A DNA stretch of 39,380 nucleotides from Patescibacteria group bacterium. GTDB taxonomy: Bacteria > Patescibacteriota > Patescibacteriia > 2-12-FULL-60-25. Of this stretch, positions 1 to 39,380 are shown in pieces (the first letter of the stretch is position 1; each line of letters begins with the position of its first letter). The notes below the pieces were generated by a model. The model saw nothing but the letters and a program-made list of their open reading frames with translations. It did no database searches and was not told the origin of the DNA. The DNA lies in contig JAKLEH010000006.1 of NCBI GenBank assembly GCA_022703155.1, positions 1 to 39,380 of the forward strand. The letters run 5' to 3'. The translations under genes were made by a program, and so were the position numbers.

Positions 1-454
1 AGAATACGGAGCCGGTCAGGCGCGCCACGCCTTCGGCCGCGTCGTTATGCAGGATGGCCACGGCGAACGGCGATATGGCGCCCAAAAACAGACTGGGCAG
101 GAAAAACAAAACCACGGACGCGACCAAGGGGCCCGAGGTCAAGGAAAAACGCGGCGCCAGGACCGGCAAGGCCCACGTCTGGATGAATTCGATGGACAAT
201 ACGGACAGGCCGGCCGCCAGCACCAAACCGCAAATCCACGCGGCCGTGCCGTGTTTGTCGGCCAATCGCCCGCCCAAGTAGTAACCCAAACTTAAAGCGC
301 CCAAAACCGTGCCGATGACGCTGGAGGCCGTAAAAATCGTATTGCCGAAAAACGGGGACAGTACGCGCAAAGCCACGACTTCGACGACCAAAGAACACGC
401 GCCGGTAAAGAAAACCAGGGCGAGAATCAGGATTTTTTTGGTGCTTCTTTGCAT
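1..454 (-). CDS. Fused MFS/spermidine synthase-like membrane protein, N-terminal part
   Basis: The reading frame opens at the ATG at 454 and runs off the window, so only about 151 N-terminal residues are visible. They are strongly hydrophobic. The first helix carries a VVEVVALRVLSPFFG stretch, followed by SLGYYLGGRLADKHG. This is the pattern of the membrane half of fused MFS/spermidine-synthase proteins, where a short multi-helix domain precedes a polyamine aminopropyltransferase domain. The catalytic domain would lie outside the window, so activity cannot be judged. No clear Shine-Dalgarno sequence precedes the ATG. The gap upstream is filled by short tandem repeats. A plain MFS-like membrane protein is the main alternative. 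Confidence 0.75.
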   Translation of the reverse strand, partial: MQRSTKKILILALVFFTGACSLVVEVVALRVLSPFFGNTIFTASSVIGTVLGALSLGYYLGGRLADKHGTAAWICGLVLAAGLSVLSIEFIQTWALPVLAPRFSLTSGPLVASVVLFFLPSLFLGAISPFAVAILHNDAAEGVARLTGSVF

Positions 455-471
455 AATTTTTATGAATGGCC

Positions 472-594
472 AAATTCTAAATCGCAAGTTCCAAAGAAAT
501 TCTTCTCAAAGATTTTCTAAAACCCAAATTTGGAACTTGATCTCTCGTCCTCAATCCTTAATCTTTAGCCTTTAGTTTTTAGTCTTTGTTCCTT
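472..594. repeat. Inverted heptamer arrays between two genes
   Basis: A run of 7-bp units of type AAATTCT/AAGTTCC (472-499) faces a longer run of units of type GGAACTT/AGTCTTT (about 532-594) in the opposite orientation. The second run overlaps the last codons of the downstream transferase gene. It belongs to the window-wide family of short tandem arrays. Confidence 0.6.
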
Positions 595-1673
595 CTCTTC
601 ATTGCGTTTCCCGCCCACCATGAAGCCAAAAGCGTGAGCGAAGCCAGCGCCAGAACCAGAAAGATTTTGCCTTGGGTCTGCAAAAACAGGGCCGAAACGC
701 CGGCCGCGGCGCACGTGAGCCACAAGGCCCATACCACTTTGCCGTGCGGCAACCCCGCGCCCAACAGCCTGAAGTGCAAATGCGTATCCTTGTCGCCCGC
801 ATACCATTTGTGGCCCGAGAGGACGCGCCGCAAAACCACAAAGCCCACATCGAACAGCGGCACGGCCAAAACCGCAAGCGCGATGGCGATTTTGGCGCTC
901 GAAACGACGGACAAAAAACCCAGGCAAAAACCGGCCACGGTGGAACCGCCTTCGCCCAAAAACTGTTTGGCCGGATGCATGTTGCGCGGCAAAAAGCCCA
1001 AAAACGAACCGACCATGGCTGAAGCGAGCAAAACGCTGGACGGTTGGTAGTAGGCTGGCATGGCAGAAAGCGCACCCACCATGCTGGCGCCGATGACCGT
1101 GATGCCCGACACCAAACCATCCAAACCGTCAGAAATTTTTGTGGCGTAAACGGCCACCAATATCCACACGAAGGTCAAAGCGTCGCTCGGCAACACCAAT
1201 TTCCAAAACCCGACTGGGCGCCAGGTCCACCAATCCAAAAACCAAGCTTGAGCGGTTCCTGGATGCGTTATGTGGCCGATGGTCGTACCCGTGGCCACGA
1301 CGATCATGGCCGCTATAATCGGAAAAACCAAACTCTGCCATGGCTTAAGATCGTATTTGTCATCAAGCATGCCGCCGGCCGTCAGAACGGCTAAACCACA
1401 TAAAAATCCCACCAACTGCCACACGGTCACGCGGCTCGAGACCAACAATCCGGACGAAGCCATGGCAAGAACCAGAATAGCCAAAGTAATGGCAATGCCC
1501 GTCCCTCCCCACAACGGAATGGGCTTATCGTGGATTTTCCTTGCGCCGCGCGGAATATCCAAAGCCTTGTATTGAATGGCCAAAGAATAGCTTATCAACG
1601 AAAAAACATACGATAAAACCGCGCCAACAACAATTGTCGGCACGGCGCAAATGGCCAACAGCCCAAGCGTCAT
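579..1673 (-). CDS. Polyprenyl-phosphate sugar-1-phosphate transferase (WecA/TagO/MraY family)
   Basis: This integral membrane enzyme of about 364 residues would transfer a sugar-1-phosphate from a UDP-sugar to undecaprenyl phosphate, the first lipid-linked step of wall or surface polymer synthesis. Family motifs occur in order: DDKYD near residue 105, SDGLDGL near 182, FLGEGGST near 240 and a HLHFRL cytoplasmic motif near 299, among about ten hydrophobic helices. The usual FxGDxGS reads FLGEGGS, so an Asp is replaced by Glu. The ATG at 1673 lies 2 nt after the stop of the Clp-like gene; a TTG at 1679 would overlap that stop by 4 nt. Translational coupling in the same operon is likely. WecA/TagO-like use is favoured over MraY because of the HxHFRL motif. 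Confidence 0.88.
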   Translation of the reverse strand: MTLGLLAICAVPTIVVGAVLSYVFSLISYSLAIQYKALDIPRGARKIHDKPIPLWGGTGIAITLAILVLAMASSGLLVSSRVTVWQLVGFLCGLAVLTAGGMLDDKYDLKPWQSLVFPIIAAMIVVATGTTIGHITHPGTAQAWFLDWWTWRPVGFWKLVLPSDALTFVWILVAVYATKISDGLDGLVSGITVIGASMVGALSAMPAYYQPSSVLLASAMVGSFLGFLPRNMHPAKQFLGEGGSTVAGFCLGFLSVVSSAKIAIALAVLAVPLFDVGFVVLRRVLSGHKWYAGDKDTHLHFRLLGAGLPHGKVVWALWLTCAAAGVSALFLQTQGKIFLVLALASLTLLASWWAGNAMKRRNKD

Positions 1674-1675
1674 AA

Positions 1676-4393
1676 TCAACCCAAAGTATCAGGTGCGGGC
1701 TCTACGCTCAAGGAGCCGTCTGCGTTAAGCACTATGGTGTCGTGGCGTTGGACGCTTTTGCGCAACAACATGTCGGCCAAGTTGGTTTCCAAACGGTCCT
1801 GCAACACGCGACGCAAGGGCCGGGCGCCGAACAGCGGATCGAAACCCGCGTCGGCCAAAGCTTCCACGGCAACGTCGTCGGCGCGGAAATAAATGCCTTT
1901 GTCCTCCAGCATTTTGGCCGTTTTGTTGACCAGTAGCCAAGCGATTTGCACCACTTCGTCGCGGGTCAACGGCTTGAACACAATCACCCCGTCGAAACGG
2001 TTCAGGAACTCGGGACGGAAGATGCCTTTGAGTTCGCGTTCGAGCAAAGCCGTCTTGATGCGCTCCATGCTTTGGCCTTCGGACACCGCGTTTTGGATGA
2101 AACCCGTGCCCGCGTTTGAGGTCATGATCACGATGGTGTTGGTGAAGTCGATGGTGCGGCCCACGCCGTCGGTCAGGCGGCCGTCGTCCATGACCTGCAG
2201 GAACAGGGTCAAAATGTCCGGATGGGCTTTTTCGATTTCGTCGCACAACACTATGGTGAACGGTTTTTTGCGCACGGCTTCGGTCAACAAACCGCCGCGT
2301 TCGTCGCCCGGATGCCCGATCATGCGCGCGATCGAGCTCTTGTCCTGGTATTCGGACATGTCCAAACGCACCATGGCCGCGTCGTCTCCAAAATATTGTT
2401 CAGCCAAGGTTTTGGCCATCTCGGTTTTGCCTACGCCCGTGGGTCCCAGGAACAAGAAGTTGGCGATGGGCCTTTTGCCCTCGCGCAATTCGGCGCGGGC
2501 GCGGCGGATGGCGCGCGACACCGCGACCACGGCTTCGTCCTGCCCCACCACGCGGCCATGCATGCGTGTTTCCAGGTTCAAAAGCTTTTCCGATTCTTCG
2601 GACGATACCATCTCCACCGGGATGTTGGTCTTGTCGTGCACGATTTTGGCCACGTCGTCCGCGCTTACGAAGGTGCCTTCGCCGCGCTGTTTGCGCGCCA
2701 AAACCGCCGCTTCCCTCATGACCATGAGCGCATTTTGCGGCGCGGCCGTGTCATGCAAGTAACGCGTGGCCAATTGAGTTGCTTTTTCGATAGACGCGTA
2801 CGAGAGGAACACGCGGTTTTGGTATTCGATGGACGCGGCTTTGGCCATTAGCACATGGACCGTCTGTTCCGCGTCGGCTTCCTTGACTTCGACTTTGATG
2901 AGTTTTTTGCCTAAACTGCGGCGCTCGAGATACTGCGACCAAGCTTGGGGCGTGGTCGTGGCCACAACCAGGCAATAACCTTTGTCCAATTCGCTGGCCA
3001 AAGTTTCGGCCAAATCCATGGGACCGGAACCGCTGCCCACCAACGCCTCAATGCCGTATAGCGCCAATACTATGTTGCCCGAAACGCCGACTTCTTGAAG
3101 CATGGCCAGCAAACGCTCGGCCGCCAAACCCATATCGCCTGCGGCCACTACTTGCGCCAAATTCACGGACACCAGGCGCTTGTCGAACAAAATCGGCGGC
3201 ACGTCCTCTTCCACCATGCGGCGCGCCAGCTCCTCGAGCACGGCCTCTTTGCCCGCGCCCGCCTCCCCCACCAAAACCACGGAACGCAATCCGCCTTCGA
3301 GCGCGCGCATGAGCTCGTCCATGACCTTTTCGTTGCCGATCATGGGCATGAGATAGCCGTTGCGCGCCATGAGCGTCAGGTCTTGGCTGAACCTGTCCAA
3401 TAACGACGTTTGGACCGCGGTCATGGAACGGTTCATTACGGTCTTGGGTTTTAGCCGCGCCAAAGCCACGAAGCGCTCGTGGTCTTCCTTGAGTTTTTCC
3501 TGAAGCAGCACCCATTCGGCCACGTGCAGCACGTGCGCGGCCTGGAAACCCAATTTGTCCAACAGATCCTGCATCTTTTGGCTCTCTAAAAACGCTTGCA
3601 CGAAAATTTCCATGGCCGTCACGTGTTTGCGGTGCGCTTCGTCGGCCAAAGCGAAAGACGCGGCCAAGGCGCGCTTGGCTTCGCGGGAAAACGTGATGGG
3701 CGGTTTGCCGGCCGGCGCCAACAACAACAGGCGCACCAAATCGCTCTTGACGCTTTCGAACCGCATGCCCAACCGCGCCATGAACAATCCGCCCGAACGT
3801 CCGGAAAGCGCGGCCGCGAACAGCAAATCGGGCGTGATTTCGATGCGGCCCAACTCTTTGGCCAACAAATAGGCGGCCTCAACCGTCTCCATGGCTTCGA
3901 CCGAAAAATACGGCGCCACGTCCAAGGCCACGTTGGCCGGGCTGGGTTTCTTGTTTTCGTCTTTGCGCAACCAATGCGGCAAATATTTGGCCTGGCCCGT
4001 GAATTCGCTCAAGCGAAAAATGAAAAACGCGGCCAAGACGACGCCTAGGTAAAACACGGTCACGAACCAATGCCCGATCGTCCAAAATTCCACGGTCTGT
4101 ACGGCTTCGAGGCTGTAATGGTTGACTACGTTCCACAAAAATACGGCCAAACACGCGATGATGCCGACCATGACCAACAGATGCAAGGCGGCGTTGATTT
4201 TGATGCGCAATTTGCGGATGGCGATGGTGAAGTCGTCGACCAACGTGTTCCAGACCAAAAAACCGTCGCTTGTGGGTATGCCCACGCCCGCGCCATGGCA
4301 CATGTGGCACGAGGCCGAGGCCCGCGAATCCGCGCCGCACGCCGAACACACCACGGCTTCCGGAACTTGCGGCAAACTTGAAGCGTTGGGCAT
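1676..4393 (-). CDS. Membrane-anchored ClpC-like double AAA+ ATPase with degenerate first ATPase domain
   Basis: A 905-residue protein. It has an N-terminal four-Cys zinc ribbon (Cys 16, 19, 29, 32), two hydrophobic helices (about 70-92 and 105-127), a Clp-N-like helical repeat (about 160-295), and two AAA+ modules. The second module is well formed: P-loop GPTGVGKT at 650-657, Walker B LCDE at 716-719, a TSN sensor and a GARPLRR sensor-2. The first is degraded: its P-loop ends in GKE (376-383) and its Walker B reads LALYGIE where ClpC has LFIDEIH. The D1 pore-loop motif KYRG is missing, and in D2 the usual GYVG loop is shortened to HPGDERGG. ATP-driven remodelling of protein at the membrane is inferred, but standard ClpP-coupled threading is doubtful. 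It is the middle gene of a three-gene operon. Confidence 0.85.
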   Translation of the reverse strand: MPNASSLPQVPEAVVCSACGADSRASASCHMCHGAGVGIPTSDGFLVWNTLVDDFTIAIRKLRIKINAALHLLVMVGIIACLAVFLWNVVNHYSLEAVQTVEFWTIGHWFVTVFYLGVVLAAFFIFRLSEFTGQAKYLPHWLRKDENKKPSPANVALDVAPYFSVEAMETVEAAYLLAKELGRIEITPDLLFAAALSGRSGGLFMARLGMRFESVKSDLVRLLLLAPAGKPPITFSREAKRALAASFALADEAHRKHVTAMEIFVQAFLESQKMQDLLDKLGFQAAHVLHVAEWVLLQEKLKEDHERFVALARLKPKTVMNRSMTAVQTSLLDRFSQDLTLMARNGYLMPMIGNEKVMDELMRALEGGLRSVVLVGEAGAGKEAVLEELARRMVEEDVPPILFDKRLVSVNLAQVVAAGDMGLAAERLLAMLQEVGVSGNIVLALYGIEALVGSGSGPMDLAETLASELDKGYCLVVATTTPQAWSQYLERRSLGKKLIKVEVKEADAEQTVHVLMAKAASIEYQNRVFLSYASIEKATQLATRYLHDTAAPQNALMVMREAAVLARKQRGEGTFVSADDVAKIVHDKTNIPVEMVSSEESEKLLNLETRMHGRVVGQDEAVVAVSRAIRRARAELREGKRPIANFLFLGPTGVGKTEMAKTLAEQYFGDDAAMVRLDMSEYQDKSSIARMIGHPGDERGGLLTEAVRKKPFTIVLCDEIEKAHPDILTLFLQVMDDGRLTDGVGRTIDFTNTIVIMTSNAGTGFIQNAVSEGQSMERIKTALLERELKGIFRPEFLNRFDGVIVFKPLTRDEVVQIAWLLVNKTAKMLEDKGIYFRADDVAVEALADAGFDPLFGARPLRRVLQDRLETNLADMLLRKSVQRHDTIVLNADGSLSVEPAPDTLG

Positions 4394-4396
4394 ACG

Positions 4397-4795
4397 TCAA
4401 CGGAGCGTGGGCACTTGCTGCACGAAAGTGCCGTAAATTATGTTTTGCAACGCCAACACCAAAGCCAAAGGCGGCACCACGCACCAGCAAACGACCAAAA
4501 ACGCGTAAGCCAAGCCCTCGAGAACCAAGCCGAGGGAACGGCCTATGATGACCACGAAACGCATCCAAATGCTGACCAACCTGCCGCCCCAATCGTATTG
4601 CGCGTACATGGGTACGAAAAAATTCCTGACCCATAAGCCGATGGCGTATTGTCGCCGACGGTAGTTTATGCCCTCCACGCACCACACGATCATGTTCTTG
4701 AGTCCCGTGGTGTACCACCATACCGGAAACCACACCACGCTGCCGATCAAATCGACGAACACCAACCGCGCGAGCGCCCCCGTGCGCTGCATCAT
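4397..4795 (-). CDS. Small integral membrane protein, first gene of the Clp-like operon
   Basis: The 132-residue protein is rich in Trp, Val and Leu, with about three hydrophobic helices and no catalytic motif that I recognise. Its stop lies 3 nt before the start of the Clp-like ATPase, so the two are surely co-transcribed and it may be a membrane partner of that ATPase (inference). I chose the ATG at 4795, followed directly by a second ATG at 4792, over an upstream ATG at 4819. A strong -10 box (TATACT) sits between the two, so the upstream ATG would lie outside the transcript. Confidence 0.7.
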   Translation of the reverse strand: MMQRTGALARLVFVDLIGSVVWFPVWWYTTGLKNMIVWCVEGINYRRRQYAIGLWVRNFFVPMYAQYDWGGRLVSIWMRFVVIIGRSLGLVLEGLAYAFLVVCWCVVPPLALVLALQNIIYGTFVQQVPTLR

Positions 4796-4805
4796 ATGTA
4801 GATTA

Positions 4806-4814
4806 AGTATAGCA
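4806..4814 (-). promoter_or_regulatory. Extended -10 promoter of the Clp-like operon
   Basis: TGCTATACT reads on the minus strand and ends 10 nt before the ATG at 4795. The expected start of transcription therefore falls at or a few bases before the start codon, without room for a Shine-Dalgarno sequence. No good -35 box is visible, which is normal for an extended -10 promoter. Confidence 0.6.
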
Positions 4815-4828
4815 GACATGGAACGCAG

Positions 4829-4903
4829 TCGGAAGTCGGATGTCGTTTTTCAGGAAGTCGAAATGATTCGACTACCGATTTGATGACCTCCGACTTCCGA
4901 TCT
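4829..4903. repeat. Inverted heptamer arrays
   Basis: Units of type CGGAAGT (about 4829-4845) face units of type TCCGACT (about 4888-4903), which are the reverse complement, across a 40-nt spacer. They sit between the end of the ftsL unit and the promoter of the Clp-like operon. Confidence 0.5.
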
Positions 4904-4917
4904 GATTTTTGCGCGCA

Positions 4918-4949
4918 TAAAAAACTCCCCCGAAAACGCGCATCGGGGG
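4918..4949 (-). terminator. Terminator after the mraZ-rsmH-ftsL unit
   Basis: On the minus strand a CCCCCG/CGGGGG stem with an 11-nt loop is followed by AG and a run of T. It ends the short division-cluster transcript. The 5029-4950 gap is AT-rich and also contains a CCGCGCC/GGCGCGG hairpin right after the ftsL stop. Confidence 0.75.
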
Positions 4950-5028
4950 AATTCGCGAACTTGTTTGATTTTTTTGTATTTTATATTTTTTGTTTTTTCC
5001 GTGTCCGCGCCAATGGTCTGGGCGCGGA

Positions 5029-5415
5029 TTAGCGGCGTGCGTAAGCGTATGCGGCCGGACTCACGAATTGGGGTTTATCCATGGGGACCAAGCCCAATTC
5101 CTGGGCCCGATTGGTCATTTTTTGCAACGATTCAGACCGCGCGACCGCGTCTTCCTGTTCGTTGATGTCGCGCTGCAGCTGTTCCACTTGGCGTTCCAGA
5201 GTCTGCAACCTGTCGCTGCGCGGCGCGGCTTGCGTGACTTGCGTGACGTACAGGCCGGCTAAAGCCAGCCACACCACGCACGAAACCAAACTCCAAGCTA
5301 CGATGCCTTGCGGGATCTGTCTTCCAATCGGCCCTTTGAAGCCGAAGCGTGCATGGGGACGTGTCATGGCGAGCGCGTAGAGACGCGACATATTTATTTG
5401 CTTGGTTTTGGTCAT
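5029..5415 (-). CDS. ftsL: FtsL-like cell-division protein
   Basis: A 128-residue bitopic protein with a basic N-terminus, one membrane helix at about 38-60, then a coiled coil of about 40 residues (LQTLERQVEQLQRD). This is the architecture of FtsL/DivIC septum proteins, which link the divisome to peptidoglycan synthesis. Sequence identity is too weak for a firm family call, so the name rests mostly on its place directly after rsmH in the mraZ-rsmH-ftsL order. No ftsI follows; a terminator ends the unit. The start is uncertain: Met codons at positions 1, 9 and 17 are possible, and none has a strong Shine-Dalgarno sequence. Confidence 0.7.
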   Translation of the reverse strand: MTKTKQINMSRLYALAMTRPHARFGFKGPIGRQIPQGIVAWSLVSCVVWLALAGLYVTQVTQAAPRSDRLQTLERQVEQLQRDINEQEDAVARSESLQKMTNRAQELGLVPMDKPQFVSPAAYAYARR

Positions 5416-5462
5416 TAATCCCGCACGATTTTAGTGCGGAACCGCTTAACGTCGATTGGCCG

Positions 5463-6365
5463 TTAGGCGTTTTTTGTTGCGATGCGCAGCTTGGCGCTGC
5501 GGGCGCGGGGATTGATGGCGACTTCCTCCGCGCCTGGCACAATGGGTTTTTTGCTGACCGTTGCGTTTGGGTATTGTTTGAATGTTTGTTTGACGATGCG
5601 GTCTTCGAGCGAATGGAACGAGACGACCGCGATGTTTCCGCCCGGAGCCAGTACGTCCCAGGCGTCGCGCAGGGCGATTTTCAGGTTGGCCAATTCGTCG
5701 TTAACCGCGATACGCAGAGCTTGGAAGGTTTTGGTCGCGGGGTGGATTCGGGTTTTGGCACGGATGCCGGACGGAACCGACCCCGCGACAACCTCAGATA
5801 AATCCATGGTGCTGCGTATGGGTTGAATGCGTCGCCGTTTCACGATGGCGTTCGCGATACGGGCCGCAAAGCGTTCTTCGCCATAGGTCCGGAGCAAATC
5901 CACGAGTTCGCGTTCATTCCACCTGTTCACGATGTCTTCGGCAGTCAAGCCGTCTTCGTTGGCTTGGGGCCCGAGCCGCATGTCGAGCGGCCCGTCAATT
6001 TGGAACGACAGCCCTTTGGACGGGTCTGCAAGTTCGTCGGACGAAAGCCCGAGGTCGAACACGATGCCGTCACAGGGCGCGAAATCGTTGTCTTGCGCCA
6101 CTGACCGTAGGTTTTTAAAGTTGGTTTCAACTAACGTCCACCGGTGCCCGTAGAGTTTTTGCCGTTCGCGCGCGCGGTCCAGAGCGTGTGGGTCCAGGTC
6201 CAATGAGAGTACCCGACCGTCGGGAGACGATCCTTCGAGGAGCGCTTCCGAGTACGTCGCCCCGCCCAAGGTGGCGTCGATATAACGTCCTCCGGGGCGC
6301 GGTTTGATGGCGTCGATGGTCTCATGGTCCATGACGGCCACGTGCGAGCTGGTTAGGTTGCTCAT
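5463..6365 (-). CDS. rsmH: 16S rRNA m4C1402 methyltransferase RsmH
   Basis: RsmH methylates N4 of C1402 in the decoding centre of 16S rRNA using S-adenosylmethionine. The 300-residue protein has the SAM-binding start DATLGGATYSEALL, then LDLDPHA, the DGIVFDLGLSSDEL segment and the C-terminal NPRARSAKLR motif of the family. The glycine-rich loop reads GGATYS where most homologues have GGGGHS. I chose the ATG at 6365, which overlaps the mraZ stop as ATGA, over an upstream in-frame ATG at 6437, because RsmH proteins begin about this far before the SAM motif and the overlap fits translational coupling. Confidence 0.95.
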   Translation of the reverse strand: MSNLTSSHVAVMDHETIDAIKPRPGGRYIDATLGGATYSEALLEGSSPDGRVLSLDLDPHALDRARERQKLYGHRWTLVETNFKNLRSVAQDNDFAPCDGIVFDLGLSSDELADPSKGLSFQIDGPLDMRLGPQANEDGLTAEDIVNRWNERELVDLLRTYGEERFAARIANAIVKRRRIQPIRSTMDLSEVVAGSVPSGIRAKTRIHPATKTFQALRIAVNDELANLKIALRDAWDVLAPGGNIAVVSFHSLEDRIVKQTFKQYPNATVSKKPIVPGAEEVAINPRARSAKLRIATKNA

Positions 6366-6793
6366 AGTCCTGCGGGGCCGAGCCGTTCGGCGATCTGGTC
6401 GCCTGCGGCTTCGGTCCTGGTCACATAATCTTGCCAAGCGTCTTCATCCCAAATTTCTAGCCGATCGTACAATCCAGATATCACCGTCCTTTTTTGGAGA
6501 TTGGCGTATGTGCGCAAATACTCCGGGACGGTTATGCGTCCAGATCTGTCGATCGTGACTTCCATGGCGCCGGCGAGCATGAGACGGGCGAACGCGCGGG
6601 TATCCGCTTGTGAAAGCGGCAAGGCGGCAATCTTGGCCGCCAAGGACTTCCACTGTTCCTTTGGGTAAAGGAAAAGCGTATGGTCAAGCCCGCGCGTCAC
6701 CACTGCTCCTTCTTGCAACGCGGTGCGATAGCCAATCGGTATGGACAGCCGCCCCTTATCGTCCAATGTATAGTGATATTCACCTAGAAACAT
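6362..6793 (-). CDS. mraZ: Transcriptional regulator MraZ
   Basis: MraZ is an AbrB-like DNA-binding protein that represses its own division-cluster operon. The 143-residue product carries two MraZ repeats: an N-terminal FLGEYHYTLDDKGRLSIP and a second one near residue 80 with ITVPEYLRTYA. Length is typical. A GGGGG-type Shine-Dalgarno sequence lies about 9 nt before the ATG. The gene leads the mraZ-rsmH-ftsL transcript. Its binding repeats are visible in the long 5' leader (see the operator entry), so autoregulation is very likely. Confidence 0.96.
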   Translation of the reverse strand: MFLGEYHYTLDDKGRLSIPIGYRTALQEGAVVTRGLDHTLFLYPKEQWKSLAAKIAALPLSQADTRAFARLMLAGAMEVTIDRSGRITVPEYLRTYANLQKRTVISGLYDRLEIWDEDAWQDYVTRTEAAGDQIAERLGPAGL

Positions 6794-6915
6794 ATAGATG
6801 AACCCCCTGTCCGAATTTATGTTTTGGTATTTGGGTTCATCCCAGCATTCCGCGCGAAACGGAATAAAAAACGTGGGACAGCTGCCGCAAAATCGGTATC
6901 ACGGCAAACTTCTCT

Positions 6916-6941
6916 TCCCACTAATCCCCACTTAACCCCAT
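6916..6941 (-). promoter_or_regulatory. MraZ operator: TGGGR repeats with 10-bp period
   Basis: Read on the minus strand, three TGGG(G/A) boxes occur exactly 10 bp apart (6940-6936, 6930-6926, 6920-6916). Another TGGGG box sits in the same phase at 6980-6976. MraZ is known to bind GTGGG-type direct repeats with 5-bp spacers in mraZ promoters. The boxes start right at the -10 box, so bound MraZ would block transcription start or promoter escape. Confidence 0.85.
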
Positions 6942-6968
6942 TCTATGCCACATTCACCCTCAGGTCAA
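6940..6968 (-). promoter_or_regulatory. mraZ promoter
   Basis: Minus strand: -35 TTGACC (6968-6963), 17-bp spacer, -10 TAGAAT (6945-6940). This predicts a leader of about 140 nt before mraZ. The rest of the 6794-7180 gap holds the MraZ boxes, heptamer repeats and a terminator; I see no gene in it. Confidence 0.75.
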
Positions 6969-7077
6969 CTCTCTCCCCCACTTCAAACCACATCACAACC
7001 CAGCCAAATTGACGTTCTATTTTTGTTTCAATGTGTATAAACATAAGTCGTTAATCATGACTCAAAGGTTGATTTTG

Positions 7078-7126
7078 ACCAACGACCACAGACTTTCGAC
7101 TTCCGACCATCGACCGTCGATCATCG
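7078..7126. repeat. Heptamer array upstream of the mraZ promoter
   Basis: Seven successive 7-bp units of the form ACYNNCG (for example ACTTTCG, ACCATCG, ACCGTCG), imperfect but in constant phase. Confidence 0.65.
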
Positions 7127-7138
7127 ACTAAAACAATG

Positions 7139-7159
7139 AAAAAAGCCCCTTTCGAGGCT
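7139..7159 (-). terminator. Terminator after the 7181-7531 gene
   Basis: Minus strand: stem AGCCTC/GGGGCT closed by a GAAA tetraloop, followed by six T. Confidence 0.8.
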
Positions 7160-7180
7160 CGTTGAGAGTAACGACCGTAA

Positions 7181-7531
7181 TCAGCGGCCGTAATGTTCGC
7201 GTTGGGCAACGGAAGCGGTGCGCAGCGCCTGTTCGTCCGGCTGAGTCAAGTAGCGAATCGGGTCGGTCCCCGGGCCAACTTCATGCCAGGCCATGTCCTG
7301 CGCCTGACCGCACTTCGCGTCATTCGACGTATCAAACGCCTGTGCGCTCTCTTTCCTGGCCCGCTCGAGCCTCATCTGGAACTCACCGTAGACCTCGGTG
7401 CCGTCAGCCTTGGGGTCAAGTCCCCTGGCCTTGCATACATGATCGAGCATTTCCCCGGCTTTTTGGGACATGCCCATCTCTTCGCAGATGCTGGCCACGG
7501 CCTGCTTGACCGTCATCTTAATTTTGGTCAT
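7181..7531 (-). CDS. Orphan soluble protein of 116 residues
   Basis: I do not recognise a family. The product is hydrophilic and charged, without a signal peptide or membrane helix. Its N-terminal part (VKQAVASICEEMGMSQKAGE) looks like short helices, and it has three Cys. Expression signals are clear: a consensus promoter (7587-7615), a GGGAG Shine-Dalgarno sequence close to the ATG, and a terminator just downstream. It is therefore a stand-alone gene. Function is unknown. Confidence 0.65.
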   Translation of the reverse strand: MTKIKMTVKQAVASICEEMGMSQKAGEMLDHVCKARGLDPKADGTEVYGEFQMRLERARKESAQAFDTSNDAKCGQAQDMAWHEVGPGTDPIRYLTQPDEQALRTASVAQREHYGR

Positions 7532-7586
7532 TTTTTCTCCCGCTCTTTTCGGCTATGTCGCGAAACGTGAAAAAGGGCAATGGTGT

Positions 7587-7615
7587 TTTATACACCGTCT
7601 CAACGTTTCTGTCAA
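7587..7615 (-). promoter_or_regulatory. Consensus sigma70-type promoter
   Basis: Minus strand: -35 TTGACA (7615-7610), 17-bp spacer, -10 TATAAA (7592-7587). It drives the 7181-7531 gene and leaves a leader of about 50 nt. Confidence 0.8.
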
Positions 7616-7627
7616 GCGTCGCATGAC

Positions 7628-7652
7628 AAAAAAACGACGGGAATCCGTCGTT
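7628..7652 (-). terminator. Terminator overlapping the stop of the 7651-8245 gene
   Basis: Minus strand: stem AACGACGG/CCGTCGTT with loop ATTC, followed by seven T. The stem begins inside the stop codon. Confidence 0.8.
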
Positions 7653-8245
7653 AAGTGCTGAGCAGGGTCTTGGGCGCGATGGCTTCGCGGTATTGTTGGG
7701 GACAGGTCACCAGGCTGCGCGCCACCACCGTGGCGTTAGGACACATGGCGAAAAGCACACGCAACCTTTCCTCCATGCAATACGAGTAGCGGTAAATGGC
7801 CATGAGCCGCCTGAGTTGTGCGGCTTGTTCGCGAGACGCGGGTTCGAAGAGGCCGAAGCGGTCTTCGCTCATGCGCACCTTGGCCGCCAAACGCTCCAAG
7901 GCGTCTGCCGCCAACGGCAACTCTTCGGAGACTTCCTGGGCCATCTTCAGCCGGTCCGAACCGTGGTCGCGCGCGATGCGCGCGCATGTCCGTGCCCCTG
8001 GGCAGGAGCAGCAGACGATGTTCGGATTCCAGCATGAGGTAGCGGTCGAAGTACCGGCGCAGGACCACGGACAACGGGAAGTTGTGCTTGATTGCGATGA
8101 AGTCCAGACTCTTGTCCTCGATGGCCGCTTCGCCGATGGCGCGCCTGTGCTTGGCCGCCGCGTCCACCCCGCGCCTGATGAACGGCCCTGGCAGGGGCAG
8201 GCGCAAATAATCGTCGGCCTTTTCCAAGCCTTTTTTGTGCGTCAA
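7651..8245 (-). pseudogene. Orphan gene with an apparent frameshift
   Basis: Two reading frames make one plausible protein of about 195 residues. The first half runs from a TTG near 8245 to about 7985 (ending LLLLPRGTDMRA) and then turns into low-quality sequence. The second half, in another frame, begins ARDHGSDRLKMAQEV and runs to the stop at 7651. The switch falls in a GC-repeat tract at 7968-7985 (GCGCGCG-AT-GCGCGCGC), where loss of one GC pair would explain it. No family recognised; the protein is helical and soluble, with SYCMEERLRVLFAMC near the end. The start is also weak, having no ATG or Shine-Dalgarno sequence. It may be a sequencing or assembly error, a true pseudogene, or less likely a recoding site. 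Confidence 0.5.
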
Positions 8246-8255
8246 GTGAACAAGT

Positions 8256-8529
8256 TAGCGCTGCGCGTCTTCGTATGCGAGCCAGCGCAACTTCATGTTC
8301 TTGGGCGGCGGTCGCCTAGCGTGACTCGGGACAAGAAGAACTGTACGCTATCGTCCGCGCCACCGGAATCGATTTCGAACCGGTGGCTGGTGAAGGCCGG
8401 CCTGTATCCGGTTTCGTTGATGATCGCGGCAGCGGCCGAATCCTGAGGAGTGAAATCTTTCAACTCCGGCATTTCCGGCAACCGATGGACGGGCGGTTCG
8501 CCAGGTACGGGTTTTGGCGTTACCTGCAA
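8256..8529 (-). pseudogene. Short orphan reading frame, possibly frameshifted
   Basis: A proline-rich N-terminal segment (VTPKPVPGEPPVHRLPEMPE) is followed by FTPQDSAAAAIINETG and then SVQFFLSRVTLGDRR. The frame stops at 8293, but in the next frame KNMKLRWLAYEDAQR continues to a TAA at 8256. One base in the CGCCGCCC run near 8305 would join them. The start is unclear: an ATG at 8622 exists, but the sequence between it and about 8531 consists of inverted repeats and a terminator, so a TTG near 8529 is used here. No family recognised. It could also be two unrelated open stretches. Confidence 0.3.
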
Positions 8530-8530
8530 T

Positions 8531-8555
8531 AAAAAACCCGTCTTGTCAAGGCGGG
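8531..8555 (-). terminator. Terminator after the NRAMP-type transporter gene
   Basis: Minus strand: CCCG/CGGG stem, widened by a few pairs around CTTGACAAG, followed by six T. Confidence 0.6.
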
Positions 8556-8563
8556 GGCTGCGC

Positions 8564-8638
8564 GTCCGATAGTCGGACGGTCCGATTGTCGGAAGGTTTC
8601 CGCGTGTCGGATTATCGGACATCTCGGGCTATCGGACC
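8564..8638. repeat. Palindromic TCCGAT/ATCGGA repeat cluster
   Basis: TCCGAT and its reverse complement (or TCGGAC and TCGGAA variants) recur about every 7-8 bp across 75 bp, between the transporter stop and its terminator. The cluster can form alternative hairpins. Confidence 0.55.
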
Positions 8639-8644
8639 TTGACC

Positions 8645-9895
8645 TCAAAGCACGAACATCAGCACCGCGCATGTACCCGTGGCGACCAAAGTGAACCAAC
8701 CCAAAGAGTTGGAGAGCCAGCCGTTTTTCCACTTGCCCATGGCCTTCTTGTCGTTGGCTATCTTAAGGATGACGGCAATGAGCGGCGGCGTGGCCAAACC
8801 GTTGAGCACGGCCGCGTAAATCAAAGCTTGGATGGGATTGATGCCCACGAAGTTAATGCCCAAACCCACCAACGTGGAAACCGTTATGACGCCGTAAAAA
8901 CCGTGCGCCTCCCTGAACTTTTTATACAGACCGTTTTTCCAACCGAAGGCTTCGGCCATGGCGTAAGAGGCGGACGCCGAGAGCACGGGCACGGCCATCA
9001 ACCCAACGCCGATGACGCCGACCGCAAACACCAATGATGCGAAGCGTCCGGCCAACGGCGCCAACGCTTGGGCCGCTTGAGCCGAACTCTGTATGTCGTT
9101 GATGCCGTTCTTGAAAAAAACGCTTGCGGCCGTGGCCACGATGCAGAACATGATGATTTGTGAGAAGAGCATGCCCAAAAACGTGTCCTGGCGCATATCG
9201 CCGACTTCGGCGCGGCTCGCCCCGCGGCGCGACGCGACCGTGGTCTTGCCGTCGGCGATCTCCTCTTCCACCTCTTCGTCCGACTGCCAGACGAACAAAT
9301 ACGGGGAAATGGTCGTGCCCAACAGCGCCACCAGCATCATGATGAAGTCTCGGTTGAATTGAAAACTCGGGACCAGCAAATCGTTCAACAACAGGCGCCA
9401 ATTGTCCGTGACGATGACCAGCGTTATGGCATAACCGAACAGGGCCAAAGCGAACCACTTGAGGATTTTGGCGTAAGTCTTGTAGGTCACGAAAATCTCC
9501 AACACCAAAATGAACACCGTGAACAGCAAAGCCATGACCGTGAACGGAATCTGGGGCACGAGCAGCCGCATGGCGTCGGACATGGCGCCCAAATCAGCAC
9601 CGATGTTGATGGTGTTTGCCAGTACGATCAACGATACGAACAGGAACAGCACCCATTTGGGCAAGCGTTTGCGGATAGTGGCCGTCAAACCTTGTCCGGT
9701 CACCAAACCGATGCGCCCCACCATCTCCTGGACGGCCGTCATCATGGGCAGCATGAACAGCGTGGTCCACAACAATCCGTAACCAAAAACCGCCCCGGTT
9801 TGGGTGTACGTCGCGATGCCCGACGGGTCGTCATCCGAAGCGCCGGTGACGAAACCCGGCCCGAATTTTTTCAACAACGTATTCAAAAACCGCAT
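8645..9895 (-). CDS. NRAMP-family divalent metal transporter with variant metal-site motifs
   Basis: A 416-residue polytopic membrane protein with about 11 helices. Helix 1 carries SDDDPSGIATY where canonical NRAMP transporters have DPGN. The helix 6 region reads SPYLFVWQSDEEVEEE where they have an MPH motif. NRAMP proteins import Mn2+ or Fe2+ with protons. The missing Asn and Met suggest changed ion choice, and some SLC11 relatives with altered sites carry Mg2+, so the substrate is open. An acidic cytosolic loop (EEVEEEIADGK) follows helix 6. The ATG lies 3 nt after the stop of the small membrane protein upstream, so both share its promoter. Confidence 0.85.
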   Translation of the reverse strand: MRFLNTLLKKFGPGFVTGASDDDPSGIATYTQTGAVFGYGLLWTTLFMLPMMTAVQEMVGRIGLVTGQGLTATIRKRLPKWVLFLFVSLIVLANTINIGADLGAMSDAMRLLVPQIPFTVMALLFTVFILVLEIFVTYKTYAKILKWFALALFGYAITLVIVTDNWRLLLNDLLVPSFQFNRDFIMMLVALLGTTISPYLFVWQSDEEVEEEIADGKTTVASRRGASRAEVGDMRQDTFLGMLFSQIIMFCIVATAASVFFKNGINDIQSSAQAAQALAPLAGRFASLVFAVGVIGVGLMAVPVLSASASYAMAEAFGWKNGLYKKFREAHGFYGVITVSTLVGLGINFVGINPIQALIYAAVLNGLATPPLIAVILKIANDKKAMGKWKNGWLSNSLGWFTLVATGTCAVLMFVL

Positions 9896-9898
9896 AAC

Positions 9899-10174
9899 CT
9901 AACGCCACACCAAGCCCAGCAACGCCACGATGGCGATAGCCGACCAGATGCCGTTCAACACCGCGGGTTGGTATGTTCGTTTATAAGCGGAAATGGCGAC
10001 CAAACCCAACGCCCCGGTCAGGTTAAGCGCCTGGTACGCCCAAGTGTCGACCGACAGGATTTTAAAACTGGACAATGCATACGCGCCCACGATGGCGACC
10101 GTTCCGTACCAACCGAAAATCTCCAACGCCAAATCCAGTTTCCCGTTTCTTGTTTTTCTCCCCTCCTTTTTCAT
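9899..10174 (-). CDS. Small membrane protein, CBU_0592-like
   Basis: 91 residues with three hydrophobic helices (IFGWYGTVAIVGAYALSS, then TGALGLVAISAYK, then IWSAIAIVALLGLVW). The layout and the GWYG..GAYAL pattern match the small CBU_0592-type membrane proteins, whose function is unknown. I chose the ATG at 10174 over one at 10201, because a TATAAT box lies between them, only 6 nt before the chosen ATG. It is followed 3 nt later by the NRAMP-type transporter and may act with it (inference). Confidence 0.65.
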   Translation of the reverse strand: MKKEGRKTRNGKLDLALEIFGWYGTVAIVGAYALSSFKILSVDTWAYQALNLTGALGLVAISAYKRTYQPAVLNGIWSAIAIVALLGLVWR

Positions 10175-10180
10175 GCAAAC

Positions 10181-10189
10181 ATTATACCA
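10181..10189 (-). promoter_or_regulatory. Extended -10 promoter, leaderless configuration
   Basis: TGGTATAAT on the minus strand ends 6 nt before the ATG at 10174, so transcription should begin at or next to the start codon. Confidence 0.65.
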
Positions 10190-10208
10190 CGAATCCCTCA
10201 ACCCCTCG

Positions 10209-10233
10209 ACCTTGGCCGTCGACCGTCGACTAA
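10209..10233. repeat. Short heptamer array
   Basis: Three to four units related to ACCGTCG, the same type as the array at 7078-7126. Confidence 0.35.
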
Positions 10234-10634
10234 CCCCTCAGATACGCCTCGGCTTCGTCCAAAATATCTTTCATGTCGTCGTAAACCAACCGTCCCTTGG
10301 CTTCGTCGAGAGTCAACCATTCGCAGGCGCGGATGTCATCCATATTGGGCGCAAGCGTCCCGCCCATGGGTTTGGCCAAAAAGAAAACCACGGTCTTCAT
10401 GACGCCGGACTTGGGCGAATAACGCGCTTCGGCACGGAACTCACCCATGAATTCGACGTCCAAACCCGTCTCCTTTTTGATTTCGCGCGCCGCCGTGACC
10501 TTTTCGTTTTCATCCTCGTCCACACGCCCCTTGGGCAACGACCAATGGCCCGCGCTTTGCAGGACGCAGAGGTACCACGGCTGTTCGCCGGTCGTGTCCA
10601 CGACCACGGCGCCGCAGGATTTTTGGTAGTTCAT
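10230..10634 (-). CDS. NUDIX hydrolase
   Basis: 134 residues with a Nudix box at GRVDEDENEKVTAAREIKKE and the following TGL. It fits GX5EX7REUXEEXGU except that the first Glu of the EE pair is Lys. Such enzymes cleave nucleoside diphosphates linked to another group. The overall pattern (GHWSLPKG before the box, FFLA after it) resembles the bis(5'-nucleosyl)-tetraphosphatase group, but substrate cannot be fixed from sequence. The ATG at 10634, giving MNYQKSCGAVVV, is preferred over 10667 because the upstream codons consist of heptamer repeats. Confidence 0.85.
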   Translation of the reverse strand: MNYQKSCGAVVVDTTGEQPWYLCVLQSAGHWSLPKGRVDEDENEKVTAAREIKKETGLDVEFMGEFRAEARYSPKSGVMKTVVFFLAKPMGGTLAPNMDDIRACEWLTLDEAKGRLVYDDMKDILDEAEAYLRG

Positions 10635-10644
10635 ATCGTTTTGG

Positions 10645-10743
10645 AATAACCAATGACCAATCATCAATGACCAATCGGGTGTATCTTAATATTCTAAATC
10701 TCGTTCTCCTTCTTTGGTTATTGGTTATTGGTGATTGATCATT
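10645..10743. repeat. Inverted pair of heptamer arrays between the NUDIX gene and uvrC
   Basis: AATGACC-type units (10645-10679, five units) face GGTTATT-type units (10716-10743, four units). The two are reverse complements and could pair into a long imperfect hairpin with an AT-rich loop. The second array overlaps the uvrC stop codon. Confidence 0.75.
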
Positions 10744-11998
10744 CGTGTCGCTTGATGCTTTGGGATCTCAATTTCCGATGATATGCGATCGCGAACCGAT
10801 GCGCTTCGTCGCGCGCTTGGACCAGAATGTCATGATGCTTGGATAAAGTCGGGGTCAAACCCGCGAACGCCGGCGGCACGACCACGTCTTCGCGTTTGCG
10901 CTCTTTGCCCTTGACCATGCCGATGACCGGGATGAGCCGCGCTGTCTCCAATTTGCGCACGACTTCCAACGCGGCGTTGACCTGTCCGATGCCGCCATCG
11001 ATCAAAATCAAATCCGGCCACTCCCAACCGTGCTCGCGGTGGCGGAAACGTCGGCGCAAAGCCTCGCGCAAACTGGCGTAATCGTCGGCGCCCAACACGT
11101 CGCGGATTTTGAATTTACGGTACAAGGCCTTGACCGGCGTGCCGTGTTTGAACACCACCATTGACGCCGTGCCTGAAGTGCCGGAAATGTTCGATATGTC
11201 GTACGCCTCCAACCGGCCCAACAATCCGACGTCCTCGGCCACGGAAGCGGGCGCGTCGTCTTTGGACAAAACCGCGATATCTTGGATATGCTCGAGCGCG
11301 CGCAGCCGGTCGCGCAACATGGCCGCCAACTCGAATTTTTTGTCTTTGGCCGCGGCTTGCATGTCGCGCCGGTAACGTTTGACGATGTCCGCGCGTTTGC
11401 CTTCGAAGAAGGCCATCAAATCACGGATGGTTTTGGCGTATTCGCGCGGCGTGACCGCGCCCACGCACACGCCCGGACACTGCTTAAGCGTCGCGTAAAA
11501 GCACGGCCGCCGCTGGCCCGGCGAACAAGTGGACCACGGGATGGCGCGCCGGACGATGTCTAGCGAAGCGCGGACCGCACGCGCGGACTTGAACGGACCA
11601 TAAACCGCTTTGTATTGTCCGGCCGAGTTGTCGTCAAAATCCGTGGCGCGCACCACGAACGGCCGCGGATACTCCTCGTCCGTAATCACCAGATAACTGA
11701 AACTCTTATCGTCCTTTTCCAGCACGTTGTAATGCGGCTGGTGGCGTTTGATCAAACTGGCTTCCAAAAACAGCGCTTCAATCGCTGTCGGTTGTTCCAG
11801 ATAATCGATGTTCGCGATTTTGGCGACCATTTCCTGAATCCTGTCGTCGCGCGGCCGCGTAAAATACGACTCGACCCGGCGCTTGAGGCTCGTGGCTTTG
11901 CCGATATACAAAATCGTGCCGGACGCGTCCTTCATTATATATACGCCAGGCCTGTCCGGCAGGGCGCCGTTCTTGATTCTGACGTCCTTGGGAATCAT
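10739..11998 (-). CDS. uvrC: Excinuclease UvrC, short form
   Basis: UvrC makes both incisions in UvrABC nucleotide excision repair. The GIY-YIG nuclease domain is at the N-terminus (GVYIMKDASGTILYIGKA), a UVR UvrB-binding helix pair lies mid-protein, and the RNase H-like domain follows with DISN, DLILIDGG and RDEAHRFA residues that match the 5' incision site. The protein ends soon after this, at 419 residues, where UvrC is usually about 600; the C-terminal helix-hairpin-helix DNA-binding region is absent. I chose the ATG at 11998 over one at 12085 because a consensus promoter lies just before it. Confidence 0.92.
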   Translation of the reverse strand: MIPKDVRIKNGALPDRPGVYIMKDASGTILYIGKATSLKRRVESYFTRPRDDRIQEMVAKIANIDYLEQPTAIEALFLEASLIKRHQPHYNVLEKDDKSFSYLVITDEEYPRPFVVRATDFDDNSAGQYKAVYGPFKSARAVRASLDIVRRAIPWSTCSPGQRRPCFYATLKQCPGVCVGAVTPREYAKTIRDLMAFFEGKRADIVKRYRRDMQAAAKDKKFELAAMLRDRLRALEHIQDIAVLSKDDAPASVAEDVGLLGRLEAYDISNISGTSGTASMVVFKHGTPVKALYRKFKIRDVLGADDYASLREALRRRFRHREHGWEWPDLILIDGGIGQVNAALEVVRKLETARLIPVIGMVKGKERKREDVVVPPAFAGLTPTLSKHHDILVQARDEAHRFAIAYHRKLRSQSIKRHE

Positions 11999-12004
11999 AT
12001 AACA

Positions 12005-12033
12005 AGTGTATCCGTGCCAAAACCCAGGGTCAA
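12005..12033 (-). promoter_or_regulatory. uvrC promoter, leaderless configuration
   Basis: Minus strand: -35 TTGACC (12033-12028), 17-bp spacer, -10 TACACT (12010-12005). The -10 box ends 6 nt before the uvrC ATG. It lies back to back with the divergent promoter at 12037. Confidence 0.75.
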
Positions 12034-12036
12034 ATC

Positions 12037-12065
12037 TTGACTTGTTTGGCCATGGCGTGTTTACA
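12037..12065 (+). promoter_or_regulatory. Promoter of the 12097 gene
   Basis: -35 TTGACT (12037-12042), 17-bp spacer, -10 TTTACA (12060-12065). The two divergent -35 boxes are only 3 bp apart. Confidence 0.65.
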
Positions 12066-12096
12066 TTCCGCGACCTAGGCACCAAGGAGTCGAAGC

Positions 12097-12687
12097 ATGC
12101 AAAAATCGCGCGCCCCCCTGCACCCTGGGCAGCCCATCGTTCATTCGGAAAGCCATTGCGCCGAATATGTGACGCGCAAGTTCGCGCTGAACCTCGGCCA
12201 GCGCGCGGCCCAAGTCTTGGGTTATCTGCTGGAACGCGGTTGGACCTACTGCGAAATCTACCAACTGGGCAGGCATAATCCCGATATCTACGACGACACC
12301 CAACGCATGCTCGCGCTTCATGAGCGGCTCGTTTCCTCCGGAGTCGAGTTGCGGTTCGTCAAAAAGATATTGACTTCCAGGGTCTTGCCGCGCGTTCAGG
12401 ACGGCTCGCGCATCGTTCAAGCGATCCGACGCCTCGAATCGTACGGCATGGATCAGACGCAGCTCATGGCCATATGCCACAAAAAACCCAGGATACTCCT
12501 GCTGTCCGTCGGACAGATAGACGCCTGCTGGAGCGCGGCTGCGGCCAACGGCACAAAGTTCTCGTACCGTTTGCGCAAAATGACCACGGCCAGCGCCGAC
12601 TGCCCAGACCGACGCCCCGCGCTCCTTCCTCAAAACAAACGTCCCGCAACCTGTGAAGCTCACGCCCTCACGCATAATCCGCCTTGA
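12097..12687 (+). CDS. Helical-repeat orphan protein with mTERF-like repeats
   Basis: 196 residues, no signal peptide or membrane helix. Three helical units of about 35 residues are visible, of the form L..L...G.....I......P.IL: one near residues 40-75 (LLERGWTYCEIYQLG), one near 78-110 and the clearest near 110-145 (LESYGMDQTQLMAICHKKPR, then ILLLSV). This is the spacing of mTERF repeats, which form a nucleic-acid-binding superhelix in eukaryotic organelles. The likeness is by pattern only. An AAGGAG Shine-Dalgarno sequence precedes the ATG. The last 30 residues look disordered and run into the terminator. The next gene shows similar repeats. Role unknown. Confidence 0.6.
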   Translation: MQKSRAPLHPGQPIVHSESHCAEYVTRKFALNLGQRAAQVLGYLLERGWTYCEIYQLGRHNPDIYDDTQRMLALHERLVSSGVELRFVKKILTSRVLPRVQDGSRIVQAIRRLESYGMDQTQLMAICHKKPRILLLSVGQIDACWSAAAANGTKFSYRLRKMTTASADCPDRRPALLPQNKRPATCEAHALTHNPP

Positions 12688-12699
12688 TGCGGATTTTTT
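12677..12699 (+). terminator. Terminator overlapping the end of the 12097 gene
   Basis: Stem ATCCGC/GCGGAT, loop CTTGAT, six T. The stop codon lies in the loop. Confidence 0.75.
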
Positions 12700-12719
12700 C
12701 ATTTCCGCGCCCCAAACCG

Positions 12720-12748
12720 TTGACCGATTCTATTTTTCATGGTGAGAT
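12720..12748 (+). promoter_or_regulatory. Probable promoter of the 12787 gene
   Basis: -35 TTGACC (12720-12725), 17-bp spacer, weak -10 TGAGAT (12743-12748). Confidence 0.4.
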
Positions 12749-12786
12749 GCGCTTCAGCCCCTTCACAGCAGCAGAGGTGATCAGGC

Positions 12787-14550
12787 ATGGACCAAAACAC
12801 GATACGCACGAATCCTTTGTACTTGGAATTCTTGGCCCACGGGGCCGAACATTGGCAGGCCAGATACTTGATGGCGCGCCTCGCCACGGCGTTAGGCGGC
12901 AATTTGCGCTGGGCGCTCGACATGTTTTGGGCGCGCCAATGGTCCAGCAACAGCATTTGGGACCTGGACCGCTACAACAAGGCTTGGCGCAGGCAGCCCG
13001 TCGCGCTCTTCGCCTTCTATGACGCGCTCAAACAGTTGGGTTGCCCCGACCAAATGGCCTTTTTGGCCTTGCATTCGGCCAGCCTCTTCAAGCCTGACGA
13101 CGCTTCGCATAACGCCTTCGCGGCGCAACAGATTTGGGAAGCGATCAGCGTCTTGCGCGAATGCGGCTATAACGATTCGGTCATCCGGACCATGCTCTCG
13201 GCCCATCCCAAAGCCTTCCTCAAACCGAGGAATTTGATTGCGGCCTGGCATGCGCAGGTCGTGGAATCCGGAATGAGCCCGCTCATACAACTGGGTCGGC
13301 TAACGTCCATCACGGCAAAAACGGCGCGCAAAAAACGCCAAGAACCGAAGGGTTTCACCACGGACATCGCCAATCTTCCGCGGGAAGCCGACTTGTCGCC
13401 AAACATCCAGCCCGCGGCGACCGCGACGTCCGATGGCGCGCGCCAACCCGGATCGAATCCTGTCGCCCTGCCGGTTCCGGATGCGAACGCGGCGTCCGCG
13501 TCTGAATTCACCATCGAATTGCCGGCGGACATCAGCCAAGACGTCCCGGCCCAAATCCAACAGGCCATAGCGGCAACGAAAACCGGTGAGGAAAAGTCCC
13601 CGGTTTCGTCAAAACCTTTGGAACTGATTTTGGCCGCGCAAGAAGAAGCGGACGAGACGCCGCCGCCGAGCGCGCCGCGCGTAGCCGAACAGCCGGCGAT
13701 ATCACAATCCCAGCACTCGGCCATGGCGCCGCGCAGGCAAAGCAGCACGCCGCCGGACGTCTTCTTGCCCAAACCGTCGCGCATGCCAAGCGTCGTCCCG
13801 ACGCCCAATCAAGTGCCACGCGAACCTTTGCCGCCGCCCTATGTGCCCGAAGACACGGTGCGCAATTGGGCAAAGCTGGCCCAGGCCATCCTGGCGGCCG
13901 CGGCGCCCAAATGGAACGACGCGAAATGGGCCAAGTGGCACAAAAAATGCGCCTGGATAGATTCGACCGTGGGCGCGGAAGTCAAGAACCTGGAACAGGT
14001 TTTCTCTTGGGTCAGGTTTTCCGAAAGCCAACCCCCGCATGACGAGCGCACGCGCCTGTTGGCCAGCATCCTGTTGGGCCGTGACCTTGCGGCCAAACGC
14101 AAGACCAACGGCTCGGAGCGTCCACGACCGGATTTGACCGCCATCCTGCGTCTGCCCGAAGAGGCCGTGTACTTCAGGTGCTATGCGCTGCGCAGCATCT
14201 TGCGGCGCGAATTCACCCGGCATCCGGAAGCGCTGGCGTACGCCTGGGAAAACGTGGTCAAATTCGAAAATCCGACGCCACGCAATTTCTCGATCCCGCC
14301 GCCGCCCATGGACGACGAAGGCCTCTGGAAGGCCAAGGCCGCGGAGTTGCGTTTCCGCGCCAACGAAATCGAAGCCCACGGCTACTTGCCGGGACGCAAA
14401 CCTTTCGTGCTCATGGCGTTGGAACCGGCGCGCGAAAAATTCCTCGAGCGCTTGGCGCGATACGTGAAGCGGCATGGGCCAGGCAACCAAACCAAGCGCC
14501 TCATCCGCAATACGCGCAAACAGGCCAACCCTTACCTTTCGCTCAGCTGA
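12787..14550 (+). CDS. Large orphan protein with N-terminal mTERF-like helical repeats
   Basis: 587 residues in three parts. Residues about 1-175 are helical with repeats like those of the preceding gene, for example ALKQLGCPDQMAFLALHSAS and VLRECGYNDSVIRTMLSAHP followed by KAFLKP. Residues about 180-350 are a Pro/Ala-rich, low-complexity linker. Residues about 355-587 form a Trp-, Arg-rich helical domain that I do not recognise. The tail is basic (RLIRNTRKQ), which would suit nucleic acid binding. A strong GAGGTGATC Shine-Dalgarno sequence lies 4 nt before the ATG, and a UUCG-loop terminator follows at once. Function unknown; a nucleic-acid or scaffold role is a guess. Confidence 0.65.
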   Translation: MDQNTIRTNPLYLEFLAHGAEHWQARYLMARLATALGGNLRWALDMFWARQWSSNSIWDLDRYNKAWRRQPVALFAFYDALKQLGCPDQMAFLALHSASLFKPDDASHNAFAAQQIWEAISVLRECGYNDSVIRTMLSAHPKAFLKPRNLIAAWHAQVVESGMSPLIQLGRLTSITAKTARKKRQEPKGFTTDIANLPREADLSPNIQPAATATSDGARQPGSNPVALPVPDANAASASEFTIELPADISQDVPAQIQQAIAATKTGEEKSPVSSKPLELILAAQEEADETPPPSAPRVAEQPAISQSQHSAMAPRRQSSTPPDVFLPKPSRMPSVVPTPNQVPREPLPPPYVPEDTVRNWAKLAQAILAAAAPKWNDAKWAKWHKKCAWIDSTVGAEVKNLEQVFSWVRFSESQPPHDERTRLLASILLGRDLAAKRKTNGSERPRPDLTAILRLPEEAVYFRCYALRSILRREFTRHPEALAYAWENVVKFENPTPRNFSIPPPPMDDEGLWKAKAAELRFRANEIEAHGYLPGRKPFVLMALEPAREKFLERLARYVKRHGPGNQTKRLIRNTRKQANPYLSLS

Positions 14551-14551
14551 C

Positions 14552-14576
14552 ATAGACCTTCGGGTCTATTTTTTAT
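14552..14576 (+). terminator. Terminator with UUCG tetraloop
   Basis: Perfect stem ATAGACC/GGTCTAT closed by TTCG, followed by seven T, directly after the stop at 14550. Confidence 0.9.
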
Positions 14577-14589
14577 TCGCGACGGAGCG

Positions 14590-14618
14590 TTGACGCGAGA
14601 CCCATTCGGTGTTAGTTT
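14590..14618 (+). promoter_or_regulatory. Promoter of the 14651-15490 pair
   Basis: -35 TTGACG (14590-14595), 17-bp spacer, -10 TAGTTT (14613-14618). Confidence 0.5.
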
Positions 14619-14650
14619 CTGTCCGCGCACCTTGAACACACGGAGATGGC

Positions 14651-15292
14651 ATGGGCGTCATAAATTTTCTGCTCGCATGGTTGCCGATCGTCGCGTATCT
14701 GCTCGTCGGACGCTGGCTAGGAAAAGCTTCGCGGCGCGCTTGGTCGCAAGCCCAAAACGCACGCGTCCAACGTTACCATTTCGCCGAACTCGTCGGCCCG
14801 TTGCCGACTTTGTTCTACGTCTTCTTCCCCATGACCGCCGTCTCGCGGCACATCTGGCCTTGCGTGGCCGAATTCATGTTGGACCGCGACAAACTCGACG
14901 CGGATTTGACCGGCGACGACTTGACTTACGTGCGGGCGCACATGCTCTTCTGGCCGCTGCGCGTCGTCGCAATGTTAATCACCGGTTGCATATCCCTCTA
15001 CACGTTCACGTTGGAACTCCGGACGCCGAAAAAGCGCATTCATGACCTGCAAAAGCGGCGCGACCGAATCAAGCGGCGCCTCGACACGCTCCATACCCGC
15101 TTGCACGACGTGGACGCCGAACTGGACGAACTCGTGGACCTGCAGGCACGGGAACTGGTCAAACTCAAGCAGGACGTGGCCCACGATTTCGACGCGCCGC
15201 CGCGGCCCTCGCCCGAACGCGGCCGCGCCGCCGTGCGCCCCACGCTCGCGCCGCGGCGCGCTCCCCCGACCGACAAGAGATTTCTCAATTGA
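14651..15292 (+). CDS. Membrane protein with coiled-coil tail, unknown function
   Basis: 213 residues. Hydrophobic helices lie at about 4-20, near 50-65 (LPTLFYVFFP) and near 100-120 (LRVVAMLITGCISLYTF). They are followed by a highly charged coiled coil (about 125-180: KKRIHDLQKRRDRIKRRLD) and a Pro/Arg-rich tail. No family recognised. A GGAG Shine-Dalgarno sequence is present. The next gene begins 30 nt later without a terminator between them, so they form an operon. The coiled coil may serve oligomerisation at the membrane (inference). Confidence 0.65.
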   Translation: MGVINFLLAWLPIVAYLLVGRWLGKASRRAWSQAQNARVQRYHFAELVGPLPTLFYVFFPMTAVSRHIWPCVAEFMLDRDKLDADLTGDDLTYVRAHMLFWPLRVVAMLITGCISLYTFTLELRTPKKRIHDLQKRRDRIKRRLDTLHTRLHDVDAELDELVDLQARELVKLKQDVAHDFDAPPRPSPERGRAAVRPTLAPRRAPPTDKRFLN

Positions 15293-15322
15293 ACAGCTCA
15301 GGAAAAGCGAACCGGAGGCGAT

Positions 15323-15490
15323 ATGACCGCAGTCTATACCATTGCCGCCACCATCGGATTGTCAGCGTGGGTCTGCCTCGGACCCCGGGTTGCGGAAGAG
15401 TTCTTGGCGCGAGGGTTGGAGCGCGAAATGGACAAACGCGCAAAACGCCAAGCCAAGCTCAAACGTGTCAAAGCCCAACTCCACGGCTGA
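15323..15490 (+). CDS. 55-residue single-helix membrane protein
   Basis: A short gene with a strong GGAGGCGAT Shine-Dalgarno sequence directly before the ATG. The product has one N-terminal hydrophobic helix (AVYTIAATIGLSAWVCLG) and a very basic helical tail (REMDKRAKRQAKLKRVKAQ). A terminator follows 9 nt after the stop. It is co-transcribed with the coiled-coil membrane protein before it, and the two share the layout of membrane helix plus charged cytosolic tail, so they may be partners (inference). Confidence 0.65.
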   Translation: MTAVYTIAATIGLSAWVCLGPRVAEEFLARGLEREMDKRAKRQAKLKRVKAQLHG

Positions 15491-15498
15491 CGTCTCAC

Positions 15499-15522
15499 AT
15501 CCCGCAACCCGCGGGATTTTTT
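15499..15522 (+). terminator. Terminator of the 14651-15490 operon
   Basis: Stem ATCCCGC/GCGGGAT with loop AACCC, followed by a T run. Confidence 0.85.
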
Positions 15523-15539
15523 ATATTTCAACAACCCTC

Positions 15540-15637
15540 GTCATGCCGAATCAAGCTCGGCATTTCGATGTATCGCCGTCGAAAAAAAAATATGGTTCGG
15601 CAATAAAATGAGATCCTGAACTGAATTCAGGATGACG
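15540..15637. repeat. Two-hairpin dispersed intergenic element, copy 1
   Basis: A TCATGCCGAA...TCGGCAT hairpin (15541-15563) and a GAGATCCTGA...TCAGGATGAC hairpin (15611-15637) are separated by a variable middle. The same two hairpins recur at 18271-18349 and 38340-38467. Confidence 0.75.
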
Positions 15638-15660
15638 GATAGGGGTTTCGGCCGTTTTTT

Positions 15661-18240
15661 TTATCTGTTGGCCAAGACCCTTTTTAGGTATTGCCCCGTG
15701 TAACTGGCTTTGACTTGGGCCACTTCCTCGGGCGTGCCTTCGGCCACCAGGTTACCTCCCCTGTCCCCGCCCTCCGGGCCCAGGTCGATGATCCAATCCG
15801 CGTTTTTTATCACGTCCAAATTGTGTTCGATGACCAGCACCGTGTTGCCGCGGTCCACCAGCTTCTGCAGGACCTCGAGCAATTTCTTCACGTCTTCAAA
15901 ATGCAAACCGGTCGTGGGTTCGTCCAAAATGTAGAGCGTGTGGCCCGTGTCGCGGCGCGCCAGTTCGGCCGCCAATTTGACGCGCTGTGCCTCGCCGCCG
16001 GAGAGGGTCGTGGCCGCTTGTCCGAGTTCGACATAACCCAATCCGACCTCTTTCATGATTTTGGTGCGGTCATGGATGGGCGGGATGTCTTTGAAGAATT
16101 CGTTAGCCTCTTCCACGTTCATGCTTAACACGTCCGCGATGCTCTTATTGCGGTATTTGACCTCCAACGTCTCGCGGTTGAAGCGCTTGCCCTTGCACAC
16201 GTCGCACGGCACATACACCGTGGGCAAAAAATGCATCTCGATGGCGATTTGCCCGTTGCCTTCGCAATGTTCGCAACGTCCTCCCGGCACGTTGAACGAA
16301 AAGCGCCCGGGTTTGTAGCCGCGCATACGCGCGTCCGGCGTCATGGTGTACAGGTCGCGGATAGGCGTCCACATGCCCGTGTAAGTCGCGGGGTTGGAGC
16401 GCGGCGTGCGTCCGATGGGCGTTTGGTCCACGTCGATGATCTTGTCCAACCAATCGATGCCGTCGATTTTTTCATGCGCCGCGGGTTTGGCCATGGCGCC
16501 GTTCAGGCGCTGGGCCAACGCCCGGTACAAAATGTCGATGACCAAAGTGGATTTGCCCGAGCCGGAAACGCCCGTGACGCACACCAAACGCTTGAGCGGA
16601 ATGTTGACCGTGAGCTTTTTGAGGTTGTTGGCCGTGGCGCGTTTGACTGTCAGCCAATTCTTGGATTCGTTGCGGCGCTTGGCCGGCATGGGAATGCGCC
16701 GGTCGCCGCGCAAATAGGCGCACGTCAAACTGTTCTTGTCGTCCAAAATCTGGGGCATGGGGCCGGCGGCCACGATTTCGCCGCCGTGTTTGCCCGCGCC
16801 CGGACCGAAGTCCACCAGATAGTCCGCGGCCGCAATCGTGTCCTCGTCGTGTTCCACTACGATGATGGTGTTGCCCGCATCGCGCAATTTTTCCAACGTC
16901 TCGACCAAACGGGCGTTGTCGCGCTGGTGCAGACCGATGGTCGGCTCGTCCAGCACGTACAACGCGCCCACCAAACGCGAACCGATTTGCGACGCCAAAC
17001 GGATGCGCTGCGCTTCACCGCCCGAAAGCGAACCGGCGATGCGGTTCATGGTCAGGTAATGCAAACCCACGTCCATCATGAACTGCAGGCGCGCCATGAT
17101 CTCTTTCATGATGGGCGCGGCGATAGCCTCTTCCGTGGCGTTTAGCTTGAGGCCGCCGAAAAACGCGTGCGCTTCCTCGATGGTCGTGGCCGTGGACTCG
17201 ACGATGGACACGCCGCCCGATGCCTTTGACGTGGGGTGGTTGCCGATGAGCACGTGCAGGGATTCGGGCCGCAAGCGCGCGCCCTTGCAGACCGGGCACG
17301 GCGTTTCGGAAAACAAAAATTCAGTGCCCAAGCCGTTGCACGCCGGGCAAGCGCCGTAGGGAGAATTGAAAGAGAACAGGCGCGGCTCGATTTCCGGGAA
17401 CGCGAAGTCGTGTTCCGGGCACGCGAAGCGCGACGACATGAGGTGCTCCGAACCGTCGTCCAGCACCGCCACCACCACGTCGTTGCCGCGGTCGAGCGCT
17501 ATCTCCACGGCTTCGGTCAAGCGCGACTTGAGCGGTTGGTTGTTCTCGAGCGGCCAGGCCAAAGGCACGCGGTCCACCACCAATTCGATGGTGTGGCGCA
17601 AGTTGCGCTCGAGCGGAATGCGGTCGCGCAAGGGGTACATTTTGCCGTTGACGCGCACTTCGGAAAAACCGCTTTCGTAAGCCTGTTGCAGCAATTGGTA
17701 GTATTCGCCTTTACGCCCGCGCACCAGCGGCGACAGGATCATGATTTCGTTGGTCGTGCCTTTGGAGCGGCGCTTTTTGATGGTCTCCACGTCGCTGTGG
17801 ATGGTCACGGTTTGGCGCACTATGACGTCCACGATTTCGTCCACGCTCATCTTGCGGATGGGTTCGTTGCCGATCGGGCAATGCGGCCGGCCGATGCGCG
17901 CGTACAACACGCGCAAATAATCGTAGATTTCGGTGATGGTCGCGACCGTGGAACGCGGGTTGGAGCTGTGCGCCTTCTGGTCGATGGAGATGGCCGGCGA
18001 GAGGCCTTCGATTTCGTCCACGTCCGGTTTTTTCATCTGTCCCAAAAACTGGCGCGCATAAGCCGAGAGCGATTCCACGTACCGGCGTTGGCCTTCGGCG
18101 AAGATGGTGTCGAACGCCAAACTCGACTTGCCCGAACCGGACAAGCCCGTGAACACGACCATTTTGTTGCGCGGCAATTCAAGCGACACGCCCTTGAGGT
18201 TGTGTTCGCGCGCGCCCCGGATAATGATTTTGTCTTGCAT
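15661..18240 (-). CDS. uvrA: Excinuclease ABC subunit A, shortened between zinc module and signature region
   Basis: UvrA is the damage-sensing ABC ATPase dimer of nucleotide excision repair. The protein has 859 residues against about 940 in most bacteria. Both P-loops are intact (GLSGSGKSS near 33 and GVSGSGKST in the second half), as are two LSGGEAQR signatures and the Walker B LDEPT motifs. The UvrB-binding region (about 120-245) is present. The first zinc site reads CPEH...CPAC, so one Cys is His. Right after [10 protein letters not shown] the chain jumps to a CPVCKGARL motif within about 12 residues, so the insertion segment of roughly 80 residues is missing. The second zinc module (CEHC...CDVC) is normal. 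No Shine-Dalgarno sequence is obvious. Confidence 0.95.
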
Positions 18241-18270
18241 ATATGTTTTGTTGCGACCAACGTCCCTTGG

Positions 18271-18349
18271 TCATGCCGAACTCGTTTCGGCATCTTGATA
18301 GACATTAGTAAACAAATAACTGAGATCCTGAAACAAGTTCAGGATGACA
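18271..18349. repeat. Two-hairpin dispersed intergenic element, copy 2
   Basis: TCATGCCGAA/TTCGGCAT hairpin at 18271-18294, then 26 bp, then the GAGATCCTGA/TCAGGATGAC hairpin to 18349. It is the most compact copy in the window. Confidence 0.75.
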
Positions 18350-18434
18350 ACGGCTATAAACAACCTAGGACGCAAAAATCGCGCCAGAAACCAGCGTTAT
18401 GGGCAGTATATAGAGAGCTCCAGCGGATGTCGAG

Positions 18435-18464
18435 TTGCGCCGAGTGGGCGTCATCGGCTATAAT
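18435..18464 (+). promoter_or_regulatory. Promoter of the 18474 gene, near-leaderless
   Basis: -35-like TTGCGC (18435-18440), 18-bp spacer, consensus -10 TATAAT (18459-18464). The -10 box ends 9 nt before the ATG, leaving a leader of about 0-3 nt. Confidence 0.7.
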
Positions 18465-18473
18465 TAGCGCACT

Positions 18474-19508
18474 ATGAAACTGACGAAATTCGCCGGGTTG
18501 GCCGCATCGGCCGCCCTGTTGCTTTCCGCGGTTCCGGCCTTGGCCGCCACGCCGCAGGAAATCATCACCAATGCCTTAAAAAACTATAATCCGGATGGAG
18601 CTTCGCGCTTGAGCGGCGAAGTCACGGTCAACGTCAAAGAGGTCCGTTACCGTGCCACGGCCAACAAATACCCCGAAGAGGCCAACGTGGTCATGCGCTT
18701 CGATCAGCGTGCCTTGGCCAAGACCGACGGGGTCCAAAATTCAGAAGGCCGCTTCACCCTGCAGAAATTCGACATGAAGTCAGAAGGCCAAAGCATCTCA
18801 TTGCCCAACGCCGTGCACTTCAACTGGAAATACGTAAGCCCCACGCTTTACGGTTACGTGGAAAAAGTCCCGCAAGTGCTGGTAGACGCGCTCAAGAGCG
18901 AAGTGGACTTGGCCCCGTATCTGGACCAGTGGTACAAGATTGAATTACCCAAGGAATCCTCCAGCCTCCTGACCGGCAGCGCACAAGCCCAGCAAGTGGG
19001 CATGGCCGCCGGTTTGGCCAAAGAATTGGCGGAAAAGCAGGCCGTGCGCGTCATCGGCACGGAAAAAACCTACAAGAACGCGGCGGGAGAAACCATGGTT
19101 CGCGTGCGCGTCCATGCCAACAAGTCGGCCTTAGCCAAGGAACACTACGCCCAATTGCGCGAAGCCTACAAAATCAAGAAGTATGCTGATCGCCGCGCCC
19201 GCATCGCCGAGCTGAATAAGGAATACGCGGACACGCTCAAGGAGCTAAACAAAATCCACGCCGTAGCCGTGGTCAACCAAACCAAATCCACGCTGGATCG
19301 TGTGGAAATGTCGGTGGCGCAAACCGAACCCAAAAAGGAATGCGCGTTCAACAAATACGACAAGTACGTGTGCTCGACCGTGGGCGTGACCAAAGTCAAC
19401 GTCCTGGCAGGCATTTCAATCCTGACCCCGGACACCAACACCATCATCGTTCCGTCGGATGCCAAAGTCTTCGAACCCTTGCAGAACCTCCTCACTCCCA
19501 AAGAATAA
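18474..19508 (+). CDS. Secreted protein of unknown function
   Basis: 344 residues with a clear Sec signal peptide (KLTKFAGLAASAALLLSAVP, then ALA before the likely cut). The exported part opens with QEIITNALKNYNPDGASRLSGEV and has the alternating beta-strand pattern seen in periplasmic or cell-surface lipid-carrier-like folds, but I cannot assign a family. A helical charged stretch lies at about 225-265 (KKYADRRARIAELNKEYA). Two Cys occur near residue 285-303 (KKECAF and YVCST) and may form a disulfide; the window encodes two DsbA-like proteins. It has its own promoter and terminator. Confidence 0.75.
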   Translation: MKLTKFAGLAASAALLLSAVPALAATPQEIITNALKNYNPDGASRLSGEVTVNVKEVRYRATANKYPEEANVVMRFDQRALAKTDGVQNSEGRFTLQKFDMKSEGQSISLPNAVHFNWKYVSPTLYGYVEKVPQVLVDALKSEVDLAPYLDQWYKIELPKESSSLLTGSAQAQQVGMAAGLAKELAEKQAVRVIGTEKTYKNAAGETMVRVRVHANKSALAKEHYAQLREAYKIKKYADRRARIAELNKEYADTLKELNKIHAVAVVNQTKSTLDRVEMSVAQTEPKKECAFNKYDKYVCSTVGVTKVNVLAGISILTPDTNTIIVPSDAKVFEPLQNLLTPKE

Positions 19509-19515
19509 ATCGGAC

Positions 19516-19546
19516 AAAAAATCCCCGCGACGGCGGGGATTTTTTG
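19516..19546 (+). terminator. Terminator of the 18474 gene
   Basis: Stem ATCCCCGC/GCGGGGAT with loop GACG. The A run before and T run after could serve both strands. Confidence 0.9.
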
Positions 19547-19559
19547 TTTATAATGTTTC

Positions 19560-19607
19560 AAAGTTCATAAAGTTAATAATGTCATTTAGACTTTAGAAAC
19601 TTTATAA
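19560..19607. repeat. Inverted 9-bp arrays
   Basis: AAAGTTCAT plus AAAGTTAAT (19560-19577) face ACTTTAGAA plus ACTTTATAA (19590-19607) in the gap between two convergent genes. Confidence 0.5.
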
Positions 19608-19609
19608 AC

Positions 19610-20875
19610 TCATCGGACGCTCCCTGCTGCCCGGCCCGTGCTCCACGCCACTTGCAGGTTGTAGCCTCCGGTTGGTCCATCAAGGTCCAAAACTTCACCC
19701 GCAAAATGCAAGCCTTTGATTTTTTTGCATTCCATGGTCTTGGGGTCGATTTGGTTCAGCGCGAGGCCCCCGCTCGTTACCATGGCCGTGTTCCAACCCA
19801 AAGTGTCGATGGCTTTGAACTCAATTTTTTTCAGGATACGTGCCAAACGGCGGCGCTGGTCGGCCGTAAATTGACCGGCTTTGAGCGACGGTTGGAGTTT
19901 GAGACGGACGCACACGCATTCGGCCAAGCGTGGCGCTACGATTTCCGACAAAACGTTTTTCAACGACTTGGCCGACGCTTGGCGGAACATCCCCAACAAC
20001 CTCCGGTCCAATTCGTCGAGGCCCACGTCCGGCAAAACGTCGACGGAAACTTCGACCTGCCGCCCCGCGGACAATTCGCGGCTCACGGCTCCGCTGACCA
20101 CGAATACCGCCGGACCGCTCAGGCCAAAATGCGTAAAAATCATGTCGCCGCGCGCTTTGGCTCCGGCTGCCGCGACTTCGACGTCGGACAATGACAAGCC
20201 TTTAAGCCCGCCCACGTCTTTGTCCTGGACCTTGAGCGGCACGAGCGACGGCACGGGCTGCGTTACCTCCAACCCCAATACCCTGACCCAAGCCCAAGCG
20301 TCACCCGTAGAGCCCGTGGACGGATACGACAACCCGCCGGTGGTTACGATTACTTTTTTTGCTTTGAGCGTCCCTCTTGAGGTTTCGACGCCCACGACGC
20401 AATCATCTGCGACTTCCAAACCAATGACCGAAGTTCCGGTTACGACTTTCACGCCCATCTTCGCTAGCCATTTTTCCAATGCACGCCGCACGTCCTCTGC
20501 CTTGTCGCTTTTCGGGAATACGCGTTGCAGATTTTCGGTTTTGAGCGGCACGCCCAAGGACTCGAAAAATTCCATGACCTGGCCCGGACCAAAGGCGCTG
20601 AATGATGAAAAAAGGAACGGCCCGTTCTTGCCGTAGCGTTTGACTAAGGCGCGGACGTCCGGTTCGTTTTGCGTCAGGTTGCAACGTCCGTTGCCGGTCA
20701 ACAGGAGCTTTTTACCCAACGTTTTGTTCTTTTCCACCAAAACGACTTTAAAGCCGTTAGCCGCGGCTGTGCCCGCGGCCAGCATGCCGGCCGGACCGCC
20801 GCCTACTACGACAACGTCAAACGGCCGGCCATCGAGTGGCACGTCTGTCTTTTGGGCGCCTCTGGCGGACATCAT
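19610..20875 (-). CDS. HI0933/YhiN-family flavoprotein
   Basis: 421 residues. An N-terminal FAD-binding Rossmann motif (VVVVGGGPAGMLAAG) is followed by the family segment GKKLLLTGNGRCNLT, a VTTGGLSYPSTGSTGD middle motif and a C-terminal GLHFAGEVLDLDGPTGGYNL segment that closes the FAD site. These are features of the HI0933 family (annotated as aminoacetone oxidase-like or NAD(P)/FAD-dependent oxidoreductase); the physiological substrate is not established. Soluble, cytosolic. A TAGACT box lies 7 nt before the ATG without a Shine-Dalgarno sequence. Confidence 0.9.
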   Translation of the reverse strand: MMSARGAQKTDVPLDGRPFDVVVVGGGPAGMLAAGTAAANGFKVVLVEKNKTLGKKLLLTGNGRCNLTQNEPDVRALVKRYGKNGPFLFSSFSAFGPGQVMEFFESLGVPLKTENLQRVFPKSDKAEDVRRALEKWLAKMGVKVVTGTSVIGLEVADDCVVGVETSRGTLKAKKVIVTTGGLSYPSTGSTGDAWAWVRVLGLEVTQPVPSLVPLKVQDKDVGGLKGLSLSDVEVAAAGAKARGDMIFTHFGLSGPAVFVVSGAVSRELSAGRQVEVSVDVLPDVGLDELDRRLLGMFRQASAKSLKNVLSEIVAPRLAECVCVRLKLQPSLKAGQFTADQRRRLARILKKIEFKAIDTLGWNTAMVTSGGLALNQIDPKTMECKKIKGLHFAGEVLDLDGPTGGYNLQVAWSTGRAAGSVR

Positions 20876-20882
20876 GCGACGA

Positions 20883-20910
20883 AGTCTAACATTCTTTTGC
20901 CAAACGGCAA
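20883..20910 (-). promoter_or_regulatory. Possible leaderless promoter of the flavoprotein gene
   Basis: Minus strand: -35-like TTGCCG (20910-20905), 16-bp spacer, -10 TAGACT (20888-20883), 7 nt before the ATG. The -35 lies inside the heptamer array. Confidence 0.4.
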
Positions 20911-20989
20911 ACCGCCAATATCAAAAAACAAAAACAGCAAGACCCGTCTTGCCGTTTGTTGTTTGGATTCTTGCCGTTTCTCGTTTTAC
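20899..20989. repeat. Inverted heptamer arrays around a terminator core
   Basis: GGCAAAC-type units (20899-20940) face CTTGCCG/GTTTCTC-type units (20948-20989). Between them GCAAGA/TCTTGC closes a CGGG loop, and on the minus strand this is followed by T-rich sequence. The whole acts as a terminator (20922-20952) for the lipoprotein gene. Confidence 0.65.
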
Positions 20990-22431
20990 GGTTCGCATTC
21001 TCCCCTAAACAACGCCCATTCTTCGCATTCCTTGCCGCTTTCGAACTTGCACACCCCGTATTCCGCGCCGTTGTTGTCTTTGCGGATTTCCAACTTGCCG
21101 CCTTTGTCCACGCAATTGGTCGAAGCCGGGTTGGCCATGCCGGTCGTTGCCGCGGGCGCAACTTCCTGGTCGGCGGTCGGGCATTTGCCCGCATAATACT
21201 CGTCCGCGTCGCAAACCGCTCCGGCGACCGTGGTACACGTGCCCTTCTCGGTCGGATCCTCGGGCTTGGACGTGACTTTGTATTCACCGCCCGTGATGGC
21301 GCAATACCGTCCGGCACCGGTCAGGTAACCCGTTACTTTACGTCCGCCCACGGGGCATTCGCCGCGGAACATCGCCCACTCCTCGCATTGGCGGTTATCG
21401 TCAAAATAACACACGCCCACGTCGCCCAGTTCGCCGCGCTTTTCCATCTGCAGCTTGCCGCCCTTCTCGATGCAATTGACCGAAGCCGGATTGGCCAAAC
21501 CAACCGGCTGCTCGGCCATTGTGGCTCCGACCTTCAAGGCCGACACGCGGAACGACAAATCGCCGGTGCGGCTCTGCCAATCCTTGTCCTGCGGTTTGGC
21601 GTCGCCATTGACCGTCACATGTTGCGTGTCGTCGATCGGGCCGTAAACGTTATTGTCCGTTCCGCGCCAATCAAACGTGGCTTTGCCGTCGACTTTGAAC
21701 GCCACCCAATAGATGCCGGGCTGCAACAACGTTTCCACGTTGACGCCCACCCATTTGAAATCCGTGGTCGTGGTCGTAAAAACCGTAGCCATGTCCGTGG
21801 TTTTGCCTTCGGCTACCACTTCGCCCGGATGGCCGCCCGCGTCTTTGCGGATTTGAGCCACCAATTCGCCTTGGCCGCCCGTCTTCTTGAATTCTCCCCA
21901 CACGGATTTGACGCCCACCGCATGGCTGACCAAAAACGCGTGCGCGGCCCAAGCGTTGGCGCTGACCGTCTGGATAGCCTTGTCGTTCGCGCCGGCCTCA
22001 AAACCGATGGGCGCGACGTTGAATTTAATTTCCTTGACGTTGTTAGAGGGGTCCGCGTCCTGGTCCAGCACGATGACGGCTTTGATCGTATGTTCGCCTT
22101 CCGTAGCCGCCACCCAATCGTTGAACAGGCCGTTGCTTTCGTTGGGCGACTTGATGTCTGACGTGAAGAACACGGAACCGTTGTCCGTCAACGTGATTTG
22201 GAAATTTTTCGTATCGCAATCGCCCATGCGCTTAACCGTGGTCAAAACCGCATTGGCGTCGGAAAAAGTCGTGGTCGGATTGTCCAAAGCCAAATCCGTG
22301 ACCGCATAATCGGTTTTTGAACAGGCACCCGGCTGCTGGACTGCCTGTTGGGTGGTCTTTCCGCATCCCGCACCGAACATGGCCAAAGCCATGCCCAAAA
22401 CCGCATAAATTGAAATTTGCCGCTTTAACAT
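20986..22431 (-). CDS. Cys-rich exported lipoprotein with two DUF333 modules
   Basis: 481 residues. The signal peptide ends in ALAMFGAGC; the Cys is in a plausible but imperfect lipobox (Gly at -3). A CARDB-like beta domain follows at about 38-140, then a further beta-rich domain of about 170 residues. Two DUF333 modules, found in Cys-rich secreted proteins annotated as putative hemolysins, occur near 325-375 (ANPASVNCIEKGGKL, CEEWAMFRGEC) and at the end (ANPASTNCVDKGGKLEI, CEEWALFRGEC). Cys-rich segments join them. Disulfides are likely. Anchoring would need Lgt, which is encoded in this window. Surface role unknown. Confidence 0.8.
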   Translation of the reverse strand: MLKRQISIYAVLGMALAMFGAGCGKTTQQAVQQPGACSKTDYAVTDLALDNPTTTFSDANAVLTTVKRMGDCDTKNFQITLTDNGSVFFTSDIKSPNESNGLFNDWVAATEGEHTIKAVIVLDQDADPSNNVKEIKFNVAPIGFEAGANDKAIQTVSANAWAAHAFLVSHAVGVKSVWGEFKKTGGQGELVAQIRKDAGGHPGEVVAEGKTTDMATVFTTTTTDFKWVGVNVETLLQPGIYWVAFKVDGKATFDWRGTDNNVYGPIDDTQHVTVNGDAKPQDKDWQSRTGDLSFRVSALKVGATMAEQPVGLANPASVNCIEKGGKLQMEKRGELGDVGVCYFDDNRQCEEWAMFRGECPVGGRKVTGYLTGAGRYCAITGGEYKVTSKPEDPTEKGTCTTVAGAVCDADEYYAGKCPTADQEVAPAATTGMANPASTNCVDKGGKLEIRKDNNGAEYGVCKFESGKECEEWALFRGECEP

Positions 22432-22466
22432 AACGAAAATCGCTAATTGTTGATAAGTCGCAGACC

Positions 22467-22496
22467 ATTGTAACGCGGTGTAGTCTGCAAGTCCAA
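22467..22496 (-). promoter_or_regulatory. Promoter of the lipoprotein gene
   Basis: Minus strand: -35 TTGGAC (22496-22491), 18-bp spacer, -10 TACAAT (22472-22467), about 30-nt leader. Confidence 0.65.
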
Positions 22497-22519
22497 ATTA
22501 CAGATTTTTACGCTGACAC

Positions 22520-22548
22520 TTGATGGTTTTTGAACGGTCAGGTACCAT
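22520..22548 (+). promoter_or_regulatory. Probable tRNA-Ser promoter
   Basis: -35 TTGATG (22520-22525), 17-bp spacer, -10 TACCAT (22543-22548), ending 11 nt before the tRNA. Confidence 0.45.
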
Positions 22549-22559
22549 CCGACGCGCTG

Positions 22560-22647
22560 GGAGAGGTCGCATAGAGGCCTAGTGCACGCGCTTGGAAAGC
22601 GCGCATACCGCAAGGTATCGAGGGTTCGAATCCCTCCCTCTCCGCCA
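22560..22647 (+). tRNA. tRNA-Ser (anticodon GGA)
   Basis: An 88-nt class II tRNA with encoded CCA. The acceptor stem GGAGAGG pairs with CCTCTCC. The anticodon loop TTGGAAA gives GGA at 22594-22596, a long variable arm (ATACCGCAAGGTAT) follows, and the T arm carries GGGTTCGAATCCC. Discriminator base G is normal for serine. A terminator follows directly, so it is a single tRNA transcript. Confidence 0.97.
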
Positions 22648-22650
22648 TAT

Positions 22651-22678
22651 AAATCCGCTGCAAAGCGGATTTTTGTTT
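22651..22678 (+). terminator. Terminator of tRNA-Ser
   Basis: Stem AAATCCGC/GCGGATTT, loop TGCAAA, T-rich tail. Confidence 0.85.
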
Positions 22679-22743
22679 AGGTATGGGGCGTTGACAAAAA
22701 TGCCTTTTCCTGCCAACCTCCCAATACGAGGAGAAATCGCACC

Positions 22744-22977
22744 ATGGCAACGGAAAAAGTCGTCATTTTCAGCGAGTGGAACGGCATTACGTTGGCCGAA
22801 AAAGTCAACGTTTGGATCGAAGCTCATCCGAACCTGGACATCGTGGAGCGGTTGTTGGCCCGTAACGAAAAATTCGCCACCATCGCCATCTTCTACCACG
22901 AAGTTCCTGAACCCAAGCGCCCGGCCAAGGCCGCTCGCCCTCCCCGCGGCCGCGGCAAGCTCACGGTCGCCAAGTGA
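22744..22977 (+). CDS. Orphan small basic protein
   Basis: 77 residues. The first 50 look folded (VVIFSEWNGITLAEKVNVW, then IVERLLARNEKFATIAIFY), while the tail is rich in Pro, Arg, Lys and Ala (KRPAKAARPPRGRGK). The basic tail could bind RNA or DNA (inference). An AGGAG Shine-Dalgarno sequence lies 10 nt before the ATG, a TTGACA -35 box is at 22691-22696 and a terminator follows. Family not recognised. Confidence 0.6.
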   Translation: MATEKVVIFSEWNGITLAEKVNVWIEAHPNLDIVERLLARNEKFATIAIFYHEVPEPKRPAKAARPPRGRGKLTVAK

Positions 22978-22981
22978 CTCG

Positions 22982-23006
22982 ACACCCCAAAGGGGTGTTT
23001 TTCTTT
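22982..23006 (+). terminator. Terminator of the 22744 gene
   Basis: Stem ACACCCC/GGGGTGT, loop AAA, T run. Confidence 0.85.
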
Positions 23007-23019
23007 AATGGATGGCTTG

Positions 23020-23170
23020 TCATTGTCATTTCGAGGGAGGCGAAAAGAATGTGAGCCGATCCGAGAAATCTCAAATTTTGCGAACCTTTCATGGACCCAA
23101 GTAGCGCGCTATCGTCATCATTAAACCAAATGAGATTCCTCGACTCCGCCAGCTCCGCTCGGAATGACAA
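23020..23170. repeat. Large inverted REP-like intergenic element
   Basis: The ends are complementary: GTCATTTCGAGGGAGGCGA near 23030 and TCCGCTCGGAATGAC near 23167, with inner GAGAAATCTC/GAGATTCCTC segments. It resembles the widespread GTCATTNCGAG...CTCGNAATGAC class of dispersed bacterial repeats. No gene is visible in the 22978-23269 gap. Confidence 0.65.
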
Positions 23171-23269
23171 AAAGAAAAGTTAATGCATTACCGGTTGGCC
23201 TGCTGTTTGAAATTTGCTGTTTTCAAAAAGACGGGCTGTCACCCGTCTTTTTTATTTCACGATGGTTTG

Positions 23270-24058
23270 TTACTTCTTCAGGATGGCGTCGATCTTGCTC
23301 TTGAAGGAATCGAACGGCAACGCGCCTTCGACCATCTCGCCATTCACGAACGTGGCCGGAGTGCCGGCGACGCCCGCGCCCGAACCTTCCTCTTGGTCGC
23401 TGGCTATGCGTTTGGCGGTTTCACCGCTATCCAAGCATTTGTCGAATTTGGCCGAGTCCAGTTTCAAATCCTTGGCCGCTTGCTTCCAAGCGTCTACGCC
23501 CATCTTCTCGGCGCGGTTGGCTTCGTAAATCTTGTCGTGCATCTCCCAGAACTTGCCTTGGGCACCGGCGCATTCGGCCGCTTCGGCGGCTTTTTGGGCG
23601 TTGGCGTGGAAGGACAACGGGAAGTGGCGATACACCACGCGCACGTCGTTGGGATAAGCCTGCATGATTTGCTTGGTTGTGTCGTAATGGCGCAAGCAGT
23701 ACGGGCATTCGAAGTCGGAGTATTCGATCAAGGTGACTTTGGCGTTGGCCGGACCCGTAACGTGATCGGTCTTATCCACGACGCGCGGCGGATTGGAAGG
23801 CACGACGGGCTGGTTGGCCGTAGGATCCACGGTCGGGACCGTAGGTTGGTTTTGGGCGAGCTGGTTGCCGGCGGAATTGCCTGCGGCCAAAGCGCCAAAA
23901 CCCTTGCCGGACAGCAAGAAGTTGAGCACGAAAATCAGAGCGGCGGTCGACATAATGGCCACACCGGCGATCAAGCCGAGCGCGAACATGGCCTTGGGAT
24001 TGACGTCCCAAAAGCTGTTCGGCGCATCCTTCTTGATCGGTTCAAAGGTCGTATCCAT
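23270..24058 (-). CDS. Membrane-anchored DsbA-like thiol-disulfide oxidoreductase (CPYC)
   Basis: 262 residues: a cytosolic start, one membrane helix at about 24-49, a Pro/Asn-rich linker to about 95, then a DsbA-like thioredoxin-fold domain with the CPYC active site at 118-121 and the cis-Pro segment GVAGTPATF near residue 240. It would oxidise or isomerise disulfides in exported proteins. The helical insert (KAAEAAECAGAQGKFWEMHD) is typical of this DsbA/DSBA-FrnE-like group. A second DsbA-like gene lies 88 nt away and may be read first; the gap contains two TTGACA-like boxes, so it may have its own promoter. Confidence 0.9.
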   Translation of the reverse strand: MDTTFEPIKKDAPNSFWDVNPKAMFALGLIAGVAIMSTAALIFVLNFLLSGKGFGALAAGNSAGNQLAQNQPTVPTVDPTANQPVVPSNPPRVVDKTDHVTGPANAKVTLIEYSDFECPYCLRHYDTTKQIMQAYPNDVRVVYRHFPLSFHANAQKAAEAAECAGAQGKFWEMHDKIYEANRAEKMGVDAWKQAAKDLKLDSAKFDKCLDSGETAKRIASDQEEGSGAGVAGTPATFVNGEMVEGALPFDSFKSKIDAILKK

Positions 24059-24146
24059 AAAACGTACAAAATTTACTTAAACCTGTTAAAGATTGGGGTA
24101 TTTTTTAGTTTTGACCGGACTTTGTCAACCAAAAGTTGTCAACAGG

Positions 24147-24806
24147 TCACTTAAGTGCCTGGTCCAACGCCTTTTGCCACGCAACCAAGTCCCAAGCGCC
24201 GCTGAAACGCTGACGGTTGATGAAAAACGTGGGCGTGCCCTCTATGCCCATGCCTTCGCCTTCAGCTATGTCTTGTTTGACCTTGTTTTTAGGCTGTTCC
24301 TTGCCCAAACACAGCGCGAATTTGTCGTCGAGCAGACCCAAATCCTTGGCTAAAGCCGTAAACTGAGGATTGGGATCGGCCAATTTTTCCCACACCGCCT
24401 GGTTGGCGAACAGCTTCTCGGAATATTCCCAAAACTTATTCTGTTCTTGGGCGCAACGCGCGGCCACAGCCGCGCCCATGGCGTTGGCGTGCAGAGACGT
24501 CAGCGGGTAGTCGTTCCAAACGAAACGCACCCGGTCTTTGTACTGGCTCTCGGCTTGGCGCAGCGCCACTTCGGCAATTTTACAGGCCGAGCATTGGAAG
24601 TCGCTGAAGATGCGCACCGTGACCTTGGCGTTTTCCGGACCGACGGCAGGGTTCAAGTCGTCGTTGAAAGTGATGTTCGGGTCGATTGTATTGCCGCCTT
24701 CGCCCGGCCCCATGGCCACGGCCCAAACCAAACCGCCGACGATCAGGACGCCCATGGCGACGGTGCCGAACAGAAAGATGCGCCTTATTTTGTCTTGTTG
24801 ATCCAT
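24147..24806 (-). CDS. Membrane-anchored DsbA-like thiol-disulfide oxidoreductase (CSAC)
   Basis: 219 residues with a membrane helix at about 10-32 and a DsbA-like domain. The active site is CSAC at 72-75, and the cis-Pro loop is GIEGTPTFF. The order and lengths match the neighbouring CPYC protein, so the two are paralogues with different active-site dipeptides, which usually means different redox potential and role (inference). Likely targets in the window are the Cys-rich lipoprotein and the major pilin. Confidence 0.9.
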   Translation of the reverse strand: MDQQDKIRRIFLFGTVAMGVLIVGGLVWAVAMGPGEGGNTIDPNITFNDDLNPAVGPENAKVTVRIFSDFQCSACKIAEVALRQAESQYKDRVRFVWNDYPLTSLHANAMGAAVAARCAQEQNKFWEYSEKLFANQAVWEKLADPNPQFTALAKDLGLLDDKFALCLGKEQPKNKVKQDIAEGEGMGIEGTPTFFINRQRFSGAWDLVAWQKALDQALK

Positions 24807-24815
24807 AATTTTTTT

Positions 24816-24890
24816 GAATCTAGAATCCAGTATCTTGAATCTAGGCTAAAACCCATACCCCAAGATTTCAGCTGCCAGATTCTAGGTTCA
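24816..24890. repeat. Inverted heptamer arrays, GAATCTA/AGATTCT type, without cargo
   Basis: GAATCTA-type units (24816-24843) face AGATTCT-type units (24863-24890) across 19 bp. The same units flank the four-helix gene at 26655-27029. Confidence 0.7.
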
Positions 24891-24896
24891 AATTTT

Positions 24897-25817
24897 TTAG
24901 CGACCCCCTCGCTGTAAATACTGAATAATCTCCAAAGCTGCTTTGCTCCCTTCGCCTACGGCCACGGCTATCTGCTTTTGGCCCACGTCGGTCACATCGC
25001 CCGCAGACCATACCCCGGGCACGCTCGTGGCGCAATGTTTGTCCACCACGATTTCACCGTTGGCGTTTTTGGCCACGAAATCGATGAAGCCCGAAACCGG
25101 CGCCACGCCGACTTCGATGAAAACGCCTTGCGTGGGCTCGGTCCTCTCTTCGCCGTGCGCGTCCGCGTACACGATATCGTTCACGAATTCGCCTCCTAAA
25201 ATGCGGCGCGTCCTAGCTTGGCCCAAGATGCGGATTTTATGTTCGGCTTTGCAACGTCCGATCAACCCTGCGTCGCCCATGAGGTCAGGATTGGTTGTCA
25301 GAATCGTGATTTGCTTGGCGTATTTGGCCAAAAAAATGGCCGCGTCCATAGCGCTGTTGCCGCCGCCGACCACATGTACCGTTTTGTCGCGGAACACGGG
25401 CGCGTCGCACGTGGCGCAATACGTCACGCCCTTGCCGTAGAATTCCTTTTCTCCGGGCACGCCCAATTCACGGTGCTTGGTGCCCGTGGCAACGAGAATG
25501 GTCTTGGCCCAATACGAGCCAAGACTGGTTTTTGCCTCAAAACCTTCTCGCGATCTTAAGATACGCTCCACGCGCTCCCCTTCTTTCAATTCAAAATCCT
25601 TGCGGTAATCCTTTAAGTGCGCCCTGAACTGTTCCACCAGTTGTTGGCCGTTAAGCAAATGGAACCCCAAATAATTTTCCACGTCCGAACTCCACAAAGT
25701 CTGCCCGCCCACATCGCCGGTCAACATCAGGAATTTTATTTTTTGGCGCGCCAAATACACGGTCGCGGCCAACCCGGCCGGCCCTCCGCCGATGACAAGG
25801 CAGTCGTAAAGCATCAA
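24897..25817 (-). CDS. trxB: Thioredoxin reductase-like flavoprotein
   Basis: 306 residues. FAD-binding GGGPAGLAATVYLA at the start, CATC redox motif at 134-137, NAD(P)-binding GGGNSAMDAAIFLAKYA, and the C-terminal GVWSAGDVTDVGQKQIAVAVGEG that completes the FAD site. This is the full thioredoxin reductase/AhpF-C layout, and GGQTLWSSDVENYLGF is closer to AhpF-type enzymes. It would pass electrons from NAD(P)H to a thioredoxin-like partner. It starts 13 nt after lgt in the same operon and precedes the DsbA-like genes. Confidence 0.92.
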   Translation of the reverse strand: MMLYDCLVIGGGPAGLAATVYLARQKIKFLMLTGDVGGQTLWSSDVENYLGFHLLNGQQLVEQFRAHLKDYRKDFELKEGERVERILRSREGFEAKTSLGSYWAKTILVATGTKHRELGVPGEKEFYGKGVTYCATCDAPVFRDKTVHVVGGGNSAMDAAIFLAKYAKQITILTTNPDLMGDAGLIGRCKAEHKIRILGQARTRRILGGEFVNDIVYADAHGEERTEPTQGVFIEVGVAPVSGFIDFVAKNANGEIVVDKHCATSVPGVWSAGDVTDVGQKQIAVAVGEGSKAALEIIQYLQRGGR

Positions 25818-25830
25818 CCGTTACATTCTA

Positions 25831-26601
25831 TCATTTGGTTGATATTTTTCGAAGTGCCCAACTTGGCAAGCGCGCCTTGTTGAGGATAACCGCTCCCAAA
25901 AGTACGGATAGCATAAGCAACCATTGCGTGGGAGTCAGACCGCCGTATTTGACGTCGACGGCCCGATAAAAATCCAAATAGAATCGCATCGCGCCGTCCA
26001 AAACCAAAAACCAACCCGCAAAAAACCCGTCGCGCCGCGGCTTGCGCCCTAGGCTCCAAAACGCGACGAACATCAGCCATCCGATGAGCGAGAGGTACAG
26101 GCCGTGGTCATGGCGTCCGCCGTCCGGATACTGCACGCCCAAAAAGAAATTGGTCGGCGTGCCCGGATGGTCGTGGATCAAAAAACATCCGATGCGTCCG
26201 ATGCCGATGCCCAAAGGCGTGGCGTAGCCTGCCAAATCGGACATGTCCCACATGTTCAACTTGTGCCATCTGACGTAAATCAAACCCGCCAAAACACCGC
26301 CCAACAAGCCGCCGACCATGGAATAGCCGGGCAAGGCCGGATTGATGGCGTCCCAAGGATGGGACATGTACCAAGCCGGATCGTAGAACAGGACATGAAA
26401 AATCCTCGCGCACACGAAGGCGAAAAGGAACGCCCATGTCGCGAAATCCCAAACGTGTTTGGGCGCCACTTGTCCGAGCTTTTTGGCGCGCCGCGCCGCG
26501 GCCCAAAACGCCGTCAGCAATCCGGTCGCGACCAAAGTGCCCCAGGTTTGGATGCTGATAGGGCCGATGGGAATGGTATGGAGTTCGAACCATGGGATCA
26601 T
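25831..26601 (-). CDS. lgt: Prolipoprotein diacylglyceryl transferase
   Basis: Lgt adds diacylglycerol from phosphatidylglycerol to the lipobox Cys of prolipoproteins in the inner membrane. The 256-residue protein has about seven helices, the start IPIGPISIQTWGTLVATGLL and the signature GIGIGRIGCFLIHDHPG, where most Lgt proteins have GRIGNFINGE. ARIFHVLFYDPAWY and GYSMVGGLLGG occupy the places of conserved family segments. I chose the ATG at 26601 (IPWFELH) over 26658, because the extra codons are heptamer repeat. Its presence makes lipidation of the DUF333 protein plausible. Confidence 0.9.
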   Translation of the reverse strand: MIPWFELHTIPIGPISIQTWGTLVATGLLTAFWAAARRAKKLGQVAPKHVWDFATWAFLFAFVCARIFHVLFYDPAWYMSHPWDAINPALPGYSMVGGLLGGVLAGLIYVRWHKLNMWDMSDLAGYATPLGIGIGRIGCFLIHDHPGTPTNFFLGVQYPDGGRHDHGLYLSLIGWLMFVAFWSLGRKPRRDGFFAGWFLVLDGAMRFYLDFYRAVDVKYGGLTPTQWLLMLSVLLGAVILNKARLPSWALRKISTK

Positions 26602-26606
26602 ATCGA

Positions 26607-26641
26607 TTGAATCTTGAATCTGGTAGATGGAATCTTGTAAA
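26607..26641. repeat. Heptamer array, left flank of the four-helix gene
   Basis: Five 7-bp units of type TTGAATC/TGGAATC between lgt and the four-helix gene. It is inverted relative to the array at 27034-27061. Confidence 0.65.
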
Positions 26642-26654
26642 TGATGCTCATAAA

Positions 26655-27029
26655 TCACTCAAGCAACGTCTTCGTTTTGGAAATCAGGCCGTTCAAAATT
26701 TTATGTGTGGTGACAACCTTTTCTTGTATGGATAAAAATACATCCAAATCAACATAACCAACATCCTTAACGATAAATAATTGATTGTGCAATTCCGATA
26801 ACGAACCTGCGGCCATGTTGTAAAAATGCAACTTCTCTTTAATGCTTCTGCGCGCAAAACCTTCCGAGATGTTTGATGTGACTGAAACCGACGCACGTCT
26901 CATTTGAGAAACCAAACCGAACATCTCGTCTTTTGGAAAATTCTTCGTAACGGCGTAGATGCCTAAAACTATCCCGTGACCGTGCCTCCAAGCGTCAAGC
27001 TCATAAAAATTCGCGATACTTTCACCCAT
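26655..27029 (-). CDS. Four-helix bundle protein (23S rRNA intervening-sequence, S23 type)
   Basis: 124 residues. The start (FYELDAWRHGHGIVLGIYAVTK), then the FPKDEMFGLVSQMRRA and NISEGFARRS motifs, identify the S23 four-helix family, first known from intervening sequences of 23S rRNA but mostly free-standing. The molecular role is unknown. The ATG at 27029 is preferred over 27065 since the family starts with ESIANFYELDAW-like sequence. Inverted heptamer arrays flank the gene on both sides, unlike any other gene here, which suggests acquisition as a unit. Its codons are more AT-rich than the neighbours. Confidence 0.88.
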   Translation of the reverse strand: MGESIANFYELDAWRHGHGIVLGIYAVTKNFPKDEMFGLVSQMRRASVSVTSNISEGFARRSIKEKLHFYNMAAGSLSELHNQLFIVKDVGYVDLDVFLSIQEKVVTTHKILNGLISKTKTLLE

Positions 27030-27033
27030 ACCA

Positions 27034-27061
27034 AGATTCCAGTTGCTAGATTCAAGATTCG
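27034..27061. repeat. Heptamer array, right flank of the four-helix gene
   Basis: Four 7-bp units of type AGATTCC/AGATTCA, the reverse complement of the array at 26607-26641. Confidence 0.65.
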
Positions 27062-27070
27062 ACAAAAATA

Positions 27071-27547
27071 TTACAGTACATTCAACGTCTTCAACGCCCT
27101 TTCAAACTCATCCAACGCCCGGGCCGTGTCGCGCGGATGAAGTTGGAATTCGTGGTCATGGACCAATTGGTTGCGGAGTTTGTGCGCCCACCAGACGTCT
27201 TTAAGCTTAGGATATTTGTAACACGCGACTTTGAGCCGTTCGCCCAACGTGTCGCCAGGCATGACCAATGATTTGAGTGCCGCGTCGAGCAAAACGTCGG
27301 CTTCGACCAAAGCGAGCTTCATGCCCATTTGGCCGTTCAGGCGGCTGGTCTCGCGCACCCGTTGCCAACGCTTTTGCACTTCTTCGCGCGTCAGGCCGTA
27401 CATCTCGGGCCGCGACAGGCGGTTTTTGATCCAGATGGCCAAACCCACGACGAGCGCCAAAAAAATCACGGCCATGATGCCGATGGCGATGTACACGCCC
27501 AACGGCAATCCGGTCGACGCTTCGGAAAACACGATGTCTTCGCTCAT
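27071..27547 (-). CDS. Single-pass membrane protein with HEPN-like C-terminal motif
   Basis: 158 residues: a membrane helix at about 16-41, then a cytosolic helical domain. The segment LRNQLVHDHEF contains R-N-x3-H, the spacing of the RX4-6H motif of HEPN ribonuclease and RNA-binding domains, at the right place near the end of a helical bundle. The rest (EEVQKRWQRVRETSRLNG, then EADVLLDAALKSLVMPG) is helical too. I infer a HEPN-like fold with modest confidence; function is unknown. It lies between the S23-type gene and gatA. Confidence 0.65.
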   Translation of the reverse strand: MSEDIVFSEASTGLPLGVYIAIGIMAVIFLALVVGLAIWIKNRLSRPEMYGLTREEVQKRWQRVRETSRLNGQMGMKLALVEADVLLDAALKSLVMPGDTLGERLKVACYKYPKLKDVWWAHKLRNQLVHDHEFQLHPRDTARALDEFERALKTLNVL

Positions 27548-27552
27548 ATATA

Positions 27553-27627
27553 ACAGTCGCAGTCGCAGTACTTAGTCGCAGTGGGATCTGGGGATGATTC
27601 CCCTACTGCGACTGCGCACTGCGACTA
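27553..27627. repeat. Inverted CAGTCGC/ACTGCGA arrays
   Basis: CAGTCGC-type units (27553-27581) face ACTGCG-type units (27604-27627) between two - strand genes. The latter touch the gatA stop. Confidence 0.6.
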
Positions 27628-29055
27628 TTTTAATCTTTGCTCCAAAACATGCGCCGCCGAAAGCAATCCTGCCTCATCGAACCACTTGCCGATGAGTTGG
27701 AAACCGACGGGCATTCCCCCATCCGTCTGGCACGGCATGGAGAGCGCGGGCAAACCGGCCACGTTGACACTGACCGTGAACACGTCTTCCAAATACATGC
27801 CTAACGGATCGTTGAGTTTTTCTCCAAGTTTGAAGGCCGTGTTGGGCGCCGTGGGCGTGGCGATGACGTCCACTTCATCGAACGCTTTTTGGTAGGCGCG
27901 CCGGATGAGGGTCTGGACTTTTTTGGCCTGCACGTAATACGCGTCGATGTAACCGGACGACAAGGCGAATGTTCCGAGCAGGATGCGGCGTTTGGCTTCG
28001 GCGCCAAAACCTTGGGCGCGCGACCGAACATACGTCTCGAACAGCGGCAAAGCCTCTTTGCGCAAGCCATAGCGCATGCCGTCGAACCGCGCCAAGTTGG
28101 CCGAGACTTCACAGGGCATGAGCACGTAATACACGGCCAAGCCTTCGTCAGCGTACGGCAACTCGATGTCGCGCACTTCCGCGCCCGCCTCGCGCATTTT
28201 TTGGATGGCGTTCTCGCACTGTTCAAGCACGCGCTTTTCGATGCCGCCTTTTTCCCACATGGCGCGCGGCACGCCCACGCGCAAACCATTCAAATCCTTT
28301 TTCCATTCGGGTACGAACGCCGGTTCGTCGGCCGTGGTCTGGTCCATGGAATCCTGGCCTTGGACGGCCGAGAACAACGTGGCCGCATCCAAAACGTTCT
28401 TGGCGAACGGCCCGATTTGGTCGAGCGACGAGGCCATGGCCATCAAGCCCGAACGCGAAACGCGGCCGTACGTGGGCTTGAGGCCGACTGTGCCGCACAA
28501 AGCCGCGGGCTGGCGGATGGAGCCGCCCGTATCCGACCCGTAGGCGCCAAGCGACATGTTGGCGGCCACGGCCACGGCGCTGCCGCCAGAAGAACCGCCG
28601 GGCACGCGTTCCGGATCGCGCGGATGTTTGGTCGGCCCGTAAGCCGAATGTTCGGTCGAAGAACCCATGGCAAATTCGTCCATGTTGGTGCGCCCCAAAA
28701 TCACGGCGCCGCCTTCGAGCAGTTTCCTGACCGCCGTGGCGTCGTACGACGCCACGTGCTTTTCCAAAATCCTGCTGCCGGCCGTGCACGGCTTGCCCTG
28801 CAGCATCATGTTGTCTTTGATGCCGACCGGGATGCCATCCAGGGAGCCTAAGGGTCGGAGGTCGGAACGTCGGATGTCGAATCGGTCGGCGGCTTTGAGC
28901 GCGTCATCCGCGTAAACTCCGACGTACGCGTTCAAAGCGCCGTTCAAACCTTGAATTTGGTCCAAGCACGCTTGCGTCAATTCGCGCGACGAAATTTCGC
29001 CACGGTCGAGCAACATGCGGGCGTCGGTAATTGTGAGTTCGTTTAATGGTTGCAT
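27625..29055 (-). CDS. gatA: Glu-tRNA(Gln)/Asp-tRNA(Asn) amidotransferase subunit A
   Basis: GatA releases ammonia from glutamine for the GatCAB complex, which makes Gln-tRNA(Gln). The 476-residue amidase has the catalytic triad Lys80 (GIPVGIKDN), Ser155 (PGGSSGGSA) and Ser179 (SDTGGSIRQPA), at nearly the same numbers as in other GatA proteins. Length is normal. The loop before the catalytic Lys (residues 57-68) is encoded by a heptamer repeat. gatC lies upstream; gatB is not in the window. Confidence 0.95.
   Translation of the reverse strand: MQPLNELTITDARMLLDRGEISSRELTQACLDQIQGLNGALNAYVGVYADDALKAADRFDIRRSDLRPLGSLDGIPVGIKDNMMLQGKPCTAGSRILEKHVASYDATAVRKLLEGGAVILGRTNMDEFAMGSSTEHSAYGPTKHPRDPERVPGGSSGGSAVAVAANMSLGAYGSDTGGSIRQPAALCGTVGLKPTYGRVSRSGLMAMASSLDQIGPFAKNVLDAATLFSAVQGQDSMDQTTADEPAFVPEWKKDLNGLRVGVPRAMWEKGGIEKRVLEQCENAIQKMREAGAEVRDIELPYADEGLAVYYVLMPCEVSANLARFDGMRYGLRKEALPLFETYVRSRAQGFGAEAKRRILLGTFALSSGYIDAYYVQAKKVQTLIRRAYQKAFDEVDVIATPTAPNTAFKLGEKLNDPLGMYLEDVFTVSVNVAGLPALSMPCQTDGGMPVGFQLIGKWFDEAGLLSAAHVLEQRLK
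28853..28887. repeat. Heptamer array inside gatA
   Basis: Five 7-bp units of type GGTCGGA/ATGTCGA encode residues 57-68 (DRFDIRRSDLRP), a variable surface loop. Overall GatA length is not changed by it. Confidence 0.5.
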
Positions 29056-29171
29056 ATTTTTCCCTCCTGCCAGAGGAGGGGTGTCGAGCGATTAGCGAGA
29101 CGGGATGGTGGAAGTAACAGTTTACGTGAAAACCTCCCCTATCCCCTCCTTATCAAGGAGGGGAAGGTTAT
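29056..29171. other. gatC-gatA spacer with two CCTCC/GGAGG hairpins
   Basis: CCCTCCTGCCAGAGGAGGGG (about 29065-29085) and CCCCTCCTTATCAAGGAGGGG (about 29142-29163) are hairpins that differ mainly in the loop, at both ends of the 116-bp spacer. They look like another dispersed palindromic repeat, not a terminator, since gatA should be read with gatC. Confidence 0.5.
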
Positions 29172-29474
29172 TTACTTCTTAGGCGTCTGAAAAACGCCGG
29201 GCGCGGCCAATAAGTCGCCGGCGCGGGACGGGAAGTTGGACAGGATGATGTCGCGGGCCGCGTCGTCGCACACGTACGCTTCGTCTTTGCGCCAGCCTTC
29301 ATCCTTGGCCGGCATGGTGAAAGGCTCCACGCCCGCCGTATCCACCTGTTGGATGCGATCCACGTATTCCAAAATGGACGCGAACTGACCGGTCATGGTG
29401 TTCAACTCCTCCTCGCCCAATTCCAGCCTGGCCAACTCGGCCAAGTGCCCGACTTGTTCAACAGTCAATTTCAT
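29172..29474 (-). CDS. gatC: Glu-tRNA(Gln)/Asp-tRNA(Asn) amidotransferase subunit C
   Basis: The 100-residue subunit wraps around GatA and GatB and stabilises the complex. Its start, KLTVEQVGHLAELARLELGE, and the segment FASILEYVDRIQQVDT followed by VEPF are family hallmarks. Length is typical. It is the first gene of its transcript. The start codon lies 9 nt after a consensus promoter without a Shine-Dalgarno sequence. Confidence 0.93.
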   Translation of the reverse strand: MKLTVEQVGHLAELARLELGEEELNTMTGQFASILEYVDRIQQVDTAGVEPFTMPAKDEGWRKDEAYVCDDAARDIILSNFPSRAGDLLAAPGVFQTPKK

Positions 29475-29483
29475 ACGCGAGAA

Positions 29484-29512
29484 AGTTTAACCTTTCGCTG
29501 GGTTTGCGTCAA
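29484..29512 (-). promoter_or_regulatory. gatC promoter, near-leaderless
   Basis: Minus strand: -35 TTGACG (29512-29507), 17-bp spacer, -10 TAAACT (29489-29484), 9 nt before the ATG. The -35 box shares bases with the T run of the terminator next to it. Confidence 0.7.
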
Positions 29513-29533
29513 AAAAAGACCCTGTCGGGTCTT
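29510..29533 (-). terminator. Terminator of the 29551 gene
   Basis: Minus strand: stem AAGACCC/GGGTCTT, loop GACA, seven T. Confidence 0.9.
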
Positions 29534-29550
29534 GGAAGATATTTCCGCCG

Positions 29551-29934
29551 TCAGTCAGACATACTGCCTTCGGAGCCCGGGGTACGGAAGAGGTGGGCGT
29601 GCAAACCGCTTCCGACATCGGCCAAACGCGAATCCGGATTGTAGCGCTGATCGCTTGAATAGCCTAAGCCGTATTCAGCGTCCCGATACGGTCTGGCGGA
29701 CGCTTTCTTCCGGCTTTTGGTGGCGGTATCCGGATCGGACGCGGCTTTGAAGATTACGACCGTCAAACCCAACGCCTTCGCGATGGCCTCTGGCTTGAGC
29801 CGGCTCTGGATGTGGACGTGTGGCGGAAAAGGCTTTCCGACTTCCCAATGGTCGACCGTACAGCAGACTTTCTTGATTCTTCGACGCATGCGTGAGGCGT
29901 CACACGGCGCGAAACAAACGACGTATTTGGACAT
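29551..29934 (-). CDS. Orphan protein of 127 residues
   Basis: A soluble basic protein with a conserved-looking N-terminal half (SKYVVCFAPCDASRMRRRIK, HVHIQSRLKPEAIAKALGL) and a disordered, charged C-terminal half. A GGAGG Shine-Dalgarno sequence lies 5 nt before the ATG at 29934. The upstream ATG at 29988 would precede the promoter's -10 box and is rejected. No family recognised. It has its own promoter and terminator. Confidence 0.6.
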   Translation of the reverse strand: MSKYVVCFAPCDASRMRRRIKKVCCTVDHWEVGKPFPPHVHIQSRLKPEAIAKALGLTVVIFKAASDPDTATKSRKKASARPYRDAEYGLGYSSDQRYNPDSRLADVGSGLHAHLFRTPGSEGSMSD

Positions 29935-29960
29935 GCCGACCTCCTTCAAAGGACGCATCC

Positions 29961-29988
29961 AAGATAGCTTGTATTTTGAAAATGTCAA
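29961..29988 (-). promoter_or_regulatory. Promoter of the 29551 gene
   Basis: Minus strand: -35 TTGACA (29988-29983), 16-bp spacer, -10 TATCTT (29966-29961). Confidence 0.65.
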
Positions 29989-30091
29989 GTCTACTTAGCC
30001 AAAAAATCAACATTTGGACACATTTTTGCACGACTTTGCGCTAATAAATCAAAATTCTCTTGCGTCGCAAAAGAATAGATGGCGAAATCCT

Positions 30092-32933
<2,842 letters not shown>

Positions 32934-32934
32934 T

Positions 32935-32956
32935 CCGTCATTCTCGACGGTTTTTT
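32935..32956 (+). terminator. Terminator of paralogue A
   Basis: Stem CCGTC/GACGG, loop ATTCTC, six T. The stem-loop is identical to that of paralogue B. Confidence 0.8.
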
Positions 32957-32983
32957 CATATCTCATCAAGGATAGCCGCGCCG

Positions 32984-33012
32984 TTGACTAATGTTGAAAT
33001 ATGTGATAATAG
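32984..33012 (+). promoter_or_regulatory. Promoter of the second paralogue (33040)
   Basis: -35 TTGACT (32984-32989), 17-bp spacer, -10 TAATAG (33007-33012) preceded by GTGA. Confidence 0.6.
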
Positions 33013-33039
33013 ATTCGCGCCCTTTGGAAAGGAAAAAAC

Positions 33040-33666
33040 ATGCATCAGCGGCTGGTCATTCTGAACGCGCGTCTCGAGGAATTCTCTCTTGCCGTCTACG
33101 GTCTCGCCCAAACCATGTTTAGATGCGGCATAGCAGAACAGGAGCCTGAATGCGACGGCATGGACCTCGCATTGAACATGAAGTTCGACCACCAATGTCC
33201 AGTGCCGATAGTTTTTTCGACAACCCGTCTGATGGGTAGAATCAAGAGCGCTCAAACCGCAATTGCCAACATGATGATGCTTTGCGAGTACGCCGAATCA
33301 CGCGGCTGCGTATTGAAAGACAGCGGAACGAAGTTGGAACACGAGCGCGCGCTGGAACTGGTCGCCGTCAAAGGCAACCGCCGCTTGACATTGACGCTGG
33401 ACCTGGTCGACCACGAATTTGATGGGGAAAGCATGGTTACGGCAGAGACGTCGACGGGTACCGACGTAGTCACCCTGTTCCTGCATGAAAAAAACTGCGG
33501 AATAGATTTTTCCGATACGTCGCCCGCAACCCAATCCCTGTACCCCGATCTCCCATGTAAAAACGGCTCGAACAAGGTGGCCAAAGGCCAATGGCCCGCG
33601 CTGTTCGACGTCATGGTCTCGTACCTGCTTGCCGGTTCCAAACCGAAAAAGAGACGTGTCAAGTAA
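33040..33666 (+). CDS. Orphan protein, paralogue B of a tandem pair
   Basis: 208 residues. It starts MHQRLVILNARLEEF like paralogue A and keeps the same landmarks (GRIKSAQTAIANMMMLCEYA, ELVAVKGNRRLTLTLDLV, WPALFDVMVSYL, basic tail KPKKRRVK), but most positions differ. The duplication is therefore old, or the two evolve fast. A GGAAAGGAAAAA Shine-Dalgarno region matches that of A. It has its own promoter and terminator. Function unknown. Confidence 0.65.
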   Translation: MHQRLVILNARLEEFSLAVYGLAQTMFRCGIAEQEPECDGMDLALNMKFDHQCPVPIVFSTTRLMGRIKSAQTAIANMMMLCEYAESRGCVLKDSGTKLEHERALELVAVKGNRRLTLTLDLVDHEFDGESMVTAETSTGTDVVTLFLHEKNCGIDFSDTSPATQSLYPDLPCKNGSNKVAKGQWPALFDVMVSYLLAGSKPKKRRVK

Positions 33667-33682
33667 AAACACACATGATACA

Positions 33683-33704
33683 CCGTCATTCTCGACGGTT
33701 TTTT
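33683..33704 (+). terminator. Terminator of paralogue B
   Basis: Stem CCGTC/GACGG, loop ATTCTC, six T, identical to the terminator of paralogue A. Confidence 0.8.
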
Positions 33705-33715
33705 AATTTTAGGAT

Positions 33716-33721
33716 TATACT
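33716..33721 (+). promoter_or_regulatory. -10 box of the DUF4180 gene, near-leaderless
   Basis: TATACT ends 9 nt before the ATG at 33731. No clear -35 box; the terminator T run precedes it. Confidence 0.5.
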
Positions 33722-33730
33722 TGGGAACAT

Positions 33731-34072
33731 ATGGAACACAATCGCCACGCGAACGACATCGTGGAAATCACCGAACCGCGACTCATCGTATCCAACGCCG
33801 GTGACATCCTTGACCTCTTGGCCAATACCCATGCCAAGGCCTTAATCCTGCGCCGCGAGCAACTGGCGCCGGAGTTTTTCGATTTAAAAACCGGCTTGGC
33901 CGGCGACATCCTGCAAAAATTTTCCACCTACGACAAACGTCTGGCCATCATCGGCGATTTTTCCGACGTCACGAGCAAAGCCTTGCGCGATTTGATTTAC
34001 GAATGCAACCAAGTCGGCCGTACGATTTTTGTGCCTACGACACAAGCAGCGCTTGAAATCTTTGGACTTTAG
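33731..34072 (+). CDS. DUF4180 family protein
   Basis: 113 residues. The segments SNAGDILDLLANTHAKALIL, REQLAPEFFDLKTGLAGDIL with QKF, KRLAIIGDFSD and SKALRDLIYECNQVGRTIF are the signature of the DUF4180 family. These small cytosolic alpha/beta proteins have unknown function. Length is normal. The gene stands alone, convergent with the pilus locus that follows on the other strand. Confidence 0.9.
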   Translation: MEHNRHANDIVEITEPRLIVSNAGDILDLLANTHAKALILRREQLAPEFFDLKTGLAGDILQKFSTYDKRLAIIGDFSDVTSKALRDLIYECNQVGRTIFVPTTQAALEIFGL

Positions 34073-34092
34073 ACCATCGACTATCGTGCGCT

Positions 34093-34947
34093 CTACGGAC
34101 ACGTCCCGGCCGAACCGACCTTCTTGCACAAAGCTTCCTGCGAAAAGACAGTATAACTGAATAGACCGGACAAAATATCTTGCCGCGGCATGGTGACCGT
34201 GAGTTTTTGCGTGGTTCGGCCATATGTCCCCTGGCTGCCCAACACGATATCGCCTGGGTAATTCAACTGCGCCGCGCCGTTATAGAACGCGACTTGGACG
34301 TTGCTCGCGCCGCATTTGAAGGGACGGATGCGCAAACGGTACGCCTTGGCCGGATCCAACGGTGAAATCGCCATGGGCGAAACCGAAAACGGCCACACAG
34401 TGTAGTTGGCCGAGGCCGTAGGCCAAGTGATGGTTCCGCCGGAAATTTGCCATTCGGCCGTCCCCACTTCCATGTCCGGCGAAACGAAACCCTTGGCCGC
34501 GCAATCCGCGCCCGGTTGCCACGAGATGGTCACTCGATCGGCGTTGGCCGTGGACGAGATGTTGTCAGGATCGAACAGGTCCACGAACGCCAATTGTTCT
34601 TGCCCCAAGGTCGTAAAAGATTTTGTCGCTGGAGTGTCGAAGCCCGTGGTGGATATCCATTTGGTCGCGCCCGGATAGGTGCTGGACGAGGACGCGATCT
34701 GCGTCAATGTTTTGTTTTCCTTGCGGATGGCATACAGCTGTTGCTCGATGCCCGCATTGGCCATGTAATAAGCGCCCACGGCCCGATCCATCTCTTGCGC
34801 GCGCTTGGAACCCTCCATGACCATCACGCCTATGGCCGCGCCCAACATCAAAAGCAACGACACCAACGTCAAAGCCATGGCCACGATGTTGCCGGGCGCT
34901 TTATGCGTTCGACTTTGGACTTTGGACTTTGGACTATTAACGCGCAT
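34093..34947 (-). CDS. PilX-like minor pilin or pilus-assembly protein
   Basis: 284 residues. A leader containing KAPG is followed by the hydrophobic helix NIVAMALTLVSLLLMLGAAI and then AVGAYYMANAGIEQQLYAI, the pattern of PilX/GspK-like minor pilins, which often lack the Glu at +5. The rest is a beta-rich extracellular domain with Cys pairs near the end. I chose the ATG at 34947, which overlaps the preceding pilin's stop by 11 nt; the codons right after it are heptamer repeat (SPKSKVQS). An earlier ATG at 35133 lies far inside the upstream gene and is rejected. It is the last gene of the pilus operon. Confidence 0.75.
   Translation of the reverse strand: MRVNSPKSKVQSRTHKAPGNIVAMALTLVSLLLMLGAAIGVMVMEGSKRAQEMDRAVGAYYMANAGIEQQLYAIRKENKTLTQIASSSSTYPGATKWISTTGFDTPATKSFTTLGQEQLAFVDLFDPDNISSTANADRVTISWQPGADCAAKGFVSPDMEVGTAEWQISGGTITWPTASANYTVWPFSVSPMAISPLDPAKAYRLRIRPFKCGASNVQVAFYNGAAQLNYPGDIVLGSQGTYGRTTQKLTVTMPRQDILSGLFSYTVFSQEALCKKVGSAGTCP
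34910..34937. repeat. GGACTTT heptamers in a pilin leader
   Basis: Four 7-bp units (CGACTTT, GGACTTT twice, GGACTAT). On the minus strand they encode leader residues NSPKSKVQSR of the PilX-like protein. Confidence 0.75.
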
Positions 34948-35653
34948 ATACGCGGGATGAAATCGTGGTCTGCACGTCATTGGTGACGCGTTCGTTGACG
35001 TTGGACGCCATGTAAGTGAGCTTGAGATAAAACGTGACCACGGGTTGGCGGTCGCTTTGGTAGGATCCGGCGCCATAATCGTATACGAACGGCGAGACGG
35101 TCGGCCAAACCAACACCTTAAAATCGTCGACATTGACGTTCCGCGAAGTCAACGGCGCCCAAGTCGAACCGCCATCCGTAGAGACCGCCAGACATCTGAC
35201 GTTTGAATAATCCAAACACACGGGGTCGTTATAGTCCGCTAGTTTGATTTTTGTGGCCACGCCGCCCTCTGGTTTTAGCGAAAGCGTGGATGTGGCTCCA
35301 CTCCAGGTCACCGAATAATCCACCGGCGTATTGCGTATCAGGCGCGCCGTATACTCGGTGACGTACCGCATGTCTTGTTGGACAGCGGCCGAATAACTGG
35401 TCTTATGCGACAAACGTATGAACGAGAGGTAGGTCTGCGACAGGATGGTGATGGTTATGGCGAACAGCAGCATGACCACCAGCAATTCCAAAACCGTATA
35501 ACCAGGTGCGCACGTCGCACGTCGCACTGCCTGCCCTGAGCGGAGCGGAGCGGAGTCGAATGGGTCGCTACGTCCCAGGCTCCTGGGACGCGGGACCACG
35601 CCAGAGGCGGGCGCAGCGCGGGACGCGGGACGATATTCCCTATCTCCAATCAT
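34937..35653 (-). CDS. PilW-like minor pilin with a long repeat-built leader
   Basis: 238 residues. The prepilin site is APG followed by YTVLELLVVMLLFAITITIL, with Glu at +5. The C-terminal part is beta-rich, as in PilW/PilJ-type minor pilins. From the ATG at 35653, which overlaps the preceding stop by 14 nt, the leader is about 50 residues where 5-10 is usual. It is built wholly of repeats (heptamers, a 21-bp palindrome, a GGAGC run). A GTG giving VRRATCAPG is a possible shorter start. PilD, encoded upstream, would cut after the Gly. Confidence 0.8.
   Translation of the reverse strand: MIGDREYRPASRAAPASGVVPRPRSLGRSDPFDSAPLRSGQAVRRATCAPGYTVLELLVVMLLFAITITILSQTYLSFIRLSHKTSYSAAVQQDMRYVTEYTARLIRNTPVDYSVTWSGATSTLSLKPEGGVATKIKLADYNDPVCLDYSNVRCLAVSTDGGSTWAPLTSRNVNVDDFKVLVWPTVSPFVYDYGAGSYQSDRQPVVTFYLKLTYMASNVNERVTNDVQTTISSRVYAR
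35507..35630. repeat. Composite repeat block in the PilW-like leader
   Basis: From low to high coordinate: GCACGTC heptamers (35510-35523), a GAGCG run (about 35538-35554), a GTCCCAGG/CCTGGGAC palindrome (about 35570-35588), a CGCGGGA heptamer (35589-35595), a 21-bp insert with core CGCCAGAGGCGGGCGC (35596-35616), and two CGCGGGA heptamers (35617-35630). Confidence 0.8.
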
Positions 35654-36293
35654 ATAAATCCGTATAGATGGTCAAGGTTTTGGTCTTATCCCGGCGCGTC
35701 CATTTGACATCGGCTTTGGCGCGCAAACCAATCAGGTTGGTTTGGGGCGCGGTCACGCAACCGCACACGCCCGTAGGGTACGTAATGACCGAATGATCCG
35801 CATTGGCGCAGATGGGTATGAAAGTCAGTAACCTAGAAAATTGCGTACTGGTGCCGGAAATGTTGTTGAGCACGTAAAACGTATTGGCATTCGAGGAGCG
35901 CTTTACCACGGCAGAAGCCTGATTGATGTCGGATACGTATGAAAAAAGCGGCTCGGACGAGCCGTCCCAACTCGGCACGACCGTGCAGCCGCCCATCAAA
36001 TTGGTCATACCGTAACCAAACGGCTGCGTTGCCAACCAATTGGAATCACGTTTGTTTTGCGCCAATTCCAGCATTTCGCGCGCCATGTTCATAGCCTGGA
36101 TGTTATCCGCGTCGCTTTCCTGCAAAGCCAAATTGGAAAAAATCAACGTGGTCACTCCGTATAAAGCCACTGAAATTATGAAAAGCACGATCAGCATCTC
36201 GATGATCGTCTGCCCCGGGAGACTCCTTCCCGACGTTGTACCGCGCCAGAGGCGGGCGCTGCATTGTACGTTGTACGTTGTACGAGTCTTCAT
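35640..36293 (-). CDS. PilV-like minor pilin with repeat-containing leader
   Basis: 217 residues. The prepilin site SLPG is followed by QTIIEMLIVLFIISVALYGV (Glu at +5) and an extracellular domain with Cys pairs (GGCTVV, PICANA, GVCGCV). The ATG at 36293 overlaps the stop of the preceding gene as ATGA, a strong sign that it is the true start. This gives a 27-residue leader, and its middle (TYNVQCSARLWRG) is encoded by GTTGTAC heptamers plus the 21-bp insert. The type (PilV/GspI) is inferred from position and the NMAREMLELAQNKRD region. Confidence 0.78.
   Translation of the reverse strand: MKTRTTYNVQCSARLWRGTTSGRSLPGQTIIEMLIVLFIISVALYGVTTLIFSNLALQESDADNIQAMNMAREMLELAQNKRDSNWLATQPFGYGMTNLMGGCTVVPSWDGSSEPLFSYVSDINQASAVVKRSSNANTFYVLNNISGTSTQFSRLLTFIPICANADHSVITYPTGVCGCVTAPQTNLIGLRAKADVKWTRRDKTKTLTIYTDLYDWR
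36235..36283. repeat. GTTGTAC heptamers with a 21-bp insert in a pilin leader
   Basis: GTTGTAC (36235-36241), then 21 bp with core CGCCAGAGGCGGGCGC (36242-36262), then ATTGTAC and two GTTGTAC units (36263-36283). Confidence 0.85.
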
Positions 36294-36940
36294 AACACCG
36301 ATACCCTCCCCGTTATTTTGTTGACTTCCACGTCCTTATATTCGCCGGAAACTTTGTGTCTGATGCGAATCAATATCAAATACGGCTCGGGTTGCGGCGG
36401 CACCAACACGTCCACGATGTGCGCTTGTCCGCTCTGCCGCACAAAGCTCACGTTGGCCCAAGCCGGACCGGCGCCCATCGAAGGCCAATACGTTTCGATG
36501 GATTGGATTTCGACCTTGTCGGACGTGCCTAGCAGCAATTCACGTTCCTGAATTTTTTCGTTAGCGCTCGTATATTTGTAATCCTGCGTGGCTGGATTTA
36601 CGTCCGCGAAAATCACGTATGACGACGATGCGGCATGCATCCAAATGCCATAACCCGACGGGATGGCGTCTTGGCACGCGCTAGCGCCGCAAGCGGCCGA
36701 GGAATTCTCGCACACGACATTTTCCGTACCTGGTTTGCACGTTTTGATGTTTTGGGCTTCGAGCGCCTGCGCTTGCGCGCTACGCAAATCGGACGCCAAC
36801 TGAGCCGCCGCCGCACGCAACTCGTCTTTTTGGTTGGCCGAACGCAAGCTGAATACGGTCAACAAAGACAATAAAACCACGATCGATAAAGCGACCAACA
36901 TCTCGGCCAGACTGAAGCCTGGGAGTTTACGTGAGCGCAT
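36290..36940 (-). CDS. GspH/FimT-like pseudopilin
   Basis: 216 residues with a short ordinary leader MRSRKLPG followed by FSLAEMLVALSIVVLLSLLT (Glu at +5). The helical spine continues as DELRAAAAQLASDLRSAQAQ, and a beta-rich domain with two or three Cys pairs follows. This is the GspH/FimT pattern of minor pilins that prime pilus assembly. I chose the ATG at 36940, which overlaps the pilD stop by 14 nt, over 37012. First of the four minor pilin genes after pilD. Confidence 0.82.
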   Translation of the reverse strand: MRSRKLPGFSLAEMLVALSIVVLLSLLTVFSLRSANQKDELRAAAAQLASDLRSAQAQALEAQNIKTCKPGTENVVCENSSAACGASACQDAIPSGYGIWMHAASSSYVIFADVNPATQDYKYTSANEKIQERELLLGTSDKVEIQSIETYWPSMGAGPAWANVSFVRQSGQAHIVDVLVPPQPEPYLILIRIRHKVSGEYKDVEVNKITGRVSVL

Positions 36941-37721
36941 GTGAAAGCCACTCCAAAATATCCTGACCCCACCATAAGGCCACCAATGTCCCGGCAACCA
37001 ACGCCGGCCCAAAGGGCACGCGCGTGCCGGGTTGGATTTTTTTCATGAACAACAGCGCCAAAGCGAAAGCCCCTCCAATGATGTACGCGAAATAAATGGC
37101 CAACCCCACGGACGGCCAACCCAAAACCGCGCCCATGATGGCGCCCAGCCAGATATCCCCAGACCCGATCCAACGCTTGCGCGACACGATCCATTGGAAC
37201 AAAAAGAAAAGCGTGGCCGCGCCAAAACCCACGGCGTGCGACCAGCCGACCTCGAGCGCGGGCGCGCCGGCCGCGACCTTCATGAGCGCGTTCCACAGCG
37301 AAAACACGATGCCCGTGCCGACCATAAGTTCCAACGGCAATTCGCTCCACCTAAAATCCATGACCGTGAACACCAAAAGTGAAGCGCCGAAAAAGAATTC
37401 GAATCCCATGGGCAACCAAGCGCCTTGCGACAAGTATCGCACCACGGAAATGATGGCGAGCAGCGCCCCGGCCAACTCGACCAAAGGATACTGGACATGG
37501 ATCTTCTTGCCGCACATGGAGCACTTGCCGCGTTGGATGAGATACGAGAGCACGGGCACCAAATGGCGCGCCTTGAGCGTGTGGCGGCAATGCGGGCAAT
37601 GCGAACGCCCCATGAGCGTTGAATGTTCGTGTGTGCGTATGGCCACCACATTCACGAACGAACCAAAAATCGCGCCGAACGCCGCGGCGCAACTCAAGAT
37701 CAGAATGTATTCGAGCATCAT
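36927..37721 (-). CDS. pilD: Prepilin peptidase / N-methyltransferase
   Basis: PilD cuts prepilin leaders after Gly and methylates the new N-terminus. The 264-residue membrane protein has the cytosolic four-Cys segment (CPHC...CSMCGKK), the GSFVNVVAIR start and two catalytic aspartates: one in TVMDFRWSELPLELM, where the usual PD is replaced by PL, and one in the GSGDIWLGAIMGA motif. About eight helices. It precedes the minor pilins that carry unusual leaders, so it must process all of them if they are functional. Confidence 0.93.
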   Translation of the reverse strand: MMLEYILILSCAAAFGAIFGSFVNVVAIRTHEHSTLMGRSHCPHCRHTLKARHLVPVLSYLIQRGKCSMCGKKIHVQYPLVELAGALLAIISVVRYLSQGAWLPMGFEFFFGASLLVFTVMDFRWSELPLELMVGTGIVFSLWNALMKVAAGAPALEVGWSHAVGFGAATLFFLFQWIVSRKRWIGSGDIWLGAIMGAVLGWPSVGLAIYFAYIIGGAFALALLFMKKIQPGTRVPFGPALVAGTLVALWWGQDILEWLSHALT

Positions 37722-37731
37722 GTTGGATCAG

Positions 37732-37822
37732 TCTATCAGGTCCATCAAGTCCTTCAGGTCCTTCAGGTTTGGGATCTCGGCACGGCGACCTGATGGACCT
37801 GACGGACCTGCGACCTGACGGA
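37732..37822. repeat. Inverted 9-bp arrays between pilD and a pilin gene
   Basis: TCCTTCAGG-type units (37732-37767) face CCTGACGGA-type units (37789-37822). Confidence 0.7.
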
Positions 37823-37826
37823 CGTG

Positions 37827-38294
37827 TCATTTAAGCTCATCCAACTGGTCCACGCCGTTCGCATGCGCGTAGTAAGTGCCTGCCGGGCCGTATGCCGTGG
37901 CGCGTTCGGTGGTGAAACGCAAACTGTAACCGCTCTGCGTACTGTGGTAGGCGTAATATTCGCCCGACTTGGGACCCGCGGGCACGGCTTCCAGGAAAAT
38001 CGGCGGCGTATTGTCTCCAGCCGGGGTAAAACCGTTGCCCGTCAACTTTTCCCCACCGCCTCCGGGCTTGCCCAAAAACACTCCGTCAGACACGGGATAC
38101 GCGGCTTTCTGCAACCAGAATTGGCTCAAGGCCGCACGCATTACCCCGATGTCGGAGATGCGTTTGGCGTCGCGGCTCATGGCGCGTTGCACGCCCAAGG
38201 CGTACGTGAAGATGGCGATGACGATGCCGATTATCAACAAACCGATAAGCAACTCGGGTATGGTCACGCCCGACAAACGACGGATTTTTAACAT
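37827..38294 (-). CDS. Type IV pilin-like protein
   Basis: 155 residues. Leader MLKIRRLSG, then VTIPELLIGLLIIGIVIAIF with Glu at +5, followed by AMSRDAKRISDIGVMRAALS, a spine typical of major-pilin-like or GspG-like proteins. The C-terminal part is Gly- and Tyr-rich without Cys. It lies between the major pilin candidate and pilD, with no terminator visible toward pilD, but a 110-bp repeat block separates them. Whether it is a main or minor subunit is open. Confidence 0.85.
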   Translation of the reverse strand: MLKIRRLSGVTIPELLIGLLIIGIVIAIFTYALGVQRAMSRDAKRISDIGVMRAALSQFWLQKAAYPVSDGVFLGKPGGGGEKLTGNGFTPAGDNTPPIFLEAVPAGPKSGEYYAYHSTQSGYSLRFTTERATAYGPAGTYYAHANGVDQLDELK

Positions 38295-38339
38295 ACCAAT
38301 TTATTATACCTTAAATCACCCGCGGAAGGTAGTTGTCCG

Positions 38340-38467
38340 TCATGCCGAATTCAGCCCGCCACCCGAAGCCGTTAGGCGCAGGATGGTTCGGCATCTCGAT
38401 TAACAACATGCAGACCATCGAGATCCTAAAACTAGTTCCCGCCAGAGGCGGACGGGCAGGATGACAC
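38340..38467. repeat. Two-hairpin dispersed intergenic element, copy 3, enlarged
   Basis: It has the same ends as copies at 15540 and 18271. The first hairpin loop is enlarged by about 35 bp, and the second carries an extra 19 bp (38438-38456, CCCGCCAGAGGCGGACGGG) that is absent from copy 2. Confidence 0.75.
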
Positions 38468-38475
38468 CGTAGAAT

Positions 38476-38505
38476 ACAAAAACCCCAGCCTGTCAGCCGG
38501 GGTTT
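38476..38505 (-). terminator. Terminator of the major pilin gene
   Basis: Minus strand: AACCCC/GGGGTT outer stem with inner GC pairs around TGACAG, followed by T-rich sequence. Confidence 0.8.
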
Positions 38506-38522
38506 CATGACTTTTGGGATGT

Positions 38523-39032
38523 TTACTGCAACACGCCGTTCTGGTTGGCCACGTGCGCAGCAGGACCAGTCAAATTTCCAGAATTGCCCTCCAAGAAGAA
38601 GCTAATGTTGTAATTAGTAATCGTTGGAACGCCTGTAATGAACCCATAATTGCAAGGAGTAGTGGGAGCCGCACCGCAGACCCCCGTCCCATTCGGATCC
38701 TCGATGTTCTTCAAGTTAACATAGTTGGTAGTGACCGTGGTTCCAGCCGCACCGGCACCGCTACAAGCCGTGCCTCCAGTGCACAGATTGGCATCGCTCA
38801 CCACGTCACCGACGGCCAAGGCCGAAGTACCGCAAACCTTGCACAAAATAGCACCGTCTTGGGCCGCATTGGCCAAAGCCGAAGCCACGGAGCGCATATC
38901 GGCCACACGTTTGGAATCGCGACTCTTAACTTGGGCGCCGCTGTAGGCGACCACGGCCAAGGTGGCCAAAATGGCGATGATGGCGATGACCACCAAAAGC
39001 TCGATGAGGGTGAAACCTTTTTTGAGTTTCAT
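38523..39032 (-). CDS. Type IV pilin, probable major subunit
   Basis: 169 residues with the classic start MKLKKG, then FTLIELLVVIAIIAILATLA (Glu at +5), then SRDSKRVADMRSVASALANA. The extracellular part has six Cys (CKVC, LCTGG, ACSG, VCGA, TPCN), unusual for so short a pilin. They probably form disulfides made by the DsbA-like proteins. It has its own extended -10 promoter and terminator, which fits high expression of a major subunit. The 130-nt leader holds 9-bp repeats. Confidence 0.9.
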   Translation of the reverse strand: MKLKKGFTLIELLVVIAIIAILATLAVVAYSGAQVKSRDSKRVADMRSVASALANAAQDGAILCKVCGTSALAVGDVVSDANLCTGGTACSGAGAAGTTVTTNYVNLKNIEDPNGTGVCGAAPTTPCNYGFITGVPTITNYNISFFLEGNSGNLTGPAAHVANQNGVLQ

Positions 39033-39065
39033 ACGATTAATTCTGAATTATTATCCTTCAAACTC

Positions 39066-39118
39066 CAACAGGTCTGTCAGGTCTATCAGGTAAGCATGAC
39101 CTGATTGACTTGAAGGAC
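39066..39118. repeat. Inverted 9-bp arrays in the pilin leader RNA
   Basis: CAGGTCTGT/CAGGTCTAT units (39069-39086) face CCTGATTGA/CTTGAAGGA units (about 39099-39118). They would be transcribed as a hairpin in the pilin 5' UTR. Confidence 0.6.
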
Positions 39119-39157
39119 ATGATGGGCTTAAAAGACGTTTATAAATTATTGTTGATA

Positions 39158-39166
39158 AGTATAGCA
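39158..39166 (-). promoter_or_regulatory. Extended -10 promoter of the major pilin gene
   Basis: TGCTATACT on the minus strand, identical to the promoter of the Clp-like operon at 4806-4814. It lies just before the end of pilC and about 120 nt before the pilin start. Confidence 0.6.
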
Positions 39167-39168
39167 CA

Positions 39169-39380
39169 TTATCCGGTGCCGGACGAGAGGTTGTACAAAG
39201 GCAACATGATGGCCGAAACCATCACGCCTACGCCCAAACCCAAAATGACCATGATGAGCGGCTCGAGCAACGAAAGCAGGTTGGCCGAAGTGTTGGACAG
39301 GCTGCGTTGGTAAAAATCGCTCAACCTTAACAAAACATCGTTCAACTTACCCGCTTCTTCGCCCACCGAAAGCATCTGCA
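39169..39380 (-). CDS. pilC: Type IV pilus inner-membrane platform protein PilC, C-terminal end
   Basis: The frame is open at the window edge; about 70 C-terminal residues are seen. MLSVGEEAGKLNDVLLRLSD, NTSANLLSLLEPLIMVILGL and AIMLPLYNLSS are the end of the second T2SSF domain of PilC/GspF proteins. PilC is the membrane platform between the assembly ATPase and the pilus. The rest of the operon (probably pilB, pilT) should lie beyond the window. Confidence 0.9.
   Translation of the reverse strand, partial: QMLSVGEEAGKLNDVLLRLSDFYQRSLSNTSANLLSLLEPLIMVILGLGVGVMVSAIMLPLYNLSSGTG

Follow-up and report, generated by a model that had tools for sequence, protein, structure and literature searches.

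Heptamer tandem arrays in the leaders of three minor prepilins: probable local cases of a genome-wide 7-bp repeat in a Patescibacteria genome

Three consecutive minor prepilin genes of a type IV pilus operon carry different short tandem repeats between their start codons and their prepilin peptidase sites. With a probability of roughly 0.82, we regard these repeats as local cases of genome-wide 7-bp tandem arrays that are tolerated in prepilin leaders. The window, the whole stretch of 39,380 nucleotides analyzed here, is one contig of a 1.23 Mb genome in 55 contigs, which belongs to a family whose named members are Candidatus Uhrbacteria and other Patescibacteria MAGs. The operon lies on the minus strand of the window and includes the following genes.

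39032-38523, minus strand: major pilin, leader of 6 aa
38294-37827, minus strand: pilin, leader of 9 aa
36927-37721, minus strand: PilD prepilin peptidase with the Pfam domains A24_N_bact and Peptidase_A24, the presumed leader remover
36290-36940, minus strand: FimT/GspH-like minor prepilin, ordinary leader of 8 aa, site G/FSLAE (the slash marks the cut)
35640-36293, minus strand: PilV-like minor prepilin, leader at 36213-36293, 27 aa
34937-35653, minus strand: PilW-like minor prepilin, leader at 35501-35653, 51 aa
34093-34947, minus strand: PilX-like minor prepilin, leader at 34891-34947, 19 aa

The class III prepilin signal peptide pattern, consisting of a basic leader, G or A, and a hydrophobic helix, usually with Glu at +5, is found here; the peptidase sites of PilV (G/QTIIE), PilW (G/YTVLE) and FimT have Glu5, and that of PilX (G/NIVAM) lacks it. 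The N_methyl domain (PF07963) gave E-values of 3.5e-4 for PilV, 9.5e-4 for FimT and 0.015 for PilW, all under the gathering score. A Pfam search with PilX returned no match, and this gene was identified by homology and operon order; its homologues within the genus are 50-56% identical. PilV orthologues were found in 34 of the 57 genomes searched, the nearest with 58% amino acid identity (one genome per species). The presence of the pilD gene in the operon suggests that the leaders are cleaved by PilD. The PilV start overlaps the preceding stop in the sequence ATGA, as the initial annotation of this DNA had it, and the PilW and PilX genes overlap their upstream neighbors by 14 and 11 nt.

The only match in an Rfam search of the window was a tRNA. 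Two adjoining plus-strand genes at 32274-32933 and 33040-33666, alike in size and start (MHQRL...) and with no Pfam match, each precede a terminator-like CGTCATTCTCGACGG-TTTTTT. Between the pilin genes, 9-bp arrays at 37730-37823 and 39069-39125, of the AGGTCCATC type followed by the GACCTGACG type, form inverted pairs that might be large hairpins or terminators; in this genome, only one array period is commoner than 9 bp.

Tandem repeats were called with TRF and the leaders were read codon by codon. The elements located in this way are listed below.

36264-36284, minus strand: TACAACG array (TTGTACG on the plus strand), 3 units, translated as TTYNVQ in the PilV leader
36237-36260, minus strand: hairpin-like element GCGCCCGCCTCTGGCGCGG in the PilV leader, followed by one further TACAACG unit
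35507-35632, minus strand: composite block in the PilW leader, with TCCCGCG units, CCCGCCTCTGGCG, CGACTCCGCTC...AGGGCAGGC with GAGCG x3.6, and GTGCGAC x2.7
34910-34937, minus strand: GTCCAAA array (GGACTTT on the plus strand), 3.6 units, translated as NSPKSKVQS in the PilX leader

The PilV leader, read from the ATG at 36293, is MKTRTTYNVQCSARLWRGTTSGRSLPG/QTIIE, and TRF reports TTGTACG x3.0 at 36264-36284. The PilW leader starts at the ATG at 35653 and ends in ...VRRATCAPG/YTVLE; the calls within it are CGCACGT x2.7 at 35509-35527, GAGCG x3.6 at 35538-35555 and CGCGGGA x2.3 at 35617-35632. The PilX leader, from the ATG at 34947, is MRVNSPKSKVQSRTHKAPG/NIVA and holds GACTTTG x3.6 at 34911-34935. 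These readings agree with the initial annotation, which had placed a different repeat in each of the three leaders, estimated the PilV and PilW leaders at 27 and about 50 residues, and given the GspH-like gene, the pilin at 37827 and the major pilin ordinary leaders of 6-9 residues. Neither PilV nor PilX has an ATG, GTG or TTG between the array and the cleavage site, so both arrays are obligatorily translated if the genes are expressed from their usual starts; the coding sequence thus points to translation of the leader arrays. In PilW there are GTG codons 33 and 9 codons upstream of the cleavage site. The latter, which yields VRRATCAPG, falls within the GTGCGAC repeat and could initiate, making PilW alone ambiguous in its start within this genome.

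The core CCCGCCTCTGGCG of the hairpin-like element in the PilV leader recurs in the PilW leader and at one other place in the genome, and with just 3 copies it was rejected as an abundant palindrome family. The PilV word TACAACG was likewise rejected as a phylum-wide repeat, being found in only this genome among 192 with one mismatch allowed; shorter or interrupted versions are present in the relative G001. We also observed that a CCTGCCC-RYCGAAGCTTCAGCGAARGAGG element is nested in a heptamer array in the PilW leader of G008 and in the PilX leader of G007, much as CCCGCCTCTGGCG sits within the arrays of the PilV and PilW leaders of the window.

The reading frame was compared across 25 operons, comprising that of the window and 24 orthologous operons of the family. 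In all 25, the interval between the PilV stop and the PilW cleavage site measures 1 mod 3, although PilW leaders vary from 6 to 51 aa. The PilW start lies inside the 3' end of PilV, where an ATG is open to the cleavage site in every operon; G009, G025 and both G029 operons have lost the usual ATG (in the YDW/YDWR codons) and have an in-frame ATG a few codons upstream instead. All 12 operons with gaps of at least 40 nt keep the overlapping ATG in frame, and 6 of them have no later start. If the frame were free, the chance of 12 such matches would be about (1/3)^12, a figure that overstates the strength of the result because the genomes are related. PilX resembles PilW in most operons; in the exceptions the gene starts anew behind the upstream stop. 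Across the operons, no obligatorily translated leader has an array that breaks the frame; some junction arrays in relatives, as at PilV in G029, precede an ordinary ATG and are untranslated. The long leaders are basic: 28 of the 31 carry a net positive charge, with a mean of +4.3.

The DNA inserted at these junctions has a period of seven. Two bases 7 nt apart are identical with a frequency of 0.392 in long junctions versus 0.249 in mature pilin, with harmonics at 14 and 21, and period-7 arrays occupy 14 of 97 leader or junction segments (4.1 kb) versus none of 97 mature segments (43.6 kb). Recent events are visible in two pairs of operons. Over 2151 aligned operon bases with 88% nucleotide identity, G002 and G005 differ by a single indel, a 39-bp array of the heptamer CTCGAAK within the PilW leader. 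The two operons of G029 are 87% identical and show no indels in their aligned mature regions; one has a 66-bp palindromic insert in its PilW leader, the DNA upstream of PilV and PilX has changed, and the two FimT leaders, equal in length (20 aa, 60 nt), consist of wholly different heptamers. The absence of arrays from mature pilin, the constant PilW frame and the position of the sole indel between G002 and G005 uphold the earlier suggestion that the leader is a tolerant landing site for repeats.

The arrays extend well beyond the pilus operon. In a 346-kb sample of this genome, period 7 accounts for 41 exact arrays of 18 nt or more, compared with 0 in second-order Markov controls, and all other periods from 4 to 12 combined account for 6 exact arrays; a tolerant definition gives 76 arrays, one masked N-run having been left out. 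Per 100 kb, this genome has 11.9 period-7 arrays, the rest of the genus 5.5 and other genera of the family 3.4; small samples gave 0.6 for other families and 2.2 for other classes. Predicted genes make up 86% of the sequence, and about two thirds of the arrays found with the tolerant definition are located outside them, giving a roughly 14-fold difference in density, although the noncoding share is slightly overstated because our home-made gene caller clips repeat-rich leaders. The words are specific to species: GTCGGAN x3 has 54 overlapping matches here and 0 in 16 relatives, GGGAACN x3 has 111 matches in G032 and 0 in 16 other genomes, and CTCGAAK occurs at many loci in G005 and at fewer in G002, G001 and G000. 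Among 54 arrays of the genome sample there are 26 distinct circular words. The repeats described at the pilin genes are thus present there and are not a feature of pilin genes only.

A shared GTNC core, suspected by eye, was rejected, as AC and GT dinucleotides are not enriched (z 0.9 and 0.3). Many arrays, seven catalogued loci among them, look like a fixed hexamer with one variable base, as in GTCGGAN, CATGTAN and GGGAACN, and in arrays of 4 units the differences are confined to one column 14 times against 4.7 expected (maximum 13 in 2000 simulations). A test of whether array orientation favors a hydrophilic peptide gave 12 of 17, a non-significant result (p 0.14).

Within coding sequence, in-frame arrays of this genome are found in the LigA linker, the NusA tail, DnaG, a TruB loop, an HflX loop, the PGK tail and a penicillin-binding protein. 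The LigA array lies in the window.

30340-30367, minus strand: AGTTTCG array, 4 units, translated as SSFEFRVS in the HhH-BRCT linker of LigA (30109-32181)

At 36 nt, this linker is equally long in nine species of the genus (loci L147-L155 and the window region), and in five of the nine it contains clear heptamers, with mostly different words and 20-24 of 29 period-7 matches, which suggests length-neutral word turnover. Similarly, the TruB loop carries an array in this genome, and its alignment length is unchanged in several array-free relatives. HflX contains an insertion of some 30 aa. With the LigA and TruB lengths constant and HflX lengthened, both length-neutral replacement and insertion occur. 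In G005 a heptamer array in a GatA-like protein gives a net gain of 5 aa relative to G002, and CTCGAAK arrays stand in several unrelated ORFs of G005, G002, G001 and G000. The array contexts in a relative that we call GatA-like, RlmN-like and LeuRS-like are presumably those proteins, named from sequence features.

We propose that 7-bp arrays, together with a few short palindromes, have spread in Ca. Uhrbacteria, each species having its own words, and that they arise genome-wide and persist where they would be harmless, in intergenic DNA, protein loops, linkers, tails and prepilin leaders. In the compact operon each prepilin start lies inside the end of the upstream gene, so that DNA added at a junction becomes the leader of the next gene. 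Frame-keeping arrays would survive there because PilD is expected to cut the leader off before pilus assembly, and what the leaders apparently retain is their frame, their basic charge and the cleavage site. Translation itself, cleavage of the long leaders by PilD, selective neutrality of the arrays and the mode of their spread are the presumptive parts of this scheme. Prepilin leaders are one permissive site among several.

The initial annotation had raised another possibility, in which slippage of the 7-bp units would switch PilV, PilW and PilX on and off and so vary pilus composition. A translated unit that is not a multiple of three, placed in three leaders at the 5' ends of surface-protein genes, of which PilV and PilX have no alternative start, is what such contingency loci would look like. 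Against this, the obligatorily translated leader arrays are all in frame across operons, the unit numbers here are only 2-4, and the arrays are not confined to dispensable or surface functions. They run in frame through LigA, TruB, HflX, NusA and PGK, and through the GatA-like and RlmN-like proteins of a relative; as an OFF state in essential genes should be harmful or lethal, and as the LigA linker is identical in length in nine species despite differing words, we consider phase variation of the pilus improbable. Length polymorphism is proven at SSR loci of the Haemophilus influenzae HMW1A type, which resemble the present case in having 7-bp repeats on the 5' side of a surface-protein gene, whereas the obligatorily translated states observed here are all in frame (PMC8262952, available portion).

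Two further readings give the repeats a function near the start codon or in the leader peptide. Binding sites or structure in the 5' DNA or RNA, with the real starts downstream, would recall the TAACTGA heptamers of Beggiatoaceae, which lie just upstream of starts and were proposed to be translational signals (PMC4679880), and could make use of the PilW GTG that gives VRRATCAPG. PilV and PilX have no downstream start, however, and the PilW frame to the overlapping ATG is conserved in all 25 operons; the words, being wholly different among species, leave no shared binding site. This makes a regulatory origin with downstream starts very unlikely, and the arrays might nonetheless regulate translation of the downstream gene. 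The long leaders could themselves be functional, for example as long prepilin signals like those of type IVb or as targeting peptides; they remain strongly basic, and other type IV pilins also have leaders of more than 9 aa. Neither their length nor their sequence is conserved even between relatives with 87-88% identity, however, and a range of 6-51 aa for one gene makes this the least probable of the readings, to which we give very little credence.

Local cases of genome-wide arrays, our preferred reading, can be set beside several known repeat systems. Rickettsia palindromic elements (RPEs) are in-frame dispersed repeats in protein-coding genes (Ogata et al. 2000, reviewed in PMC10969869), and likewise enter many unrelated, often housekeeping, proteins; according to the portion of the review available, they are palindromes of about 150 bp with a conserved peptide, and that portion makes no mention of prepilin leaders. 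Here we find 7-bp arrays with species-specific words and no common sequence, and no RPE-type palindrome of about 150 bp with a conserved peptide, only minor palindromic pieces. The TAACTGA repeats of Beggiatoaceae and Cyanobacteria are 7-bp direct repeats in 2-6 copies, mostly intergenic and occasionally at the periphery of ORFs, but the same single word recurs in distant phyla, and repeats of related words are rare or absent (PMC4679880); each genome here has many words, which differ by species, often lie inside ORFs and do not reduce to one word per lineage. The G-rich heptamers of Xanthomonas and Nostoc also form dispersed 7-bp arrays, preferably between co-oriented genes, but are a single G-quadruplex-forming word under-represented in coding regions, and the available part of the source (PMC4692102) describes no leader or linker insertions. 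Borg aaTRs are rapidly evolving tandem repeats, both intergenic and translated in ORFs; their in-ORF units are all divisible by three (PMC9879509), whereas the 7-bp units here keep the frame through net length only. In the open-access literature we found no description of such a heptamer system in work on Uhrbacteria, Parcubacteria or CPR repeats, no paper on leader repeats with phase variation in prepilins, and no report combining species-specific 7-bp words within ORFs with prepilin leaders.

The length-neutral cases (36 nt in the LigA linker, the TruB loop and 60 nt in the FimT leaders) suggest a further idea, which we put forward tentatively and with some doubt: a mechanism in Ca. Uhrbacteria may write species-specific 7-bp words at dozens to more than 100 loci, sometimes overwriting sequence without changing its length. 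If this is true, even a non-triplet repeat can spread through coding sequence, and linkers and prepilin leaders are being rewritten all the time. Taken together, our data describe a CPR lineage with a heptamer repeat system of species-specific words that enters essential proteins in frame, and in which gene finders will mis-call starts in operons of this kind. The prepilin leader would be a protein segment able to tolerate repeat DNA, its peptide presumably being discarded, and the finding raises the question of how an array of 7-bp units can spread while reading frames stay intact.
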